Source: Desulfobacula sp. (GTDB lineage Bacteria; Desulfobacterota; Desulfobacteria; Desulfobacterales; Desulfobacteraceae). Taken from it: a stretch of DNA of 64,000 bases. The position numbers and the translations under genes are program-made. Below the pieces are notes generated by a model. The model saw only the letters and a list, made by a program, of their open reading frames with translations. It was not told the origin of the DNA and searched no databases. Positions 1 through 64,000 of the stretch are shown piece by piece. Positions within the stretch are counted from its first letter, which is position 1, and the number at the start of each line of letters is the position of its first letter. The DNA is taken from the NCBI RefSeq assembly GCF_030145145.1, contig NZ_JAQYWD010000006.1, forward strand, positions 1 through 64,000. Reading direction: 5' to 3'.

Positions 1-572
1 TTTTCTTTGGCCTTGATAATCCGGCTGGCAATCATGGGATGGCAGGCGGTGGTATTGGATCCGATAACAAAAATGACGTTGGAGTCTCGTTCAAATTCTG
101 CAATGGAATTTGTCATGGCTCCACTTCCAAAAGCAGCGGCAAGACCTGCCACTGTGGAAGAGTGTCACAATCGAGCGCAATGATCGACATTGTTGGTACC
201 AATGACGGCCCGGGTAAATTTCTGGGCAAGGTAGTTTTCCTCATTGGTGATTTTAGCAGAGACCAGGACCCCGATGGCGTCCGGGCCGAATTGGTCTTTG
301 ATCTGGTTGAATTTAACGGCGGCATGGCCAATGGCCTCATCCCAGGTCGCTTTTTGAAACCGGCCGTCCTCTTTTATTAAAGGCGTTTTCAATCGCATAT
401 AACTGTTAATATATTCATGAAGATTCCATCCTTTTATGCACAGTTTCCCGTGGTTGACAGGGTGGGATTTCATGGGAAGGGTGGCGTTTATTTTTCCATC
501 AATCACTTCAAACAGAACGCCGCAGCCGGTTCCGCAATAAGAGCAGACTGCCGGTACAAATTTACAGTCCAT
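1..572 (-). CDS. fdhA: Formate dehydrogenase alpha subunit, selenocysteine-containing, N-terminal part
   Basis: Catalytic Mo/W-bis-MGD subunit that oxidises formate to CO2 or reduces CO2; cut by the window edge after about 190 residues. The N-terminus has the [4Fe-4S] motif CSYCGTGC with a fourth Cys in GKLCIKGWN, as in bacterial formate dehydrogenases. The frame reads NNVDHCARL, then an in-frame TGA at 165..167 (residue 136), then [20 protein letters not shown]. This is exactly where E. coli FdhF has its selenocysteine. Reading on to base 1 stays open and matches the family (SNTTACHP). A SECIS-like hairpin follows the UGA. The start codon overlaps the end of the ferredoxin-subunit gene by 11 nt, so the two are translationally coupled, and the gene is last visible in the hdrA-mvhD-fdh operon. 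The context points to an Hdr-linked cytoplasmic enzyme rather than a periplasmic one, and no Tat signal is seen. Confidence 0.93.
124..160 (-). promoter_or_regulatory. SECIS-like hairpin of fdhA
   Basis: It starts a few bases after the UGA (165..167) on the minus strand. A 6-bp outer stem (155..160 with 124..129) encloses a perfect 7-bp inner stem, with one G-U pair (147..153 with 135..141), and a 5-nt apical loop GGTCT (142..146). The E. coli fdhF SECIS also has a GGUCU apical loop, as I recall it. The inner stem begins 11 nt after the UGA, the usual bacterial geometry for SelB recruitment. Confidence 0.85.
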
Positions 573-1404
573 ATTCTTTTTCTCCTTCTAGTTGAGCATC
601 CATGGGTTTGGGCTCCAGCACTGTTTTTTCTCCGATGATGGTAAACGGGGATTGATCCGTGCCATTCCCGGGTCGGTAATCAAAAATATCCGATACAATG
701 GCATTGACTTGCCTGTACAGGAGGCGCAACGGAATGTCCATGGGACAGGCATCCTCGCATAATCCGCAGTCAATGCATCTTCCTGCCATGTGGGTCGCCC
801 GGATCAGATGAAAAATCGGGACATCCACCGGAAGGGTGCCCGGTTCCACAAGGCTGGCATGTTCAAGGCTGCATTCATCACAGAAACATACCGGGCAGAT
901 ATTTCTGCACCCATAGCATTTGATGCATTTATTGAACTCATACATCCACCGGGAAAACCGGTTTTTATTGTTGAAGTCATCTAAAAAAGTGTCCGGATCT
1001 GCATTAAAATCAATGCCGTGGGTTTTTTTATACGCCCCGGTCTGTTTGGGTTCAAGGTATGAACAGTCACTGTGGGGCTTGAGGGGGGACGGGCAGCAAC
1101 TGATATTGATGGTTTCAATATTTTCAGGGTTCAATTGTTTCCAGGTGTAAAGAAGGTTTAATGTCCGTAGATTACATTCCCTTGCGATCATACCGATGCG
1201 AATATCCGGGTGTTTTTCAGTTAAATGTGTGGCTATTTTTTCAAGTGAGTACCGGCCTTCACTGACCTGAAGCGCTTTGAGTTCCTCCATCCTGTCCCGG
1301 GTAAACCCGTGGGGGAGCAGGTGCCCGTCCAATGCCTTATATCCTAAAAAAATATCAATCTTGTCCTGTATGAACAATTGTTCAACTTGATCGATGAGGT
1401 TCAT
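562..1404 (-). CDS. Iron-sulfur (4Fe-4S dicluster) subunit of the Hdr-linked formate dehydrogenase
   Basis: A 280-residue protein whose C-terminal half carries two ferredoxin motifs: CIKCYGCRNICP followed by CFCDEC near residue 165, and CIDCGLCEDACP near residue 210. This is the pattern of FrhB/FdhB- and HdrC-like electron-transfer subunits. The N-terminal 120 residues have scattered cysteines (an ISCCPSP motif) but no Rossmann fold that I recognise. It lies 4 nt after mvhD and overlaps the fdhA start by 11 nt, so it probably carries electrons between FdhA and the MvhD/HdrA module. There is no signal peptide or membrane segment, which suggests the cytoplasm. The family (a short FdhB-type ferredoxin subunit) is fairly sure, but the exact orthologous name is not. 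Confidence 0.8.
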   Translation of the reverse strand: MNLIDQVEQLFIQDKIDIFLGYKALDGHLLPHGFTRDRMEELKALQVSEGRYSLEKIATHLTEKHPDIRIGMIARECNLRTLNLLYTWKQLNPENIETINISCCPSPLKPHSDCSYLEPKQTGAYKKTHGIDFNADPDTFLDDFNNKNRFSRWMYEFNKCIKCYGCRNICPVCFCDECSLEHASLVEPGTLPVDVPIFHLIRATHMAGRCIDCGLCEDACPMDIPLRLLYRQVNAIVSDIFDYRPGNGTDQSPFTIIGEKTVLEPKPMDAQLEGEKEYGL

Positions 1405-1408
1405 TTTT

Positions 1409-1849
1409 TTATATTGCTCCTTTAACAGCTGCGTCGATTTTTTTTAAGGGATTGGGTCCCATCTGCCGTATTTTTTCTGTAAAATCAGTAACAACCTGTA
1501 CATATTTCTGGGCCTCGGCAGAAGAAATCCATTCAAGATGGAGTCGTCCTTCAAGCCCGAAAAAGGTTAAAAGTTCCTGCATAAACCGTATTCGTTTGAT
1601 GGTCATATGATTACCATACAGGTAATGACAGTCGCCGATATGTCAGCCGCCCACCAGGACACCGTCCGCATGGCTCTGCAATGCTCTTAAGATATGGTGG
1701 GGGGATATGGATGCTGAACACATGACCCTCACCGGTATGATATTGGGGGGGTACTGAAGCCGTGAGACACCGGCCAGGTCGGCAGCACCATAGGTACACC
1801 AGTTGCACATAAAAGCAATAATCTTGGGTTCAAATATATCTGTTTTCAA
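1409..1849 (-). CDS. mvhD: MvhD/VhuD-type hydrogenase iron-sulfur subunit, selenocysteine-containing
   Basis: A small [2Fe-2S] protein that, in methanogens, links hydrogenase or formate dehydrogenase to HdrA. A TTG start gives MKTDIFEPKIIAF, then the family motif CNWCTYGAADLAG and SRLQYPP. The frame then reads DGVLVGG, TGA (1643..1645, residue 69), HIGDCHYLYGN, and continues to a normal C-terminus (KIRQMGPNPLKK). Family members have Cys in GGCHxGDCHY, and VhuD of methanogens carries selenocysteine, so I read the UGA as Sec. That gives 146 residues, the usual MvhD length, where a conventional reading yields two half proteins. It sits 22 nt after hdrA and 4 nt before the ferredoxin subunit. Confidence 0.9.
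1610..1626 (-). promoter_or_regulatory. SECIS-like hairpin of mvhD
   Basis: Sixteen nucleotides after the UGA at 1643..1645 on the minus strand. A perfect 6-bp stem (1621..1626 with 1610..1615) closes a 5-nt loop TGTAT that contains a G-U step. The spacing fits bacterial SECIS elements. The stem is shorter than that of fdhA, and outer pairing is weak. Confidence 0.65.
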
Positions 1850-1871
1850 AAGCGGTTTCCTTTTTTATTAT

Positions 1872-4800
1872 TTATGCGGTCATTGCACTTTTAATCTGTG
1901 CATACAATTGTTCATTATTAAATCCGTCAAGTGTCAGGGCTTCAGATGGGCATGTCGCCGCACAGGCACCACATCCCTTGCAAAGCGCGCTATTGATGTC
2001 AACGATGTTTTTTTCATCATTCATTGCAATGGCCCCGTAGGGGCAGACGTTGATACAGGCACCGCAGCCTGAACAAAATCGCGGATTGACGGTGGATACG
2101 ATTCCCCCGACACTGATGCTGTCCTGGGCAAGGGTGGTGATGGCCCTGGATGCCGCCGCTTTTGCCTGGGCAATACTTTCATCAATGGGTTTTGGATAAT
2201 GGGCCATACCACACAGGAAAACGCCGTCAGTGGCAAAATCAACCGGCCGCAATTTCTGGTGGGCTTCCAAGAGCCAGCCGTCGCTGTCGCTGACCACTTT
2301 AAATGCCCGGGAGAGGTCTAAATTATCCCGGGCTTCGATCCTTGAGGCAAGACAGAGGATGTCCGCATCAACCGACACCCTTCTGTTTAAAATAGGGTCG
2401 TCAAATTCAATGGTGACACACCCGTCGTTCGGGCTGACAACCGGTTTGTTGTCCAGATCATACCTGAAAAATAAAATGCCAAGATCCCTTGCCTGTTTAT
2501 AAATCAGTTCCCGTTTCCCATAGGTCCGGATATCCCTGTATATGATATAAATATTGGCGTCAGGGTTTAAGCGTTTAATCTCAATGGCGCTTTGTATGGA
2601 GTGGGTGCAGCAGACCTTTGAACAATACGGGTGGGTTTTGTCCCTTGATCCGACACATTGAATAAACACAATATTGTCTGCTGTTTTGATGCGGTTCTCA
2701 TCCGTTTTAAACACCGTGTCCAGATCCAGATGGGTCAGGACAGCATCATGGGTGCCATAGAGGTATTCCTCCGGTTTTGATTCCCGGGCACCAACGGCAA
2801 GTATGGCCACCCCGTGGGAAATCTGTTGTTCAACGCCTTCTGCAACAATGGTGGTGTCAAAATTGCCCACAAACCCATCCACCTGCTTGACTGTGGCGCC
2901 CGCGAACAGACGGATCCGTTCATTTTTTTCAACCGTGTGGATGAGCTGTTTGACATAGGCGCCGATATCTTCATTCAGATAGGTTTTGTTCAACTGCCTG
3001 GCATTTCCGCCTAAATTTTGATTTTTTTCCACAAGTGTGACAGGAAAGCCCTGACGGGCAAGGGTGAGCGCGGCCGTCATCCCGGCAACCCCCCCGCCCA
3101 CGACAAGGGCGGACTGGGTGACAGGCAGCCTGCTTTCAAACAAGGGGGTTAACAGAACACTTTTGGCCACGGCCATTCTTACCAGTTTTTTGGCTTTTTC
3201 GGTGGCCTGTTCCGGTGTCCGGGCGTGGACCCATGAATCATGGTTTCGGATATTTGCCATTTCAAACACATGTTTGTTCAGACCGGCACTCACCAGGGTT
3301 TCCCGGAACAGGGTTTCATGGGTTTTCGGTGAGCATGCCGCCACCACAACCTTGTTTAATCCCTGTTCCTTGATCACCCGGGCCATTTTGTCCTGGGTAT
3401 CCTGGGAACAGGTGAAAAGATTCTCTTCAACATAGGTGACACCGGGAAGGGTTCTGGCATATTCAACCACCTCGGGGACATTGATCACCCCGCCGATATT
3501 GGTGCCGCAATTGCAGACAAACACACCGATTTTAGAAAATTCCCGGGAGGTATCGCGTTCTTGGGGAACACGGATACTTTTGGTTTTCGTATGACGGGCA
3601 GGCGCGATGTTTTCCGTGGCCGCCGCAGCAGCAGAGCTGGCTTCCATCACGGACTGGGGAATGTCTTTGGGGCCGGTTAAAACCCCGCAGGCATACACGC
3701 CCGGCACAGATGTTGAAACCGGGTTGAAGCTGCCGGTTTGAATGAAATTAAATTGATCTAATTCTATCCCCATGGTGTTTGACAATTCAACGGCGGATTT
3801 CCCGATTTCAAGACCGGTGGACAGCACCACCAGATCAAAAATTTCCGTTTGAATATGGCCTGAATCGTCTATGTATTTCATTTCAATGCCGGTTTTGTCC
3901 ATCAGGGGAACCACCGAGTGGACCCTGGATCGTATAAACCGCACCCCGTTTTCCCTGGCGGTGTCAACATACCGGTCAAAATCTTTGCCCTGGGTTCTCA
4001 TGTCCATATAGAAAATGGCACATTCCAGGGGATCCTGGCTGTGATCTTTGGCCATGACGGCCTGTTTTACCGCGTACATGCAGCAGACAGACGAGCAATA
4101 CCCGTTGCTGCATCTGTTTTCATCCCGGGAACCAACACATTGCAGCCAGGCAATTCGGTCGGGATGGCGGGGGTGCTTTTTTTCCGACGGCAGGCACAGG
4201 TGACCGCCAAACGGGCCTGTGGCGGAAAGCATACGTTCGAATCCCATTGACGTGACAATATCAGGGTGTCGGGCAAACCCGAGATTATCCAGTTTTGAAG
4301 GATCAAAAGAGGTGAACCCGGTGGAAAGGATAATGGACCCCACATGGAGGGACCGCTCTTTTTGGGTGTCCTTGAAATTGATGGCACCGGACGGGCAGAC
4401 GTTTTCACAAATACCGCATCTGTCCTTGTTCAAATAAATACACTGGGTGTCATCAATGGCATATTTCAAGGGAACGGCCTGGGAATAGGGGACATAAATC
4501 GCTTTTCTTTTCCCCAGCCCTTCATTATAGGCATCATCCACTCGTTTGGGACATTTTTCCGCACAAATGCCACAGGCGATGCATTTATTGGTATCCACGT
4601 ATCGGGGATGCTGAACGAGGGAAACCTTGAAATTCCCTTCAGACCCGGACAACCCGGAAACTTCAGTCAGTGTTAACAGTTCAATGTTGGAGTGCCGGCC
4701 GACCTCGACCAGTTTTGGGGAGATAATTCACATGGCACAGTCATTGGTTGGAAATGTTTTATCCAGCTGGGCCATTCGCCCGCCAATGGCAGGAGATCGT

Positions 4801-4925
4801 TCAACCAGGTAAACATAAAAGCCTGAGTTGGCAAGGTCCAAAGCGGCCTGCATACCAGAAATACCCCCGCCGACAACCATGACTGATCCTTGAAGCGGTT
4901 CTGGATTTATCGTTTGTATGTTCAT
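1872..4925 (-). CDS. hdrA: HdrA-like flavoprotein, long two-FAD-domain form, selenocysteine-containing
   Basis: Flavin iron-sulfur protein of the heterodisulfide-reductase type, the candidate electron-bifurcating subunit. At 1017 residues it is larger than methanogen HdrA (about 650). Order: FAD motif VGGGISG (near 18), [20 protein letters not shown], then an in-frame TGA at 4728..4730 (residue 66), then [12 protein letters not shown]. Other HdrA proteins have Cys, or Sec, in that NDCAM(C/U) position. Then come ferredoxin motifs [12 protein letters not shown] (115-126) and CGICENVCP (170-178), a Cys-rich segment, [12 protein letters not shown] (near 467), and a second FAD motif [12 protein letters not shown] (near 606). 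The C-terminal ferredoxins are [12 protein letters not shown] (near 952) and [12 protein letters not shown] (near 985). This looks like a partial HdrA fused to a complete one. No hdrB or hdrC lies nearby. First gene of the structural operon. Confidence 0.92.
4695..4712 (-). promoter_or_regulatory. SECIS-like hairpin of hdrA
   Basis: Fifteen nucleotides after the UGA at 4728..4730 on the minus strand. A 6-bp stem (4707..4712 with 4695..4700, including two G-U pairs) closes a 6-nt loop GAGGTC. The GGTC core of the loop is shared with the fdhA element at 142..146. Confidence 0.7.
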
Positions 4926-4928
4926 TTT

Positions 4929-5321
4929 TTATGACTCCGTGATGTTATATGTGATCGATTGTTTTTTAAAGGCATTTTGAACGGCAATAATAATATCGTC
5001 GTCATCAAATGGTTTTGATATATAGTCATTGGCGCCAAGTTTCATGGCGGTGACAGCATTTTTAACTGTTGAATATCCTGTTATAACAATAACATAAAGT
5101 TCCGGCTTGGCGTCTTTAATGGTTGCCAGAATTTCCATTCCATTCATGTCTTTCAATTTCATGTCCAGCAGAAGGACATCATAGGGGGTGTTTAAAATGG
5201 ATTTGAGCCCTTCTGCACCGGATAAGAAATGGTCACACTGGTATCCCATTTCACTTAAAATCATTTTACAGCCCTGGCATATTACATTTTCATCATCAAT
5301 AATCAGTACCCTTTGTTGCAT
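4929..5321 (-). CDS. Single-domain response regulator (CheY-like receiver)
   Basis: A 130-residue protein that is only a receiver domain. It has acidic residues LIIDDE at the N-terminus, the phospho-acceptor Asp in VLLLDMKL near residue 53, the switch Thr in VIVITGYS and the conserved Lys in YISKPFD. No output domain is present. The gene ends 3 nt before hdrA and begins 6 nt after the kinase gene, so it is co-transcribed with both. The likely partner is the kinase encoded immediately upstream. Whether it transfers phosphate onward, for example to the NtrC-type protein upstream, cannot be read from sequence. Confidence 0.93.
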   Translation of the reverse strand: MQQRVLIIDDENVICQGCKMILSEMGYQCDHFLSGAEGLKSILNTPYDVLLLDMKLKDMNGMEILATIKDAKPELYVIVITGYSTVKNAVTAMKLGANDYISKPFDDDDIIIAVQNAFKKQSITYNITES

Positions 5322-5327
5322 CTTTCA

Positions 5328-6572
5328 TCAGCCTTTCGTGTTGTCTTCATTTGTATCGTCCATGATGGGTAACTCGATTCTAATCAATGTTCCAATGCCG
5401 GGTTCGCTCAGTACATTTACCGTACCCTGGTGATTCCTGATAATGCCATAACTGACGGACAGGCCAAGCCCGGTGCCATCGGATTTGGTGGTATAGAACG
5501 GCTCAAATATTTTTTGTAGTTTGTCCTGGGGAATACCGTATCCGTTATCCTGGATTTCTATGAGAACAGTATTATTTTCCGTGTCCATTCTGGACCGGAT
5601 GCCGATGGTTCCTTTTCCATCGATGGCATGGACAGCATTCAGCAGCAGGTTGATCAACACCTGTTCAATCTGGTTGGGATCCAGTTGGAAATTGACAATG
5701 GCCGGATCAAGATTTTTGATGATCTGAATGCGTTTGATGAGAAATTCATTATCCATCAGTGCAAGCGATTTTTCAATGACCGTGTTGAGGTTTGCATCCA
5801 CCTTTTCAGGCTTTTTTTCCCGGGAAAAATCCAGCAGTCCCTGGATGGTCACCTTACACCGTTGGGTTTCCTGCATGATAATTTCAAGCCCTTCTTTAAA
5901 TGGCCCGTCCGGCGATGCTTTTTTAAACAGATTTGAACTGTAAAGCAGTATTCCGGTAAGGGGATTGTTAATTTCATGGGCAATCCCGGCAGCCATTCTT
6001 CCCAGGGAAGACAGCCGGTCAATTTTGGTGGCAAGCTTATTGTACTGCAGGATATGGAATTTTATTTTGCTGTCATGGTTGATGGCGCAGGCACATTGTT
6101 CCGTCACCGCATTCATGAAATCCAGTTCATCATCGGAAAACACTTTTTTTTCCTCAAAATATGTCCTGAGAAATCCAAACAGTAAATTATCAAACATCAA
6201 TGGTACGTCCAGCATCATCCGGATGCCGATATCCCAGGCTTCTTTGGGATATTTAACCCGGGGGGCATTTGAAATGTCCGTGATAATATGCGGGGTGTAT
6301 TCTTTGTTGGGCCACGAGAAGAATCGTTTTCCCGCCAAAGGTTCCAGTGCCAGATATTTTTCATCAATTCCATAGGACGCACGGATCGTGAAAGAAGCCG
6401 TCTCTTTATTAAAAATACACAATGCAGCGCCCTTGCCGTTGAGGCCCTGGGTGGTATTTGAAACCATGAGTTTCAGGACTTCATTCAGGTCTGTTCCGGT
6501 TTTGGAATGAACCACTTTACTTACGTCCCTGATGGCTCGATAAAAAATTTTAAATTGTTTTAATTCAGTCAT
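5328..6572 (-). CDS. GAF-domain sensor histidine kinase
   Basis: A 414-residue kinase without membrane segments, hence cytoplasmic. An N-terminal GAF-like sensor domain covers roughly residues 20-175 (KGAALCIFNK, FTIRASYGI). A dimerisation domain follows with the phospho-acceptor His in MAAGIAHEINNPLTG near residue 200. The ATPase domain shows an N box (INLLLNAVHAIDG), a G1 box (DNGYGIP) and a G2 box (GTGLGLSVSYGI). The AHEINNP style is typical of NtrB-like kinases. It is encoded 6 nt before the receiver protein and directly upstream of the hdrA operon, so it may sense the redox or formate state; the ligand is unknown. Confidence 0.93.
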   Translation of the reverse strand: MTELKQFKIFYRAIRDVSKVVHSKTGTDLNEVLKLMVSNTTQGLNGKGAALCIFNKETASFTIRASYGIDEKYLALEPLAGKRFFSWPNKEYTPHIITDISNAPRVKYPKEAWDIGIRMMLDVPLMFDNLLFGFLRTYFEEKKVFSDDELDFMNAVTEQCACAINHDSKIKFHILQYNKLATKIDRLSSLGRMAAGIAHEINNPLTGILLYSSNLFKKASPDGPFKEGLEIIMQETQRCKVTIQGLLDFSREKKPEKVDANLNTVIEKSLALMDNEFLIKRIQIIKNLDPAIVNFQLDPNQIEQVLINLLLNAVHAIDGKGTIGIRSRMDTENNTVLIEIQDNGYGIPQDKLQKIFEPFYTTKSDGTGLGLSVSYGIIRNHQGTVNVLSEPGIGTLIRIELPIMDDTNEDNTKG

Positions 6573-6641
6573 GGTATTGGTGTCTGCTTTTTGTTAAAAA
6601 TTAACAGGTAAAAACATCCTGTGATTGCCTGATTTTTCATC

Positions 6642-7331
6642 TTACCACGCTTCCCTTTCAAGGCGTTTGTAAACAAACATGAGTTGCTTCTGTGTGAGTT
6701 CACCGATGTTTTCATTGATCCATTTCAGGTCGCCGGATGCAACGGCGCCCTTTGCCTCGACGGACAAGGTGTATTGATCCAGGGCCAAACTGCCTTTTTC
6801 CATGAGATCCGTCCAGAATTGTTCATCTTCACAGGTTCGGTTCAACACATTTAAGACCTCTCTTTTCTGGATGGAAATGACATTGTCCGGATCAATAGAA
6901 GATGCTGTATCCTGGTCAAGGGCTAAGCTGTTTTGATGAAGGGCCTCAGTTATAGACGATTTGATTTGTTCCTCGGTAAACGGTTTGGCAATAAAATCAT
7001 GGGCACCCAGCTTCATTGCATTGACGGCCAGACTGCTGGTGGCATAGCCGGTCATGACAATTACTTCTGTTTCGGGTCTGGTTTCTTTAATCTGTTTGAC
7101 CACCTGCATGCCGTCAATGTCAGGCAGCCGTAAATCCGCCATCAGAAGATCATAGTCATATCGTCCCATGGCCTCCATGGCACCCTGGCCTGTTGCCTCA
7201 AGGTCAACGGTATACCCTTGTTCATCCAGAATCATTTTTAAGCCTTTTGCCACATGTAAATCATCTTCCATGATCAATATATGTGGGGCGACACTGTTCT
7301 GAGCTGTGCTGTGTTCTTTTAAAGCGGCCAT
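6642..7331 (-). CDS. Response regulator with an unrecognised C-terminal domain
   Basis: The receiver domain occupies about residues 15-135: ILIMEDD, phospho-acceptor Asp in LLMADLRLPD, VIVMTGYA and IAKPFTEE. About 100 C-terminal residues follow, without an HTH that I can identify; they are helical in appearance and end in VYKRLEREAW. I chose the ATG at 7331 (MAALKEHS) because GGA lies about 8 nt upstream. An earlier in-frame ATG at 7382 has a possible sigma-54 -12 element overlapping it. It is the first gene of a likely RR-kinase-RR-hdrA transcript, with 69 nt to the kinase. Confidence 0.85.
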   Translation of the reverse strand: MAALKEHSTAQNSVAPHILIMEDDLHVAKGLKMILDEQGYTVDLEATGQGAMEAMGRYDYDLLMADLRLPDIDGMQVVKQIKETRPETEVIVMTGYATSSLAVNAMKLGAHDFIAKPFTEEQIKSSITEALHQNSLALDQDTASSIDPDNVISIQKREVLNVLNRTCEDEQFWTDLMEKGSLALDQYTLSVEAKGAVASGDLKWINENIGELTQKQLMFVYKRLEREAW

Positions 7332-7376
7332 ATCACTATCCTTTTTTTTGGGGTTTTGTTTGGTTGTGAAATACAA

Positions 7377-7394
7377 TAGCATATGGCATACCAG
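7377..7394 (-). promoter_or_regulatory. Weak candidate sigma-54 promoter for the regulator-hdrA operon
   Basis: On the minus strand the sequence reads TGGTATGCCATATGC, with the invariant GG (7391..7392) and GC (7379..7380) exactly 10 nt apart. The flanks deviate from TGGCAC-N5-TTGC at two positions. Transcription would start near 7368, upstream of the ATG at 7331. A sigma-54 activator is encoded just upstream. Confidence 0.35.
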
Positions 7395-7630
7395 GTGGGT
7401 TGTGGGACTTAAAATAATTGATAAAATTAAATTATTTCTATTAAAACAGAGTGTTATGTGTTGATGTGTTTTAAAGAAGCGCGGGTGGATAACGGTGCAG
7501 AGGGACTGTTTCGTATAAAAAATTATATGTGGTTTGCAGGTTTAGCGGCTTTTCCTGGACGAAAAGGTAAGGGAGCGGCTGTATAAAAAAATATATGCCA
7601 TATAAATAAATATATGCAGGCTGCAGGGGC

Positions 7631-9040
7631 TTAGGTTTTTGAATATGTTATATTGTATTTTTTCATTTGGGTTGAAAAATTGGACCGCTGCATTCCCACC
7701 ATTTTTGCCGCCCGGGTAATATTTCCATCGTTTTCCAGGAGGGCCCGTTTTAAAAACGAGGTTTCGGTTTTACTGAAATGCGTTTCAAGAAATTGTTTTT
7801 TTGCGGCCTTGAGTTCATCAAGGGTCCGGGGAACCGGAATCTCATCCGGCGTGCTCTCCGAGCGTATTTCCAGGTGGTCATACAAAAATTTTTGATTCAA
7901 TTGATTGCCATCGGACATGATGATCAATCGTTCCACCACATTTTTTAATTGTCGGACATTGCCGGGCCAGTCATGATTTACAAGGACCTTAAGGGCATCA
8001 TCGGAAAAACCTGATATTTGCTTGCCTGTTTTTCGGCAGAACCGCTTTAAAAAATGATAGGCCAGTTTGGGGATGTCATTTTTTCTGTCCCGCAGCGGGG
8101 GAATGTGTATCGGGAATACATTTAACCGATAAAAGAGGTCTTCCCGGAATTTTTTTTCCGCCACCATCTTTTTTAAGTCCATATTTGTCGCTGTAATGAT
8201 TCGGGCATTTGTTTTTTTGACCTGGTTGGACCCCACGGATTTGTATTCACCGGTTTCCAGGACCCGGAGAAGTTTGCCCTGTATGTCCAGATCCAGGTTG
8301 GTCACCTCGTCTAAAAACAAGGTGCTGTTTGAGGCAATTTCAAAAATTCCCGGCATGGTTCGGTCGGCCCCGGTAAAGGCCCCTTTTTCATGGCCAAAAA
8401 GTTCGCTTTCCATAAGGGAGGCGGAAAATGTATTGCAATCCATGGCGATGATCTGTTTGGCGGATCGGTTGCTGTGGGCATGAATGGCATTTGCAAAGAG
8501 TTCTTTGCCGGTGCCGCTTTCACCTTCCAGCAGCACGGTACTGTCCAGGGGGGCCACCCGTTCGATTTTGTTGAAAATTTTAGCCATCAGCCGATTGTTG
8601 CCAATGATGTTATCAAAGCTGAATTTGTCATAAAGCTGTTTTTTCAACGACAGGTTTTCCTGCACCAGGGCTCGGCTTTCCAGGGCTTTGAGGATGGATT
8701 TTTCAAGTTCTTTTTCATTAAAGGGTTTGGTAATAAAATCAAAGGCCCCGTTTTTCATCGCTTCCACTGCATTTTCCACCGTGCCATGGCCTGTCATAAT
8801 GATGACAGAGACATCCATTTTTTTTTCATTGATTTTTTTTAAAATTTCAATACCGGTTATATCTGGCAGCCGGATATCCAGCAGGATCAGGTCAAATGGG
8901 TCATTAAATATTTTTTCAAGCCCTTTTTGTCCGGAAAGGGCTGTTTCTACATCATATCCATTTTCCGTAAGAATTATTTTGCATCCGCTGCAGATGGACG
9001 GTTCGTCATCAATGATCAATATTTTTTGTGGGTCACTCAT
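7631..9040 (-). CDS. NtrC-family sigma-54-dependent response regulator
   Basis: A 469-residue enhancer-binding protein. The receiver domain (1-120) has LIIDDEPS, phospho-acceptor Asp in LILLDIRLPD, and KPFNEKE. The AAA+ domain (about 135-375) has Walker A GESGTGKE, the sigma-54 contact loop GAFTGA and LFLDEV. The C-terminal Fis-type HTH reads NITRAAKMVGMQRSNFSTQMKKY. I prefer the ATG at 9040 over a TTG at 9052 because GAG lies about 9 nt upstream. The receiver resembles that of the short regulator at 4929-5321 (both have SICSGC/VICQGC followed by KIIL/KMIL), so both may be served by the same kinase. It is separated by 300 nt from the regulator gene downstream and is likely transcribed on its own. 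Confidence 0.95.
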   Translation of the reverse strand: MSDPQKILIIDDEPSICSGCKIILTENGYDVETALSGQKGLEKIFNDPFDLILLDIRLPDITGIEILKKINEKKMDVSVIIMTGHGTVENAVEAMKNGAFDFITKPFNEKELEKSILKALESRALVQENLSLKKQLYDKFSFDNIIGNNRLMAKIFNKIERVAPLDSTVLLEGESGTGKELFANAIHAHSNRSAKQIIAMDCNTFSASLMESELFGHEKGAFTGADRTMPGIFEIASNSTLFLDEVTNLDLDIQGKLLRVLETGEYKSVGSNQVKKTNARIITATNMDLKKMVAEKKFREDLFYRLNVFPIHIPPLRDRKNDIPKLAYHFLKRFCRKTGKQISGFSDDALKVLVNHDWPGNVRQLKNVVERLIIMSDGNQLNQKFLYDHLEIRSESTPDEIPVPRTLDELKAAKKQFLETHFSKTETSFLKRALLENDGNITRAAKMVGMQRSNFSTQMKKYNITYSKT

Positions 9041-9200
9041 TTTGTCACTCAATATGTTTCATCCGGTATCTTTTTACACCGGTTCATGTTTTTAAGCTGG
9101 TAAACCATTTACTACCATTTATTTTTTTATACGCCTTGATAATAACATGCAATGACGTCAGGTCAATAGATGGGCCCAGGCTTTTTTCAAGGAACAGGTG

Positions 9201-9521
9201 CATCATCCGAAAAGGAGGATAAGCCGATGATGGGGATGAAGGGACGGCATTGTTTTCCGGCCATAAACCAGACGACCTGGTTTTTTGGCTCTTTTTTCTT
9301 TTTGCGTAACGGATTTCGTGATTCAGGTCGAATTCAAAGAGATGGTCTGTTGTCTCTATCCGTGAGAACCTGCCGAATTTTACAGGGTAGCTTACCGTTT
9401 TGTATTGGTGGTCTCCTTTGCAGCCAAGGCTGATACAAAGATCAGGGGACTGGAAAATGTCACTGAAATATGGTATGACCCCTGTCAAAATGCGAATATC
9501 CCCAAGGTTGGTTTTAAATGA
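9201..9521 (-). pseudogene. Possible degraded coding remnant
   Basis: The 510-bp gap between the NtrC gene and the ABC operon holds no clear gene. On the minus strand a frame through about 9500-9290 looks protein-like (PDLCISLGCKGDHQYKTVS, then FGRFSRIETTDHLFEFDLN) but soon loses that character and runs on as low-quality sequence. It overlaps the ABC operon leader and lacks a convincing start with a ribosome binding site. I cannot name a family. It may be a remnant of a conserved hypothetical gene, or chance. I searched this gap for a TPP riboswitch, because NMT1-type importers can have one, and did not see the consensus. Confidence 0.25.
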
Positions 9522-9551
9522 AATAAACCCGATAAAAATGGAGTGAGCCGG

Positions 9552-10517
9552 ATGAAAAAAATTAAACAAATGACCGTGGCTGTATTGCTTTCAGCCAGCA
9601 TGGTGCTGGCCGCAGCAGGCGTGTCCCTGGCCGATAAGGACCAGACGTCAACCGTTTTGACTCTGGCATTGCTGCCCATACCTGATGTGCTTCCCTCTTT
9701 TGTGGCCGAAGCAAACGGTTATTTCGAAGAATACGGTATCACCGTTAAAATGCTGCCCGTGAGCAGCGGGCTTGAGCGGGATCAGCTCATGCAGGCCGGC
9801 CGCATCGACGGTATGCTCAACGAAATGGCAGGTACGGCAAGCTTTAACCGGGAAGGGGCCAAAATGAAAATCATTGCCTCTGCCAGAAAACCCATTAATA
9901 ATTCTGCCCTTTTCAGAATTTTGGCATCTCCGAAAAGTTCCCTTTCCAGTGTGGACGACCTGAAAGGGGTTCCCATTGCCGTGTCAAAGAATACCATTAT
10001 CGAATATATCACAGACCGGCTGCTACAGAATTCGGGTTTCACCGACGATCAGATTAAGACCAGATCCGTTCCTGTCCTGCCCGAGAGGATGCAGCTTCTC
10101 ATGTCCGGCCGGATCCAGGCAGCCACCTTGCCGGATCCCCTTGCCACAAGCGCTGTCAGTGCTGGGGCAAAGGTGCTGGCAGCCGATCTTCAGATGCCTG
10201 AACACAGTGTCAGTGTGCTGACGTTCAGTAGGGCATCTCTTCAAACAAAACAGCAGGCTGTGGCCCTGTATATTAAGTCCTGGATGCGGGCGGCCCAGGA
10301 TTTGAACACCAACCCTGAACGCTACCGGTCACTCATGCTCAAGAAAATCAGGGTGCCCGAAAATATCAGGCAGTCTTTTCTTATCCCCTCATATCCGGTC
10401 AATGAAGTTCCCAGCCAGGCACAATGGGCGGATGTCATTGCCTGGATGACCGAGAAAAAGATGATCACCAAAAAGATTGACTATGCGTCTTCGGTAAGCA
10501 ACGCATTTCTTCAATGA
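9552..10517 (+). CDS. ABC transporter substrate-binding protein, NMT1/SsuA type
   Basis: Periplasmic solute-binding component of 321 residues. The signal peptide is clear: MKKIKQ, a hydrophobic stretch (VAVLLSASMVLAAAGVSLA), then the mature protein. The body follows the NMT1/TauA pattern: LALLPIPDVLP, VAEANGYFEEYGI, DGMLNEMAG, DDLKGVPIAVSKNTI, QAATLPDPLA. The ATG at 9552 is preferred over a GTG at 9543 because GGAG lies about 8 nt upstream. It overlaps the ATPase gene by 4 nt (ATGA). The substrate is not shown by sequence. The family covers thiamine precursors, sulfonates and other small organics, and the coupling to menA below is the only clue. Confidence 0.9.
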   Translation: MKKIKQMTVAVLLSASMVLAAAGVSLADKDQTSTVLTLALLPIPDVLPSFVAEANGYFEEYGITVKMLPVSSGLERDQLMQAGRIDGMLNEMAGTASFNREGAKMKIIASARKPINNSALFRILASPKSSLSSVDDLKGVPIAVSKNTIIEYITDRLLQNSGFTDDQIKTRSVPVLPERMQLLMSGRIQAATLPDPLATSAVSAGAKVLAADLQMPEHSVSVLTFSRASLQTKQQAVALYIKSWMRAAQDLNTNPERYRSLMLKKIRVPENIRQSFLIPSYPVNEVPSQAQWADVIAWMTEKKMITKKIDYASSVSNAFLQ

Positions 10518-11293
10518 TTACCATTGAAGATCTGATATTCACCCATGCCGGCGGGCAGGAGATATTCAAGGGATTCGGGTTAAGCATAGGCAAAGGCGAG
10601 TCATGGACTATTATCGGACCATCCGGGTGCGGAAAGACCACGCTGCTCTATCTGATTGCAGGGCTGATCATGCCGCAAAAGGGCTGTATCCGAATAAAAG
10701 GGGAACCCGTCACACGGCCAAGGCCGCAGACAGGTCTGGTGTTGCAGGATCATGGGCTGCTGCCCTGGGCCACGGTGGTGGAAAACAGCATGCTGGGGTT
10801 TAAAATCAGAAAATTCTACGGACCGGACGGCATCCACAGTCCCTTGAACAGCCTGCCGGACAGAAAAAAAGAAAAACAGCAGGTCGATCAATGGCTGGCA
10901 AGGCTCGGCATTGATCAGTACGGCCAAAGCTACCCTGCACAGTTGTCCCGGGGACAGCGGCAGCGGGCCGCCATTGCCAGGACCCTGGTGCTGGCGCCGG
11001 ACCTGTTGCTCATGGACGAACCCTTTTCCGCTCTGGATGCCCCCATCAGAAAAGAACTGCAGCAGGTGATGAACACCCTTCATGAACAGACCAACAGGAC
11101 CAGTATTGTGGTGACCCATGACATTGAAGAGGCTGTCATCATGGGCCGGTATATCCTCGTGCTGAGCACCGGTGTCAACACAGCGGCCCAGGTGATTGAC
11201 AACCCCCATGCCGGCAGCAGGGGCAATGTGAAATCACAACAGTTTGAGCAGATGTGTGACAGGCTTCACAACTGTCTGGGGGCATTGCAATGA
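10514..11293 (+). CDS. ABC transporter ATP-binding protein (SsuB/TauB type)
   Basis: A 259-residue ATPase subunit. It has Walker A GPSGCGKTT near residue 37, a Q-loop in GLVLQDHGLLPWATV, the signature LSRGQRQR, Walker B LLLMDEPFSALD and the H-loop VTHD followed by IEEAV. This layout is typical of the nitrate/sulfonate/taurine/thiamine-precursor importer group. An insertion between Q-loop and signature (KFYGPDGIHSPLNSLPDRKK) is longer than in SsuB. Its start and stop each overlap the neighbouring genes by 4 nt, so binding protein, ATPase and permease are translated as one coupled unit. Confidence 0.94.
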   Translation: MITIEDLIFTHAGGQEIFKGFGLSIGKGESWTIIGPSGCGKTTLLYLIAGLIMPQKGCIRIKGEPVTRPRPQTGLVLQDHGLLPWATVVENSMLGFKIRKFYGPDGIHSPLNSLPDRKKEKQQVDQWLARLGIDQYGQSYPAQLSRGQRQRAAIARTLVLAPDLLLMDEPFSALDAPIRKELQQVMNTLHEQTNRTSIVVTHDIEEAVIMGRYILVLSTGVNTAAQVIDNPHAGSRGNVKSQQFEQMCDRLHNCLGALQ

Positions 11294-12042
11294 AGAAAAA
11301 AGCCACCCTGGCCGGGGCAGTTACCGGTACATTGATGCTGCTGGGGGGGTGGTGGCTGGTGGCCGTCATTGTGAACCGGCCCATACTGCCCTCTCCCTTT
11401 ACAGTGGTGCCGCTTTTTTTTACCTCTTTTTTCAATGAACTGGGGCTTCATTTTCTGGCCAGCGGTGCCAGGGTCATGGCGGCCATCACCATTGCAACGC
11501 TGCTTGCCGCTCCTGCGGGCCTGGCCCTTGGTCAAATTGCCCTGCTGGACCGGATTGCTGGGCCGTTGATCGCCATTGCCTATCCCATACCCAAAATTAT
11601 TTTTCTGCCGGTGATCTATGTACTCATGGGGATTACAGACCTGTCAAAGATCACCCTGATCGCCCTGATCATATTTTTCCAGATTCTGGTGGTGGTCAGG
11701 GACGAGGCTGCCGGGCTTAAGAAAGAGTTGATCCTGTCGGTGCAGTCGCTGGGGGCGGGGCGGTTGGCATTGTTCCGCTACGTCTACCTTCCGGCCTGTG
11801 TGCCGGCCGTGCTCACGGCATTGAGGGTATCTACGGGCACGGCCATAGCGGTGTTGTTTATTGCAGAGCAGTCATTGACCGAATATGGGCTGGGATATTA
11901 TATTGTGGTGGAAACCTACCAGATCCTGTTGTACAAGGAGATGTATACTGGTATCATGGCCATGGGACTTTTGGGCGTGGCCATCTATTTTGTGATCTAT
12001 GCCATTGAACTGAAGGTGAATAAACACCTGTACATCAATTAG
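11290..12042 (+). CDS. ABC transporter permease (SsuC/TauC type)
   Basis: A 250-residue inner-membrane permease with about six hydrophobic segments, starting at GAVTGTLMLLGGWWLVAVIV. The EAA-type cytoplasmic loop is visible as RDEAAGLKKELILSVQSLGA followed by ALFRYVYLPA, the ATPase docking site. The stop lies 11 nt before menA. As a binding-protein-dependent importer it would form a homodimer with two copies of the ATPase encoded just upstream. Confidence 0.93.
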   Translation: MKKKATLAGAVTGTLMLLGGWWLVAVIVNRPILPSPFTVVPLFFTSFFNELGLHFLASGARVMAAITIATLLAAPAGLALGQIALLDRIAGPLIAIAYPIPKIIFLPVIYVLMGITDLSKITLIALIIFFQILVVVRDEAAGLKKELILSVQSLGAGRLALFRYVYLPACVPAVLTALRVSTGTAIAVLFIAEQSLTEYGLGYYIVVETYQILLYKEMYTGIMAMGLLGVAIYFVIYAIELKVNKHLYIN

Positions 12043-12053
12043 GAAATCAAATA

Positions 12054-12929
12054 ATGCAAATAAAACACTGGCTTTTGGCCATCCGGCCCAAAACACTGCC
12101 GGCAGCCGTCTGCCCTGTGCTGGTGGGTGCCGCCTGTGCCGCATCAGACAATGCCTTTTCTTTTGTAATGTTCGTGGCAGCACTTTCAGGGGCGTTGCTG
12201 CTGCAGATTTCGGTAAATCTGGCCAATGATTATTTTGATTTTAAAAACAAGATTGATACCCATGAACGAAAAGGGCCGGTCAGGGTTACCCAGAGCGGAT
12301 TGATCAAACCTGAGACCGTTAGAAACGCCACGATTTTCACGCTTTTGCTGTCCCTGATCCTGGGGCTGTTTCTGATCATGAAAGGGGGCGTGGTGATCCT
12401 GGTCATTGTTATTGCTTCCCTGATCTGTGCGGTCTGCTACAGCGGCGGACCCTACCCCATTGCCTCCAACGGTCTGGGAGAGGTGTTTGTGTTTCTTTTC
12501 TTTGGACCTGTGGCCGTGTGCGGCACCTATTATCTCATGGCAGGTATGGGGTCATGGGAATGCATGGCCGTATCAATCCCGGTAGGGCTATTGATTACCG
12601 CCATTATCGTGGTGAACAACTTAAGGGATATCCAGACCGATGCCAAGGCCGGCAAGAGAACCCTTCCCGTGATCCTTGGATATGCCCGGACCAAAACCGA
12701 ATATTTTATTCTGGTTTTACTTTCTTTCCTGCTGCCCTGCCTGATGTTTGCCTCAGGATGGTACCGGGCAGCTATTCTTTTGCCTCTGCTGGTATTTCAC
12801 CTTTCTTTTCCCCTGTTGAGGGCCATATCCGAAGAAAAAGGCGAAGCACTGAACCTTTGCCTTGCAGGGACGGCAAAGATGGCCCTGGCCTATTGTGCGC
12901 TGTTTTCTTGCGGCATACTTTTCAGCTGA
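12054..12929 (+). CDS. menA: 1,4-dihydroxy-2-naphthoate prenyltransferase (MenA, UbiA superfamily)
   Basis: A 291-residue integral membrane protein that attaches the polyprenyl tail in menaquinone synthesis. The N-terminus WLLAIRPKTLPAAVCPVLVG is the MenA signature. The first prenyl-diphosphate-binding motif is NLANDYFDFKNKID (near 58-71), and the second is NNLRDIQTDAKAGKRTLPV. About eight hydrophobic segments follow the UbiA pattern. The gene lies only 11 nt after the permease gene and reads as the last member of the ABC operon, an unusual partnership that suggests the importer handles a quinone-related compound. A bidirectional terminator follows about 210 nt downstream. Confidence 0.93.
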   Translation: MQIKHWLLAIRPKTLPAAVCPVLVGAACAASDNAFSFVMFVAALSGALLLQISVNLANDYFDFKNKIDTHERKGPVRVTQSGLIKPETVRNATIFTLLLSLILGLFLIMKGGVVILVIVIASLICAVCYSGGPYPIASNGLGEVFVFLFFGPVAVCGTYYLMAGMGSWECMAVSIPVGLLITAIIVVNNLRDIQTDAKAGKRTLPVILGYARTKTEYFILVLLSFLLPCLMFASGWYRAAILLPLLVFHLSFPLLRAISEEKGEALNLCLAGTAKMALAYCALFSCGILFS

Positions 12930-13140
12930 TCACCGTCTCGGAATTTTTTTTGGCATTTTTTCTAAACAAGCAAGCAAGAAAGCTATCTGGAATTTTTGGC
13001 CGTTTTATGATGTCTTTTTTGTTTGACAAAGGAAAGACCTGCCTAAATGGGATAGTAAACGCGTTAATGACAATACAAGCAAATGATCGTGTCCTTATTT
13101 CACCGCTGGGTTTGGTTTTTTCTGTGAGAGATTGCAAAAA

Positions 13141-13190
13141 AAGGCCCGCCTGATGATTTGATACATGGAGGAAATAGCGGGCCTTTATTT
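13141..13190. terminator. Bidirectional rho-independent terminator between menA and the nucleotide-sugar dehydrogenase gene
   Basis: An inverted repeat AAGGCCCGC (13141..13149) / GCGGGCCTT (13177..13185) has A-rich sequence on its left and a T-rich run on its right. It can therefore serve the plus-strand menA operon and the minus-strand gene ending at 13191. The intervening loop is long (27 nt). Confidence 0.75.
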
Positions 13191-14831
13191 TTACAGGGCT
13201 TTACGGACCTTCTCCTTGATGCGTTGAATATGACCCCGTCCCATTCCCTTTACTTCACAGCCTAATTTGAAGTATTGTTCTATCTTCTCATCATCCAAAA
13301 TACAGAAACAGTCGATAATGGCGCAGGGTTTACCCACTGCGTTCACGACCGCTTCCGGGTCCATGTCCAGATAGTGGGAATGGCGCACCCCTAAAACGAT
13401 GGCCTCAACGCCCTTCATGGCGCCCCACAAATCTTTTTCAATGGTGAGTTCTTTTAATTTCTCCTGCCGGTGGAAGAAACGGGACCATGAATATTGGGGT
13501 TGGGGGTAGGTGTCCTGGGCCTCAAGCTCCCACCAGTGTTCCAGAAACGGGTCATGCACCCGGATTTCCCCACCCATTTCCGTTAGTTTGCGAACAATCA
13601 TCTCGGAGCCGCTGTAACGGGTATCCCCAACATCTTCCCGGTAGGCAGCCCCCAGCAGCAGGATGTCTGCGGCTGCTATGGGCCGGCCCATATTTCGCAG
13701 GGCATCCCGGACAAGCTGGGCCGCATGCAGGGACCGGGTGTCATTAATGTCAATGGCCAGGGGGGTGATTTTGAAAATGTCATCTTCCCAGCCGTGGATG
13801 TGTTTATACGCCCACACACCCAGGCCACCATCTTTGGGAAGGCAGTAGCCACCAATACCCGGACCCGGAAAAAGCATGTTTGAATGGGTGGGGCGCATCT
13901 TAATGGCCTCGATTACCTTTTTCAGGTCTACACCGTTCCGCTCGGAAAAAAGGGACCATTCATCCATAAAGGCAAGGATAGTGGCCCGATAACTATTTTC
14001 AATGATTTTGGCTGTTTCCGATTCAATGGGTTTGTCAAGAACGGTCAACGGGAAATCATCGGTGTTCAGCACATCCTCTAAAAATTTTTTTACTTTGTCT
14101 TTGGCTGACTGGTTTACCCCGCTGCAGACCCGCCAGAAGTCACGGATGGAGGCAACATAATTTTTGCCGGGCATCACCCGTTCATAACTATGGGCCAGCA
14201 ACGGGTCGGTATCTATATTTCGCCGCCGAAAGATTTTTTTCATGATCGGATAAGCGACTTGCTCAGTGGTGCCGGGTGCGACGGTGGTCTCGATAAGCAC
14301 CAGTGCTTCCGGTTTGATTTTTTCTGCAATGAAACCCAGAGAGGTTTCCAGGGCGGCCATGTCGGCAGAACCGGTTCGGCAGTCTCCCAGGGATTCTTTC
14401 AGGTAATCACACTGAACGTCCACAACCACAACATCTGCCAGGCTCAGCACATCATAGGTATAGGTGGCCATCAGGGTCTTTTTTTCTTTTACACAATTGT
14501 GAATCAGCACATCCACCTCGGGGTCTTCAGACTTGACCGGTGACAGTCCCCGGTTCAACAACGGAATTTTCCAATAACTCCGGACACTGGGGCGCTGCAT
14601 GCCAATGACAAATTTTTTGGGCTCCCCATGTTCATCTGTTGAGTCCGCAACCACGGCTGCCATGACCGCACCGACAAAGCCGACGCCCACCACCACCACG
14701 ATCTCCCGGCCTTTCTGCCGCTGCTGGTCAACGATTTTTGTCAGGGTTTCAAATTCCTCCTGATGCGCCTGCTCACTGGGAATTGGAAACTTTTCTCCTG
14801 ATGGACTAAAGGAATATTCTTGTTCGGTCAT
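13191..14831 (-). CDS. Nucleotide-sugar dehydrogenase (UDP-glucose/UDP-ManNAc/GDP-mannose dehydrogenase family)
   Basis: A 546-residue NAD-dependent dehydrogenase that would oxidise the C6 alcohol of a nucleotide sugar to a uronate in two steps. The Rossmann motif is VVVVGVGFVGAVMAA near residue 45. The family segment VLIETTVAPGTTEQV is present, and the catalytic Cys lies in GPGIGGYCLPKDGG near residue 327. The C-terminal UDP-binding domain has ILLLGAAYREDVGDTRYS. It is about 100 residues longer than WecC or Ugd, mostly at the N-terminus and near residues 75-110. GGAGG precedes the start. No glycosyltransferases lie beside it, so the substrate cannot be inferred. It stands alone between two terminators. 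Confidence 0.88.
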   Translation of the reverse strand: MTEQEYSFSPSGEKFPIPSEQAHQEEFETLTKIVDQQRQKGREIVVVVGVGFVGAVMAAVVADSTDEHGEPKKFVIGMQRPSVRSYWKIPLLNRGLSPVKSEDPEVDVLIHNCVKEKKTLMATYTYDVLSLADVVVVDVQCDYLKESLGDCRTGSADMAALETSLGFIAEKIKPEALVLIETTVAPGTTEQVAYPIMKKIFRRRNIDTDPLLAHSYERVMPGKNYVASIRDFWRVCSGVNQSAKDKVKKFLEDVLNTDDFPLTVLDKPIESETAKIIENSYRATILAFMDEWSLFSERNGVDLKKVIEAIKMRPTHSNMLFPGPGIGGYCLPKDGGLGVWAYKHIHGWEDDIFKITPLAIDINDTRSLHAAQLVRDALRNMGRPIAAADILLLGAAYREDVGDTRYSGSEMIVRKLTEMGGEIRVHDPFLEHWWELEAQDTYPQPQYSWSRFFHRQEKLKELTIEKDLWGAMKGVEAIVLGVRHSHYLDMDPEAVVNAVGKPCAIIDCFCILDDEKIEQYFKLGCEVKGMGRGHIQRIKEKVRKAL

Positions 14832-14960
14832 CTTTCCTCCCGCTCAATGATTCGTGAAATAGTATTTGCCTGTTAACCAAATTTATTTTGGATATAATAT
14901 TCTTATGGGGATAGCAAGGACTTTGATATTTTGGGGTTAACCGTTCACAATGCCAATGCA

Positions 14961-15006
14961 GAAAAAGGGCTGTTTCCCCACTGACGAAGGAAACAGCCCT
15001 TTTTTT
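14961..15006. terminator. Bidirectional rho-independent terminator downstream of fadA
   Basis: A perfect 11-bp inverted repeat GGGCTGTTTCC (14967..14977) / GGAAACAGCCC (14989..14999) has an 11-nt loop. Five A's flank it on the left and a T7 run (15000..15006) on the right. Its main job is to end the minus-strand fadB-fadA transcript. Confidence 0.85.
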
Positions 15007-15026
15007 AAGACCAAGGCGGGTGTGGC

Positions 15027-16205
15027 TTAGAGTCGTTCAAATATGGCTGCCGCCCCCATGCCGCCCCCCACGCACATGGAAACAATACCGTATCGTCCGT
15101 TGACCTCTTTGAGGTTGGCCAGACAGGTGGCGGTGAGTTTCGCCCCGGTACATCCCAACGGATGCCCCAATGCAATGGCACCGCCATGAATATTGATTTT
15201 ATCCATGTAGGGTTCCAGTTTCAGTTCCCGGATGCAGTAAAGGGCCTGGGAGGCAAAGGCCTCGTTGAGCTCAATGATATCCATATCGGCAATGGTAAGC
15301 CCGGCCTGCGCCAGGACCTTGGGAATGGCGTAGCGGGGGCCCACGCCCATTTCATCGGATTTACACCCGATGGTGGTGTAGGCGACCAGTTTGGCCATGG
15401 GTTTAAGCCCCAGTGCATCACATTTTTCCTTTGATGCGATAATGCTCACCGCGGCCCCGTCCGTGGTCTGGGAAGAGTTTCCTGCTGTGACAACACCGCC
15501 GGCAGAAAAAGCCGGTCGAAGTTTTCCCAGTCCTTCCGCGGTGGAGACCCTGATGCCGTCATCATGTTCAACCATAAATTGTTCTTTCGTGTAGGTCCCG
15601 TCTGCCTGTTTGACATATTTATAGGCGGGTGTGGGAATGATTTCCGTAAACAGGCCGTTATCTCTGGCGTTGGCTGCTTTTGCCTGGGAGTCTGCGGCAA
15701 AGTTATCCTGGTCTTCCCGGGAGATGTTGTAACGGGCGGCGACATTTTCTGCTGTGATGCCCATGGAAACATACATTTCAGGGTTGGTCCGGGCATATTC
15801 AGGGTGAGGGCGGGGCATGTTTCCCGGCATGGGAACAAAACTCATGGACTCAACACCGCCGCCTATGGTGATGTCTGACCATCCCATCCGGACTCTCATG
15901 AAGGCAAGGGCAATGGCCTCAAGACCCGATGCACAGAACCGGTTAACGGTGGCACCGGATACCTTGTCGGGAAATCCGGCCATCTTCGCGGCAACTCTGC
16001 CGAGATTAAGTCCCTGTTCTGCTTCTGGAAAAGCACACCCCAGCATGACATCGTCAATGTGATCGGGTGTAAGGTTGGGGGTTCGTTCCACAGCCGTCTT
16101 CATGATAAAGGAAATAAGCTCTTCGGGTCTTGTCTGGTTGAACAGACCTTTGTTCTGTTTGCAACCAGGGGTTCTGATGGATTGTACGATATATGCGTCT
16201 CTCAT
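15027..16205 (-). CDS. fadA: Acetyl-CoA acyltransferase (3-ketoacyl-CoA thiolase)
   Basis: A 392-residue thiolase that cleaves 3-ketoacyl-CoA to acetyl-CoA and a shortened acyl-CoA, the last step of beta-oxidation. The nucleophilic Cys is in VNRFCASGLEAIALA near residue 89. The second active-site region reads IHGGAIALGHPLGCTGA, and the catalytic C-terminal Cys lies in SMCVGGGMGAA. Length is normal. AGGAGG lies before the ATG at 16205. It follows the fadB-type gene after 15 nt, so the two form an operon encoding an alpha-beta oxidation complex. Regulation probably comes from the operators upstream of fadB. Confidence 0.95.
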   Translation of the reverse strand: MRDAYIVQSIRTPGCKQNKGLFNQTRPEELISFIMKTAVERTPNLTPDHIDDVMLGCAFPEAEQGLNLGRVAAKMAGFPDKVSGATVNRFCASGLEAIALAFMRVRMGWSDITIGGGVESMSFVPMPGNMPRPHPEYARTNPEMYVSMGITAENVAARYNISREDQDNFAADSQAKAANARDNGLFTEIIPTPAYKYVKQADGTYTKEQFMVEHDDGIRVSTAEGLGKLRPAFSAGGVVTAGNSSQTTDGAAVSIIASKEKCDALGLKPMAKLVAYTTIGCKSDEMGVGPRYAIPKVLAQAGLTIADMDIIELNEAFASQALYCIRELKLEPYMDKINIHGGAIALGHPLGCTGAKLTATCLANLKEVNGRYGIVSMCVGGGMGAAAIFERL

Positions 16206-16220
16206 GACTTACATCCTCCT

Positions 16221-18629
16221 TTAGTTTCTGAGTGGTTTGCCGGTCTTCAGCATGTGATCGATTCTGGCAATGGTTTTTTCTTCTTTGCAGAAGTCTACAA
16301 ATGCATCCCTTTCAAGTTTCAGCAGGGTCTCTTCATCGATGGCACTACCGGTTTTAACTTCTCCCCCACTCATCACATAGGCAATTCGTTTGGCAAGGAA
16401 TGCATCATACTCACTCATGAAGCCACCGTTGAGCAGGTTGAAGATTTCAGAATCCACCATGCCCTGGCCTGCATCTCCCATGACAATAAGGGGTTGCCTG
16501 GCCGGGGGGATATATCCGTCATCCACCATTTTCAGCACTTCTTTTTTGGCTTCGCCGATCAGATTGTCACGGTTGAACACGATCCTGTCGGCCTGACCCA
16601 GGAAACCGTTCCCCCTTGCCTGGGCTGCTGACATGGAAACCGCTGCCATGGCAATTTTCATAAAGGCCGGGACAAAAAATTTCGCCAGGTCCGTGTCTTG
16701 GGCTGTCTTGGCCGGCAGGGCAGTGATATATTTTTTCCACAGGTTCATGGTGCCGCCACCGGCGGGAAGAAGGCCTACACCGATTTCCACCAGCCCCATG
16801 TAAAGTTCTGAATGGGCCACGATTCGATCCGCCCCCAGGCAGACTTCACACCCCCCCCCCAGAACCATTCCGTAGGGTGCGGCAATAATGGGAAAAGGTG
16901 AATACTTGGCCCTTTGGATGCCCGCTTGTCCTTTTTTCAGGAACGCCTCGATATCCGTGTAGCGTTTGTCATGACAGAGTTTGGATACAAAGGACAGGTC
17001 AGCCCCGGCGGAAAATGCCCCGGGCATGCCGCCGGCTTCATTGCCGATGACCAGTCCAACCCCGTTTTTATCCACATAATCAAGGGCTTCGCCAATGGAA
17101 TCCATGATTTCTTCATTGATGGCATTCATTTTTGTGTGAAATTCAATACAGAAAACATCATCCCCGATATCCACGAGACTGGCGGATTTGTTCGCCATTA
17201 CGGTCTTGTTATTGCCCTTTGCCGCAGCAATGGACACCCGGCTTTTGCCGGTGGGTACCACTTTATAGGCATCAGATGAAAAATCATAATAATAGTTGAT
17301 ACCATTTTCCAGTTTGTAAAAGCAGGTGTTGCCTTTTTCCAGCATCTGTTTAACATTGGCCGGAACATCCAGGCCCTCTTTGTCCATCCTGTCCACTGCT
17401 GCCTTAACCCCATAGGCATCCCAGATTTCAAAGGGGCCCATTTCAAAATTGTATCCCCATTTCATGGAGTTGTCGATTTCAATGATGGTATCGGCGATTT
17501 CAGGCACCCTGTTGGCGGCATACTGGAAACTATTGGCTGCCATTTTCCAGGCAAATTTACCCCCCTTGTCATCCCCGTTCAGGACGCAGTCCACTTTTTC
17601 TTTCAGGGTTGTTCGTTTTTTTGCCGCATCAATACAGGGGAAGCTGGGCCTGACCAGGTCTTCATATTCCATGGTGGACGGATTTAATACTTTTCTTAAT
17701 TTTTTCCATTCCGGGGTCAGGTCGGTTTTATAAAATCCGGCCTGGGTTTTGTTGCCCAGAAGATTTTTTTCAGCCATTTTGTCAATGAATTCCGGTAATA
17801 TCAGGGCCGCTCTCTGTTCGTCGTCCGGGCAGAGATCATACGAATTTTTACAGACATGGATCACTGTATCCAGACCCACCAGGTCAACGGTTTTGAAAAT
17901 GGCGGTTTTCGGTCGGCCCAGGGCAGGGCCAAATATCGCATCCACCTCGGGAATGGTCATTCCTTCTTCCACCATGGCTTTCATGATGGCCCCGATACCC
18001 TGTATGCCGATGCGGTTGCCGACAAAGTTGGGTGTATCTTTTGCCCAGACGATGCCTTTGCCCAGATTTTTCTCACCGAATGCCGCTATAAATTCAAGGA
18101 TTTCAGGCAGGGTGTCTGCGCCCGGGATCAGTTCGAGAAGGTGCATATAGCGCACTGGGTTGAAAAAGTGCGTGCCCATAAAATGGGATTTGAAGTCTTT
18201 GGAAAAGCCCTCGCAAATGTCTTTCAGGGGAATGCCCGATGTGTTTGTTGAAACAATGGCGCCGGGTTTTCTGACATGTTCTATTTTTGTGAAAAGGTCT
18301 CTTTTGATGCCCAGGTTTTCCACCACAACTTCAATGATCCAGTCACATTCAGACAGGGTTTCAATGTCGTCTTCAAGGTTGCCGATGGTGATAAGGCCCG
18401 CATCTTTTTTGTTGAAAAATAAAGAGGGAAAGGATGCCAATGCCCCATCAAGACCGGCCTTCACCAGGCGGTTGCGGGCGGTGGGATCATTTTTTTCTTC
18501 CGCTTTTAAATCAAAGGGAACGATATCCAGCAGCTGCACTTTTACGCCGGCACCGGCAAGAAGGGCGGCAATACCGCCTCCCATGATTCCGGAACCGATA
18601 ACTGCAGCCTGTCTGACTTTTCTTATCAT
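16221..18629 (-). CDS. fadB: Bifunctional 3-hydroxyacyl-CoA dehydrogenase/enoyl-CoA hydratase (FadN type)
   Basis: An 802-residue enzyme for hydration and dehydrogenation in fatty acid oxidation. Domain order is dehydrogenase first: NAD motif VIGSGIMGGGIAALLAGAG (9-27), TNTSGIPL, and GTHFFNPVRYMHLLELIPG around residue 155. The hydratase/crotonase domain comes last, with GAFSAGADLSFV, the oxyanion segment GMVLGGGCEVCLGA, and LYMGLVEIGVGLLPAGGGT. That order matches B. subtilis FadN rather than E. coli FadB. GGAGG precedes the start. The three Gly codons of the oxyanion segment are part of a run of ten G's (16851..16860), a slip-prone tract in an essential active-site loop. Confidence 0.94.
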   Translation of the reverse strand: MIRKVRQAAVIGSGIMGGGIAALLAGAGVKVQLLDIVPFDLKAEEKNDPTARNRLVKAGLDGALASFPSLFFNKKDAGLITIGNLEDDIETLSECDWIIEVVVENLGIKRDLFTKIEHVRKPGAIVSTNTSGIPLKDICEGFSKDFKSHFMGTHFFNPVRYMHLLELIPGADTLPEILEFIAAFGEKNLGKGIVWAKDTPNFVGNRIGIQGIGAIMKAMVEEGMTIPEVDAIFGPALGRPKTAIFKTVDLVGLDTVIHVCKNSYDLCPDDEQRAALILPEFIDKMAEKNLLGNKTQAGFYKTDLTPEWKKLRKVLNPSTMEYEDLVRPSFPCIDAAKKRTTLKEKVDCVLNGDDKGGKFAWKMAANSFQYAANRVPEIADTIIEIDNSMKWGYNFEMGPFEIWDAYGVKAAVDRMDKEGLDVPANVKQMLEKGNTCFYKLENGINYYYDFSSDAYKVVPTGKSRVSIAAAKGNNKTVMANKSASLVDIGDDVFCIEFHTKMNAINEEIMDSIGEALDYVDKNGVGLVIGNEAGGMPGAFSAGADLSFVSKLCHDKRYTDIEAFLKKGQAGIQRAKYSPFPIIAAPYGMVLGGGCEVCLGADRIVAHSELYMGLVEIGVGLLPAGGGTMNLWKKYITALPAKTAQDTDLAKFFVPAFMKIAMAAVSMSAAQARGNGFLGQADRIVFNRDNLIGEAKKEVLKMVDDGYIPPARQPLIVMGDAGQGMVDSEIFNLLNGGFMSEYDAFLAKRIAYVMSGGEVKTGSAIDEETLLKLERDAFVDFCKEEKTIARIDHMLKTGKPLRN
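16851..16860 (-). repeat. Homopolymeric G10 tract inside fadB
   Basis: Ten consecutive G residues on the coding strand span the codons for VLGGGC in the crotonase active site. A gain or loss of one base would shift the frame of the last third of the protein. It is the longest G/C run that I noticed in the window. Confidence 0.9.
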
Positions 18630-18665
18630 GATTGCCTCCTAATGCAAGGGTGTTGATTAAAAAAT

Positions 18666-18681
18666 ATGAATGAGTATTCAT
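18666..18681. promoter_or_regulatory. FadR/TetR-type palindromic operator, fadB-proximal
   Basis: ATGAAT-GAGT-ATTCAT is a perfect 6-bp inverted repeat with a 4-nt spacer, 37 nt upstream of the fadB start. It resembles the B. subtilis FadR operator consensus (TGAATGAnTAnTCATTCA) as I recall it. A second copy lies at 18839..18854 in the same divergent 315-bp region. Neither copy is near a regulator gene in this window. Confidence 0.7.
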
Positions 18682-18838
18682 TTTTGATTAACAGATAATC
18701 ATGGGGGTTGTCAAGGAAAATAATTTGGAAAAAGCGTCGGGTTTATTCGAAAAATTTACATTCAAATTCAAAATGTTAGGCATATTATCATTTTGGGGAT
18801 TGTGCAGATGATATTGGGTTGAACAAATATAAAGTGAT

Positions 18839-18854
18839 ATGAATAATCATTCAT
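18839..18854. promoter_or_regulatory. FadR/TetR-type palindromic operator, second copy
   Basis: ATGAAT-AATC-ATTCAT has the same half-sites and spacing as the copy at 18666..18681. It lies 90 nt upstream of the plus-strand gene starting at 18945. The pair suggests that both divergent transcripts answer to one acyl-CoA-sensing repressor. Confidence 0.7.
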
Positions 18855-18944
18855 GATTAATAAGGGTCTTTCTTGTAAAAAATAAATGGGTTTGTTAATG
18901 TGAGTTTTTAATTTTTAAGGACATTTTTTAACCGGAGAGGTTTG

Positions 18945-19994
18945 ATGGCGCTAAAAGACCCCAAAATTAAATTGTCCGATGCCCTGAACATCGACTCAAT
19001 TGTCGCTTTCATTGAGTTCCTTCAAAGGGAGTCCGGGGATATTCCGTGGCATACGGAAGGGAAAACAGATCCCTGGGACCTTATCGAAACGATAATGGGG
19101 CTGAATATTGGCAACCGATTTGATATATCCTGCCGGGCATTTGAATGGCTGAAAAACATTCAGAATCCCGATGGCTCCTGGTATTCCGCCTATATGAACG
19201 GCACCCCCTCCGACCGAACCCGGGAAACCCATATGGCAGCGTATTTTTCTGTGGGCCTGTTTCATACCTGGCTGATGACTGGGGATATAGCATTGCTTGA
19301 GGCGTATTGGCCGACAATGGAAAACGGCATCAATTATGCCATCAGTCTGCAGACCAGCGGCGGAGAAATTTACTGGGCGAAAAGCCCTGAAGGAAAAGTG
19401 GATTCCATGTCTCTTCTGACCGGTGCCAGTTCTATTTTCATGAGTTTAAAATGCGCCCTGGCCGTTGCCACCCTCCTTGGAAAAAAAAGACGATCCTGGG
19501 AGACCGCCTTTAGCCGACTGGGACACTCCATCAGAAAGACCCCCCATCATTATAATGTCAGCAAATCCAGGTTTTCCATGTACTGGTTTTACCCCATTTT
19601 AAGCGGTGCGGTGACAGGCGAAACAGCAGAACACCGAATGGATAAGTACTGGAACAAATATGTCATAGACGGCCAGGGGGTCAGGTGTGTGTCTGACCAG
19701 CCCTGGGTCACCATCGCTGAAACATCGGAACTTGTCCTTGCGTTACATGGCATGGGGCGGACTGAAAAAGCCGGCATTGTCTTTTCCTGGATCCAGGACA
19801 GGCGATATGAGGATAAAACCTATTGGTGCGGGTACACCTATCCTGACATGGTGATCTGGCCCGAAGAAAAGATTTCCTGGACCAATGCCGTGGCGATGAT
19901 CGCGGCAGATGCGATATACGCCATCACCCCGGCATCCAAGCTTTTCAGCCACCAATCGTGGGAGGGATTTGTCTATAAGGGGCTGTTAAATTGA
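18945..19994 (+). CDS. Alpha/alpha-toroid protein (prenyltransferase/terpene-cyclase-like fold)
   Basis: A 349-residue soluble protein. Repeated helical-hairpin signatures such as AFEWLKNIQNPDGSWYSAY, followed further on by AAYFSVGLFHTWLMTGD, and INYAISLQTSGGEIYW resemble the QW-type or six-hairpin repeats of prenyltransferases, terpene cyclases and some glycosidases. I see no DDxxD or DxDD catalytic motif, so enzymatic function is open. The ATG at 18945 (MALKDPKIK) follows GGAGAGG, and a TTG just before it is less likely. It overlaps the acyltransferase gene by 4 nt, so the two are probably translated together. Shared operators suggest a link to fatty-acid or surface-lipid metabolism, which is inference. 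Confidence 0.7.
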   Translation: MALKDPKIKLSDALNIDSIVAFIEFLQRESGDIPWHTEGKTDPWDLIETIMGLNIGNRFDISCRAFEWLKNIQNPDGSWYSAYMNGTPSDRTRETHMAAYFSVGLFHTWLMTGDIALLEAYWPTMENGINYAISLQTSGGEIYWAKSPEGKVDSMSLLTGASSIFMSLKCALAVATLLGKKRRSWETAFSRLGHSIRKTPHHYNVSKSRFSMYWFYPILSGAVTGETAEHRMDKYWNKYVIDGQGVRCVSDQPWVTIAETSELVLALHGMGRTEKAGIVFSWIQDRRYEDKTYWCGYTYPDMVIWPEEKISWTNAVAMIAADAIYAITPASKLFSHQSWEGFVYKGLLN

Positions 19995-20713
19995 TAAAGG
20001 ATTATCGTCCGTATTACATCAAATGCGCATGGTACAGGCTGTTGAAGCTATATGTCCGTCATAAGCTTGCCCCCCAGTTGACATCCATTGGCCGCCATTC
20101 ATTTATTGTCAAACCCTGGCACATTGAAATATTTGGCGGGCCCGTCCGTATCGGAAACCATATCACCCTTTTGGGATGTTCTGATAAAAAGACCCGGTTG
20201 ACGGTGTGGTCAGATCAGGACAATATCAACGGCATCAGGATAGGCGATCATGTCCTGATCGCTCCCGGGGTCAGGATCAGCGCGGCCAGTTCTATCTCCA
20301 TTGCCGATTCGTGCATGCTGGCAAGCCATGTCTATATCACCGATTCCGACTGGCACGGTATTTATGACCGGTCTTTGCCGCCGGAAGTGGCAAGCCCTGT
20401 GACGCTGGAAGAAAACGTTTGGGTTGGGGACAGTGCCATTGTCTGCAAAGGGGTGACCATTGGAAAAAACAGTATTGTTGGTGCCGGGTCTGTTGTCACT
20501 TCAGATATCCCGGCCAATGTGATTGCCGCTGGAAATCCGGCAAAAATTGTCAAGCAACTGGACCCGGATAAACCCATGATCACCCGGAAAGATCGGTTTG
20601 CCGATGCCGATAAAATGACCCGGGATCTTGAATTTGCAGAAAAAAAAGGGCTCCAGGGCAATACGATTTTCGGGTGGGCCAGATCCCTCGTCTTTCCGGA
20701 AAAAAATCAATAG
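19991..20713 (+). CDS. Hexapeptide-repeat O-acyltransferase (left-handed beta-helix, maltose/galactoside acetyltransferase type)
   Basis: A 240-residue transferase with repeated hexapeptides: IRIGDHVLIAPGVRIS, ISIADSCMLASHVYI and VWVGDSAIVCKGVTIGKNSIVGAGSVVTSDI. The catalytic-type His is in ITDSDWHGIYD near residue 121, and the C-terminal signature VIAAGNPAKIVK is that of NodL/LacA/WbbJ-like acetyltransferases. It starts with TTG, overlapping the previous stop, which suggests coupled translation. The acceptor is unknown. Together with the toroid protein it may modify a glycan or lipid. Confidence 0.85.
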   Translation: MIKDYRPYYIKCAWYRLLKLYVRHKLAPQLTSIGRHSFIVKPWHIEIFGGPVRIGNHITLLGCSDKKTRLTVWSDQDNINGIRIGDHVLIAPGVRISAASSISIADSCMLASHVYITDSDWHGIYDRSLPPEVASPVTLEENVWVGDSAIVCKGVTIGKNSIVGAGSVVTSDIPANVIAAGNPAKIVKQLDPDKPMITRKDRFADADKMTRDLEFAEKKGLQGNTIFGWARSLVFPEKNQ

Positions 20714-20714
20714 T

Positions 20715-21629
20715 TCAAATTAACAATGCAACTGACAGGGATATAAAAGAAAGCATGGTTGATACCATGATGGCTGCGGAAGCCAGCTGGGTATCACTGT
20801 TCAACTGGGCTGACAGAACATATATGGCAGTTGAGGTGGGCAAGGTGAAAAAGATCATTCCGGCCTTGAACGGGATTCCGGTGATGGAAAATGATTTTAA
20901 CAGGAAAAATCCAATGACTGGCAGCACCAGTAATTTTAATCCGGCCGCAATAAACGACACCTTTGCATGATCCTTAAGCCCGGTCATACTGAGTGATCCG
21001 CCAATGGAAATCAGGGCCAGGGGCAAGGTCACCGAGCTCATCAATTGAAACGTGTTATCCATAAAAACCGGAAAGGGTATCTGGAACCTGGAAAAGAAAA
21101 TACCGGCAGCACATCCAAGGATCAACGGGTTGGAAATCAATGCCTTTACAAGCCAGGTTATGAGTTGTACCGGGCTTCCCTTTTTTCCGGAATACCAGAT
21201 CAATGTTGAAACGGCCATGACATTGATAAGGGGGATGACAAATCCGATGAGGATACCAAAGTATCGGATGCCGGATTCTCCAAGGGTTGTCATGACAATG
21301 GCCATGCCAATATACGTGTTAAACCGGTAACAGGACTGGGAAAAAGAACCGGCTTGAAACCGTGTGATATGGCACCCCCGAATGGCTGCAAGGCTCACCA
21401 GATAAACACCCGCCACTGCCAGAACGGCAGCCGCACATAAGGAAACACTGATTCCTTTATCCGGGGCAGAACCCCCGATTTTCCAGAACAGCATGACAGG
21501 AAAAAAAATAAAGTATACCAACCGGTCAGCGGTTTTCAGGAACGTGTCATTGGTGATCTTGAATCGTTTGAGACGGTTGCCGAGAAACAGCAGTATAAAT
21601 ATGGGGAATATGGCGTTGATGACGATCAT
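20715..21629 (-). CDS. AEC-family (auxin efflux carrier-like) permease
   Basis: A 304-residue membrane transporter with about ten hydrophobic segments. The N-terminus [36 protein letters not shown] and the C-terminal [18 protein letters not shown] are typical of bacterial AEC (malonate/malate/auxin-type) carriers. I chose the ATG at 21629. An in-frame start at 21701 would add 24 hydrophilic residues without a ribosome binding site and would run into the copA promoter region. It ends convergently against the acyltransferase gene (1 nt apart). The substrate cannot be read from sequence. Confidence 0.85.
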
Positions 21630-21754
21630 TGTCCCAGCGTATGGAAATTTTGCAGATTTTGCAAATGAATAATTTGTGGTTATATTTGGGTCATATGGCA
21701 AAGAGACAAAGAGATGTTTTGCTGCTACCTGGACTTGATTTTAGGAGATCTTTG

Positions 21755-24202
21755 ATGAACGAACAAACCTTGACCCTGCCCGTTACCGGCATGAGCTGTG
21801 CTAATTGTGCCGCCAATATTACCCGCACCGTCAGTCAACTGGAGGGCGTGACAGAGGCCAATGTGAATTTTGCCACTGAACAGGCCATGGTGTCATTTGA
21901 TGCGGATAAAATTCTTTCAACAGACATTATTCATAAAATCCATGATCTGGGGTTTAAGGTCCCTGTCAGCCGAAAGGAATTGCCGGTCACTGGCATGAGT
22001 TGTGCCAATTGTGCTGCAAACATCGAACGAACGTTGAACAAAAAAGTAGGGGGAGTGGTCTCGGCATCGGTGAATTTCGCATCGGAAAGATTGCTCGTGG
22101 CGTATATCCCCTCCCTTGTTTCCCTTGACACCATCGTGGCAGAGATTCAAAAAATCGGGTTTGATGTGATTCTGGCCCAGGGGGATCAGGATGAAGACGA
22201 TGTGGAAGCGATTGCCCGGCATGGAGAAATCCGCGACCAGACGCAGAAATTCATTGTGGGGGTTATTTTTGCCCTGCCTTTGTTTCTCATCAGCATGTCA
22301 AGGGATTTCGGCCTGACCGGTGCCTGGAGTCATGCGCCATGGATGAACTGGTTCTTCCTGTTCCTGGCCACACCGGTTCAGTTTTATACGGGTGTGGACT
22401 ATTACGTGGGCGCGTATAAATCCTTAAGAAATAAAAGTGCCAACATGGATGTACTGATTGCCCTGGGGTCTTCCGTGGCGTATTTTTATTCGGTTTGCAT
22501 CCTTGTGCTTCCCGGACTTGGCGGGCATGTCTATTTTGAAACCTCTGCTGTGATCATTACGCTCATAAAATTCGGCAAGCTGCTTGAAGCCAGAACCAAA
22601 GGCAAAACAGGCGGTGCCATAAAAAAACTGATCGGGTTGCAGCCAAAAACAGCCTTTGTTGTTGAGAAGGGTGTGGAAAAAGAGATTCCCATCTCCATGG
22701 TTCAACTCAATGATACCATTGTGATCAGACCCGGGGAACGGATTCCCGTGGATGGGGTTATCATTGAAGGCACATCCGCCATTGACGAATCCATGCTTAC
22801 CGGGGAACCCATCCCGGTGGATAAGACAAAAGGAGACCGGGTGACAGGGGGGACGGTTAACGGCGAGGGCCTGTTAAAATTTACAGCCACCCGGGTGGGC
22901 AAAGACACGGCCCTGTCCCAGATCATACGGCTTGTCCAGACGGCCCAGGGCAGCAAGGCGCCCATCCAGGCATTGGCCGATCGCGTGGCGGCCATATTTG
23001 TTCCGGCGGTCATCGGTATCGCTGTTATTACCTTTGGCATCTGGTGGGGGATCACCGGAGAGTTTGTTCCGTCAATGATCCGAATGGTAGCGGTTCTGGT
23101 CATTGCCTGCCCGTGTGCACTGGGGCTTGCAACCCCCACCGCCATTATGGCGGGAACCGGGAAAGGCGCAGAAAACGGCATTTTGTTCAAACACAGTGAA
23201 GCCCTTGAAACTGCAGCCAAGCTGAACATCATTGTAATGGACAAAACCGGTACCATCACCATGGGCAAACCCACCGTGGTTGACTTTCTTGCTTCTGCGT
23301 CATCGGGTTTGTCTGCCGATGATCTCCTGACCCTTGCCGCTTCCATGGAAAAAGGGTCTGAACATCCCATTGGTAAAGCCATTGTGGCCTTTGCCATGGA
23401 ACGGGGACGGGTATTGACCGATCCGATAAATTTTAAAGCCCACAGCGGTTTGGGTGTGGAAGCAACGATAAATGATCAGGTCTTCAGATTGGGTAAACCC
23501 GGATGGTTTGAACAGGACCCAGGCATACCCGATGCCATCCAGGCGCAGATACGGGCATTGCAGAGCAGGGGCAGAACCGTGATGGTGCTGGCAAGAAACA
23601 CGGACATACTGGGAATCCTGTCGGTTTCCGATGTGGTGAAACCTGAGTCTAAGCAGGTCATACAGCAACTCCATGCAGACCATCTCAAGGTCGTCATGCT
23701 CACGGGGGATAATGTTCAGACCGCCAATGCCATTGCCGGTGAAGTGATGATAGATGAAGTTGAAGCCGAGGTAAAGCCTGGGGAAAAAGCCGGAAAAGTG
23801 AAAGCGTTTCAGCAAAACAATGTTTTGGTCGGGATGGTGGGAGACGGGATCAATGATGCACCTGCCCTGGCCCAGGCCGACATTGGCTTTGCCATTGGCA
23901 CGGGAACCGATATTGCCATTGAAACCGGGGATGTGATCCTTTCCAGCGGGAAATTAACCGGGATTCCCAAGGCCATCACCATCAGCCGGAAAACCATTGC
24001 CACCATACGACAGAACCTGTTTCTGGCATTTGTGTATAATATTGTCCTGATTCCCGTGGCAGCCGGAATCCTGGCACCGTTTGACATGTTCCCGGAATTT
24101 TTACGGCAGCTCCACCCGATTCTTGCGGCCCTGGCCATGGCTGCCAGCAGCATCTCTGTGGTGACCAACAGCCTGCGGTTGTACAATGCCGATATCCGGT
24201 AG
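21755..24202 (+). CDS. copA: Copper-translocating P-type ATPase
   Basis: An 815-residue P1B-ATPase exporting Cu(I). Two N-terminal heavy-metal domains each carry [11 protein letters not shown] (near residues 12-22 and 80-90). The membrane domain has the CPC motif in [15 protein letters not shown] near 452, then the phosphorylation site DKTGTIT near 495, and [10 protein letters not shown]. The in-frame extension to 21629 was rejected because AGGAGA lies about 7 nt before the ATG at 21755, followed by [12 protein letters not shown]. It is divergent from the AEC gene, with a 125-nt intergenic region. No CueR or CsoR gene lies beside it. Confidence 0.97.
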
Positions 24203-24219
24203 GCTGCATTTATTGACTC

Positions 24220-24906
24220 ATGAAAAAATCTTCAAAGAACAGGTTGACCCCGCAACAGCAGCCCCTTTTCCCCGGCAACACCCTTTTTGATAAAATTGCA
24301 AGGGCGGTGTGCCGGGCCGGGACCCTGCCAAGAAAAGAACTCCATGAGGCATGGGAGGTGGCCAAACGGGTGCGGCGCAGATACCGGGGCGGCAGGGTGC
24401 TGGATCTGGCCTGCGGGCATGGCCTTCTGGCGCATATCATGCTCATCCTTGATGACAGTTCACCAACGGCCATTGCCGTGGACAAGACCATCCCTTTAAA
24501 TGCAAAAAAGTTATCTGCGGCCTTGATTGACGTATGGCCAAGACTGAATCACAGGATTGTCTATAAAGAGGCATTAATCCAGGAGACCCCTGTTCTTTTC
24601 GGGGATATGGTGGTCTCTGCCCATGCCTGTGGATCCTTAACCGACCTGATTATGGATAAGGCCATTGAACAGCATGCCAGGGTGGCGGTTCTGCCCTGCT
24701 GCCATAATATAAAGACATCTTCCACAGCCGGGCTTGACGGCTGGATGGACAAATCCCTTGCTGTGGATACGGTAAGGGCTTTGCGGCTTAGTTCAAAGGG
24801 ATACCGGATTGTGACCCAGACGATTCCTGACACGATCACGCCTAAAAACAGGCTGCTCATGGGAGAATATTTGCCTTCAACCCCTGCATGTTGTACCTGT
24901 CTTTAA
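24220..24906 (+). CDS. SAM-dependent methyltransferase (GSTCD/Methyltransf_32-like)
   Basis: A 228-residue protein with the SAM-binding motif GRVLDLACGHGLLAHIM near residue 56. It also has the paired motifs VVSAHACGSLTDLI and AVLPCCHNIK that mark the methyltransferase group including human GSTCD. The C-terminus ACCTCL is Cys-rich. It lies 17 nt after copA and so is likely co-transcribed, but nothing in the sequence ties it to copper. The substrate is unknown. Confidence 0.75.
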   Translation: MKKSSKNRLTPQQQPLFPGNTLFDKIARAVCRAGTLPRKELHEAWEVAKRVRRRYRGGRVLDLACGHGLLAHIMLILDDSSPTAIAVDKTIPLNAKKLSAALIDVWPRLNHRIVYKEALIQETPVLFGDMVVSAHACGSLTDLIMDKAIEQHARVAVLPCCHNIKTSSTAGLDGWMDKSLAVDTVRALRLSSKGYRIVTQTIPDTITPKNRLLMGEYLPSTPACCTCL

Positions 24907-25037
24907 GCATTCTTCGTGCAGTGATGTCTCCCCATGTCGAGAGAAGGAAGGTTAAAAATCATTTGATGCTTCCAAGGAGACACACCCTATGAAGCGCGTT
25001 CCGGATAGAACCGTCTTTTTTTTAAATGGTTTGCTTT

Positions 25038-26486
25038 TTAAACTTCAAAATCGACTATTCGAGAAGCAACAGGATCTGTATAGGTAATTTTTATCTTATA
25101 GGATTTTACATTGATATAGGCGGTGGCAATATATTTTTTAAAGGTCCATTCTAAATTCAACTCCGTATCCCTGGATTTAAACAATTTAAATTCTCCATTA
25201 AATGCAGGATAACTGTTGCGAAATTCCATAAGTTTTAAAAGCCGTTGAACCACCGGCTTTTGAATATCCTCCCGAATTTCTTCTATCGTATAATTGTGAC
25301 GGTTGATATTTCTGCCCAGCTTTGTTTTTTCCAACAGTTCAATATCATTCTCTCCAGCCAGCAGACCGACATAATATACCTGGGGGATTCCCGGTGAAAA
25401 AAACTGTATGGTTCTTGCCGCAATATATGCGTCATCATTACATCCCAACGCAGAATAATAGGTACAATTCACCTGATAAACATCCAGATTCTGATAGTCT
25501 GGCCCGGAATAGGTTTTCTTTATATTGGAGCCTTTTTCATACAATTTTTCAATGGTCTGATCAATCTCATTCTGATTTAACAAACCGTCTACGTCCACCA
25601 CACCGATGCCGTCGTGGGTATCCAGGGTAGTAATCTGCTTTCTGGGACATTTTTTCAACCAGGACTTCAACGTCCGGGTTTTCCCCACATACAGGGCATG
25701 AAGAACCAGCATGGGCAGGGAAAAATCATAGCACCAGTACCCTTTTGCCGAAAGTTTTAACTGATATGAATAATGTTCATGCACTTCCGGCAGGATTTGG
25801 GTGTCAAAGGCCGTGGCATAATCGTTAAACCACTCCAGCAGTTCCCAGATCTTAGGCTCCAGAAAAAAACAGTTGGTACCCAGTTCCACGGTGGTATAAG
25901 CAATGGCATCCAGCCGGATCATTTTGGGACGGTTCCTGACCAGCCGGATCAAAAATTTACGCATGATTTCAAGGGTTTTGAGCGAATTATAATCCAGATC
26001 AATTTGTTCATGATCAAAGGTACACCATATTTTTTCCAGGGTACCATTGGGCCGTTCCAATGTCTGGTAGGGCGGTCGGGGTTTCCGGGTGTAAACTTTT
26101 TCCAGGTCCTCATCCTTTATCCAGCCATTGGGAGCAAGTTTATCAAAACTAAGGAACATATCTGCATATTCGCTGTCAGGTCCTTTTTCAATATAGTCCT
26201 GGAAAAAAACAGACTGACGCGAGATGTGATTGACCATAAAATCGATGATCAGGTCAAAATCCTGACCAATTTTTTCCACATCCTCCCAGGTGCCGAATGC
26301 AGGGTCTACTTCATCATAGGTCAAGGGGGCAAATCCCCTGTCTGAGGAGGACGGGTAAAAGGGAAGCAGGTGAACGCCGCCAATGGCTTTTAAAAAATAT
26401 TTGCGCAGCACATAGTGCAATTCCGGAAGGTTGGCACCGAAACTGTCAGGATATGTAATCAATTGAATTTTATTTTTAATGGTCAT
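25038..26486 (-). CDS. Sucrose phosphorylase (GH13)
   Basis: A 482-residue glucosyl-transferring enzyme (sucrose + phosphate to glucose-1-phosphate + fructose). N-terminal IQLITYPDSFG and GGVHLLPFYPSSSDRGFAP are typical of sucrose phosphorylase. The nucleophile Asp is in MIRLDAIAYTT near residue 192, the acid/base Glu in ILPEVHEHY near 232, and the transition-state Asp in TLDTHDGIG near 290; these match known numbering in Bifidobacterium enzymes closely. It overlaps the sucrose-phosphate synthase gene by 11 nt. Synthase and phosphorylase in one operon imply that sucrose is made and recycled internally as an osmolyte or carbon store. A glucosylglycerate-type phosphorylase is a possible alternative. 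Confidence 0.88.
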   Translation of the reverse strand: MTIKNKIQLITYPDSFGANLPELHYVLRKYFLKAIGGVHLLPFYPSSSDRGFAPLTYDEVDPAFGTWEDVEKIGQDFDLIIDFMVNHISRQSVFFQDYIEKGPDSEYADMFLSFDKLAPNGWIKDEDLEKVYTRKPRPPYQTLERPNGTLEKIWCTFDHEQIDLDYNSLKTLEIMRKFLIRLVRNRPKMIRLDAIAYTTVELGTNCFFLEPKIWELLEWFNDYATAFDTQILPEVHEHYSYQLKLSAKGYWCYDFSLPMLVLHALYVGKTRTLKSWLKKCPRKQITTLDTHDGIGVVDVDGLLNQNEIDQTIEKLYEKGSNIKKTYSGPDYQNLDVYQVNCTYYSALGCNDDAYIAARTIQFFSPGIPQVYYVGLLAGENDIELLEKTKLGRNINRHNYTIEEIREDIQKPVVQRLLKLMEFRNSYPAFNGEFKLFKSRDTELNLEWTFKKYIATAYINVKSYKIKITYTDPVASRIVDFEV

Positions 26487-28680
26487 CAGGCACCATTTCC
26501 TTTGCTTTCTGGATAAATTGATAATGAAGGATACCCTCCATCATGCCGCCGGCATGGCTTTTTTGGGCAAAATATATCTGTTTTGCAGGTCTCAGCGCCT
26601 CAAGTTCAGGGCTGTAATTTCCCACGACAACCCCCAGGGGTTCTCCTTTGAGCATTTCTGCATCATTGCCTGAATCACCGCACACCAGGATGTTTTTCAA
26701 AGGGACTCCCCATTTATAGCTCAGGTACCGGATGGCTTTTCCCTTTGAGGCCCTGTACGGTAAGATATCCAGATGCTGATCCTGGGAATAGATCAGGGTG
26801 TACTTAAATCTTTTCTGGGTCAATATGTGGTGAATCCTGGCCAGTCTGTCCTTGCCCGGTGCCATGGTATAACTGAGTTTATACGCACTTTGAGCACTTG
26901 CTTCCTGGGGACGGATAAACTTAATCTCTTTGAGCCGGGATGCGATCAGGCCCGGGTCCCAGTTTTTTGAAATGTGGGTTTCCCACCCCTTGTCAAGGTC
27001 CAGGGAATCACCATAACTGATCCGGCTGCCCACACCGGAAACAATAATGTCCGGTATCCGTATACCGTGAGTGTTCAAAATATCCAGGGCAGATTCAAAC
27101 ATTCTTCCCGTGGCCACACCAAACCCTATCTTCCCTGCGTTTTTTTCAAGCAGATCCATTAAAGCATTGAGTTCTTCCGGGTTTCCCCCCAAAAGAGTGT
27201 TGTCAATATCGGTGATCAGCATATAATCGAGTTTTGCAAGCCGCTTGCCAATACTCTCTCTTGGTTCTACTGCGGTGATAAACGATTTTTCATATTTTCG
27301 GCAGACTTCTTTCATCTCAGTGCAATAGGATTTGGCGTGACTCACCCAGGAATAAAATTTCCGGGTATTCAGGATGCCGTTTTTTGAAAATTGATTCCAC
27401 TTGTCCGGGTGAACAATGATATCCTTGATAGCGGAAGCCATTTCCTTTGTGTCTGTGGGATCCACCAGTGTGCCGGTCTGGCAGTTGTGAACGATATCCC
27501 TTGGACCGCCGTCATTGGTGGCAACAATGGGCAGACCGCAGGCCAGTGCTTCCAGCAGGGTCAAGCCAAACGGCTCTGTTAACGCGGGATTGACAAATAC
27601 GCCCCGTTTTTCCGCGGCAATCCGGTAGAGTTCAGGGACCTCGTGCTCAAAATCATGTTTCTTGGGAATGGCCATTCGTCCATACAGATTGTACTTGTCC
27701 ATTAACAGCAGCATCCGGGTAAGGACATCCCGCTCTGTTTCTTCCTTATCGGAAATATCTTTCCGGATACCGGCAAATATGGCAAGGTTTGCCATGGCCT
27801 GAAGTTCAGCATCTTCACCATAGGCTTTTACCAGACCCTGGATATTTTTCCGCTTGTCCGGACGACAGAGAACCAGAATCAAAGGTTTGTCCGGGTGCGT
27901 AAAAAATCGGTTCAATTCCTGAATTACCGATGCCTTGGCAAATAAAGCCTCTTCTTCTTCACTGCTGCTGGAAAAGGTGTCATGGTAATAGGGATAAAAC
28001 CGCTCAATACCGATACCCGGCGGAATGACCGTATACGTCGGCAGGGTCCGGTTGCGGTACATCCCATATTGATATTCAATTTCCTGGTGGGTGCTGGTAA
28101 TGACCCGGTCTGCGGATTTAAGGATATGTTCCTCTGTATCAATTCTGTGATCAATTTTCAGTTTTCGATTCATCTCGATGAGATCATGTCCATCCTCAAG
28201 CAGCCGTGCCCGCTTGGACCGGCCCAGGGAATGCCCGGTATAGACCAGGGGAACCCCAAAAAAACTGCCCAGCTCCATGGCCACATGCCCCGCGTCCGGG
28301 TAGTGGCCGTGAACAACATCCGGAATATCTTTTTCCTGCCGGATAAAAATAATGGTTTTATCCACAAATTCATCCAAATGGGGCCAGAGCAATTCTTTGC
28401 GAATATACTTTTTCCCCCCACACTGAATCCGCACGATACGGAATTTTTCATTCACCTGTTCCAGGGGCTGTCCATAATCATCAGAATAGGATTTATCCTT
28501 GATCAGCCGTGTGAACAAATCTATTTTTCGGATCTGATCACTGGCAGACAGGGTCCTGCACAATTCCACCACATATTTGATCTGACCGCCGGTGTCTGCA
28601 TCATATCCCAGTTCCATGTTTTCAGCCCGTACCAGTCCGTGAATGCTGAACATCTGAATATATAGGCCTTTTTGTTTCAT
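26476..28680 (-). CDS. Sucrose-phosphate synthase fused to sucrose-phosphate phosphatase
   Basis: A 734-residue two-domain protein. The N-terminal GT4 glycosyltransferase (about 1-470) has MFSIHGLVRAENMELGYDADTGGQ, VHGHYPDAG, YTGHSLGRSKR and the nucleotide-sugar site EPFGLTLLEALACGLPIVAT. The C-terminal HAD domain (about 485-734) begins LITDIDNTLLGG (DxDxT) and ends with the HAD motif CGDSGNDAEML. One chain could thus make sucrose from UDP-glucose and fructose-6-phosphate via sucrose-6-phosphate. The ATG at 28680 (MKQKGLYIQ) follows GGAGA and is preferred to one 33 nt upstream. It begins 1 nt after the PfkB gene ends. Confidence 0.92.
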   Translation of the reverse strand: MKQKGLYIQMFSIHGLVRAENMELGYDADTGGQIKYVVELCRTLSASDQIRKIDLFTRLIKDKSYSDDYGQPLEQVNEKFRIVRIQCGGKKYIRKELLWPHLDEFVDKTIIFIRQEKDIPDVVHGHYPDAGHVAMELGSFFGVPLVYTGHSLGRSKRARLLEDGHDLIEMNRKLKIDHRIDTEEHILKSADRVITSTHQEIEYQYGMYRNRTLPTYTVIPPGIGIERFYPYYHDTFSSSSEEEEALFAKASVIQELNRFFTHPDKPLILVLCRPDKRKNIQGLVKAYGEDAELQAMANLAIFAGIRKDISDKEETERDVLTRMLLLMDKYNLYGRMAIPKKHDFEHEVPELYRIAAEKRGVFVNPALTEPFGLTLLEALACGLPIVATNDGGPRDIVHNCQTGTLVDPTDTKEMASAIKDIIVHPDKWNQFSKNGILNTRKFYSWVSHAKSYCTEMKEVCRKYEKSFITAVEPRESIGKRLAKLDYMLITDIDNTLLGGNPEELNALMDLLEKNAGKIGFGVATGRMFESALDILNTHGIRIPDIIVSGVGSRISYGDSLDLDKGWETHISKNWDPGLIASRLKEIKFIRPQEASAQSAYKLSYTMAPGKDRLARIHHILTQKRFKYTLIYSQDQHLDILPYRASKGKAIRYLSYKWGVPLKNILVCGDSGNDAEMLKGEPLGVVVGNYSPELEALRPAKQIYFAQKSHAGGMMEGILHYQFIQKAKEMVPDDH

Positions 28681-28681
28681 T

Positions 28682-29575
28682 TTAATTCTCCAATCTTTTT
28701 TTAAATTCCCCATAAATCGCCGAATCCTGAATCAATGCGCCCTGAATCCCACAGACATGGGCAGCAAAAAGGCCTGCAAGGGGTAGTATACGCTCAAAAG
28801 GTAGATTTTTCAGGATTCCAGCCACAGACATTGCAGCATAGGCATCCCCGGCTCCCACAGTATCAATAATGTCTAAAGAATATTCAGGCAGCCCCTTGTA
28901 ATACCGGTCTGCGGTAAACCACTGGCTTCCCTTTTCCCCCTTGGTAAGAATCATCGTTTCAATACAATGGGGTTTCATCAATTTTTGGACAAGAACCTTA
29001 TGGGAAGCCATATCGCCTGACCCTGGCATCAGCTCTGCCAGTTCATCCGTATTGAGTTTCAGGATATCCGAGGCATTCAGCGAGGCCGTGATCGTTTGTT
29101 CTGTATAGCAGCCGGGTCTCAAATTAATGTCACAAAAGGATATGGTTTTTGAGGATTTTTGATTTAATATTTTCTGAAATAGTTCAAAACTATTCCGGGT
29201 ACGTTGGATAAGCGTTCCAAAATAGATGATATCCGGCTGATACCTTGATAGCAATCGCCTGATTTCATCATAATCTATATGATCGTATGCTGTGTTTTTT
29301 GCAATGATGAATGAATGATCACTTTTCATTGACATATCCACTGTTGCTGATCCAGTCGGGTAATCCTGATCAATTTGGATATCTTCAAGATCAAACCCAT
29401 GACCGGCCAGAAAACCCAGGATCTCACGACCAAGGCTATCATCACCGACTCTTGAAATAAACTTGACCGGGAATCCAAGCTTTTTCATGTGGAAGGCAAA
29501 ATTAAAAGGAGCCCCACCGATGCATTTATAGGTAGAAAAGATATCAAACAAAATTTCACCAATCACTAGAACCAT
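28682..29575 (-). CDS. PfkB-family sugar kinase (probable fructokinase)
   Basis: A 297-residue ribokinase-fold kinase. It has signature 1 in GGAPFNFAFHMKKLGFPV and the catalytic/anion-hole motif DTVGAGDAYAAMSVAGI near residue 240. It resembles bacterial fructokinases. In this operon (kinase, sucrose-phosphate synthase/phosphatase, sucrose phosphorylase) it would phosphorylate the fructose released by the phosphorylase to fructose-6-phosphate, closing a cycle. First gene of the transcript; AGG lies 9-10 nt before the start. Confidence 0.9.
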   Translation of the reverse strand: MVLVIGEILFDIFSTYKCIGGAPFNFAFHMKKLGFPVKFISRVGDDSLGREILGFLAGHGFDLEDIQIDQDYPTGSATVDMSMKSDHSFIIAKNTAYDHIDYDEIRRLLSRYQPDIIYFGTLIQRTRNSFELFQKILNQKSSKTISFCDINLRPGCYTEQTITASLNASDILKLNTDELAELMPGSGDMASHKVLVQKLMKPHCIETMILTKGEKGSQWFTADRYYKGLPEYSLDIIDTVGAGDAYAAMSVAGILKNLPFERILPLAGLFAAHVCGIQGALIQDSAIYGEFKKRLEN

Positions 29576-29616
29576 TTTTTAACCTATTGCCTTGTCTGAT
29601 ACAAACTTAAATTGAA

Positions 29617-29817
29617 TCATTTTATTTGTGCTTCTAACCATTTGAATGTATTTTCTATCAGCAGTTGTTCCCCATCTTTCAGTTTTGAAAATTTAGAAGT
29701 GAATTTTTCCTGAAGCAACGGCGGTACTTTTTCTAAAATGAATTTTCCATGCAATCTGCTATCCTGAAGACAAAAGTTTTTTACCATATCCAAAGCCCTT
29801 TGTCCACAATGAAACAT
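29617..29817 (-). CDS. Small hypothetical protein
   Basis: A 66-residue open frame (start MFHCGQRALDMVKNF, end KWLEAQIK) with ordinary composition and helical character, 42 nt upstream of the PfkB gene. No family recognised and no clear ribosome binding site. Its start codon lies inside an 11-bp inverted repeat (29809..29834), so it could be autoregulated, or it could be the remaining end of a larger decayed gene. The rest of the 510-bp gap to 30090 is AT-rich and shows no other gene. Confidence 0.4.
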   Translation of the reverse strand: MFHCGQRALDMVKNFCLQDSRLHGKFILEKVPPLLQEKFTSKFSKLKDGEQLLIENTFKWLEAQIK

Positions 29818-29834
29818 AGTTGTCTATGTTTCAT
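29809..29834. repeat. 11-bp perfect inverted repeat
   Basis: ATGAAACATAG-TTGT-CTATGTTTCAT is perfectly symmetric over 26 bp. It could be an operator for the sugar operon on the minus strand, or a short hairpin. No T-run follows, so a terminator is unlikely. Confidence 0.75.
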
Positions 29835-30089
29835 TTATGGCATCTCATAGATAATATATCAATTTTTTCAGGCTGTTTTATATTTTCAAAGTCTTGTCAG
29901 TTGATAAAATACATAGAGAACTATATATTTTTATCAAATGAAATCAAATGAATTTTTAAATTGTTCCCAAAAATCTTTTTACAAATTAGATTTTCCTACC
30001 GCGGTTATGAATTCAACTGAGAGGAAAATACGCATGAACAATGAAAATGAATGGGTACAACACCATTAACACGAATTATAGGAGATGAT

Positions 30090-30429
30090 ATGTGTGGCAT
30101 TTGTGGTGAACTTTTTTTTAATGGTCACCCTGTAAATGAACAATCTGTAACAACCATGAACAAAACCATGGCAAAACCATGGCAAAACCATGGCAAAACG
30201 AGGGCCGGATCATGAAGATATTTATCACGGCATCTGGACTTTATTGGGTCATCGTCGTTTAAAAATCATAGATTTGAGTGATGAATCCAATCAGCCCTTC
30301 ATTGATCCAACGTTGGGATTAACACTGGTTTTCAATGGCGCTATCTATAATTATGAAAACCTTCGAAGCGATTTGAAGCAATTGGGATACACGTTTTACT
30401 CAAAAGGCGATACCGAAGTTATACTCTAA
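30090..30429 (+). pseudogene. Broken N-acetylglutaminylglutamine amidotransferase/asparagine synthase-like gene, N-terminal remnant
   Basis: It starts with a class II glutamine amidotransferase N-terminus: MCGICGELFFNG after GGAGATGAT, catalytic Cys2. After NKTMAK the frame breaks. The continuation, KRGPDHEDIYHGIW, LGHRRLKIIDLS, GLTLVFNGAIYNY and GDTEVIL, is in another frame from 30190 and stops at 30429. Family proteins are about 590 residues; only about 110 remain, with no synthetase domain. The break is caused by an 11-bp unit present three times (30162..30194); a single copy restores a perfect family reading. MCGICGE and the absence of a long insertion fit the osmolyte NAGGN enzyme best, and it lies beside the sucrose genes. 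Confidence 0.8.
30162..30194 (+). repeat. Tandem 11-bp repeat, three copies, frame-shifting
   Basis: Three exact head-to-tail copies of AAAACCATGGC, followed by AAAAC. Each copy shifts the frame by two bases, so 1 or 4 copies keep the amidotransferase frame while 2 or 3 copies break it. Slippage is the simplest origin. Confidence 0.9.
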
Positions 30430-30610
30430 GCTTCAAATTCCCAGTCCGTCAGGATATACGGATCAGATTGTTCACCATGTATGCAATAGCCGACCAGAGA
30501 CCCGATCCATATTAAAATATAGCAGGTCCCAATGAAAGTTATAAAATTAAAACAAAATTGATTTATTGTTCAAGGAAAAACTTGTAAAAAGATTTAGAAA
30601 GGAAGATCAT

Positions 30611-30754
30611 ATGTTGTATTCAGGACATTTTTCTTTTGATGAAATAGGAGAATATGATGCCGATATTCTGCCAAGGCCTGAAAACGTGTGGGATCCGAAT
30701 CTGATTTTGTTTCAGTTCGGCCATATCCAGTCCAGGTATTTCCTGATAAGCTGA
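30611..30754 (+). pseudogene. Truncated small gene fragment
   Basis: An ATG after AGGAAGAT begins MLYSGHFSFDEIGEYDADIL, which looks like a genuine conserved N-terminus. The frame then drifts into unrelated sequence and stops at 30754, overlapping the end of the ABC permease gene on the other strand by 43 nt. It is probably a gene cut off when the ABC block was joined here (about 30660-30710). No family named. Confidence 0.35.
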
Positions 30755-31533
30755 ATAAGGCTGTCAAGGATGAAACCTATGATGCCTATGGCGATTATAA
30801 TTGCCATGAGCCGGTCGTATTCCATTGTGTCCCGGGCATCGTTGATGAGATATCCAAGTCCGCTGGAGATCCCCAGGAACTCCGCAGGAACCAGTACTAT
30901 CCATGCAACTCCCAGTGCCAGGCGAAGGCTTGTGAGGATATATGGCACCGATGCTGGGATGATCACCATCCAGATCAGCTGTGAGTCTCGTGCTCCCTGG
31001 TTTTTGGCCATCATGAGCCAGCGTGGGTTCACTCGCGACACCCCCAGGGTTGTGTTTATCATGATTGGCCAGACAGTGGCCATGGTTATGAGAAAATAGA
31101 TCGCCCCTTCGAAACTAGCGAAAATAAGGAGGGCTATGGGCATCCATGAAAGTGGGCTCACCATGCGAAGAAGCTGTATGGGCGGGTAGGTGAGGATCCT
31201 TATGTTTTTATAGAAACCTATTAGTATACCGAAAGGAAATCCGATGGAAAAGGCCACCAGGATTCCTATGAAAACCCTTCTGAGGCTTGCCGCAACCGCA
31301 TGCCAGAAATCAAGGCTTGTGCTGAGACCCAGGAGTGATTCCAGGGTTGGGCCGGGCAGAAAACCTGAAAAATGTTTGAATTCCGGTTTGCTGAACACTG
31401 CGTAGCCGCCGGCTGCCCAGGCACAGATAAACAGGAGTATCCCTGTTATCCCCAGGCCGTATTGTCTTTTTTTGTCCTGGTGTATATCGCCGTAGTTGGA
31501 GTGTTTTTTGAAATATTTTTCTATGATGTTCAT
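30712..31533 (-). CDS. ABC transporter permease (NitT/TauT type)
   Basis: A 273-residue permease with about six hydrophobic segments (ITGILLFICAWAAGGYAVF first). The family loop reads WLMMAKNQGARDSQLIWMVIIPA, with A/G residues for ATPase docking. The ATG at 31533 overlaps the binding-protein stop as ATGA, a better start than an in-frame ATG 27 nt upstream. Last gene of a three-gene importer operon whose parts all overlap. The gene end abuts two broken genes at 30090-30754. Substrate unknown. Confidence 0.9.
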   Translation of the reverse strand: MNIIEKYFKKHSNYGDIHQDKKRQYGLGITGILLFICAWAAGGYAVFSKPEFKHFSGFLPGPTLESLLGLSTSLDFWHAVAASLRRVFIGILVAFSIGFPFGILIGFYKNIRILTYPPIQLLRMVSPLSWMPIALLIFASFEGAIYFLITMATVWPIMINTTLGVSRVNPRWLMMAKNQGARDSQLIWMVIIPASVPYILTSLRLALGVAWIVLVPAEFLGISSGLGYLINDARDTMEYDRLMAIIIAIGIIGFILDSLIQLIRKYLDWIWPN

Positions 31534-32717
31534 ATTTCTATGATCTCTTCTCTTTCCCATGTTCCGGATCCCCCCCCAGGTCCCTGGAACAGTTGCTGGC
31601 CCCCCAAGGCTATTATCGCCTGTCTGACGAACCTGTCATCCACAAGATCCATGGCTGCGGATTCTATGTTTAGCCGGTTTAGAAAGTTTGCATCCCCCTC
31701 CATGAGGGTTTGTTGCATTTCCCTAATGATCATCCTGCTGGCAGATGGGTAAGGCCATGGCTGAAAACCAATACGCCCTATGTTCCATTCCGGGTGGTGT
31801 ATGGCATGGGAAGTCTGTTTTTTTCCGTATTGAGCAAGGTCATAGCCGGTGAATGCCCGAAGAAGGATTTTTTTAGGAATGGGGAGATAGTTTTTTCCCT
31901 CCCGGCTCAGGATGTGTGCTGTCTGGTGAGGGTGGGACGTTACCCACAGCTGTGCCCGTACAATGGCGTTGATCACCTTCTGGGTGAATATGGGGTTTTG
32001 TGTGGTGTAACGTTCGTGCATTACAACCACGCAGCAGGGGTGATTTTTCCATATGTCCCCGGTGAATCGCATTATTCGTGCGCCTGTTTTTATCTCACTG
32101 ATGGCATTGAAGGGTTCCGCCACTATATATCCGTCTATCTTTCTACCTGTCAGGGCGGCGGGCATCTCCGGTGGTGAGAGGACGAACAGGCTCACCTCGT
32201 TGGGCTTAAGCTTCACGGACTGGGGTTGTATGACAGGTTTTAGGCCGAATTTTCGGAGTCCCATCTGCAAAATAATGTTGTGGATGGAATACCAGTTCGG
32301 GATTGCGATCTGGTGGCCACCCAAGTCCGCAAAACTGTGGATGTTGGAATCGCCCCGGACCGTTAATGCGCTTCCGTTTGTGTGGTTCCAGGCAAGCACC
32401 TTAACGGGCACACGGTTTTTGAACCGCATCCATATGGGAATGGGCAGAAGCATGTGTGTTACATTGAATTTTCCCGAGAGAAAAGATTCCATGAGGGTTG
32501 ACCAGCTTCGCACCCTTATGGGTCTTTCCACATTCAGCCCCTCCTCCTGGAAATATCCAAGGGCGTGGGCCATGAGAAGGGGTGTGGCATCGGTGATGGG
32601 GAGATAGCCCACACGGAGTTTTGTGGAAGGTTCCGCCCGAAGGATACTGGGAAAGGCTCCCATGCCCATTGCACCCACTGTTCCCGCAGTCCTGATTAAA
32701 AATTCCCTTCGTTTCAT
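31530..32717 (-). CDS. ABC transporter substrate-binding protein with Tat signal (NitT/TauT, NrtA/CmpA-like)
   Basis: A 395-residue binding protein. The N-terminus MKRREFLIRTAGTVGAMGMG is a twin-arginine signal followed by an export cleavage region (PSILRA), unusual for such proteins and suggestive of folded or cofactor-bound export. The mature part follows the NMT1/NrtA pattern: RVGYLPITDATPLLMAHALGYFQEEGL, DLGGHQIAIPNWYS, DGYIVAEPFNA, HPCCVVVMHERY. NrtA and CmpA bind nitrate or bicarbonate, but the ligand here is unknown. Its start overlaps the ATPase stop (ATGA), and its end overlaps the permease start. Confidence 0.9.
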   Translation of the reverse strand: MKRREFLIRTAGTVGAMGMGAFPSILRAEPSTKLRVGYLPITDATPLLMAHALGYFQEEGLNVERPIRVRSWSTLMESFLSGKFNVTHMLLPIPIWMRFKNRVPVKVLAWNHTNGSALTVRGDSNIHSFADLGGHQIAIPNWYSIHNIILQMGLRKFGLKPVIQPQSVKLKPNEVSLFVLSPPEMPAALTGRKIDGYIVAEPFNAISEIKTGARIMRFTGDIWKNHPCCVVVMHERYTTQNPIFTQKVINAIVRAQLWVTSHPHQTAHILSREGKNYLPIPKKILLRAFTGYDLAQYGKKQTSHAIHHPEWNIGRIGFQPWPYPSASRMIIREMQQTLMEGDANFLNRLNIESAAMDLVDDRFVRQAIIALGGQQLFQGPGGGSGTWEREEIIEI

Positions 32718-33508
32718 GGGTTGCTTCCAGGTGTTTGTAGGGTTGTTCCGTTCTCTTTCATCATGGTCATGAACCGATCCATTATTCCAGCCTTGATTTT
32801 CTGGAAATCCTGTTGCATGGGATTTCTTGGGTGGGTAAGGTCTATGGGTATCCGGTGTTTGATTTCAGCTGGTGATCCTCCCAGAAGAACCACACGCGAG
32901 CCTATGGTGATCGCTTCATCCAAGTCGTGGGTTACGAAGATCACTGTGAATTTACGTTTTTTCCATATTTGAAGCAGCTCCTCCTGCAGGCCCATGCGCG
33001 TGAAGGAGTCCAGGGATCCGAAGGGTTCGTCCATTAGCAGCACCTCGGGGTTTCCCATGAGGGCTCTTGCAAGGCATACCCTCTGGCTCATCCCCACTGA
33101 AAGTTCCGATGGGAGATAGTTCTCATATCCGGTAAGCTTGATCATATTAATATATCGGTTTACCCGTTCGTCAATGTCCTTTGTGTCCCCCCGCAGTCTG
33201 CAGCCGAAGGCGATGTTTTCCTCCACCGTGAGCCAAGGCAGAAGGGAAGGCTCCTGGAACAGAAGGCTTCTTGAGGGATGGGGGCCGGTGACGATATTTC
33301 CGTCCATGCAAATCTCTCCGCACGAGGGTGTCACCATGCCGGATATGATGTTGAGCAGGGTTGATTTTCCGCTGCCGGATCCCCCTAAAATCACAAGGAA
33401 CTCACCCTCTTCGATGGAAAGGTCGATTTCCTTCAGGGTTGCCACCGTTCTTTTTTTAGGGAGAAAGTAGGTCTTGGATATGTTCTTTGCGCTTATTTTT
33501 TGAGTCAT
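32714..33508 (-). CDS. ABC transporter ATP-binding protein (NitT/TauT type)
   Basis: A 264-residue ATPase. It has Walker A GGSGSGKST near residue 48, a Q-loop LLFQEPSLLPWLTV, the signature LSVGMSQR (a G-to-M variation of LSGGQ), Walker B VLLMDEPFGSLD and the H-loop VTHDLDEA. I take the ATG at 33508 (MTQKISAKN), because the 44-residue upstream extension is Pro/His/Arg-rich and unlike the family. AGGAA lies 14 nt upstream. First gene of the importer operon, with no regulator gene adjacent. Confidence 0.9.
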   Translation of the reverse strand: MTQKISAKNISKTYFLPKKRTVATLKEIDLSIEEGEFLVILGGSGSGKSTLLNIISGMVTPSCGEICMDGNIVTGPHPSRSLLFQEPSLLPWLTVEENIAFGCRLRGDTKDIDERVNRYINMIKLTGYENYLPSELSVGMSQRVCLARALMGNPEVLLMDEPFGSLDSFTRMGLQEELLQIWKKRKFTVIFVTHDLDEAITIGSRVVLLGGSPAEIKHRIPIDLTHPRNPMQQDFQKIKAGIMDRFMTMMKENGTTLQTPGSNP

Positions 33509-33794
33509 TTTGGTCAGACAATTCCTGGGATCTATATAAAATGGACCGTCTCTGGAGAAGAATGCCTGCTTCTCTTCTGGAGGATGATGATGCGGCCGTT
33601 TCCGGTCACGGGGTTGTGATAGAGACTTTTTGCTCCCCAACGGAAGGGGATGCTGCTGCTTGCAAAATCATATTTTTACCTTTTTTAAAGACAGATCGTT
33701 CAACTGTTTTAAGTAAGCCGGAATTTGGAGCGCTTGTCAACCTTACGCTCTTTCGTTTTCTTTTCGAAAAACAGAAGTTTATTTAATTAAGGGC

Positions 33795-34121
33795 ATGTTG
33801 TCAAGACTCATGGAAGAATTGCTGACGGGAAAGGAAAATCAACAGCCGCATTCGGAACTGCATTCCGGCAGTCTGGCAGCCCCGGTAAAAGACTGTCTGG
33901 GTGTTCTCAAGGCAACTTCCGGTCAGCAGATGGCTGGGTTTATTACCCATATGGCCCTTGCCTACCCGGAACAGGATATGGACGGCTTTGCAGAACCCAT
34001 GAAAGCGGCATGCAAGGAAAAAAGCATCGAATATAAAGGCTCTTTTGACTGCCAGGGCTTTCTGGCTGAATCCATGAACGGGGTAGTGCAGAAGAAGATG
34101 AGCTTAACGGATGAGCAGTGA
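33795..34121 (+). pseudogene. Flavodoxin-like fragment
   Basis: A 108-residue frame whose second half (VKDCLGVLK, AGFITHMALAYPEQDMDGF, YKGSFDCQGFLAESM) resembles the central part of flavodoxin-fold proteins. The N-terminal FMN-binding loop (GTGNT) is missing. The frame stops after SLTDEQ, where a longer tail would be expected. No ribosome binding site is clear. Most likely it is a deletion remnant of a flavodoxin; a small intact protein cannot be excluded. Confidence 0.45.
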
Positions 34122-34251
34122 GCATATATGCTGTTATACGCCATCTATTTAACGCGTTTCAGACAGGATAGGGTAATATGACTTGTCTTTTCTGCCCCTA
34201 TAATTGATTATATAGCGGACTGAATGAATCTTCTCAGAAAGGATATAATAT

Positions 34252-34860
34252 ATGGAAAACATCATAATATCAGAACATCAGCACTCACAATTAACCCAGG
34301 AAGCAATAAAACTTGGGGCGAGTGCCTGTGTGGTCATAACCTCCGGTGAAATTCAGGTAAAAGATGATCTTGCCGCTTTATGCAACGGGGAGTATCCCTG
34401 TCCCAATTACGGCCTTGGGGCAAGCTGCCCTCCCAATGTGGAAGGCCCTGCTGAATTCAGGAAATGGCAGTCCCGGAGCCGATATTCCCTTGTGGTGAAA
34501 ATAGAGCTGCCCATATCGGTGATGTTTTCTGATGAACGAAAGGATGTGATGCGGCTGCTTCATCACATCGTGGCGGGTGTAGAGCAAAAAGCCGTTGAAA
34601 ACGGGTTTGAACAATCAAAAGCCTTTGCCGGCGGGTCCTGTAAAGATTTGTTCTGTGAGGACCAGGAAAACTGCTGTGTCCTGGCGGAAAATGAACCCTG
34701 CCGCCATATAGCGTCTGCCCGCCCATCCATGTCAGGGTTTGGTATTGATGTCACCCAATTGATGCTGTCCTGCGGGTGGCCGGGCCAAAAGGCTGAAAAA
34801 TCAAATGCCTCTGATACGGAATCCACAAGCTGGGTGGCGGGCCTCATCCTGCTTGCCTGA
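34252..34860 (+). CDS. DUF2284 family, Cys-rich putative metal-binding protein
   Basis: A 202-residue cytoplasmic protein. Its cysteine pattern is that of DUF2284 proteins of anaerobes: CNGEYPCPNYGLGASCPPN near residue 43, then GGSCKDLFCEDQENCCVLAENEPCRH. Suggested to bind metal or an iron-sulfur cluster; no reaction is known to me. It lies between a flavodoxin remnant and a DUF3786 gene on the other strand, a neighbourhood of small redox proteins. Confidence 0.8.
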   Translation: MENIIISEHQHSQLTQEAIKLGASACVVITSGEIQVKDDLAALCNGEYPCPNYGLGASCPPNVEGPAEFRKWQSRSRYSLVVKIELPISVMFSDERKDVMRLLHHIVAGVEQKAVENGFEQSKAFAGGSCKDLFCEDQENCCVLAENEPCRHIASARPSMSGFGIDVTQLMLSCGWPGQKAEKSNASDTESTSWVAGLILLA

Positions 34861-34928
34861 ACGTGTAAATCATGACGATATCAAAAATACGGACAACAAA
34901 AATTGATCCGGCAGCGCAAATGGTATAA

Positions 34929-35561
34929 TCAAATGTTACCATCCCTGTAATCCGGTCCATTTTTTAACCACACTGCCAGTACCATGCCCAACATGGCCAG
35001 GCATTCCATGTCCAGATACGCATCGGCATGCTTCTCGAACAAGATCGAACAGTCAGCCGGGAACTCTTCGTCCTGGTCGTTGAACAACAGTAACAACTTC
35101 ACTTTGGGAAGCGCTGAAAATTTTATGGCCAGGTCGCAGCTGAATGGTGCATCACCTGGCTGACCTCCCAGCGCCAGGCATGCGCCTTTGAGATCCTCCA
35201 GCTTCCCGGAGAAAGTCTTGCTGATGGGCAGTTCTGCCGTGTTCCTGAAACCGCCCGCAAATGGTGCTGCATCCTGAAAACTGTGATACTTGACCCATTC
35301 GCTGGTGGTCGGCGGCTCTTGCTTGGGGCATAAAAGCAAATACTTGCATAAAATGACGCTAATCCCGTGAATAGGTCGTTTTCCCTGTGCGTCCATGACC
35401 CCCGTGCTCGAGACGCGATGTGGGATGCCGTAAAAAGGGATAATCGTTTTATTCCCATCGACGGTAATGCCCAGGCGGTTGCTTACAAGGTTCAGGTCGA
35501 TGGCGGATACATCGGCAAGGTATTGTTCGTAAATTTCATCGAAAATCGGCGCTTGTTTCAT
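34929..35561 (-). CDS. DUF3786 family protein
   Basis: A 210-residue protein with the DUF3786 look: YGIPHRVSSTGVMD, ILCKYLLLCPKQEPPTTSEWVKYHSF, AAPFAGGFRNTAELPI and DCSILFEKHADAYLDMECLAMLG. These proteins occur in strict anaerobes, often beside corrinoid or acetyl-CoA-pathway proteins; their function is unknown to me. Its ribosome binding site AGGAGG follows directly after a large hairpin (35582..35626) lying between it and the upstream FMN reductase gene. Confidence 0.75.
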   Translation of the reverse strand: MKQAPIFDEIYEQYLADVSAIDLNLVSNRLGITVDGNKTIIPFYGIPHRVSSTGVMDAQGKRPIHGISVILCKYLLLCPKQEPPTTSEWVKYHSFQDAAPFAGGFRNTAELPISKTFSGKLEDLKGACLALGGQPGDAPFSCDLAIKFSALPKVKLLLLFNDQDEEFPADCSILFEKHADAYLDMECLAMLGMVLAVWLKNGPDYRDGNI

Positions 35562-35581
35562 AATGCCTCCTTGTTATCCTG

Positions 35582-35626
35582 GCACCTTATCCCTGACGGA
35601 CCTTTAGTCCGGCAGGGATAAGGTGC
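35582..35626. other. Long intercistronic hairpin
   Basis: A 14-bp perfect arm (35582..35595 with 35613..35626), an A/G mismatch, another 5 bp and a 5-nt loop CTTTA. On the minus strand it lies between the FMN reductase stop and the DUF3786 ribosome binding site. No T-run follows on either strand. It may stabilise one part of a message or attenuate the DUF3786 gene. Confidence 0.85.
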
Positions 35627-35642
35627 AGAAAAACCCACTGAA

Positions 35643-36278
35643 TTACCGGATAAAATTGGTCATGGTTTTGGCAACCGGCCCAGGGGCGGGAAATTGTTCT
35701 TTCCCGTACCCGATAACTTTTATGATCCATGCCATATTTTTACCTAAAACCGCCATGATCTGTTTGCCTTCACCATCCTGTTCCATTTCCCCGGGCTTAA
35801 GGCCATGAACCACATTCCAGTAGTTTGAAGAGGGCATGATCATCTCGGAGTAGTTGATATAATGATTGAGGGTCTCAACCGCGGAAATTCCTCCGGATCG
35901 CCTGACAGCGGCAACTGCAGCACCGACTTTGTGCCGAAACAGACCACCGTTAACCGAAGAAACAAAAAAGGCTCTGTCAAGGAAGGATTTCATTGTCCCT
36001 GCAACACCGGAAAAATGGACAGGAGAGCCAAGCAGAATGCCGTCGGCCGCCTTCATCTTCTGAATCCATTCATTCACCGGATCGTCTTTCATGGTGCACG
36101 CTTCATCTTGGTTTTTTACACAGCCATGACAGGCAATGCATCCCTGTATTTTTTCTTTGCCGACATGGATCATTTCCGTTTCAATACCGGCATTTTCCAG
36201 TTCATCAAGAACCATGTTCAATGAACAGGCTGTATTCCCCTTTTTATTGGGGCTGCCATTAAATCCAACAACTTTCAA
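35643..36278 (-). CDS. NADPH-dependent FMN reductase/iron-sulfur flavoprotein
   Basis: A 211-residue flavodoxin-fold protein. The FMN phosphate-binding loop is GFNGSPNKKGNTACSLN (5-21), the Cys motif CIACHGCVKNQDEAC (near 47-61) is typical of iron-sulfur flavoproteins of anaerobes, and the second FMN contact is GILLGSPVHFSGV. It would shuttle electrons between ferredoxin or NAD(P)H and small acceptors. It is followed, after a strong hairpin, by the DUF3786 gene on the same strand. Confidence 0.88.
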   Translation of the reverse strand: MKVVGFNGSPNKKGNTACSLNMVLDELENAGIETEMIHVGKEKIQGCIACHGCVKNQDEACTMKDDPVNEWIQKMKAADGILLGSPVHFSGVAGTMKSFLDRAFFVSSVNGGLFRHKVGAAVAAVRRSGGISAVETLNHYINYSEMIMPSSNYWNVVHGLKPGEMEQDGEGKQIMAVLGKNMAWIIKVIGYGKEQFPAPGPVAKTMTNFIR

Positions 36279-36946
36279 CTTTATTCTCCTCTTTTTGTGG
36301 TTATGATCAGCTTTTCCGATACTAGGATTTTGCGCTGATAATTTGAGCTACTCCGGATTCGTTAAACAAGATTGTAACTCACTCTTTTTAAATTGATGTT
36401 TGCCGGGTAATGATAAGAACTATGTTGTTGACAGTCAATAAATAATAACACTCAGTAACAGCCGGTTATCTCTCACATGTACAAATCCCAAACAACTTGG
36501 CTAAAGTCTATCAAAAAACATGGCAAACCATTCCCATCCATATCTCGTCATTTTCCCAACCAGTTTCCTGGGTATGTTGTCCTCAGGGTTTTTGCCGATA
36601 TCCACACCAACAATTGGAACAGAATTTGATAAAGCGCAATCGATCTCCCAGGCAGCTAAGGAATCCACTCGCTAAAAGCCATGATAACTTTACTATGGCA
36701 ACAATATGTTAGAAGTCAGAAAAAAACAAAGAAGTCAATTTGGAATATTACGGGTAAATGAAACCGAGTATGCTGAGTATTCCTATCTCGTGTAATAGTG
36801 CCAAAAAAATATTCATAAAAAAGCGTATAAAATTTGCCATAGACCCACCGGAAAAATATTGATATTTGAATGAAATGAAAGAATAATCATTTAACCGGGG
36901 CGCAGTTTTAACAAGGAGTCCTTATAATTGAAAACAAGAAGTAAAA
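36279..36946. other. 670-bp intergenic region with no assignable gene
   Basis: AT-rich sequence. Short open frames exist (for example an ATG at 36520 giving about 50 residues with FPTSFLGMLSSGFLPISTP), but none has a ribosome binding site or family resemblance. No tRNA or terminator was recognised. The last 50 nt (36897-36946) hold AAGGAG, which may belong to the leader of the amine oxidase gene. Confidence 0.5.
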
Positions 36947-38026
36947 ATGACTGATATTGATACCCTGATTGTGGGCGGGGGACTGAGCGGCATCTATGCG
37001 GCCTGGCTTCTGTCCAGGGAAAATAAATCCTTTATATTGCTGGAGGCCCGGGACCGGGTCGGCGGCCGGATCCACTGCTCCAAACATGACAATTTTTCCA
37101 CCGACCTTGGCCCGTCCTGGTTCTGGCCGGCCATTAACCCGAGAATTTCCCGACTGGTCAAAGAGATGGGCCTTGACGTCTATCCTCAGTATGAATACGG
37201 ACTAGGTAGATTTCAGCTGTCAGACGGCACCCTCAGGACCATTTCAGGCTATCCCATGGTGCCTGAGGGATGGCGGATTTCAGGGGGTATGATCGCCTTG
37301 GTGGACCATTTTTTTAACACCCTTCCCCGGGATGCTGTCCGCCTGAACCACCCGGTCTGTGAAATCCAAAAGCGGGAAATCGGCATTCGGGTTGGGGTGG
37401 GCGAGTTGGAACAGGAAAAACGGACCTGGTTCAAGGCCCGAAAAGTGATCCTGGCTCTTCCCCCAAGGCTGGCTGCAGCAAGGATCTCGTTTACCCCGGA
37501 CTTGTCTCCAGCCCTGACCCAGGCCATGCTGAAAACCAAAACATGGATGGCAGGACACGCCAAATTTTTTGCACTATATCCCTCTCCCCACTGGCGGCAG
37601 GTTGGCCTTTCCGGCCAGGCCTTCAGCCAATACGGTCCCCTGGGTGAAATCCACGATGCTTCCAACCGGGAGCCCAACGCCCCATACGGCCTCACGGGAT
37701 TCGTCAGTGTTCCGGCGGCCCAGCGCAGGGAGCCCAAAGCCCTAAAAAATAGCATCCTTGCTCAGCTCGACCTGATGTTCGGACCTCCGGCCGGCCACCC
37801 CCAGGCTTTTTATTTAAAGGATTGGGCTCAGGAACGGTTCACTGCCACTGAGTTTGACCAGAGAGGTCCCCATGAGCATCCCCTGTTCAATCCGCCGGAC
37901 GGGAAAACTTGTATCTGGGGCAACCAGGTTCTGCTGGCCGGCACAGAAACCGATGACCAGCTGGGCGGTTATCTGGAAGGCGCTCTGGCCAGTGCCGAAC
38001 GGGCCGTTAAAGAGGGGATGCCGTGA
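36947..38026 (+). CDS. FAD-dependent amine oxidase family protein
   Basis: A 359-residue flavoprotein. The N-terminal FAD motif LIVGGGLSGIYAAWLLS (7-23) is followed by FILLEARDRVGGRIHC, the amine-oxidase second signature. The C-terminal FAD contact is VLLAGTETDDQLGGYLEGALAS. It is short for a monoamine oxidase (about 450) but similar to bacterial flavin monoamine oxidases. The substrate is not shown by sequence. It is separated from its neighbours by large gaps, and the ribosome binding site is weak. Confidence 0.85.
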   Translation: MTDIDTLIVGGGLSGIYAAWLLSRENKSFILLEARDRVGGRIHCSKHDNFSTDLGPSWFWPAINPRISRLVKEMGLDVYPQYEYGLGRFQLSDGTLRTISGYPMVPEGWRISGGMIALVDHFFNTLPRDAVRLNHPVCEIQKREIGIRVGVGELEQEKRTWFKARKVILALPPRLAAARISFTPDLSPALTQAMLKTKTWMAGHAKFFALYPSPHWRQVGLSGQAFSQYGPLGEIHDASNREPNAPYGLTGFVSVPAAQRREPKALKNSILAQLDLMFGPPAGHPQAFYLKDWAQERFTATEFDQRGPHEHPLFNPPDGKTCIWGNQVLLAGTETDDQLGGYLEGALASAERAVKEGMP

Positions 38027-38305
38027 CCGAATTCATCTGGAATGCCTGGGAAGCGAGATCGGGGGACATCTTACATAATTATTGACAACCATGTTCAACT
38101 ATATTTCTTGACACTCTTAATCTTATTTATTCAAAAAAAGATTATTTTTAAGTCCCTTACTGGCCTAAGATTCCTATGGGAACGCGTCTACATTTTGAAA
38201 TGTTTTCTTCCCCAGTCGCGCATCATCAGCAAGACGGTTCTTAGGCTTTCTCCATTTTCCGCCGATCAGTTCTAAGGTCGCCTCAACCTGGCATCCTTGA
38301 TTGCA

Positions 38306-38440
38306 ATGATATGTGTCGTGACGTATATATTTTCTTTATTAGTCTGGAAACATAAACAGATGGATGAAAATAAAAGTGATGTCATCGACACTGGAATGAA
38401 AGCATGCCAGTTTAACGTTGTTTTCTTGTGGATCACTTAA
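38306..38440 (+). CDS. Possible small membrane protein in the gap before the DsbA-type gene
   Basis: A 44-residue frame starting MICVVTYIFSLLVWKHKQ, one hydrophobic helix followed by a charged tail. No ribosome binding site is obvious. It is one of few coding-like signals in the 460-bp gap 38027..38486, which otherwise shows nothing that I can name. Could be chance. Confidence 0.2.
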   Translation: MICVVTYIFSLLVWKHKQMDENKSDVIDTGMKACQFNVVFLWIT

Positions 38441-38486
38441 TCGTGGTTATATTCACAAAAATAGCGAATATTATGGGAGGAGTTTA

Positions 38487-39128
38487 ATGGCATCTTTAGC
38501 GCTTGAAATATTTTCAGACTATGTATGACCCTGGTGTTATTTCATTACCGGGAGTATTGAACGATTGGAAAAAGAAGTTGGTGTCTGCGTCAAATGGCGG
38601 GCGTTTCCCCTTCATCCGGACACGCCGGAACAGGGCTTGAGCCTGGAGGACTTGTTTAAAAAAAAGGGAATACCGGTTAATGTGGATAAAATGATGGTGC
38701 AGTTGAAAGCCACTGCCAAAAAATTTGGGGTTGAGGTGGGTGACAGAACAATGACCTATAACAGCCGTTTAGCCCAGGAATTGGGTCTATGGGCCCAAAC
38801 AAAGGGGAAGGGGCATGACTTCCACATGGCAGCATTCCTGGCGTATTTTGCAAACGGAGAAAATATCAGCCGGAAAGACGTGTTGTTAAGCCTGGTAGAA
38901 CGGGCCGGACTGGATCGCCGGGAAGGTCAGACGATTCTTGAAACACGGGCATTTTCGGATGCCGTGGATTCGGACTGGGAACGGTCAAGAGCAAAGGGGG
39001 TGACAGCAGTCCCTAGTTTCTTTATGGGAACAGACCGCTTGGTGGGGGCACAGTCCTATGACGTTCTTAAAAGATTAATCGATCAACATAACGGGACAGC
39101 CAAAAAAGACCTCACCGTCATCGGGTGA
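38487..39128 (+). CDS. DsbA/FrnE-family thiol oxidoreductase with a selenocysteine active site
   Basis: A 213-residue thioredoxin-fold protein of the FrnE/HCCA-isomerase group. From the ATG at 38487, just after GGGAGGAG, the frame reads MASLALEIFSDYV, TGA (38526..38528, residue 14), PWCYF, then GSIERLEKEVG and a complete FrnE-type protein with the cis-Pro loop GVTAVPSFFMG. The family motif is SDYVCPWCYF, so the UGA replaces the first catalytic Cys, giving U-P-W-C. A SECIS-like hairpin follows 12 nt later. A conventional reading would start at 38565 and lose the active site. No signal peptide, so it is cytoplasmic. It precedes a sigma-54 activator gene by 28 nt. Confidence 0.88.
38541..38561 (+). 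promoter_or_regulatory. SECIS-like hairpin of the DsbA-family selenoprotein
   Basis: It begins 12 nt after the UGA at 38526..38528. Arms TTCATTAC and GTATTGAA pair with one T-T mismatch (7 bp in all) around the 5-nt loop CGGGA. Its geometry matches the three elements in the hdrA-fdhA operon. The competing hairpin CCTGGT/ACCGGG (38530..38535 with 38547..38552) starts too close to the UGA. Confidence 0.6.
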
Positions 39129-39156
39129 TCGGCCCCCAAAAAATAGGGGTGATTGA

Positions 39157-40935
39157 ATGATTTCAACGAAATATCCCATCTGGAGCCATTCCGGTGATGG
39201 GCGGATAGACCTGAACTGGAAAGAGTTCGGCAATGCCTTGTTAAACGCAACACCGAATGGTATTGCTGTTTTCAGTAAATCCTTTCAAACGATTATATCA
39301 AATAAAATTGCCAGGAGCAGTCTGGATATCTATCCGGGGGCGCTGCTGGATACCACCATTCCTCACCTGAAGACCGCAATTCGAAAAGTCCTGGAAACAA
39401 AACAGACAGTCACAGACATTGAGATTAAAAAAAAAGGCAATAGCTTTTCTGCCCGGCTCAGTCCCATTTATCATGGCACTGAATTTATCGGCATAATGAG
39501 TGTGTTTGAGGACATGACCACCATTGAAAAAATATCCGACCAGATGGTGTCGTATCAGGATCTTTCAATTGAGCTGGACACGATTATCGACAGCAGTAAC
39601 GATGGGTTGTGGATCTGTGATGGAAAAGGGACTGTATTGCGGATCAATCCAGCATCTGAAAAGCTGACTGATATAAAAGCTGCAGAAATTGTCGGTAAAA
39701 ATATCGTGGAACTGGTTGAAAAAAAAATTATTGACAAGTCTGTCACCCTTGAAGTCCTGAAGACGAAAAAAAAAGTCAGCATTATTCAGCAGACAAGGAA
39801 TGGAAAGCAATTGTTTCTAACGGGAAATCCCGTGTTTGATATTCATGGATCTCTTTTCCGGGTCGTGGTGAATGAACGAGACATCACCGACATTACAAAG
39901 CTCCAGCAGAAACTGGAAGAAAAAGCCCAATTGAATGACCAGTATAAAAGAGACCTCCTGGAGAAACAGATTGAAGAAACTGAATTACAGCATATCATTG
40001 CAAAAAGTGATAATTATCTGAAGATTATTCAAAAAGCCATAAAACTGGGCGAAGTTGACTCCACAGTGCTCATATTAGGGGAGTCCGGAACCGGTAAGGG
40101 GGTGATTGCCGATCTGATTCACAAATATTCCACAAGGGGGGATCACCCCATGATCAAAATCAATTGTGGGTCCATCCCCGAGTCCCTTGTGGAAAGCGAA
40201 TTGTTCGGCTATGCAGCCGGTGCATTTACCGGGGCCCGGCAAAAAGGGAAGCCCGGTAAATTTGAACTGGCAGACAAGGGCATCATTTTTCTGGATGAAA
40301 TAGCAGAACTCCCCCTTGGTTCCCAGGTAAAGCTGCTGAAATTTCTGGAAGACGGGGTGATCAGCCGTGTCGGGGGAACAGGGAACAAACACGTGGACGT
40401 GCGCATCATTGCGGCAACCAACCGGGATTTGAAACGGATGATTGAGAAAAAGCAGTTTCGAAGCGACCTGTATTACCGGCTCAATGTGGTGCCGTTGAAA
40501 ATACCGCCTTTGAGGCAGCGCAAAGAATGTCTGGTGCCTTTGATCCATTATTACTTGAATCTTTTTTGTAAAAAATATGAAAAAAAGAAAATGACACCTT
40601 CCAGTGAGGCTCTGGATGCACTTATGACGTATCCATACCCGGGAAATGTCAGGGAGATGATCAATATTTGTGAACGACTGGTGGTCATGTCCCAGAATAA
40701 CACCATCGCTTATAAAGATCTTCCCGGTTCCGTTCAGAAAAAAATAACGGCTGACACGCCTGCCCTTGACGACTGGCACCCGGGTCAAACCCTTCAGGAA
40801 ATGGTTGAGGAGATGGAAAAAAATATTCTGACGACGGTTCTAAAAAAATGTCGTACCCAGGCCAATGCGGCAAAAATACTGGGGCTCAATCAGTCGACCA
40901 TTGCCAGGAAGCTTAAAAAATACCGTCTGGCGTAA
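39157..40935 (+). CDS. PAS-domain sigma-54-dependent transcriptional activator
   Basis: A 592-residue enhancer-binding protein without a receiver domain. Two PAS domains: residues about 15-125 (LLNATPNGIAVFSKSFQTII) and about 140-265 (DTIIDSSNDGLWICDGKGTV, RDITDIT). A short coiled coil leads to the AAA+ domain (about 285-525) with Walker A GESGTGKG, the sigma-54 contact loop GAFTGA, and LDEIAELPL. The C-terminal Fis HTH reads ANAAKILGLNQSTIARKLKKY. A small ligand or redox signal in the PAS domains would control it. A perfect palindrome and a -24/-12 promoter follow the gene, so its first target is probably uspA-ppsA. Confidence 0.95.
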   Translation: MISTKYPIWSHSGDGRIDLNWKEFGNALLNATPNGIAVFSKSFQTIISNKIARSSLDIYPGALLDTTIPHLKTAIRKVLETKQTVTDIEIKKKGNSFSARLSPIYHGTEFIGIMSVFEDMTTIEKISDQMVSYQDLSIELDTIIDSSNDGLWICDGKGTVLRINPASEKLTDIKAAEIVGKNIVELVEKKIIDKSVTLEVLKTKKKVSIIQQTRNGKQLFLTGNPVFDIHGSLFRVVVNERDITDITKLQQKLEEKAQLNDQYKRDLLEKQIEETELQHIIAKSDNYLKIIQKAIKLGEVDSTVLILGESGTGKGVIADLIHKYSTRGDHPMIKINCGSIPESLVESELFGYAAGAFTGARQKGKPGKFELADKGIIFLDEIAELPLGSQVKLLKFLEDGVISRVGGTGNKHVDVRIIAATNRDLKRMIEKKQFRSDLYYRLNVVPLKIPPLRQRKECLVPLIHYYLNLFCKKYEKKKMTPSSEALDALMTYPYPGNVREMINICERLVVMSQNNTIAYKDLPGSVQKKITADTPALDDWHPGQTLQEMVEEMEKNILTTVLKKCRTQANAAKILGLNQSTIARKLKKYRLA

Positions 40936-40939
40936 TCAC

Positions 40940-40956
40940 TTTTACAAGATGTAAAA
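40940..40956. promoter_or_regulatory. Candidate upstream activator site
   Basis: TTTTACA-AGA-TGTAAAA is a perfect 17-bp palindrome that starts 5 nt after the activator gene. Its centre lies about 130 nt upstream of the -24 GG at 41078. This is the usual distance for an enhancer-binding-protein site, though it could instead be a hairpin at the end of the transcript. Confidence 0.55.
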
Positions 40957-41075
40957 AGAGCTGACATGTTCATGGTCAACCGGGGCAGCGACAGCAGGCA
41001 CATTCGATTGCCTGGCCATAGGGGGTTGACTGATGTCGGGACCTTCCCACTGCAATGGGCCTTTATCCCCTTTTT

Positions 41076-41093
41076 CCGGCACATTTATTGCTG
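41076..41093 (+). promoter_or_regulatory. Sigma-54 promoter upstream of uspA
   Basis: It reads CGGCACATTTATTGCTG, with GG (41078..41079) and GC (41090..41091) 10 nt apart, close to TGGCAC-N5-TTGCT. The predicted start is near 41103, about 50 nt before the uspA ATG. The adjacent PAS activator gene supports the call. Confidence 0.75.
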
Positions 41094-41151
41094 ATAATTG
41101 ATTTAAACCAAAGATAAAGGGGTAATGATTTTTTTTGAAGGGAGACAAAAA

Positions 41152-41604
41152 ATGTATCAAACAATACTGGTCCCGGTGGATGGATCCAAGCGGGCAGAAG
41201 CGATATTGAGTCATATCGAACACCTGGTCAAAGGTAACGATGCCAAAGTGATTTTTTTAAAAGTTGAGGAAGAACCCATTTTACTGGGACGTGACGAGGT
41301 GATTGATACAGAGAAATACTGGAAGGAATATGAGGCGGGAATTGAGCGCTCAAAGGCCTATCTGAACACCCTTAAAACCATGTTTCGTGAGAAAGGAATC
41401 ACTGTTGTCACACGGGTAGCAAGCGGATCGGTCGTTCGGGTAATATTAAGTGTGGCCGCTGAGACCGGCGCTGACCTGATCGCAGTGGCCACTCACGGTT
41501 TCAGCGGTCTGGCCCGGGTATCCTACGGGAGTGTGGCCGCAGGGGTATTGCAGGCGGCCGATATTCCCATTTTACTGATCAGGTCCTGTCACCACAAAAA
41601 ATAG
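41152..41604 (+). CDS. Universal stress protein (UspA family)
   Basis: A 150-residue single-domain protein starting MYQTILVPVDGSKRAEAIL after GGGAG. It carries the ATP-binding pattern GADLIAVATHGFSGLARVSYG (G-x2-G-x9-G-S-type), so it probably binds ATP. An upstream in-frame TTG-type start at 41125 lacks a ribosome binding site. It is preceded by a sigma-54 promoter and followed by the phosphoenolpyruvate synthase gene; a stress link to gluconeogenic metabolism is plausible. Confidence 0.92.
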   Translation: MYQTILVPVDGSKRAEAILSHIEHLVKGNDAKVIFLKVEEEPILLGRDEVIDTEKYWKEYEAGIERSKAYLNTLKTMFREKGITVVTRVASGSVVRVILSVAAETGADLIAVATHGFSGLARVSYGSVAAGVLQAADIPILLIRSCHHKK

Positions 41605-41669
41605 AACCTGGGGGGATGCTTTTAAAAAATAAAACATCATTCCCATCCGCATCCAGCGGTAATTCAGCA

Positions 41670-41698
41670 GGAAGGCAGTGCCTTCATCCTTTTTTTCT
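41670..41698 (+). terminator. Possible terminator/attenuator between uspA and ppsA
   Basis: A GAAGGC-AGT-GCCTTC hairpin (41671..41685), then ATCC and a run of seven T's (41690..41696). The hairpin is small (6 bp, 3-nt loop) and offset from the T-run, so it may be only a partial terminator before the ppsA ribosome binding site (GAAGGAGG). Confidence 0.5.
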
Positions 41699-41728
41699 TC
41701 GTTTTTTAATCTCGAAGGAGGCAAATAA

Positions 41729-44140
41729 ATGAAAGAAACCAGCAAGTATATTCTCTGGTTCAAAGATATCACCAATGATGACGTCGCCCTTGTGGGCGGT
41801 AAAAATGCCTCTCTTGGTGAAATGTATCGCGAACTCATGCCCCAGGGGATTCAAATTCCCAATGGCTTTGCCATAACGGCCCAGGCATATCGTTATGTTA
41901 TTGAAACCGGCGGCATTCTGGAACCACTGAAACACACCATGGCCGGCTTTGATAAAACCAACATTGATGACCTTGCCCGGCGGGGTAAAATGGCCCGGGA
42001 TCTCATCCTGGGAGCCGGCATTCCCGATAGGTTATGGTTAAAAATTCAAACCGCCTATGACCAACTTTGCCAGGAATACGGTGCGGATACGGATGTCGCT
42101 GTCAGAAGTTCTGCCACGGCTGAAGATCTTCCAACAGCATCATTTGCCGGTCAGCAGGAAACCTATCTGAACATTCGCGGTTACCATGATCTCCGGCAGG
42201 CCTGCAGCAAATGTTTTGCATCCCTTTTTACGGACCGGGCCATCTCCTATCGCATTGACAATCGGTTTGACCATTTTGATGTGGCGCTTTCCATCGGTGT
42301 GATGAAAATGATCCGTTCGGATCTGGCTTCAAGCGGTGTTATTTTTACGCTGGATACGGAAAGTGGTTTCCGGGACGTCATTTTTACCACCGGCGCCTAC
42401 GGCCTGGGGGAAAACGTTGTTCAGGGCGTTGTCAACCCTGATGAATTTTATGTATTCAAGCCCACACTCAGAAAAGGGCACCCTGCGATTATCAAAAAGC
42501 TTCTCGGGTCAAAAAAGATCAAAATGGTCTATGGCATGGGTGATTCCAAAGCATTAACACGAAATATTGAGGTTCCTGAAACCGACCGGCGGCAATTCTG
42601 TATTTCCGATGATGATATTTTAACCCTGGCCAGGTATGCGGATGTTATTGAAACGCATTATTCCACAAAAGCCGGCATGGTTCGGCCAATGGATATTGAA
42701 TGGGCCAAAGATGGGATTACCGGTGATCTGTTCATTGTTCAGGCCAGACCGGAAACCGTCCATTCCCAGACATCATTGGATACACTGGAAACCTATGTTC
42801 TGGAGGGCAAAGGTCCGGTCCTGGTCCTCGGCAAAAGTGTCGGTGAAAAGATTGCCGTGGGCAAGGCCCGTCTGATCCATAATCTTTCGCATTTGGATGA
42901 ATTCCAACCGGGAGAGATCCTGGTGTCCAATACCACCACCCCGGACTGGGAACCGGTGATGAAAACCGCGGCAGGCATTGTTACCAACCGGGGGGGCAGG
43001 ACGTGCCATGCTGCCATTGTCAGTCGTGAACTGGGCATTCCGGCAGTTGTGGGGGCTGAAAATGCCATGGAAACCATTAGGACCGGACAGGAAATCACCA
43101 TCAGCTGTGCTGACGGGGACAATGCGGTTGTTTATGACGGGTACCTGCCCTATCATGTTGAAACGGTCAGTCTCACAAACCTTGAGCGCCCCCGGACTAA
43201 AATTATGATGAACCTCGGCAATCCTGAAAAAGCATTTTCGTTGTCCAAAATTCCCAATGACGGTGTGGGTCTGGCCCGCATGGAATTTATCATTAACAGT
43301 TACATCAAAATACATCCCATGGCATTGATTCATCCCGAAAAGGTTGAAAATAAGCTCGAAATCGCCGAGATCCACCGGCTGACCTATGGGTATGCAAACA
43401 AAGCCGAGTATTTTATTGAAAAACTTTCCCAGGGGGTGGGCACGATTGCCGCCTCGTTTTATCCCAAACCCGTCATCGTACGGATGAGTGACTTCAAGAC
43501 CAACGAATATGCCAGCCTGATCGGCGGCCGATATTTTGAACCCCGGGAAGAAAACCCCATGATCGGTTTCCGGGGAGCTTCCCGGTATTATGATCCCCGC
43601 TACAGAGAAGGATTTGGACTGGAATGCAAGGCCATTAAGCGGGTTCGGAATGACATGGGATTAACCAATCTGATTGTCATGATTCCCTTTTGCCGGCGGG
43701 TGGAGGAAGGCGAAAAAGTGCTGGAAGAAATGCAGAAAAACGGTTTGTGCCGTGGTGAAAACGGGTTAAAAGTGTATGTGATGTGCGAAATTCCCAATAA
43801 TATCCTGAGGGTGGATGAATTCAGCCGGTTGTTTGATGGATTCTCCATCGGGTCCAATGATTTAACCCAGTTAACACTGGGGGTTGACCGGGATTCTGAA
43901 CTGGTCGCCCATGATTTTGAAGAACGGGACCCCGGGGTCATGAATTTTGTGGCCATGGCCATTGAAGGTGCCCGCCGAAATAACCGGCACAGTGGTATCT
44001 GCGGGCAGGCCCCCAGTGATTATCCGGAATTTGCCGAATTTCTGGTAAAAAAAGGGATTGATTCGATTTCCCTGACACCGGATTCCATCATGAAAACAAC
44101 CCTGAAAATCATTGAACTGGAAAAACATCTCCCTGTATAA
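41729..44140 (+). CDS. ppsA: Phosphoenolpyruvate synthase
   Basis: An 803-residue enzyme that converts pyruvate and ATP to PEP for gluconeogenesis. The N-terminal nucleotide-binding domain has VALVGGKNASLGEM, DVAVRSSATAEDLPTASFAG and RPMDIEWAKDG. The phosphohistidine domain has GGRTCHAAIVSRELG near residue 426. The C-terminal TIM barrel carries GSNDLTQLTLGVDRDS near 709 and the catalytic Cys in GICGQAPSD near 757. Length is normal. The ribosome binding site GAAGGAGG is strong. It fits growth on acetate, CO2 or organic acids, where PEP must be made from pyruvate. Confidence 0.96.
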   Translation: MKETSKYILWFKDITNDDVALVGGKNASLGEMYRELMPQGIQIPNGFAITAQAYRYVIETGGILEPLKHTMAGFDKTNIDDLARRGKMARDLILGAGIPDRLWLKIQTAYDQLCQEYGADTDVAVRSSATAEDLPTASFAGQQETYLNIRGYHDLRQACSKCFASLFTDRAISYRIDNRFDHFDVALSIGVMKMIRSDLASSGVIFTLDTESGFRDVIFTTGAYGLGENVVQGVVNPDEFYVFKPTLRKGHPAIIKKLLGSKKIKMVYGMGDSKALTRNIEVPETDRRQFCISDDDILTLARYADVIETHYSTKAGMVRPMDIEWAKDGITGDLFIVQARPETVHSQTSLDTLETYVLEGKGPVLVLGKSVGEKIAVGKARLIHNLSHLDEFQPGEILVSNTTTPDWEPVMKTAAGIVTNRGGRTCHAAIVSRELGIPAVVGAENAMETIRTGQEITISCADGDNAVVYDGYLPYHVETVSLTNLERPRTKIMMNLGNPEKAFSLSKIPNDGVGLARMEFIINSYIKIHPMALIHPEKVENKLEIAEIHRLTYGYANKAEYFIEKLSQGVGTIAASFYPKPVIVRMSDFKTNEYASLIGGRYFEPREENPMIGFRGASRYYDPRYREGFGLECKAIKRVRNDMGLTNLIVMIPFCRRVEEGEKVLEEMQKNGLCRGENGLKVYVMCEIPNNILRVDEFSRLFDGFSIGSNDLTQLTLGVDRDSELVAHDFEERDPGVMNFVAMAIEGARRNNRHSGICGQAPSDYPEFAEFLVKKGIDSISLTPDSIMKTTLKIIELEKHLPV

Positions 44141-44196
44141 ATATTTTGGCAATTAAAAGGGATAACACGGGTCCAAATATGATCCCAGGCCCTGTT

Positions 44197-44233
44197 TGGC
44201 AATTACCGGTCTCAACGAGACTGGTAATTGCCA
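44197..44233. other. Very long hairpin between the convergent ppsA and aor genes
   Basis: A 17-bp almost uninterrupted stem: 11 bp (44197..44207 with 44223..44233), a G-T pair, 5 bp, then a 3-nt loop AAC. No T-run follows, so it is not a standard terminator. It lies in a 186-bp gap between genes that end towards each other and may act as a bidirectional RNA-end structure. Confidence 0.85.
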
Positions 44234-44326
44234 GAGGATGGTTGCCGTCCATTCAGTATTTTGAGGATTAACATTTGCGTCCAACGCAGTAACCGGGAAA
44301 ATGAATGTTTTTCAGTGGCGTACGAC

Positions 44327-46090
44327 TTAGAAGCCTGGTTCTCCCTGGGGGATGCCCTTTTCATTCCATCCCCTTAATTTGTAATACTCCTGTACCATCT
44401 GGGTCAACTCGTCTGCTGAAATGCCTTTTCCGTTTTCAAGTTTTTCGTTGAGAAGCCGTTTGGGCAAAAAGTCATCCTCAACGGTCAGGCCTTCCCTGAG
44501 ATTGAATTTGCGGGTGTCATTGGTAATCCGGGAGGCCAGAGCCTTTAAATCGGGTTTTGAAAATTCAACCCCCGTGGTCATCGAGAAAAGTTTGGACAAT
44601 TCTTCCCAGGGATAAAAATCCCTGTAAAATCGGCACAGGATAAAGGCATCAAACAGGGTGCAGCGGTCTTCAAAATCCAGAAACAGTTCCGCCTTATGGT
44701 CAATCTGGTCCGGGTCAATCATGCCGGACAGTTCTGCTTTGTAAAACGTGCTTCTCAAGTGACACGCCCCCCTTGGGCTGACGGAATAGGCCAGGGCCAT
44801 GCCCTTTAAGACCCTTGGGTCATACCCGGCCGGTTCAAGTCCTTTAACATGGATGGCTTCATCGGCCATGCTCATTTCTGCACTGGCGGATTTGATCCCC
44901 TCGGCAATCAGGCCGCCCAGGCCCTCCCGTTTGGCTGTCTTGAAAAGAAGATCCGCCACTGCCTCGGCATCGCCATAGGTATAGGTCTCATTGATTTTAC
45001 CCTTTTGGGAGGCCTCAATGGTCAATGCAGCCAGATTCCCGGCACTCATGGTATCCATGCCCAGGCGGTCACAGATGTCGTTGAGCCATGCAATATCTTC
45101 GATGCTGTCGATCATGCACAGGCCGCCAAATGCATAGATGGTCTCATATTCAGGGCCTTCCAGTTTCAATCCTTTGTGTTTTCCTTCATTAATGGTCACA
45201 TATTTTCCGCAGCCCATGAAACATGTTTTGCAGGATCGGGGTTTGGCATTTAACCGGTCCTTCATGCTCTGGGCATTGATTTTTTCCCAATGGTCACACG
45301 TTCCCCTGGACCAGTATTTTGCAGGGAAGGCACCGGCATTGTTGAGCCCCGCCACCATGACCGGGGTCCCCTGGTTTCTGTAGGTCTCTGTAGCCGCGTG
45401 GTTTTTCAGTTTCTTGAGCATATTTTTTGAATAGTGCTTTATTTGATCCGGATCATGAAATTCGCGTTGCTGACTGCCATGGAAAACAAGACCCTTGATT
45501 TTTTTTGAACCCAGAACAGCTCCCATGCCGGTTCTTCCGGCAGATCGCCAATAATCGTTTTCCACCACTGCAAACCGCACCAGATTCTCACCAGCAGGCC
45601 CAATAACCAGGGCGGCAGCATCTTTTTGTCCGCAGAGCGCCTTTAACTGGTCTTCTGTTTCATAGGTGTCCTTTCCCCAGAGATTTTCAGCATCATGGAA
45701 TAAAATGGCTGTGTCGGAAATTTCAAGCCACACCGGTTTTTGGGCCTCACCTTTGAGCAGAATGCAGTCATATCCCGTCCGGCTGATGGATACGGCAGCC
45801 TTTCCGCCGGAATAGGATTCTGCGTAAAAACCGGTTAACGGTGATTTGGAAAAAATACCATATCGGCAGCTCCCGTAAATCAAGCTGTCTGTGACAGGAC
45901 CCAACCCGATAATAAAATGGTTGTCCGGTGACAGGGGATCGACCCCGGGGGGGTTGTGTTTTAGCAGCAGGTGCGTTGCCAGTCCCTTGCCGCCCATGTA
46001 CATTTTTAGTGTCTGATCATCAATGTCCTGAACCTGTGTTGTCTGGTGGGTAACATCAATGATGACAAGACGGTTGAAAAATCCTTTCAT
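44327..46090 (-). CDS. aor: Aldehyde:ferredoxin oxidoreductase (tungsten type)
   Basis: A 587-residue bis-tungstopterin enzyme that oxidises aldehydes to acids with ferredoxin. The N-terminal domain has MYMGGKGLATHLLL, FSKSPLTGFYAESYSGG and RTGMGAVLGSKKIKG (pterin contacts). The [4Fe-4S] ligands are SCKTCFMGCGK near residue 287, with a distal Cys in FDAFILCRF near 485; AYSVSPRGACHLRS is also typical. Length is normal for the family. It lies downstream of gabT on the same strand (104-nt gap), so it can oxidise the semialdehyde formed by that transaminase. The substrate is inferred from context. Confidence 0.93.
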   Translation of the reverse strand: MKGFFNRLVIIDVTHQTTQVQDIDDQTLKMYMGGKGLATHLLLKHNPPGVDPLSPDNHFIIGLGPVTDSLIYGSCRYGIFSKSPLTGFYAESYSGGKAAVSISRTGYDCILLKGEAQKPVWLEISDTAILFHDAENLWGKDTYETEDQLKALCGQKDAAALVIGPAGENLVRFAVVENDYWRSAGRTGMGAVLGSKKIKGLVFHGSQQREFHDPDQIKHYSKNMLKKLKNHAATETYRNQGTPVMVAGLNNAGAFPAKYWSRGTCDHWEKINAQSMKDRLNAKPRSCKTCFMGCGKYVTINEGKHKGLKLEGPEYETIYAFGGLCMIDSIEDIAWLNDICDRLGMDTMSAGNLAALTIEASQKGKINETYTYGDAEAVADLLFKTAKREGLGGLIAEGIKSASAEMSMADEAIHVKGLEPAGYDPRVLKGMALAYSVSPRGACHLRSTFYKAELSGMIDPDQIDHKAELFLDFEDRCTLFDAFILCRFYRDFYPWEELSKLFSMTTGVEFSKPDLKALASRITNDTRKFNLREGLTVEDDFLPKRLLNEKLENGKGISADELTQMVQEYYKLRGWNEKGIPQGEPGF

Positions 46091-46194
46091 CTATGATTCC
46101 TAACCCGGCTGAAAAACCGGTGTTTCACAATTTGGTCATCTATCGGTCCGGCCTTTGTCCCGCGCTTCAGGCAAAGGCCGGCAGGATTAAAAAA

Positions 46195-47502
46195 TTATCG
46201 GGCCACTTCTTCCAGGCTTTCTTCAAGAATGGAAAGCCCCTTATCCAGCTGTTCATCTGTGATGACAAAGGGCATAAGGGTTCGCATGACATTGCCGAAG
46301 TTACCGCAGGACAAAAGCACCAATCCTTTATCATAGCAGATCTGGGTCAGGCGCTTGGCTTCTTCGGTTGCCGGCTCCTTGGTGTGCCTGTCCTTGACAA
46401 GTTCAAGGGCCAGCATGGGACCTTTGCCCCGGACGTCACCGATGATTTCATGGGATTTCTGGAGGTCTGTAAATCGCTCGATCAGTGTGTCTCCCAGTTC
46501 TTTGGATCGTTCAAGGAGTTTGTCCTCAAACAAAATTTCCAGGACAGCCAGTGCCGCTTTGCAGGATATTGGGTTGCCACTGTAAGTGCCACCCAGTCCG
46601 CCAGGATGGGGGGCATCCATGAGTTCCTGCCGGCCGGTGATGGCGCTCAGGGGCATACCGCCTGCAAGGCTTTTGGCCATGGTGATGATATCCGGCTCAA
46701 TTCCCCAATGTTCAATGGCAAGGAATTTTCCGGTTCGACCGGCACCGGACTGTACTTCATCAAGGATCAGGAGGATACCGTATTTTTTACAGATGTCAGC
46801 CAGTCTGGGGAAATATTCCGGCGGCGGTGTAACAAATCCGCCTTCTCCCTGAATCGGTTCAGCAATGATGGCAGCAACTGTTTCAGGGTCAACATGGGTG
46901 ATAAAATAGGATTCCAGATAGTCGACACAGGCCATATTGCAGTCCGGATACTTACATCCCAAAGGACACCGGTAACAATAGGGGTAGGGGATGCGGTAAA
47001 CTTCCGGGACAAAGGGTCCGAAACCATATTTATAGGGTTTGATCTTGCTGGTCAGGGACATGGTCAGCAGGGTCCGGCCATGGAAGCCGTTTTCAAAGGC
47101 TATAACCGCCGGTCGTTTGGTGGCATATTTGGCAATTTTGATGGCATTTTCAACGGCTTCGGCCCCGCTGTTTGCAAACATGGATCGTTTGGCAAAATTT
47201 CCCGGGGTCAGTTCATTGAGCCGGGCTGCCAGTTCAATATAGGAATCATACATGCCCACATGGAAGCAGGTGTGAATAAATTGATCGGCCTGGTCTTTTA
47301 TGGCTTTGACCACCTTTGGATGGGAGTGGCCCACATTGTTAACACCAATACCGCCTGCAAAATCGATGAACTCTTTACCGTCCACATCGGTCATGATAGC
47401 ACCGGACGCTTTTTTGATAATGGCCTGGGTGATGTTGGCCGGTCCCTGGGCGACATGTTCCTGGCGTAATTTTTGAAAGTATTCTGATTGAGTGGAAGTC
47501 AT
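46195..47502 (-). CDS. gabT: 4-Aminobutyrate-type aminotransferase (class III, PLP)
   Basis: A 435-residue pyridoxal-phosphate transaminase of the GabT/omega-amino acid group. It has FIDFAGGIGVNNVGHSHPKVV, the PLP contact MFANSGAEAVENAIKIA, LILDEVQSGAGRTGKF and the PLP lysine in TMAKSLAGGMPLSAI near residue 273. It converts an omega-amino acid plus 2-oxoglutarate or pyruvate to a semialdehyde plus glutamate or alanine. A 5-aminovalerate or beta-alanine enzyme would look alike. Preceded by a good minus-strand sigma-54 promoter. It shares its control region with the divergent TRAP transporter operon. Confidence 0.92.
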   Translation of the reverse strand: MTSTQSEYFQKLRQEHVAQGPANITQAIIKKASGAIMTDVDGKEFIDFAGGIGVNNVGHSHPKVVKAIKDQADQFIHTCFHVGMYDSYIELAARLNELTPGNFAKRSMFANSGAEAVENAIKIAKYATKRPAVIAFENGFHGRTLLTMSLTSKIKPYKYGFGPFVPEVYRIPYPYCYRCPLGCKYPDCNMACVDYLESYFITHVDPETVAAIIAEPIQGEGGFVTPPPEYFPRLADICKKYGILLILDEVQSGAGRTGKFLAIEHWGIEPDIITMAKSLAGGMPLSAITGRQELMDAPHPGGLGGTYSGNPISCKAALAVLEILFEDKLLERSKELGDTLIERFTDLQKSHEIIGDVRGKGPMLALELVKDRHTKEPATEEAKRLTQICYDKGLVLLSCGNFGNVMRTLMPFVITDEQLDKGLSILEESLEEVAR

Positions 47503-47637
47503 CTTGTATTCTCCGCTTTAATATATTATTGATTGTCTGTATGCTGGTGGGCAGACCGGTTTAGTTAAGGAAGCGCCCATTTTATTCCTGGTATTCTTCA
47601 TCAACAAACCCGGGGTCAATTCCAAACGGGGATCAAT

Positions 47638-47656
47638 ATTGCAAATCCCATGCCAT
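47638..47656 (-). promoter_or_regulatory. Sigma-54 promoter upstream of gabT
   Basis: On the minus strand it reads TGGCATGGGATTTGCA, with GG (47653..47654) and GC (47641..47642) exactly 10 nt apart; only one or two positions differ from TGGCAC-G-N4-TTGCA. The start is predicted near 47628, 126 nt before the gabT ATG. Confidence 0.75.
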
Positions 47657-47762
47657 CAACCGGGATTTATCCACTTTGTACTGGAAAGGGCTATCATCAA
47701 TGGGATCTCTCTGATTTTCCATTAAAATCAACCATGGGTTTTCAGGTGAATCAATGCGTTTG

Positions 47763-47785
47763 TGCATAAAAATGCAATGCTGCAT
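47763..47785. promoter_or_regulatory. Candidate shared activator site, triple TGCAT element
   Basis: TGCAT-AAAA-ATGCA-ATGC-TGCAT: three half-sites with alternating orientation and 4-nt spacers. It lies between the two divergent sigma-54 promoters, about 110 nt above the gabT promoter and about 185 nt above the dctP promoter. That is the range for an enhancer-binding protein. The binding protein is not identified. Confidence 0.5.
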
Positions 47786-47965
47786 AAACAGAGCTTCAGA
47801 TCCCGGGCAGACAGATTAAGAAACCCTGTAACCGATGGAATGCAGCGGTAAAACATACGGATAAATATGCAATATTACATAATCGCATCCAAAATGTTGG
47901 AACACAGCAGGGGGTAACGGATAGAAAAAATTTCGCCAGTGAGGGATAGCAGCTGTTTTCCTTTC

Positions 47966-47983
47966 TTGGCACACCCTTTGCAA
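47966..47983 (+). promoter_or_regulatory. Sigma-54 promoter upstream of dctP
   Basis: TTGGCACACCCTTTGCAA, with GG (47968..47969) and GC (47980..47981) exactly 10 nt apart, a near-perfect -24/-12 element. The start is predicted near 47993, about 107 nt before dctP. The rest of the 47503..48099 gap shows no gene. Confidence 0.85.
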
Positions 47984-48099
47984 ATCAAAAGATCCCATGG
48001 CATCATGGTGGGTGCGTTAGTCGGGTAAACGGGGTTGCAGATCAAAAAAACAATGATTTTAGACGATGAATAAAAACACTATTTTAAAGGGAGAAAACA

Positions 48100-49155
48100 A
48101 TGTTGCTGAACAAGAAATTTTTTTCATTGAGCCTTATCATGGCATGCATTTTTTCAATGATGATGATGACCGGATTTGAAAAGTCCTTTGTAAAATCCGC
48201 CCACGCGGCCAAGACGTATAAATTAACAATGCAGAATATGTTTTCTCTGAATCATCCCATTTCCGTTGCAATTAATCAAATGGCAGCAGATGTGAAAAAG
48301 CAGAGCAATGGCCAGATTTCGATTCGGGTTCTGCCTTCGGGTGCCCTGGTAAAAGGACCCAGTATCTTTGAATCCGTGAGCATGGGATCCATTGACATGG
48401 GGACCACCTGCAGCTGCTACCACAGTGGTATCCTGCCTGTGGCAGCAACGGCGTTTGCGCTTCCCGGGGATCCTCGAGGGGTAAAGGAAATTATTGAGTT
48501 CATTAATCAGGAAGAGGTCATGGCGTTTTTCAGGAATGCCTATGCCACCCAGAATGTTTTTTTTGGTGCCCCCCTTGTCATGGACGGCTATACCATTGTG
48601 TCTAAAAAGCCCATTAATAGCTGGGAAGATCTGAAAAAGATGAAAGTCCGGGCATCGGGTTCCATTGCAAAAGCCTTGAGAAAAATGGATATCCCCACGG
48701 TTTTTATTCCCTTTTCCGAGATCTATGTGGCCCTTTCCCGGGGGACCATTGACGCCGAGATCAGCGGCAATCATGCTGAAAGTTTTCTGGCAAAGACCTA
48801 CGAGGTGGCAAAATATCAGACCGTTCCATATATATCCGGTGCCCAGAACTGTGAAGTGATTGTCAACCAGGACAGGTGGAATGAACTTCCGGAAAACCTG
48901 CAAGCCATCTTTGAAAAAGCGCTTCAAGAGTGTTCGCTCAAGGTGGCTGAATTGTTTGACGCTGAAAACAAAGAGGTGATGGACAAAATGACGGCCAAGG
49001 GTGCGCAATTTGTAAAGCTTCCCGATGAGGTGATGAGCCGATGGATAAAGACAGCCGTTCAGATGTGGGATGAAGAATTGACCCAGGATAAATTGTCTGC
49101 AGAATATATTGGCCTTGCGAAAAAACATCTGAAAAGTCTGGGGTATGACCTATAA
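48100..49155 (+). CDS. dctP: TRAP transporter solute-binding protein (DctP family)
   Basis: A 351-residue extracytoplasmic binding protein. The N-terminus MLLNKKFFSLSLIMACIFSMMMMTG is a signal segment, with a likely cut at SAHA-AKTYK. The mature part has the DctP pattern: MQNMFSLNHPISVAINQMAAD, SIFESVSMGSIDMGTTCSCY, WEDLKKMKVRASGS and the TRAP Arg region followed by FSEIYVALSRGTIDAE. It binds a carboxylate-type ligand in most relatives. First gene of dctPQM and preceded by a strong sigma-54 promoter. Ligand unknown. Confidence 0.93.
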   Translation: MLLNKKFFSLSLIMACIFSMMMMTGFEKSFVKSAHAAKTYKLTMQNMFSLNHPISVAINQMAADVKKQSNGQISIRVLPSGALVKGPSIFESVSMGSIDMGTTCSCYHSGILPVAATAFALPGDPRGVKEIIEFINQEEVMAFFRNAYATQNVFFGAPLVMDGYTIVSKKPINSWEDLKKMKVRASGSIAKALRKMDIPTVFIPFSEIYVALSRGTIDAEISGNHAESFLAKTYEVAKYQTVPYISGAQNCEVIVNQDRWNELPENLQAIFEKALQECSLKVAELFDAENKEVMDKMTAKGAQFVKLPDEVMSRWIKTAVQMWDEELTQDKLSAEYIGLAKKHLKSLGYDL

Positions 49156-49227
49156 ATAACCCATCATCATTCCTTTTGGATATCATATCCAATGGTATCC
49201 AAAAGGCGTAACTATATAGGAATAAAA

Positions 49228-49737
49228 ATGCAACCCATAGAAAGAACGATACATTTTATAGAAAAAATAAACATGAAGGTTGGCAAGGCATCCTGCTACC
49301 TGATTTTTGTGTTCATGTTTTTGATGGTATTTGAAGTCATTGCACGATATTTTTTCCAAAGTCCCACCATCTGGGTACATGAAATGTGCGGCTATCTTTT
49401 CGCCGCCTATATTGCCCTGACCGGTGGGTGGGTTCTCCTTGAAAAAGGACATGTGGCCGTGGACATTATTTACCAGTATTTTCCCAGAAAAGTTAAATAC
49501 ACGGCTGACATCGTGGTGTCCATGGTGGCCCTGTTCATGTTCCTGGTACTGTTCTGGCAGGGATATAAATTTGCCTGGCATGCCTTTTCAACGGGCCAGC
49601 ATTCCCATACCCTTTTCGGTCCGGTTTTATGGCCGGTAAAAAGCCTGCTTCCCATTGGATCTGTTTTTTTTATTCTTCAGATACTGGCAGATCTGGGCAA
49701 AACTATTTTGGAATTTAAAAAAGGGAGTGTACAATGA
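49228..49737 (+). CDS. dctQ: TRAP transporter small permease subunit (DctQ)
   Basis: A 169-residue integral membrane protein with four hydrophobic segments (YLIFVFMFLMVFEVIARYFF first). ARYFF followed by WVHEMCGYLFA matches the DctQ signature. I take the ATG at 49228 because GGAA lies a few bases upstream; an in-frame ATG at 49192 would add 12 basic residues. Overlaps dctM by 4 nt. Confidence 0.9.
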   Translation: MQPIERTIHFIEKINMKVGKASCYLIFVFMFLMVFEVIARYFFQSPTIWVHEMCGYLFAAYIALTGGWVLLEKGHVAVDIIYQYFPRKVKYTADIVVSMVALFMFLVLFWQGYKFAWHAFSTGQHSHTLFGPVLWPVKSLLPIGSVFFILQILADLGKTILEFKKGSVQ

Positions 49738-51056
49738 ATCCCGCATTAATCGTATTACTCATGTTTGTGGCCGTCATTGTTCTTTTTGTGATGCGGACAC
49801 CGGTGGCCTTTACCCTGGGCAGTGTGGGCATCGTTTCGTTGTACCTGATAAACGGGCCGAGATTTTTACAAATGCTGCCACCGTCCATCATTGAAAATAT
49901 GACCAGTATCATCCTCTTGGCCATCCCCTTGTTTATTTTCATCGGCTGCATACTGGAAAGATCCGGTATTGCCGATGAAATTTTTGAAATGATTTACAAG
50001 TGGCTGGGTCCGGTGCCCGGCGGGCTGGCTATCGGAACCGTCCTGATCTGTGTGATATTTGCCGCCATGGTGGGTATTGTGGGTGCTGCAACGGTTACCA
50101 TGGGCCTGATTGCCCTTCCGGCCATGCTCAAAAGAAATTACAAGACCTCCCTTGCCATTGGTTGCATTTCCGGCGGCGGTGCCCTGGGCTTTTTAATCCC
50201 GCCCAGTGTGACCATGATTGTGTATGCCTCCTTATCCAACCTGTCCATCGGAAAAATGTTTCTGGCCGGCATTATACCGGGATTATTGCTGGCCACTCTC
50301 TTCATTTCCTATATCCTGATCAGAAGCCTGATAAATCCGGAACTTGCCCCGCCGATTCCCGTGGAAGAAAGGGCCACCTGGACGGAAAAATGGGTGTCGG
50401 TCAAAAATCTGGCCCTGCCCTTTATCTTGATTTTTTCCATTATGGGCACTATTTTTTCAGGACTTGCAACCCCCACTGAGGCGGCCGCCGTGGGAGCGGT
50501 TGTGGCCATGGCGATTGTTGTTTTCAGGATGAAATCCTTTAAAAAATCCATGCCAGTGGTGGCCAATGCAGCTGAAAAAGCAGCTTTTCTGACCAGTATG
50601 GTATTGTGGATTATTATCGGATGCCTTGCCTTTTCTGCTGTGGTTAATACCCTGGGACTTCCCATGTTGTTAAAGGACCTTATCGATTCCATCGGACTCA
50701 ACCGGTGGTCTGTCCTCATTGCCATGCAGATCAGTTTCTTCTTGTTGGGAATGGTGATGGATGATCTTCCCATCATTATGATCACGGTCCCCATTTATGT
50801 CCCGTTAATTACCCTTCTCGGGTTTAATCCCCTGTGGTTCGGGATCCTTTTTATCGTCAATATGCAAATGGCGTATCTGACACCACCCTTTGGGTTTGTT
50901 CTGTTTTATATGAAAGGGGTTGTACCGCCAGGCGTTACCATGGGAGATATTTATAAGTCTGTCTGGCCGTTTATCGGACTGCAGACAGTGTGTTTAATCC
51001 TGATCATGGTATTTCCTGAAATCGTGTTGTGGCTTCCTTCCTATTTTGGTATGTAA
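49734..51056 (+). CDS. dctM: TRAP transporter large permease subunit (DctM)
   Basis: A 440-residue membrane protein with about twelve hydrophobic segments and the DctM signatures FAAMVGIVGAATVTMGLIA, ISGGGALGFLIPPSVTMIVY and GLATPTEAAAVGAV. It forms a sodium-coupled importer with DctP and DctQ. The ATGA overlap with dctQ couples their translation. It is followed by moaD-like and CoA-transferase genes on the same strand. Confidence 0.95.
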   Translation: MNPALIVLLMFVAVIVLFVMRTPVAFTLGSVGIVSLYLINGPRFLQMLPPSIIENMTSIILLAIPLFIFIGCILERSGIADEIFEMIYKWLGPVPGGLAIGTVLICVIFAAMVGIVGAATVTMGLIALPAMLKRNYKTSLAIGCISGGGALGFLIPPSVTMIVYASLSNLSIGKMFLAGIIPGLLLATLFISYILIRSLINPELAPPIPVEERATWTEKWVSVKNLALPFILIFSIMGTIFSGLATPTEAAAVGAVVAMAIVVFRMKSFKKSMPVVANAAEKAAFLTSMVLWIIIGCLAFSAVVNTLGLPMLLKDLIDSIGLNRWSVLIAMQISFFLLGMVMDDLPIIMITVPIYVPLITLLGFNPLWFGILFIVNMQMAYLTPPFGFVLFYMKGVVPPGVTMGDIYKSVWPFIGLQTVCLILIMVFPEIVLWLPSYFGM

Positions 51057-51131
51057 TTTGCTGAATATTATACAATATATCAAGTGATCTTCCCTTTTTG
51101 CGGAAGAGACCATAAAGGAAACCTTTTGGGA

Positions 51132-51398
51132 GTGACGATCATTATTCCGATTACCCATCGGATTTATGCCAATGGGCAAAAACAGATTGAAACAGATTCA
51201 AAAAATCTCAAAGAAGCGATAATGGCCCTTTATCATGCCTGTCCGGATATGAAGGGTCATGTCATGGATAAAAATAACAGGCTCTATGCCGGTATGGAAA
51301 TAGCGGTTAACGATGACATCGTCTTTCCGTGGAATCCTGAGAAGCCGTTAAATCATGGGGATGAGATTCGTATTTCAAGTATTATCACCGGGGGGTGA
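51132..51398 (+). CDS. MoaD/ThiS-type sulfur-carrier protein
   Basis: An 88-residue beta-grasp protein ending in the exposed Gly-Gly (IRISSIITGG) needed for thiocarboxylate formation. GTG start at 51132 with AAGGA upstream; an extension to 51084 is possible but unlikely. Such paralogues are often encoded near tungsten enzymes, where they supply the molybdopterin dithiolene sulfur. Lying between the transporter and CoA-transferase genes, opposite the aor transcript, it most likely serves the aldehyde oxidoreductase, which is inference. Confidence 0.8.
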   Translation: MTIIIPITHRIYANGQKQIETDSKNLKEAIMALYHACPDMKGHVMDKNNRLYAGMEIAVNDDIVFPWNPEKPLNHGDEIRISSIITGG

Positions 51399-51488
51399 TC
51401 CTGTTGCTTCAGGGCAAAAGGATGAACTGAGAGCACAATAAATGATGAAATCCTAAACGGAATGGATTTTCAAATACGAGGTATGTGA

Positions 51489-52466
51489 ATGGATATAAAC
51501 AGCAATAAAATTACAAATTTAAAAGATGCCGTCCATCAATATGTAACCCCGGGTTGCCATCTGTCCATCGGTGGTTTCACCATTAACCGGAATCCCATGG
51601 CTGCCGTTTATGAAATTATCCGGCAGGAGATTAAGGATATCCACCTTTACGCCCATTCCAACGGACAGGGGGTTGATGAGCTCGTGGGGGCCGGTTGTAT
51701 CGCCCGCCTTGAAATCGCCTATGGGGGGACCGGCAAATTCATGTCCACCTGTATCCGGTTCCGAAAAGCCGTAGAAGAAAAAAAGATACAAATTGAAGAC
51801 TATTCCAATTACCAGATGACCCTTCGATTCCTGGCCGGGTCCATGGGAATCCCTTTTCTTCCCACCCGGTCTTCCCTTGGCACAGATATTATTCATAAAT
51901 GGGGATTGTCCCGGGAGTTGCGGCAGGATACTCCAAAGGTGCCCGACCAGAAGCTGGTTGTGCTGGACAATCCCTTTGGCAACTGGTGTGACACAAAACG
52001 GGTGGTGCTGGTTCCGGCCATTAATCCGGATGTCACCATTATCCATGTCCAGCAGGCCGATTACCGGGGAAACTGCCGAATCGACGGGTTGACCTTTGCT
52101 GATGTGGAACAGGCAAAGGCCGCAAAAGTGCTGATCATCACCTGTGAGGATCTGCTGGATGACGATTATTTGAAAAATGATCCTGACCGGAATCAAATTC
52201 CGTTTATCCATGCAGATGCTGTTGTTCATATTCCCTATGGTGCCTATCCCACAGCCTGCTTTGGGTGTTACGATTATGACCCGGTCTACTTGAAAGAATA
52301 TTCCCGAATGGCCAAGGAGGATATCCTGTTCCAAACCTATCTGGACAATAATATATATAAAAAGAATAGCCATCGGGACCTGCTGAATTCAGTGGGCAGA
52401 GAACGGCTTGAAAATATTATGGCGGATAAAAACAGGGGCTATGCAAAAAAACTGGATCGAAGATAA
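51489..52466 (+). CDS. gctA: CoA transferase subunit A (glutaconate CoA-transferase type)
   Basis: A 325-residue alpha subunit of a class I CoA transferase. It has LKDAVHQYVTPGCHLSIGGF near the N-terminus, PMAAVYEIIRQE, LIITCEDL and FIHADAVVHIPYGAYPTACF, the pattern of GctA/IpdA. It moves CoA from a donor such as acetyl-CoA to a dicarboxylate. Paired with the subunit B gene 12 nt downstream. The exact acid (glutaconate, glutarate or another) cannot be told from sequence. Confidence 0.87.
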   Translation: MDINSNKITNLKDAVHQYVTPGCHLSIGGFTINRNPMAAVYEIIRQEIKDIHLYAHSNGQGVDELVGAGCIARLEIAYGGTGKFMSTCIRFRKAVEEKKIQIEDYSNYQMTLRFLAGSMGIPFLPTRSSLGTDIIHKWGLSRELRQDTPKVPDQKLVVLDNPFGNWCDTKRVVLVPAINPDVTIIHVQQADYRGNCRIDGLTFADVEQAKAAKVLIITCEDLLDDDYLKNDPDRNQIPFIHADAVVHIPYGAYPTACFGCYDYDPVYLKEYSRMAKEDILFQTYLDNNIYKKNSHRDLLNSVGRERLENIMADKNRGYAKKLDRR

Positions 52467-52478
52467 TAGAACGGAGAG

Positions 52479-53246
52479 ATGTCCATGGAATATACATTAA
52501 AAGAGATGATGACCCTTGTCGCAGCCAGGGAAATCCGGAACAATGATATCGTTTTCTGCGGTACCGGCATTTCCATGCTGGCGGCCATGGCTGCCAAAAA
52601 TATCAATGCACCCCAGAGTGTTATTTTCTTTGAAACCGGGGCCATTGATTCCAAACTCGAAGATCTTCCCCTTGCGGTGGCAGATTCGAGAATCATGTAC
52701 CAGTCCTCATCCAATGCCGGTCTTCTGGAAGCCTTTGCCACCATGCAGAACCAGATAACGGGGGCGCATATCGTGGGAATCCTGGGGGCAGCCCAGATTG
52801 ATATTTACGGGAATCTGAACTCCACCGTGATCGGTGATTATGATGAACCGGATGTGCGGTTCTCCGGCAGCGGGGGCGCCTGTGATGTGGCGTCTTTTGT
52901 GTCAAGAACCATTATATTCATGACACAGGAAAAGCGTAAATTTAAAACCCGCCTGGACTATCTGACAAGTCCCGGGTATCTGGATGGGCCGGGAGCACGA
53001 AAAAAAGCCGGTCTACCCGGGGGAGGCCCGGATAAAGTCGTGACCAACATGGGGGTGATGGCCTTTGATGATGTGACCTGCCAGATGTATCTGAAAGGGT
53101 ATTATCCCGGCATAACACCGGAAAACATTCTGGAGAATATGGAGTTTCACATTGATATTTCCCGGGCCAGTGAAGTGTTGCCCCCAACCCCGGAGGAGTT
53201 GACCCTTTTGAGAGAAACATGTGATCCCCAGCGGTTGATATTGTAG
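52479..53246 (+). CDS. gctB: CoA transferase subunit B (glutaconate CoA-transferase type)
   Basis: A 255-residue beta subunit. The catalytic Glu is in VIFFETGAIDSK near residue 52, close to the Glu54 of the A. fermentans enzyme. The family segments GAHIVGILGAAQIDIYGNLNS and VRFSGSGGACDVAS are present. ACGGAGAG lies before the start, and a second in-frame ATG 6 nt later is equally possible. It completes the enzyme of the gctA-gctB operon, ending about 120 nt before a separate signalling cluster. Confidence 0.88.
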   Translation: MSMEYTLKEMMTLVAAREIRNNDIVFCGTGISMLAAMAAKNINAPQSVIFFETGAIDSKLEDLPLAVADSRIMYQSSSNAGLLEAFATMQNQITGAHIVGILGAAQIDIYGNLNSTVIGDYDEPDVRFSGSGGACDVASFVSRTIIFMTQEKRKFKTRLDYLTSPGYLDGPGARKKAGLPGGGPDKVVTNMGVMAFDDVTCQMYLKGYYPGITPENILENMEFHIDISRASEVLPPTPEELTLLRETCDPQRLIL

Positions 53247-53369
53247 CTGAAAAATACCGCACCCTGAATAAACCCCTTGATTTGGTTTTGTTTTTTATTG
53301 TATTCAACAAGAGATCCCTTCATTTTTTGTTTGGATAGAAACCGGTGGTATAAACAAAAGGGTGATATT

Positions 53370-53621
53370 ATGCTGGATAATATATCCATAAGCGGACGGT
53401 ATATCGGACTTTTTTTGTTGGGTTGGTTCCTGTTCAGCTATCCTGTTTTGACCCTGTTTAACCTGCCGGTATGTTTGTTTGGGATTCCGTTATTTTTCCT
53501 TTATATCTTCACAACCTGGTCGGTATTGATCGGCTTGATTGTTTTTTGCCGGAAATTTTCGGAACCGATTCATCCCACAACATCAGATACGTCCGAAAAT
53601 AAGATAACCCCATCAGGCTGA
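53370..53621 (+). CDS. Small two-helix membrane protein next to a solute-symporter kinase
   Basis: An 83-residue protein with two hydrophobic helices (YIGLFLLGWFLFSYPVLTLFN and a second at about residues 41-60) and a polar tail. Such small partners often precede sodium:solute symporter genes. Translation from the ATG at 53370 (MLDNISISG, GGG a few bases upstream) is preferred over an in-frame start at 53277. It precedes the symporter-kinase gene by 42 nt and may help assembly of its membrane domain. Confidence 0.65.
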   Translation: MLDNISISGRYIGLFLLGWFLFSYPVLTLFNLPVCLFGIPLFFLYIFTTWSVLIGLIVFCRKFSEPIHPTTSDTSENKITPSG

Positions 53622-53663
53622 GGTCCGGATCTGCTGCCTGATTAAACTAAAGATCGTGCCGTT

Positions 53664-56492
53664 ATGTTAGAACAAAAAATTATTATTTTTGTTTCTTTCG
53701 GATATATGGGACTTTTATTTGCCATTGCCTTCTGGGGGGACAAGCGGGCAGAAGCCGGTAAAAGCATTATCAGCAACCCCTATATTTACGCATTGTCTCT
53801 GGCGGTTTACTGCACGGCCTGGACCTTTTACGGTAGTGTCGGGGCGGCCAGCACATCCGGGGCCACTGGATTTTTAAATATTTATTTAGGCCCCACGCTC
53901 ATGATGATCCTGGGGTGGCCCATTCTCAGAAAAATTATCTGTATCAGCAAAATTAATCGGATCACCTCCATTGCGGATTTCATTGCCTCCCGATATGGCA
54001 AGAGCGCCACCATTGCCGGTGCGGTTACCATTATCGCGGTGCTGGGCATTGTGCCCTACATGTCGGTTCAGATCAAGGCCATATCCACTTCGTTTCAATT
54101 GATCAGCCAATATCCAAATGTTTACATGGTGCAAACCGCAACCACCCTGTCCGGCACCAAAGACACTGCCTTTTTTGTGGCGATTTTGCTGGCATTGTTT
54201 GCCGTGGTTTTCGGCACCCGCCATCTGGAAGCCACCGAGCGCCATGAAGGACTGGTAGCGGCCATCGCCTTTGAATCCATTGTCAAATTGGTTGCCATAC
54301 TATCTGTGGGGGTGTTTATCACCTATGGCCTTTATTCAGGGTTCGGGGATTTGTTTGCCCAGGCCGGCCGTGTCCCCCATATCCGACAGCTTTTTGTCAT
54401 GGAGGTCAATGCAGCCACCTTTACAGGCTGGTATAATGCCCTGTTTCTGGCCATGATGGCCATTTTTCTGCTTCCCCGTCAATTCCAGGTGATTGTCGTT
54501 GAGAATGTGGATGAAAATCATTTAAAAAAAGCGGTCTGGCTTTTCCCCATGTATCTTCTGGCCATTAATATTTTTGTAATCCCCATTGCCTTTGGCGGTA
54601 TGATGTATTTTTTTGAACAATGCAGTTCTGATCCTGTGTGCAAACAAACCCTGCCCCAGGCGTTTGATGGTATCCTGGAATTTGCGAACGGACGGGTGGA
54701 TGCAGACTATTTTGCCCTCACGCTGTTGATGGCCAAACAGCAACAGGGCCTGGCCTTATTTGCTTTTCTTGGCGGGATGTCCGCGGCAACAGGTATGGTG
54801 ATCGTGGAAACCATTGCCTTGTCCACCATGGTCTGCAATGACCTGGTCATGCCGGTACTGTTCCGTCTGCCCTTTTTAAAACTCGAGCAGCAAAGTGATT
54901 TGAGTCGGCTGCTCCTGATTATTCGACGTATCAGCATCCTGGTCATCGTATTGTTGGGATATCTGTATTTTCATTATGTGGTGGAATATTATTCTCTTGT
55001 CTCCATTGGGATGATTTCTTTTGCTGCCGTGGCCCAGTTCAGCCCCGCCGTGATCGGGGGTATTTTCTGGAAAGGTGCGACAAGACGGGGGGCACTCTTT
55101 GGACTGCTGGCAGGTTTTTTTACCTGGATGTACACCCTGGTGTTGCCGTCACTTGCCCAGGCAGGATTCCTTTCCCGGGATTTGTTGACCTATGGGCCTT
55201 TGGGGGTGGAGTTGTTAAATCCCAGCCACCTGTTTGGCCTGGATGTTCATCGTTTGGGACTTAACCAGTATACCCATGCCGTGTTCTGGAGTATGGCTGT
55301 AAATATCGGATTGTTTATCGGGGTGTCACTGTTTTCCAGGCAAAATGCCATGGAGCGCAGACAGGCCACCCTGTTTGTGGATGTGTTCACGTCTTCCGTG
55401 AAATCGGAAAAATCATCTTTCTGGCGGGCCACGGCATCGGTTGTGGATTTGAGAACGCTGCTGGAACGATTTCTCGGAAAAACTCGAACCGCGGATGCCC
55501 TGGCATTGTATGCCCGGGAACATCATATCAACTGGGAGAAGGAATTTATTGCCGATGCCGGTCTCGTCAGCCATGTTGAAAAACTGCTGGCAGGGGCCAT
55601 CGGGTCTGCATCCGCCCTTGTCATGGTTCGGTCTGTTGTGGAAGAAGAGCCCCTGGGCATGGATGAGATCATGCACATCCTGGACGAGACCCAGCAGATG
55701 ATCATTTACAGCCGGGAACTTGAAAAGGCCACAAAGGATCTGGAGGCCGCCAATGTGCGTTTAAAGGAGCTGGACCGGCTGAAAAATGAATTTATTTCAA
55801 CAGTTACCCATGAACTTCGAACCCCTTTAACTTCCATCCGGTCTTTGGCTGAAATTGTTCACACTACCCCTGGCCTGGATACCCAAAAACAGCACGTATT
55901 TGTCGGTATCATTATCAAGGAGAGTGAGCGGTTAACCCGGTTAATTAATAATGTTTTAGACTTTCAAAAGATTGAGTCAGGTCAAATTCAATGGCAGATG
56001 ACCCGGCTGGATTTTAAAGAGGTGATTGAGGACGCTCTCTTTTCAACCGGTCAGTTGATTAAAGAGAAACTGATTGATTTAACATTTGATATTTCAACGC
56101 TGCCAGGCATTGTATCCGGAGACAAAGACCGCTTGATTCAGGTCATGGTGAACCTGATCTCCAATGCCGTTAAATTCTGCCATGCGGAGAATGGCCGCAT
56201 CACGGTGGGGATGCAGGTGAAAACCAAAAAAACAGGGGGGAATGGTAACGAAAAAGGGGGGGTAACCGTTTTTGTCAAAGATAATGGCATTGGCATTGAC
56301 AAAGGTGACCAGGAAATCATTTTCCGTGAATTCCGCCAGGTGATTTCCGGTTCCAAGGGAAGACCTTTGGGGACGGGCATTGGATTGACCATCAGTAAGC
56401 ATATCATTGATGCCCATAAGGGTAGAATATGGGTGGACAGTGAACTGGATAAAGGGGCAACTTTCTTTTTTGAACTGCCTCTGTTAGAATGA
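53664..56492 (+). CDS. Sodium:solute symporter-histidine kinase fusion (CbrA-like)
   Basis: A 942-residue two-part protein. Residues 1 to about 560 are an SSS-type transporter domain with about 13 hydrophobic segments: WTFYGSVGAASTSGATGFL, INRITSIADFIASRYGKSA and SFAAVAQFSPAVIGGIFWK. A linker of about 120 residues follows (a STAC-like helical region ending in LDETQQMIIYSRELE). The kinase has its His in STVTHELRTPLTSI near residue 716, N box NLISNAVKF, DNGIGIDKGD and GTGIGLTISKHI. CbrA senses histidine or organic acids by this design. A response regulator follows 67 nt downstream, and it may report on a transported acid. Confidence 0.93.
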   Translation: MLEQKIIIFVSFGYMGLLFAIAFWGDKRAEAGKSIISNPYIYALSLAVYCTAWTFYGSVGAASTSGATGFLNIYLGPTLMMILGWPILRKIICISKINRITSIADFIASRYGKSATIAGAVTIIAVLGIVPYMSVQIKAISTSFQLISQYPNVYMVQTATTLSGTKDTAFFVAILLALFAVVFGTRHLEATERHEGLVAAIAFESIVKLVAILSVGVFITYGLYSGFGDLFAQAGRVPHIRQLFVMEVNAATFTGWYNALFLAMMAIFLLPRQFQVIVVENVDENHLKKAVWLFPMYLLAINIFVIPIAFGGMMYFFEQCSSDPVCKQTLPQAFDGILEFANGRVDADYFALTLLMAKQQQGLALFAFLGGMSAATGMVIVETIALSTMVCNDLVMPVLFRLPFLKLEQQSDLSRLLLIIRRISILVIVLLGYLYFHYVVEYYSLVSIGMISFAAVAQFSPAVIGGIFWKGATRRGALFGLLAGFFTWMYTLVLPSLAQAGFLSRDLLTYGPLGVELLNPSHLFGLDVHRLGLNQYTHAVFWSMAVNIGLFIGVSLFSRQNAMERRQATLFVDVFTSSVKSEKSSFWRATASVVDLRTLLERFLGKTRTADALALYAREHHINWEKEFIADAGLVSHVEKLLAGAIGSASALVMVRSVVEEEPLGMDEIMHILDETQQMIIYSRELEKATKDLEAANVRLKELDRLKNEFISTVTHELRTPLTSIRSLAEIVHTTPGLDTQKQHVFVGIIIKESERLTRLINNVLDFQKIESGQIQWQMTRLDFKEVIEDALFSTGQLIKEKLIDLTFDISTLPGIVSGDKDRLIQVMVNLISNAVKFCHAENGRITVGMQVKTKKTGGNGNEKGGVTVFVKDNGIGIDKGDQEIIFREFRQVISGSKGRPLGTGIGLTISKHIIDAHKGRIWVDSELDKGATFFFELPLLE

Positions 56493-56559
56493 TCAGAAAG
56501 AAAATTCGTTAAATTGAGCATGGCAATGTCATCTTGTTTGCAGGATAAAGGGAGTCAAA

Positions 56560-56934
56560 ATGAAAAAAAAAATATTGATTGTTGATGACGAACCCAATAT
56601 TATTGTGCCTTTAGAATTTTTGATGACGCAGAATCACTATGATGTTCAAACCGCAGATACCGGGGAAAAAGCCCTGGACCTGATATCCCGCTGGAAGCCG
56701 GACCTTATTTTACTGGATATCATGCTGCCCGGAATGGATGGATATGAGGTATGTCAGAAAATCCGGCAGGAAAAAGAGTTCAGCCAGACCCGGATTATTT
56801 TTTTGTCTGCCATGGCCCGTTCCATTGATATTGCAAAAGGCATGGGGCTTGCTGCAGATGATTATATCACCAAACCCTTTGCCAATGACTATGTGGTGAG
56901 TAAGATTAAAGAATTGCTGGGAGACACGGATTAA
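56560..56934 (+). CDS. Response regulator, receiver-only
   Basis: A 124-residue receiver: ILIVDDEPNI, phospho-acceptor Asp in LILLDIMLPGMDGYEV, IIFLSAMAR and ITKPFAND. No output domain. Probably the partner of the symporter kinase just upstream, and it could pass phosphate on to the hybrid kinase that follows. Confidence 0.92.
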   Translation: MKKKILIVDDEPNIIVPLEFLMTQNHYDVQTADTGEKALDLISRWKPDLILLDIMLPGMDGYEVCQKIRQEKEFSQTRIIFLSAMARSIDIAKGMGLAADDYITKPFANDYVVSKIKELLGDTD

Positions 56935-57007
56935 TTTCGTTTAGATCAGGTTCCCTTTGGCCGACCTTCTCTGACTATTGATGTGACAGTGGAAAAAACA
57001 GGAACAT

Positions 57008-59752
57008 ATGGAAATCGTTACAAAGAATAGGGGTAAGGGGCTGAGTTTCGGTACAAAACTGGCCATCGTATTTTTGTTTATCGCCATTCTTCCCATGTCC
57101 ATTGTTTCGTATTATAGCCTTGTCAACTGCCGGCAGGAGCTGGGAAAGTTTGCAGGAAGTGAATTGATATCCCTTTCCAGGGCCACGGCCTATTCCATTG
57201 ACCAATTGCTGCTGGAAAATCAGCGCAATTCTGCAACCCTTGCCGGGTTTCCTTTGGCGATCCAGTTTTTAAGCCGGTCCGTTCAGGACCGTGAGGCGTT
57301 GATTCCCCGGATTCACCAGGAATTTGAAAATTATCTTGAACATCATCCGGACTGGAATACCCCCGGCTTTATGGATGCAAAGGGCATCATCCAGGTGGTT
57401 CTGGATAAAAATCTGGTGGGGGAGGATCGGTCCTATAGAAATTATTTCCATGCATCCATGAACGGGAGTCCTTTTATTTCAGACATTCTCCTGGGGCGCG
57501 TCACCCGGAAGCCGGGTATTTTTTTGACCCATCCCGTCAAAACAAAACAAGGAAAAATCCTGGGTATTAATGTTGTATGGCTCAAAGCGGATCCCATCTG
57601 GGACATTATTGATCACGTTAAAGTGGGCAAAAAAGGGATTGGCTATTTAATAGATCATGAAGGGGTGATTATCGCCCATCCCCATCGTGAGCTCTTGTAC
57701 CACAGTCTGGGTGACTTGCACCCCGATGTGGTTTCAACCATTTCTTCAACCTTTTGCTATGGCACTGTTCAAGGCACAACAGCGCCGTATCTGCCCGAGA
57801 GACTGGGAATGGAAAGCCTGGCCGCCCATATCGCCGTTTCCCAGGATCCGGATACATTCCGTTACTTTTCTCCCAGGGATCATCAATATCATGTGGTGGG
57901 GTATTTCCCTTTAGAAAAAAAGGCCTGGACAGTGGTTGTAGATCTTCCCGAGTCCCAGTTCCTGGCTCCCCTGAAGCGCTTGGAAAAAATAACGTATATG
58001 AGCATTGGAGCGGTTGTCATTATTTCCATACTGATTTCCTTTTTTCTTTCCAGGAATTTTTCCCGTCCTATCCGAAGCCTGACCACGGCTGCTGCCGGTA
58101 TTAAATCCGGCAGGATGTTTGATCCGGATACCATTGCTGACATCACTTCCGGAAAGGATGAAATCGCATGTCTTGGACGGGCTTTCAGCTCAATGGTTCA
58201 GTCCCTTCAACAGAGTGAGGAAAAATACCGCATCCTTGTGGAAAATTCCCCTGATATCATTTACAGGACCGATCTGGACGGTATAATTACGTTTATTTCC
58301 AGTTCCGTATATCGGTTGTCAGGATATGCTGTTAGCGAGGCCATTGGCATGAAAATAACGGATTCGGCTTTTTTTAATCTTGAAGAAAAAGCCCTTTTTT
58401 TATACCAACTCCAGCAAACCGATTTGGTAAATGATTTTGAAGCCCAATTAAAGCGCAAGGACGGGACTGTCTGGTGGGCGTCAATCAATTCTTATTTTAC
58501 CATGGATAAAGACGGTAAACGGTCAGGGGTTGAGGGGATTGTCAGGGATATCACCGAACGTCGGGAAAAAGAACACGCCCAACGAGAATGGAAAGCGGCA
58601 CAGGCGGCAAATCATGCCAAATCAGTGTTCCTGGCAACCATGAGTCATGAGATACGCACGCCGTTGAACGTATTGCTCGGATTCATCGAATTGTTGTCGG
58701 TTGATCTGAAAAACCCCAGACAGGAACGGTATCTGGATGCCATGAAACTTGCCGGGAAAAGCCTGCTGACCTTAATAAACGATATCCTTGATATATCAAA
58801 AATTGAGGCGGGCAAAATGGGGTTTATATATGCACCCGTGAACCTTGACAGCGTGTTTGCGGAAATTGAATCTATTTTTAACGAGAAAATTTCCGGTAAA
58901 GGCATTGGTTTTGAAGTGGACCTGCCAGAGGACCCGTCCAGCCCGCTGATGCTGGACAAAGCCAGAATAAGACAAATCCTTTTAAACCTTGTGGGCAATG
59001 CTGCCAAATTCACAGAAAAAGGCAGGATTAAACTGAGTGCCCAACAACAGCCCACCCAAGATCCGGACAGGATTGACCTGACTATCAGGGTTGAGGATAC
59101 AGGACCTGGAATTGAGAAAAATGCGTTGGACTCGATATTTGAATCCTTTAAGCAGGTTGACGGAACCATAAACCGGCATCCGGGGGGGACAGGCCTTGGA
59201 CTGGCCATTTGTAAAAAACTTACCGAGGCAATGAACGGACAGATCCGTGTTACAAGTCAAACCGGTTTGGGCAGCACGTTTTTTGTCTGTTTTAAAGATG
59301 TGCAGCGGGTGTCTGACAGCATAAAGAAAAAAATAATAGCCGAACCAGCAGACAATCGCTGCCCGTCCTGTTTTGAAAAAAAGAAAATTCTGGTTGTCGA
59401 TGATATTGAATCCAATCGTTTCATGATCCGGGAATTGCTGATCCGATTTAACCAGGATGTTGTTGAGGCCGGTAATGGGCAGGAGGCCTTGATGATGGCA
59501 AAAGAGAATCCCCCGGATTTGATTATCATGGACACCCGGATGCCGGTGATGGATGGGGATCAAGCCACCCGATTGCTCAAGTTGGATGCCCATACAAAAC
59601 ATATTCCCATTATTGCGTTTACCGGTGATGTGGTGTCAAGGACAAGGACAGGTGGGGTTAAAAAAGGATATGACGGATATCTTACAAAACCGATTAAAGT
59701 TCAGGACCTGACAGATGAATTATCAAAATATATCAAAAGGGTCAATTCTTGA
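57008..59752 (+). CDS. Cache-HAMP-PAS hybrid histidine kinase with C-terminal receiver
   Basis: A 914-residue membrane kinase. TM1 near residues 18-37, a double-Cache periplasmic sensor (40-325), TM2 near 330-350, HAMP (RNFSRPIRSLTTAAAGI), then PAS (about 405-520, EKYRILVENSPDIIYRTD). The kinase has its His in FLATMSHEIRTPLNVLLGF near 545, N box ILLNLVGNAAKFTE and GGTGLGLAICKKL. The C-terminal receiver (about 795-910) has LVVDDIESNRFM, Asp in LIIMDTRMPVMDG and YLTKPIKV. The start MEIVTKNRG follows AGGAACAT. It likely senses a small extracellular organic molecule. Confidence 0.93.
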   Translation: MEIVTKNRGKGLSFGTKLAIVFLFIAILPMSIVSYYSLVNCRQELGKFAGSELISLSRATAYSIDQLLLENQRNSATLAGFPLAIQFLSRSVQDREALIPRIHQEFENYLEHHPDWNTPGFMDAKGIIQVVLDKNLVGEDRSYRNYFHASMNGSPFISDILLGRVTRKPGIFLTHPVKTKQGKILGINVVWLKADPIWDIIDHVKVGKKGIGYLIDHEGVIIAHPHRELLYHSLGDLHPDVVSTISSTFCYGTVQGTTAPYLPERLGMESLAAHIAVSQDPDTFRYFSPRDHQYHVVGYFPLEKKAWTVVVDLPESQFLAPLKRLEKITYMSIGAVVIISILISFFLSRNFSRPIRSLTTAAAGIKSGRMFDPDTIADITSGKDEIACLGRAFSSMVQSLQQSEEKYRILVENSPDIIYRTDLDGIITFISSSVYRLSGYAVSEAIGMKITDSAFFNLEEKALFLYQLQQTDLVNDFEAQLKRKDGTVWWASINSYFTMDKDGKRSGVEGIVRDITERREKEHAQREWKAAQAANHAKSVFLATMSHEIRTPLNVLLGFIELLSVDLKNPRQERYLDAMKLAGKSLLTLINDILDISKIEAGKMGFIYAPVNLDSVFAEIESIFNEKISGKGIGFEVDLPEDPSSPLMLDKARIRQILLNLVGNAAKFTEKGRIKLSAQQQPTQDPDRIDLTIRVEDTGPGIEKNALDSIFESFKQVDGTINRHPGGTGLGLAICKKLTEAMNGQIRVTSQTGLGSTFFVCFKDVQRVSDSIKKKIIAEPADNRCPSCFEKKKILVVDDIESNRFMIRELLIRFNQDVVEAGNGQEALMMAKENPPDLIIMDTRMPVMDGDQATRLLKLDAHTKHIPIIAFTGDVVSRTRTGGVKKGYDGYLTKPIKVQDLTDELSKYIKRVNS

Positions 59753-59840
59753 CCGTTGATATTTCTTTTGTTCCTGGGCCCATTGGAGAACCGGTTTATG
59801 GTGGAGAGAAGATGTCTTTTTCCCGGACAGTTTGTTACCG

Positions 59841-62117
59841 TTACGAAATAGGGTGTTCCGAGTCGCCGATGAAGTCAAAACGCAGTTTTGCCTGAAGGGT
59901 TTTTATCTTTTTTAAGACTTCTTTGAGCAATTTTTTTTCAATGGATGAAAGGTCCTTGGGGTTGATGTAATTGTGGGGGGGTAGATTTTGACCCAGGATG
60001 GCCTGGATTTGTGCCATGAATCGTATCTGCATGTTAAAGCAATAAGCCTGTTCCAATTCGTTATACGCATTCCGGGATAAAATTTTTTTCAGGTAGAGGT
60101 GATATAACCTGTCCTGGGTGGCGGTTTCCCTGATTTGATGTTTCAGGGAATAAATCCTTGCATAATCAACAATCGGTGTATTGGCCATCTTGATATCAAT
60201 GCACCGTTTATGGGGGGGGGTGGAGCGGACGATCAAATTTCCGAACACCCCGATGGGTGGTTTGAAATAGACGGCATTTTCCGCCATATTTCGGAAAAAC
60301 CCTGTCCAGTTGGATAAGGTCTTCACCAGATGGGAAAAAAGGTTTTCGGTGATCCGGTTGTCTCCATAAGCAAACCGGAAATCAAAGAAAATACTGGTAT
60401 AGAGCAGGTCCTCAGGTGATGCTGCATGAATCCAGTCAGAAAAATAGCCTTTCCAGACGGAAAGGGGCTGACACCATTTGGGATTTTTCGCCATGATGCC
60501 GCCCTGGCAAAAATCAAATCCTGACTGGTCCAGCCAGGTGCAGACTTTTTTTCCGAGTTCCAGAAAATAGGGCTGAAGCGTTTCCATTGTCTGGCCTTCT
60601 TCTGGGTCCTGGAACACAATGGCATTGTCCTGATCTGTTTTCAGGGTTTGTTCTTTTCGTCCTTCACTCCCCAGTGTAACAAAGGCAAACGGCACCGGTG
60701 GCGGTCCAAGGTCGGTGGCTGCAAAGGTCAGTAATTTATTCAATATGGCATCTGAAAATGCCGTTACCAGCCATGTCACGGTCTTGATTTTGGTTCCGCT
60801 GGTGAGCATGCTGTGGATCAGTCTTGGCAGCTGGCTGTGTTTGCCGATGATGTCTTCAACCCGGCGGGCCTGGTTAATTTCCCGGATCAGGGCGGTATAG
60901 GAAAGTTCGGTTAATAACCGGTTATCCAGTTCCTGGCTCTGGTCGGAGTGATCAAAGATTTCAATATCCCTCATCTGAATCCGGCTTTCCGGCAGGGCAA
61001 GGTCATGTTCAAGACGGGTTTTCACCGGACGGTCATCCATGGGGATAAAAAACCTTAAGCACGGCAGATCTTTACCCTCGGTATTTTGTCCTGTGTAGGT
61101 CCAGAGGGCACTCTGGTGATGATTGAGGGCCTCTTTTAGCGTAAGGTTTGAGACGATGTTTTGGGTGCCGATATCCAGGGTTTCCCATTGCTTTATCACT
61201 CGCGGGGGGATGGGATCTCCTTTCCAGGAAATATCGATCAAGACAAGGGCGTTATTTTTATAAAATCGATAATAAAATTCCGTCAGCCCGGTTTCTGTTT
61301 TCAACCTGTCCAGTATAAAAAGAACAGTGTTAATGAACGTATAGGGATCTGCATTGATTTTTATATGTTCGGCATTCAAACGGGGTTTCATGTGGCATCG
61401 AATGCCCAGTTTTTCCTGGGCCCTCCGGGCAACGGTCTGCATAAAATCCCTTACCAATAACGTCGTTAACGTTTTTTTTGCATGGATCAGGCTGGTGTAT
61501 TCGTCTGATAGGTTGTTGAGGATATCGCTGAGGATGATGGATTCCGTGTAAATGATTTCTTTGAATTGGTTCTGGTGCTGTTCATCCATCCGGGGAAATG
61601 CTCTCATGGCTTCAATGGCGGCCCGGATACTGGCCAGGGGCGATCTGGCATTTTTTGATAATGTGTTTAAAAGGGCCTCCACCCTTTTTTCTGCCTGGCT
61701 TTGCTGGGTGATATCATCCAGGATGAGCACAAATCCCGTAAACAAACCGGCGGCACTTAAAACCGGCACCACCTGGGCCTGTAATATCCGGGGGGGCTTT
61801 TGTAAAATAAAGGTTGAAACCGTATGGGTGGCATCTTGCTTTAATTGCGCATTGATTTCGTCAAGCGCATATTCAACCAAATGTTTGTCAACAAGTGAGG
61901 TAATGGATTTGCCTGCCAGGGAAACCGCACCCCCGGGCTTGCTGTTTCCCGGTAGAAGATACGTTTCTGCCTGGCTGTCGTGTAACAAAATCATCCCATT
62001 GACATCACACACAAGGATGGCTTCCGGCAAATTCGAAATAAACGCAGCAAGAATTCGGTTTTCTTTCAATCGGGTGTTTTTATGGTCCATTATTTTTTTT
62101 ACGATTAACCTTTGCAT
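59841..62117 (-). CDS. PAS/degenerate-kinase/DUF294 nucleotidyltransferase-like signalling protein
   Basis: A 758-residue protein of unusual domain order. A PAS domain (about 20-140: AAFISNLPEAILVCDVNGM, VLILDDITQQ) is followed by a dimerisation-like stretch, VEALLNTLSKNARSPLASI, where the kinase His (SHE-R-TPL) is replaced by Lys. An ATP-lid-like region lacks the N and G boxes, so it is probably a pseudokinase. Then comes a DUF294/GlnD-like nucleotidyltransferase motif, TLGSEGRKEQTLKTDQDNA, near residues 475-495, and a C-terminal DUF294_C region ending FIGDSEHPIS. The target (perhaps a PII-like or second-messenger partner) is unknown. A C9 run at 60212..60220 lies within the gene. Confidence 0.8.
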   Translation of the reverse strand: MQRLIVKKIMDHKNTRLKENRILAAFISNLPEAILVCDVNGMILLHDSQAETYLLPGNSKPGGAVSLAGKSITSLVDKHLVEYALDEINAQLKQDATHTVSTFILQKPPRILQAQVVPVLSAAGLFTGFVLILDDITQQSQAEKRVEALLNTLSKNARSPLASIRAAIEAMRAFPRMDEQHQNQFKEIIYTESIILSDILNNLSDEYTSLIHAKKTLTTLLVRDFMQTVARRAQEKLGIRCHMKPRLNAEHIKINADPYTFINTVLFILDRLKTETGLTEFYYRFYKNNALVLIDISWKGDPIPPRVIKQWETLDIGTQNIVSNLTLKEALNHHQSALWTYTGQNTEGKDLPCLRFFIPMDDRPVKTRLEHDLALPESRIQMRDIEIFDHSDQSQELDNRLLTELSYTALIREINQARRVEDIIGKHSQLPRLIHSMLTSGTKIKTVTWLVTAFSDAILNKLLTFAATDLGPPPVPFAFVTLGSEGRKEQTLKTDQDNAIVFQDPEEGQTMETLQPYFLELGKKVCTWLDQSGFDFCQGGIMAKNPKWCQPLSVWKGYFSDWIHAASPEDLLYTSIFFDFRFAYGDNRITENLFSHLVKTLSNWTGFFRNMAENAVYFKPPIGVFGNLIVRSTPPHKRCIDIKMANTPIVDYARIYSLKHQIRETATQDRLYHLYLKKILSRNAYNELEQAYCFNMQIRFMAQIQAILGQNLPPHNYINPKDLSSIEKKLLKEVLKKIKTLQAKLRFDFIGDSEHPIS
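60212..60220 (-). repeat. Homopolymeric C9 tract in the DUF294 gene
   Basis: Nine C residues on the coding strand (codons for RSTPPHKR, near residue 635). A slip of one base would truncate the DUF294_C region. Confidence 0.8.
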
Positions 62118-62131
62118 TAATCCATCTGATA

Positions 62132-63538
62132 TCAGTCATCCTTGTCCTTGTCCGGGTAAAGAGTCTTGTGTTCCTTTGGATAATGCTGTTTTATGCAATC
62201 CGGGCAAATGCCGTGACTGATATCTGCTTGTGAATGCTTGTGAATATAAACATCCACTTGTTCCCAGTATCCTTTATCATCCCTGATTTTTTTACAAAAT
62301 GAACAAATGGGAAGTATGCCCCTTAACGTCTTTACTTCATTGAGCGCATGCTGGAGATTTAGAATGGTTAAATCGCGTTCCGCCTCTGCTGCCGTGCGGT
62401 CTTTGATTTCGGTTTCCAGTTGCTGGTTTGTCTGTGCCTGGGTTTTAACCCGTCGTTCAATCTCGGCAGTGTATAAAATTTTTTTCAGCAGATAGAATGC
62501 CAGAAGGGATGTCAGTAAAACCAATCCAAGGGAAACAATCCATGCCTGCCACATTTTCCGTGAGTGATAGTAACCGTCTAACGGGTGGATTACCATTTTC
62601 CACCGGCGTTCTGCAAAATCAAATGTTTTGTTCCAGAAAAGTCCGGTTTGAATTTTTCCAGCAGATATGGGGTGATCTCTGGATTTTAAGATTCGCGACG
62701 GTCGCTGATAAAGGAACTGGTTTCCTTTATCAGCAGACATATCGTAAATCGTCAAACAAAGTCCTTCATCGGAAAAGTCTTTCAGCGATGTCTCGATGGC
62801 CGTGCCGATACGGAGGACTTCTACAACAAATCCTTTCAGATTTTTTCGTCGTTCTTCCGGGGTATTCAAAGGCCTGTCCAAATGATAGATGGGCAGGAGG
62901 AGCAGGGTCCCGAACTGGTTGCCGGTCTCTTGAACCAGTTTGAGCCTGGCGGTGGCCGTTGTTTTCCCCGTATGGGACCCTTTGTTGATGGCCGTTAAGC
63001 GGGTCTTATCGGACGCGATATCAAAACCAAAGGCAGCGGTGTTGCCTGCCAGGGGGTGGAGATAATAGACGATGACATATTCCTCTCTGCGCTCAGCCCT
63101 GACCATAGCATTTGTTTGTGCGCGTTCTGTAAATTCAAAATCGGCAAACCCCTCTTTCCTTGCCGCTGATTCATAAAGGGCACGGTTCGTGTCCTTTACC
63201 AGCGGATTCCAGCCAAAGGCCTGGATTCCGGGGTAACGGGGCAGAATGTTTGCCACAAAGCTGGTGAATTCCTTACGGGTCACAAGCGTGGAATTATTAA
63301 AAAAATCACCCAGAAACAAGAGGGCCCCTTTATAGTCGTTTAAAGTCGATTCCACAGCGTTTGTGTAAGCTTTTGCCCAGGATTTAAATTCAGTGCGCTG
63401 ATTTTTCTTTTCCCAATTATGAACCAGCAAAAAAAGGATAAATGACATTGTCAACCCTGACACAAGCAACCATGCGATAGGAAAATAGCGGCGCATTGAT
63501 ATTGGAAAGTGAGGTCCGGCAATCGTTGTTTTTTGCAT
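62132..63538 (-). CDS. CHASE-domain membrane protein with C-terminal Cys-rich motif
   Basis: A 468-residue protein. TM1 lies near residues 19-40 (FPIAWLLVSGLTMSFILFLLV), then a periplasmic CHASE domain (about 50-325) with GALLFLGDFFNNST, YPGIQAFGWNP and FGFDIASD, then TM2 near 332-352 and a coiled coil (AQTNQQLETEIKDRTAAEAER). The C-terminus has LPICSFCKKIRDDKGYWEQ and HGICPDCIKQHYP. That CxxCKKI(R)D ... CPxC motif ends many deltaproteobacterial sensor proteins, probably binding metal. There is no kinase, cyclase or EAL domain, so it must signal through a partner such as the PAS/DUF294 protein encoded 15 nt downstream. Confidence 0.88.
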   Translation of the reverse strand: MQKTTIAGPHFPISMRRYFPIAWLLVSGLTMSFILFLLVHNWEKKNQRTEFKSWAKAYTNAVESTLNDYKGALLFLGDFFNNSTLVTRKEFTSFVANILPRYPGIQAFGWNPLVKDTNRALYESAARKEGFADFEFTERAQTNAMVRAERREEYVIVYYLHPLAGNTAAFGFDIASDKTRLTAINKGSHTGKTTATARLKLVQETGNQFGTLLLLPIYHLDRPLNTPEERRKNLKGFVVEVLRIGTAIETSLKDFSDEGLCLTIYDMSADKGNQFLYQRPSRILKSRDHPISAGKIQTGLFWNKTFDFAERRWKMVIHPLDGYYHSRKMWQAWIVSLGLVLLTSLLAFYLLKKILYTAEIERRVKTQAQTNQQLETEIKDRTAAEAERDLTILNLQHALNEVKTLRGILPICSFCKKIRDDKGYWEQVDVYIHKHSQADISHGICPDCIKQHYPKEHKTLYPDKDKDD

Positions 63539-63574
63539 CTTGGCCCTCCCGTATAAAGATGACCTGGCGTGTTT

Positions 63575-63904
63575 TCATATCCGGTCTGAAAAAATATCCT
63601 CAAAAAGGATATCATCTGCTTTAATGCACCGTTGTTTCAATTCCCGGTATTTTTCAAGCAGTGTTCTGCCGTCTTCGGTCAGTTTTGTCCCTTTTCTTTT
63701 GTCGGCAAGGACAACGGGCTTTCCAAAATTCTTTTCAGTTGATTTTATTTTGCTCCAGACGGTTTTATAGGCCATTTTCAATTCTTTGGCAGTCTTGTTG
63801 ATTGAATTTGTCCGATCAATGGATTCAAGAATGGTCATTCGTCCCGTCCCCATTATGATCCCGCCGTCATTACTGATAAGCAACTGGCTGGATTTAATCT
63901 TCAT
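63575..63904 (-). CDS. ModE-type winged-helix transcriptional regulator (DNA-binding domain only)
   Basis: A 109-residue protein with the ModE N-terminal pattern: MTILESIDRTNSINKTAKELKM, then YKTVWSKIKSTEKNFG and KLTEDGRTLLEKY. The molybdate-binding MOP domains are absent, as in many short ModE-like regulators. The start MKIKSSQLLISNDGG is in good frame but without a clear ribosome binding site; an internal ATG at M18 is possible. Tungsten/molybdenum control would suit the formate dehydrogenase and aldehyde oxidoreductase in this window, which is inference. Confidence 0.85.
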   Translation of the reverse strand: MKIKSSQLLISNDGGIIMGTGRMTILESIDRTNSINKTAKELKMAYKTVWSKIKSTEKNFGKPVVLADKRKGTKLTEDGRTLLEKYRELKQRCIKADDILFEDIFSDRI

Positions 63905-63942
63905 CTGAATCCTTATCTGAGAGATCTGTGTTAATTTTTCCT

Positions 63943-64000
63943 TTAATGATACTGTTTTTTTGATTTCATGTACACCTTTTTAACGGTTCCGACCCTGGCT
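63943..64000 (-). CDS. C-terminal end of an unidentified gene entering from the right
   Basis: The minus-strand frame reads ARVGTVKKVYMKSKKQYH then TAA, 38 nt before the ModE-type start. Nineteen residues are too few to recognise a family. Confidence 0.25.
   Translation of the reverse strand, partial: ARVGTVKKVYMKSKKQYH

Follow-up and report, generated by a model that had tools for sequence, protein, structure and literature searches.

In the aerobic DavT–DavD and GabT–GabD routes of Pseudomonas and E. coli, transamination is followed by an NAD(P) aldehyde dehydrogenase. The module described here has transamination and semialdehyde oxidation in common with those routes, but in place of the NAD(P) enzyme it most likely uses a ferredoxin-linked aldehyde:ferredoxin oxidoreductase (AOR). 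Clostridial fermentations of 5-aminovalerate and 4-aminobutyrate (GABA) go via hydroxyacids; they share substrates and transamination with the proposed module, but there the semialdehyde is reduced, whereas here it is most likely oxidised. The best solved relative of both CoA-transferase subunits, with the same conserved Glu, is 1POI, the glutaconate CoA-transferase of Acidaminococcus fermentans; the module differs in that GctAB stands either with a TRAP transporter, GabT and AOR or beside glutaryl-CoA dehydrogenase. The P. furiosus enzyme FOR (1B25, 1B4N) belongs to the AOR family, and its Glu308, Tyr416, His437, Arg481 and Arg492 all have aligned counterparts in the module AOR; FOR is archaeal, however, and distant, at 323.5 bits, lower than the 358 bits to P. 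furiosus AOR. Finally, an AOR that oxidises an amino-acid-derived aldehyde, as we propose for the module, is described for the phenylalanine route of Aromatoleum aromaticum (PMC9765128), the differences there being an aromatic substrate and an AorABC complex.

Our reading is that the locus, which comes from a sulfate-reducing bacterium, is probably a catabolic module under sigma-54 control that serves omega-amino acids of C4/C5 length: 4-aminobutyrate, 5-aminovalerate or both. It builds on synteny, on the families to which the genes belong, on protein motifs and on the sequences of the promoters and the palindrome, from which we infer substrates, reaction directions, electron acceptor, metal and the protein that binds the palindrome. 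We found no description of this gene combination in the open-access literature.

Genes of the locus

The window, by which we mean the whole 64-kb stretch analysed, was read without database searches before this work, and an ORF check found the eight genes at the positions given then. The gene set named by that sequence-only reading (GabT, AOR, MoaD, a TRAP importer and a glutaconate-type CoA transferase) is borne out by the ORF coordinates and by family matches (for MoaD a weak one), which were assigned above curated Pfam cut-offs and with some NCBIfam/TIGR models. The features are as follows.

39157..40935, plus strand: PAS–sigma-54 activator, 592 aa (Sigma54_activat, PAS and Fis-type HTH above Pfam cut-offs)
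44327..46090, minus strand: aor, FOR-like aldehyde:ferredoxin oxidoreductase, 587 aa (PF02730 and PF01314 above cut-off)
46195..47502, minus strand: gabT, class-III omega-aminotransferase of the GABA transaminase type, 435 aa (PF00202; TIGR00700)
47640..47655, minus strand: sigma-54 promoter of gabT-aor, TGGCATGGGATTTGCA (11 of 11 positions matched; gabT starts 138 bases away)
47772..47785, strandless: palindrome ATGCA-N4-TGCAT, candidate activator site (from its sequence and its recurrence in module gaps)
47967..47982, plus strand: sigma-54 promoter of dctPQM-moaD-gctAB, TGGCACACCCTTTGCA (11 of 11 positions matched; dctP starts 118 bases away)
48100..49155, plus strand: dctP, TRAP solute-binding protein, 351 aa (PF03480, 143 bits)
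49192..49737, plus strand: dctQ, TRAP small permease (PF04290 above cut-off)
49734..51056, plus strand: dctM, TRAP large permease (PF06808 and TIGR00786 above cut-off)
51084..51398, plus strand: MoaD/ThiS-like sulfur carrier, 104 aa, Gly-Gly end (PF02597, weak, 25.2 bits against 22.5)
51489..52466, plus strand: gctA, CoA-transferase subunit A, glutaconate type (CoA_trans; 1POI chain A, 238 bits)
52479..53246, plus strand: gctB, CoA-transferase subunit B, glutaconate type (CoA_trans; 1POI chain B, 215 bits)

GabT scored 567.5 bits with the GABA-transaminase model TIGR00700, above its cut-off of 506.65, and fell below narrower GABA-transaminase models such as PRK06918 (594 vs 676); in a HMMER alignment it is identical to E. 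coli GABA aminotransferase 1SF2 at Arg141, Glu211, Lys268 and Arg398, presumably the key residues of that enzyme. The AOR has both AFOR_N and AFOR_C domains and the features of the AOR/WOR family, including the second-shell Glu, Tyr and His, conserved at the positions of the three FOR residues named above; it is probably a tungsten enzyme that reduces ferredoxin.

The TRAP transporter is complete, with all three domains found. The best solved relatives of DctP are 2ZZV (104 bits), lactate-binding TTHA0766 constructs and one keto-acid binder, and transporters have been exchanged among relatives of the module; this resemblance to lactate and keto-acid binders and the exchange both count against our reading. 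The small sulfur carrier reached 27.9 bits with TIGR01687, under the cut-off of 49.5, and among the relative loci compared it has homologues only in three (L046, L049, L056), making the gene an optional part of the module. For gctA and gctB the runner-up solved chains lay far behind 1POI, at 101 and 40 bits, respectively. GctB carries the Glu of an ESG-type motif (ETG here), aligned to that of 1POI and which we take to be the nucleophile. GctAB is thus of the glutaconate CoA-transferase type by sequence, and CoA transfer to glutarate or glutaconate is predicted.

Promoters, palindrome and candidate regulator

A -24/-12 scan of the 64 kb returned only two 11/11 sigma-54 sites, both in the gabT-dctP gap and on opposite strands, so that the matching promoters claimed for the divergent operons are indeed there, one per strand. 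Sites of at least 10/11 number eight in the window, where 20 mononucleotide shuffles average 2.5. Of the other divergent gabT//transporter gaps, 11 were scanned, the short L052 gap being left out, and every one of them has a site of at least 10/11 in each direction. Between the two promoters sits the palindrome ATGCA-N4-TGCAT, a single copy within the window; it is present in 15 of 16 module gaps, where first-order Markov shuffles give a mean of 0.06. Genome-wide it occurs at seven places and the same pattern read backwards at none. We considered a wider regulon and dropped it: because the other six genomic copies all lie inside ORFs and none has a sigma-54 site scoring 10 or 11 up to 800 bases away, no further operon was assigned.

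The regulator gene at 39157–40935 and the palindrome at 47772–47785 were absent from the sequence-only reading. Of the 15 fetched loci whose AOR is at least 69% identical, 14 have a homologue of this activator next to AOR; only in the window do other genes, uspA and ppsA, separate the two. As judged from this neighbourhood and its domains, the PAS–sigma-54 activator most likely controls the module, and the palindrome is likely its binding site. Its top NCBIfam match is PrdR (NF041552), the proline reductase regulator, an identity ruled out by its score (454 bits against a cut-off of 795); it is instead a related PAS–sigma-54 activator.

Recurrence in relatives and the AOR arginine motif

That the gabT-aor and TRAP-gctAB operons should co-occur in other genomes was borne out by synteny in relatives, if not in every genome with GctAB, and by these comparisons the gabT-aor and transporter-gctAB set is a conserved module. 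GabT adjoins AOR in 14 of 15 fetched loci with an AOR at least 69% identical, the window included; the one miss is truncated where its contig stops. Where the AOR is 59–68% identical, GabT adjoins it in 10 of 15 loci, and five show no GabT; these counts come from tblastn and are free of masking by antisense ORFs. The GctA tallies were made with an ORF caller that keeps the longer of overlapping ORFs, so antisense ORFs mask some real genes: GabT in the window and L132, GctA in L073 and L197, AOR in L203 and L212. Of the loci whose GctA is 66% identical or more, 23 were tallied; GabT shares the cluster in 15 of them (12 from the tally, plus the window, L052 and G042 from separate inspection), and the other eight show none near GctA. 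Four of these eight (L049, L051, L054, L057) are truncated at one side because the contig stops there, and four (L048, L055, L059, L062) are not. A Thorarchaeota MAG locus (L040) was not counted: GabT adjoins GctA there, but those neighbours that were annotated encode an amidohydrolase, a transporter and peptide-binding proteins, and the closest AORs in that MAG are only 37–38% identical.

Several relatives carry genes that would substitute for one step of the route or lengthen it. Glutaryl-CoA dehydrogenase lies no more than about 10 kb from GctA in six of the 48 tallied loci (L039, L055, L064, L068, L070, L076), and GcdB is near GctA in a seventh, L054; in G042 the TRAP, GabT, AOR, GctAB, glutaryl-CoA dehydrogenase and decarboxylase genes form a single cluster. 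Agmatine-to-putrescine genes (agmatine deiminase and carbamoylputrescine amidase) adjoin gctAB in three loci, with a fusion of putrescine aminotransferase (PatA) and AOR inside two of the three clusters: in L050 and L052, AguA, AguB and the fusion surround GabT–AOR and gctAB. GabT–AOR is followed by PatA–AOR in L181 and by PatA and AOR in L182. Elsewhere, lactam-hydrolase-like genes are found, or a molybdenum-type aldehyde oxidoreductase replacing AOR or standing alongside it.

The module AOR has a double arginine, R-x9-C-R, both residues aligned with arginines 481 and 492 of P. furiosus FOR. Among 107 AOR sequences examined, the motif is present in all 55 close relatives and in FOR, and missing from the remaining 51. 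The two arginines presumably touch glutarate in the FOR crystal, and the conserved Cys is presumably the fourth iron-sulfur ligand. Asp replaces the second Arg in all six AORs that are joined to putrescine aminotransferase or come after it, and Leu stands there in most others, a pattern that suggests a charge code governing the choice of aldehyde. Its fuller form, which we hold tentatively and rate a little short of even, would let the residue after the conserved Cys set the aldehyde: Arg for an omega-carboxylate (succinic or glutaric semialdehyde), Asp for an omega-ammonium (4-aminobutanal) and Leu for a neutral one. Some Desulfobacterales would then use first a PatA-fused Asp-type AOR and next a GabT-side Arg-type AOR, taking agmatine or putrescine to succinate with both oxidations yielding reduced ferredoxin, and the window would hold the Arg-type half. 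With the motif columns removed, the module AOR clade grouped tentatively with FOR, at an SH-aLRT of 91 in a tree of 31 chosen rows with a long FOR branch and no bootstrap; local support in a FastTree run was 62. What appears new here, from the alignments, is the R-x9-C-R common to FOR and the module AOR relatives and the Asp in AORs linked to putrescine aminotransferase.

According to PMC12096430, P. furiosus FOR holds glutarate in the crystal and has its lowest Km for glutaric dialdehyde. If our reading is true, it would strengthen the suggestion that glutaric semialdehyde is the true substrate of FOR, and a large branch of the tungsten aldehyde oxidoreductases that is apparently uncharacterised would gain a function in physiology. 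It would also mean that polyamines and amino acids, through their degradation products in sediments, could supply sulfate reducers with low-potential ferredoxin. The Arg/Asp/Leu position opens AOR specificity to direct test by single substitutions.

The proposed route and its alternatives

Under the proposed route, the TRAP transporter would import the omega-amino acid, or a precursor or related acid; GabT would transaminate the amino acid, giving the succinic or the glutaric semialdehyde; oxidation of this to succinate or glutarate, with electrons passed to ferredoxin, would be the task of the FOR-like AOR; and GctAB would put CoA onto the dicarboxylate. Glutaryl-CoA would go on through glutaryl-CoA dehydrogenase and glutaconyl-CoA decarboxylase, succinyl-CoA into central metabolism, and the PAS–sigma-54 activator, acting on the palindrome between the promoters, would turn on both operons. 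The sequence of transamination, semialdehyde, acid and CoA ester had been suggested before; the step-replacing and step-extending genes of relatives and the FOR-type double arginine support it. The C4 version draws support from agmatine deiminase, carbamoylputrescine amidase and the putrescine-aminotransferase–AOR fusion, and the C5 version from glutaryl-CoA dehydrogenase and a probable glutaconyl-CoA decarboxylase. Both substrates named earlier, 5-aminovalerate and 4-aminobutyrate, therefore fit, and the two were not separated: a split by a GctA+GctB tree was dropped, as contexts are mixed in this "quick" tree with one very long-branched outgroup row, where the window's group has eight rows (support 93, not starred).

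A C5-only module, in which 5-aminovalerate from proline, lysine or cadaverine is degraded and GctAB makes glutaryl-CoA for a non-decarboxylating glutaryl-CoA dehydrogenase and a sodium-pumping glutaconyl-CoA decarboxylase, is a possibility we would not favour. It gains from the closeness of GctAB to glutaconate CoA-transferase, from the seven loci with glutaryl-CoA dehydrogenase or GcdB, from the united G042 cluster and from a glutaryl-CoA dehydrogenase in the module's own genome (777 bits, cut-off 470), about 1.5 kb from a carboxyltransferase gene. Against it stand the mixed C4 and C5 contexts of the window's tree group and the relatives with agmatine genes, whose GctA is 76–77% identical. 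For our own reading, too, it counts as a weakness that the C5 steps are not complete in one place here: the decarboxylase beta subunit, only 53% like that of G042, is on a different contig from the dehydrogenase. Rather unlikely is a C4-only module taking GABA, from putrescine or from outside, to succinyl-CoA: the agmatine and PatA loci, the match of GabT to the GABA-transaminase equivalog and an NAD-type aminobutyraldehyde dehydrogenase (732 bits vs 615) adjoining a class-III aminotransferase in the same genome speak for it, but glutaryl-CoA genes recur next to GctAB, and a dedicated glutaconate-type CoA-transferase would be odd because such bacteria have other routes from succinate to succinyl-CoA.

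TRAP–GctAB might instead be a separate unit for uptake and activation of a dicarboxylate (glutarate) that merely neighbours a GABA degradation operon. Two loci, L047 and L072, have TRAP–GctAB but match neither GabT nor AOR across about 20 kb, which agrees with this, as does G006, where GctAB adjoins GcdB (L054) and TRAP–AOR–GabT lies on another contig (L185); the common gap with paired sigma-54 sites and palindrome, kept in relatives, and the TRAP, AOR and GabT genes together on one strand in L185 make it improbable. AORs are often regarded as aldehyde detoxifiers (PMC12096430), and with about 19 AOR-family genes above cut-off in this genome, the enzyme might be a general scavenger, or an acid reductase running in reverse, rather than a specific semialdehyde oxidiser. 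The tight GabT–AOR pairing, the aminotransferase–AOR fusions and the conserved double arginine leave that quite improbable. Class-III aminotransferases of the GabT kind can also accept beta-alanine and taurine, which would give malonic semialdehyde or sulfoacetaldehyde, and iron alcohol dehydrogenases paired with sister AORs best match a sulfoacetaldehyde reductase model, if far under its cut-off (362 vs 700 bits); with GabT above the GABA-transaminase equivalog cut-off and no malonate or sulfonate model reaching its own among the annotated part of the neighbours, such substrates are very improbable.

As for other aldehyde enzymes, the genome has eight ALDH matches, and none of the six long ones, which were classified, scores above an SSADH cut-off, in line with our reading. 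Because of the NAD-type aminobutyraldehyde dehydrogenase, not every aldehyde step in this genome need use an AOR. A second GabT-like–AOR pair (L104) was set aside, its AOR being of the Leu type and its aminotransferase under the GABA cut-off.

Conservation of the module in relatives

The sequence-only reading had assembled a candidate omega-amino acid oxidation module from ORFs that are all present where it placed them and that passed Pfam cut-offs, and its interpretation is supported and extended here by a regulator, a palindrome, neighbour genes and a charge position in the AOR. The window comprises bases 1-64000 of contig C42 in a genome (G000) of 5.66 Mb and 89 contigs, with the following parts:

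39157-40935, PAS–sigma-54 activator
41125-44140, UspA and PEP synthase genes
44327-46090 (-), aor
46195-47502 (-), gabT
48100-53246 (+), dctPQM-moaD-gctAB

GabT scored above the GABA-transaminase equivalog cut-off (TIGR00700), while the narrower GABA-transaminase models tried did not reach theirs; at the positions of the key E. coli residues Arg141, Glu211, Lys268 and Arg398 it has the same amino acids. Among solved proteins, glutaconate CoA-transferase (1POI) is by far the closest to both GctA (238 bits vs 101) and GctB (215 vs 40). The MoaD-like gene gave a weak match and, among the loci of the GctA neighbourhood comparison, has homologues in L046, L049 and L056 only; it is therefore an optional part of the module.

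AOR was searched in 145 relatives and 395 genomes of the phylum, and neighbourhoods were read from 1.5-kb flanks at the best 57 places. GabT adjoins the AOR in 14 of the 15 loci where the latter is at least 69% identical (window included; the sole miss, L149, is cut), in 10 of 15 at 59-68% (L154 judged from a 48-residue match) and at 1 of the 27 loci below 59%. GabT pairing thus characterises a subset of a wider AOR clade. Two further places at 69% or more, in G025 and G075, fall outside the 15. Below 59%, an iron alcohol dehydrogenase was matched at nine of the 27 loci, in two cases weakly or as short ends; neither of the two scanned reached an equivalog cut-off.

GctA was matched in 100 of the 145 relatives. 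Wide flanks were taken for 40 chosen stretches and more were added later, the tally reaching 48 distinct loci in 49 rows (L111 duplicates L053), including those from the contig search; L041, L073 and L197 carry GctA outside it. The synteny check named by the sequence-only reading comes out in its favour, with a recurring divergent gap and with GabT in the same cluster at 15 of the 23 tallied loci whose GctA is at least 66% identical: 12 from the tally, the window (whose GabT the ORF tally missed, a longer antisense ORF hiding it), L052 (GabT cut by the contig end) and G042 (GabT just beyond stretch L064, seen in L113). No GabT was seen near GctA at the other eight, four with a contig end on one side (L049, L051, L054, L057) and four uncut (L048, L055, L059, L062). 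Outside the tally, G021, G058, G075, G077 and G079 also have GctA places of 66% identity or higher, and in G079 (L197) GabT is on the same contig. Across the 48 loci, glutaryl-CoA dehydrogenase lies within about 10 kb of GctA at six and the decarboxylase beta subunit GcdB at a seventh. A hydroxylamine reductase (hybrid-cluster protein) gene is found near gctAB in L057:4556-6310, L058:6679-8514, L196 and L060, and in a Thorarchaeota MAG (L040:8311-10951) GabT diverges from a GctA-like gene.

The divergent control region

The matching sigma-54 promoters proposed earlier were recovered: the 64 kb hold two perfect -24/-12 sites, both in the 597-base gabT-dctP gap and divergent. The scan covered 18 gaps, 17 of them from relatives and one from the window, and a site of at least 10/11 was present in each direction in all 11 other divergent gabT//transporter gaps (L046, L056, L058, L195, L196, L198, L061, L063, L066, L050, L123), as also in L060, where GabT lies opposite a hydantoinase-type gene. 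Single sites occur in L053 (gap beside gctA) and L181, and none in the gaps of L190, L193 and L185 (the last 65 bases long).

Between the two promoters of the window sits a palindrome, ATGCA-N4-TGCAT, which occurs in 15 of 16 gaps (L195 and L185 left out; absent from L190), whereas 300 first-order Markov shuffles averaged 0.06 and never exceeded 1. This expectation exaggerates the contrast, since the motif was itself derived from the gaps by trying many arms and spacings and since the gaps belong to related genomes; even so, a large excess remains. The window's own genome holds seven copies and none of the pattern read backwards; the other six are all inside ORFs, and no sigma-54 match scoring 10 or 11 lies closer than 800 bases to any of them. 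Since a homologue of the PAS–sigma-54 activator adjoins the AOR in 14 of the 15 fetched loci at 69% identity or more, the exception being the window, this activator probably recognises the palindrome. In the window, the UspA and PEP synthase genes separate it from aor.

A charge position in the AOR pocket

Of the substrates of P. furiosus formaldehyde ferredoxin oxidoreductase (FOR), glutaric dialdehyde has the lowest Km, and the enzyme was crystallised with glutarate (PMC12096430). Residues Glu308, Tyr416 and His437 of FOR are conserved in the module AOR, which also carries arginines at FOR positions 481 and 492, with no gap between them in the HMMER alignment; MAFFT sets the first Arg one column off. 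In the FOR structure this pair reportedly holds the far carboxylate. The motif R-x9-C-R is found in FOR and in 55 of 55 clade sequences (identity to the window AOR 52% or higher); the remaining 51 of the 107 sequences examined lack it. AORs of this Arg type stand beside iron alcohol dehydrogenases in L151, L153, L159, L166, L168, L172, L174 and L177, pairs that perhaps serve omega-hydroxy acids or sulfo compounds.

In ten sequences the second Arg is replaced by Asp, within a CDF motif; the fusions, two of them from the phylum search (L201, L202), are single proteins of a putrescine aminotransferase (PatA) and a whole AOR:

L050:13111-16308 (-), PatA–AOR fusion
L052:3480-6644, PatA–AOR fusion
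L181:10135-13287, PatA–AOR fusion
L201, PatA–AOR fusion
L202, PatA–AOR fusion
L182, AOR following PatA
L204-L207, AORs with no PatA seen in 1.5-kb flanks

All six AORs fused to or following PatA thus have Asp, whereas a PatA link is not known for every Asp-type AOR; near L204-L207 lie, among others, an OTCase-like gene and genes for Fe-S proteins. L203 and L212 are missing from the AOR rows because an antisense ORF hid the gene, and two distant paralogues of the own genome (L108, L109) have Asp in the same column without the Glu/Tyr/His set. The tree set of 100 rows, from which seven distant paralogues had been dropped beforehand, holds 56 Arg and 10 Asp, with Leu in 26 of the 34 others. With motif columns removed from 31 chosen rows, the L182 AOR grouped with a paralogue of the Leu type (SH-aLRT 99), and a single Asp clade was rejected (p-AU 1e-45, on a quick tree and for a group named after an earlier tree had been seen); this placement and rejection suggest that Asp arose at least twice, seemingly with a PatA-linked member each time. 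FOR grouped with the Arg clade at 91 in the same rows, a grouping that is not firm.

Added genes, candidate routes and precedent

Neighbour genes in relatives fit omega-amino acids and their acids. In G057 (L050), gctAB comes after two agmatine-pathway genes, one for agmatine deiminase (TIGR03380, 528 bits > 382) and one for N-carbamoylputrescine amidase (TIGR03381, 449 > 410), and the fusion in that cluster has 1066 aa, its aminotransferase part scoring 634 > 612 with PRK11522 and 492 < 659 with TIGR03372. By similarity, G044 (L052) has the same agmatine genes, gctAB and fusion; in G005 the two agmatine genes adjoin gctAB (L051), and on another contig GabT–AOR is followed by the fusion (L181), while in G139 (L182) it is followed by PatA and AOR as two genes. 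The G042 cluster unites TRAP, GabT, AOR (52% identical) and GctAB with glutaryl-CoA dehydrogenase (NF045552, 753 > 470), a sodium-pump decarboxylase beta subunit (TIGR01109, 506 > 191), a carboxyltransferase recognised by Pfam only, with no equivalog, and a molybdenum aldehyde oxidoreductase (NF045668, 1499 > 1100); we infer that the two decarboxylase genes encode glutaconyl-CoA decarboxylase. Beside GabT, a molybdenum-type enzyme replaces or joins AOR in two stretches:

L123:2809-5562, molybdenum-type aldehyde oxidoreductase
L060:1-2334, the same type in G053 (659 bits < 1100; gene cut by the stretch)

G053 also has a hydantoinase-type pair between GabT and gctAB (L060:4376-8405), whose best models, caprolactamase, stayed below cut-off; lactams are perhaps an omega-amino acid source there.

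The pathway steps are already known. By title and abstract start, the papers listed from an open-access library contain no description of GabT with AOR, in which a probable ferredoxin-linked semialdehyde oxidiser is paired with GabT, of AOR-dependent oxidation of 5-aminovalerate or GABA, or of an aminotransferase–AOR fusion. In the genome paper of Desulfococcus multivorans, the aldehyde dehydrogenases comprise three AORs and a single NAD enzyme, and the aor3 product was detected under all conditions tested (PMC5109826).

The own genome has eight aldehyde dehydrogenase matches, and none of the six long ones, which were classified, reached the cut-off of a succinic semialdehyde dehydrogenase model. 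Betaine-aldehyde, aminobutyraldehyde, glutamate-semialdehyde and piperidine-6-carboxylate types exceeded theirs, leaving one partial gene and one CoA-acylating type below cut-off. The aminobutyraldehyde dehydrogenase adjoins a class-III aminotransferase, named by eye from sequence, on contig C56. Genes for an IclR regulator and a carboxyltransferase are found close to that for glutaryl-CoA dehydrogenase (777 bits), and the only decarboxylase beta subunit above cut-off, 53% like that of G042, is elsewhere in the genome. From this gene set both a C4 route (GABA, succinic semialdehyde) and a C5 route (5-aminovalerate, glutaric semialdehyde) can be drawn, with neither preferred. The genome has 21 AOR-family matches, about 19 of them genes above cut-off, one of which belongs to a second aminotransferase–AOR pair at L104:541-3704.
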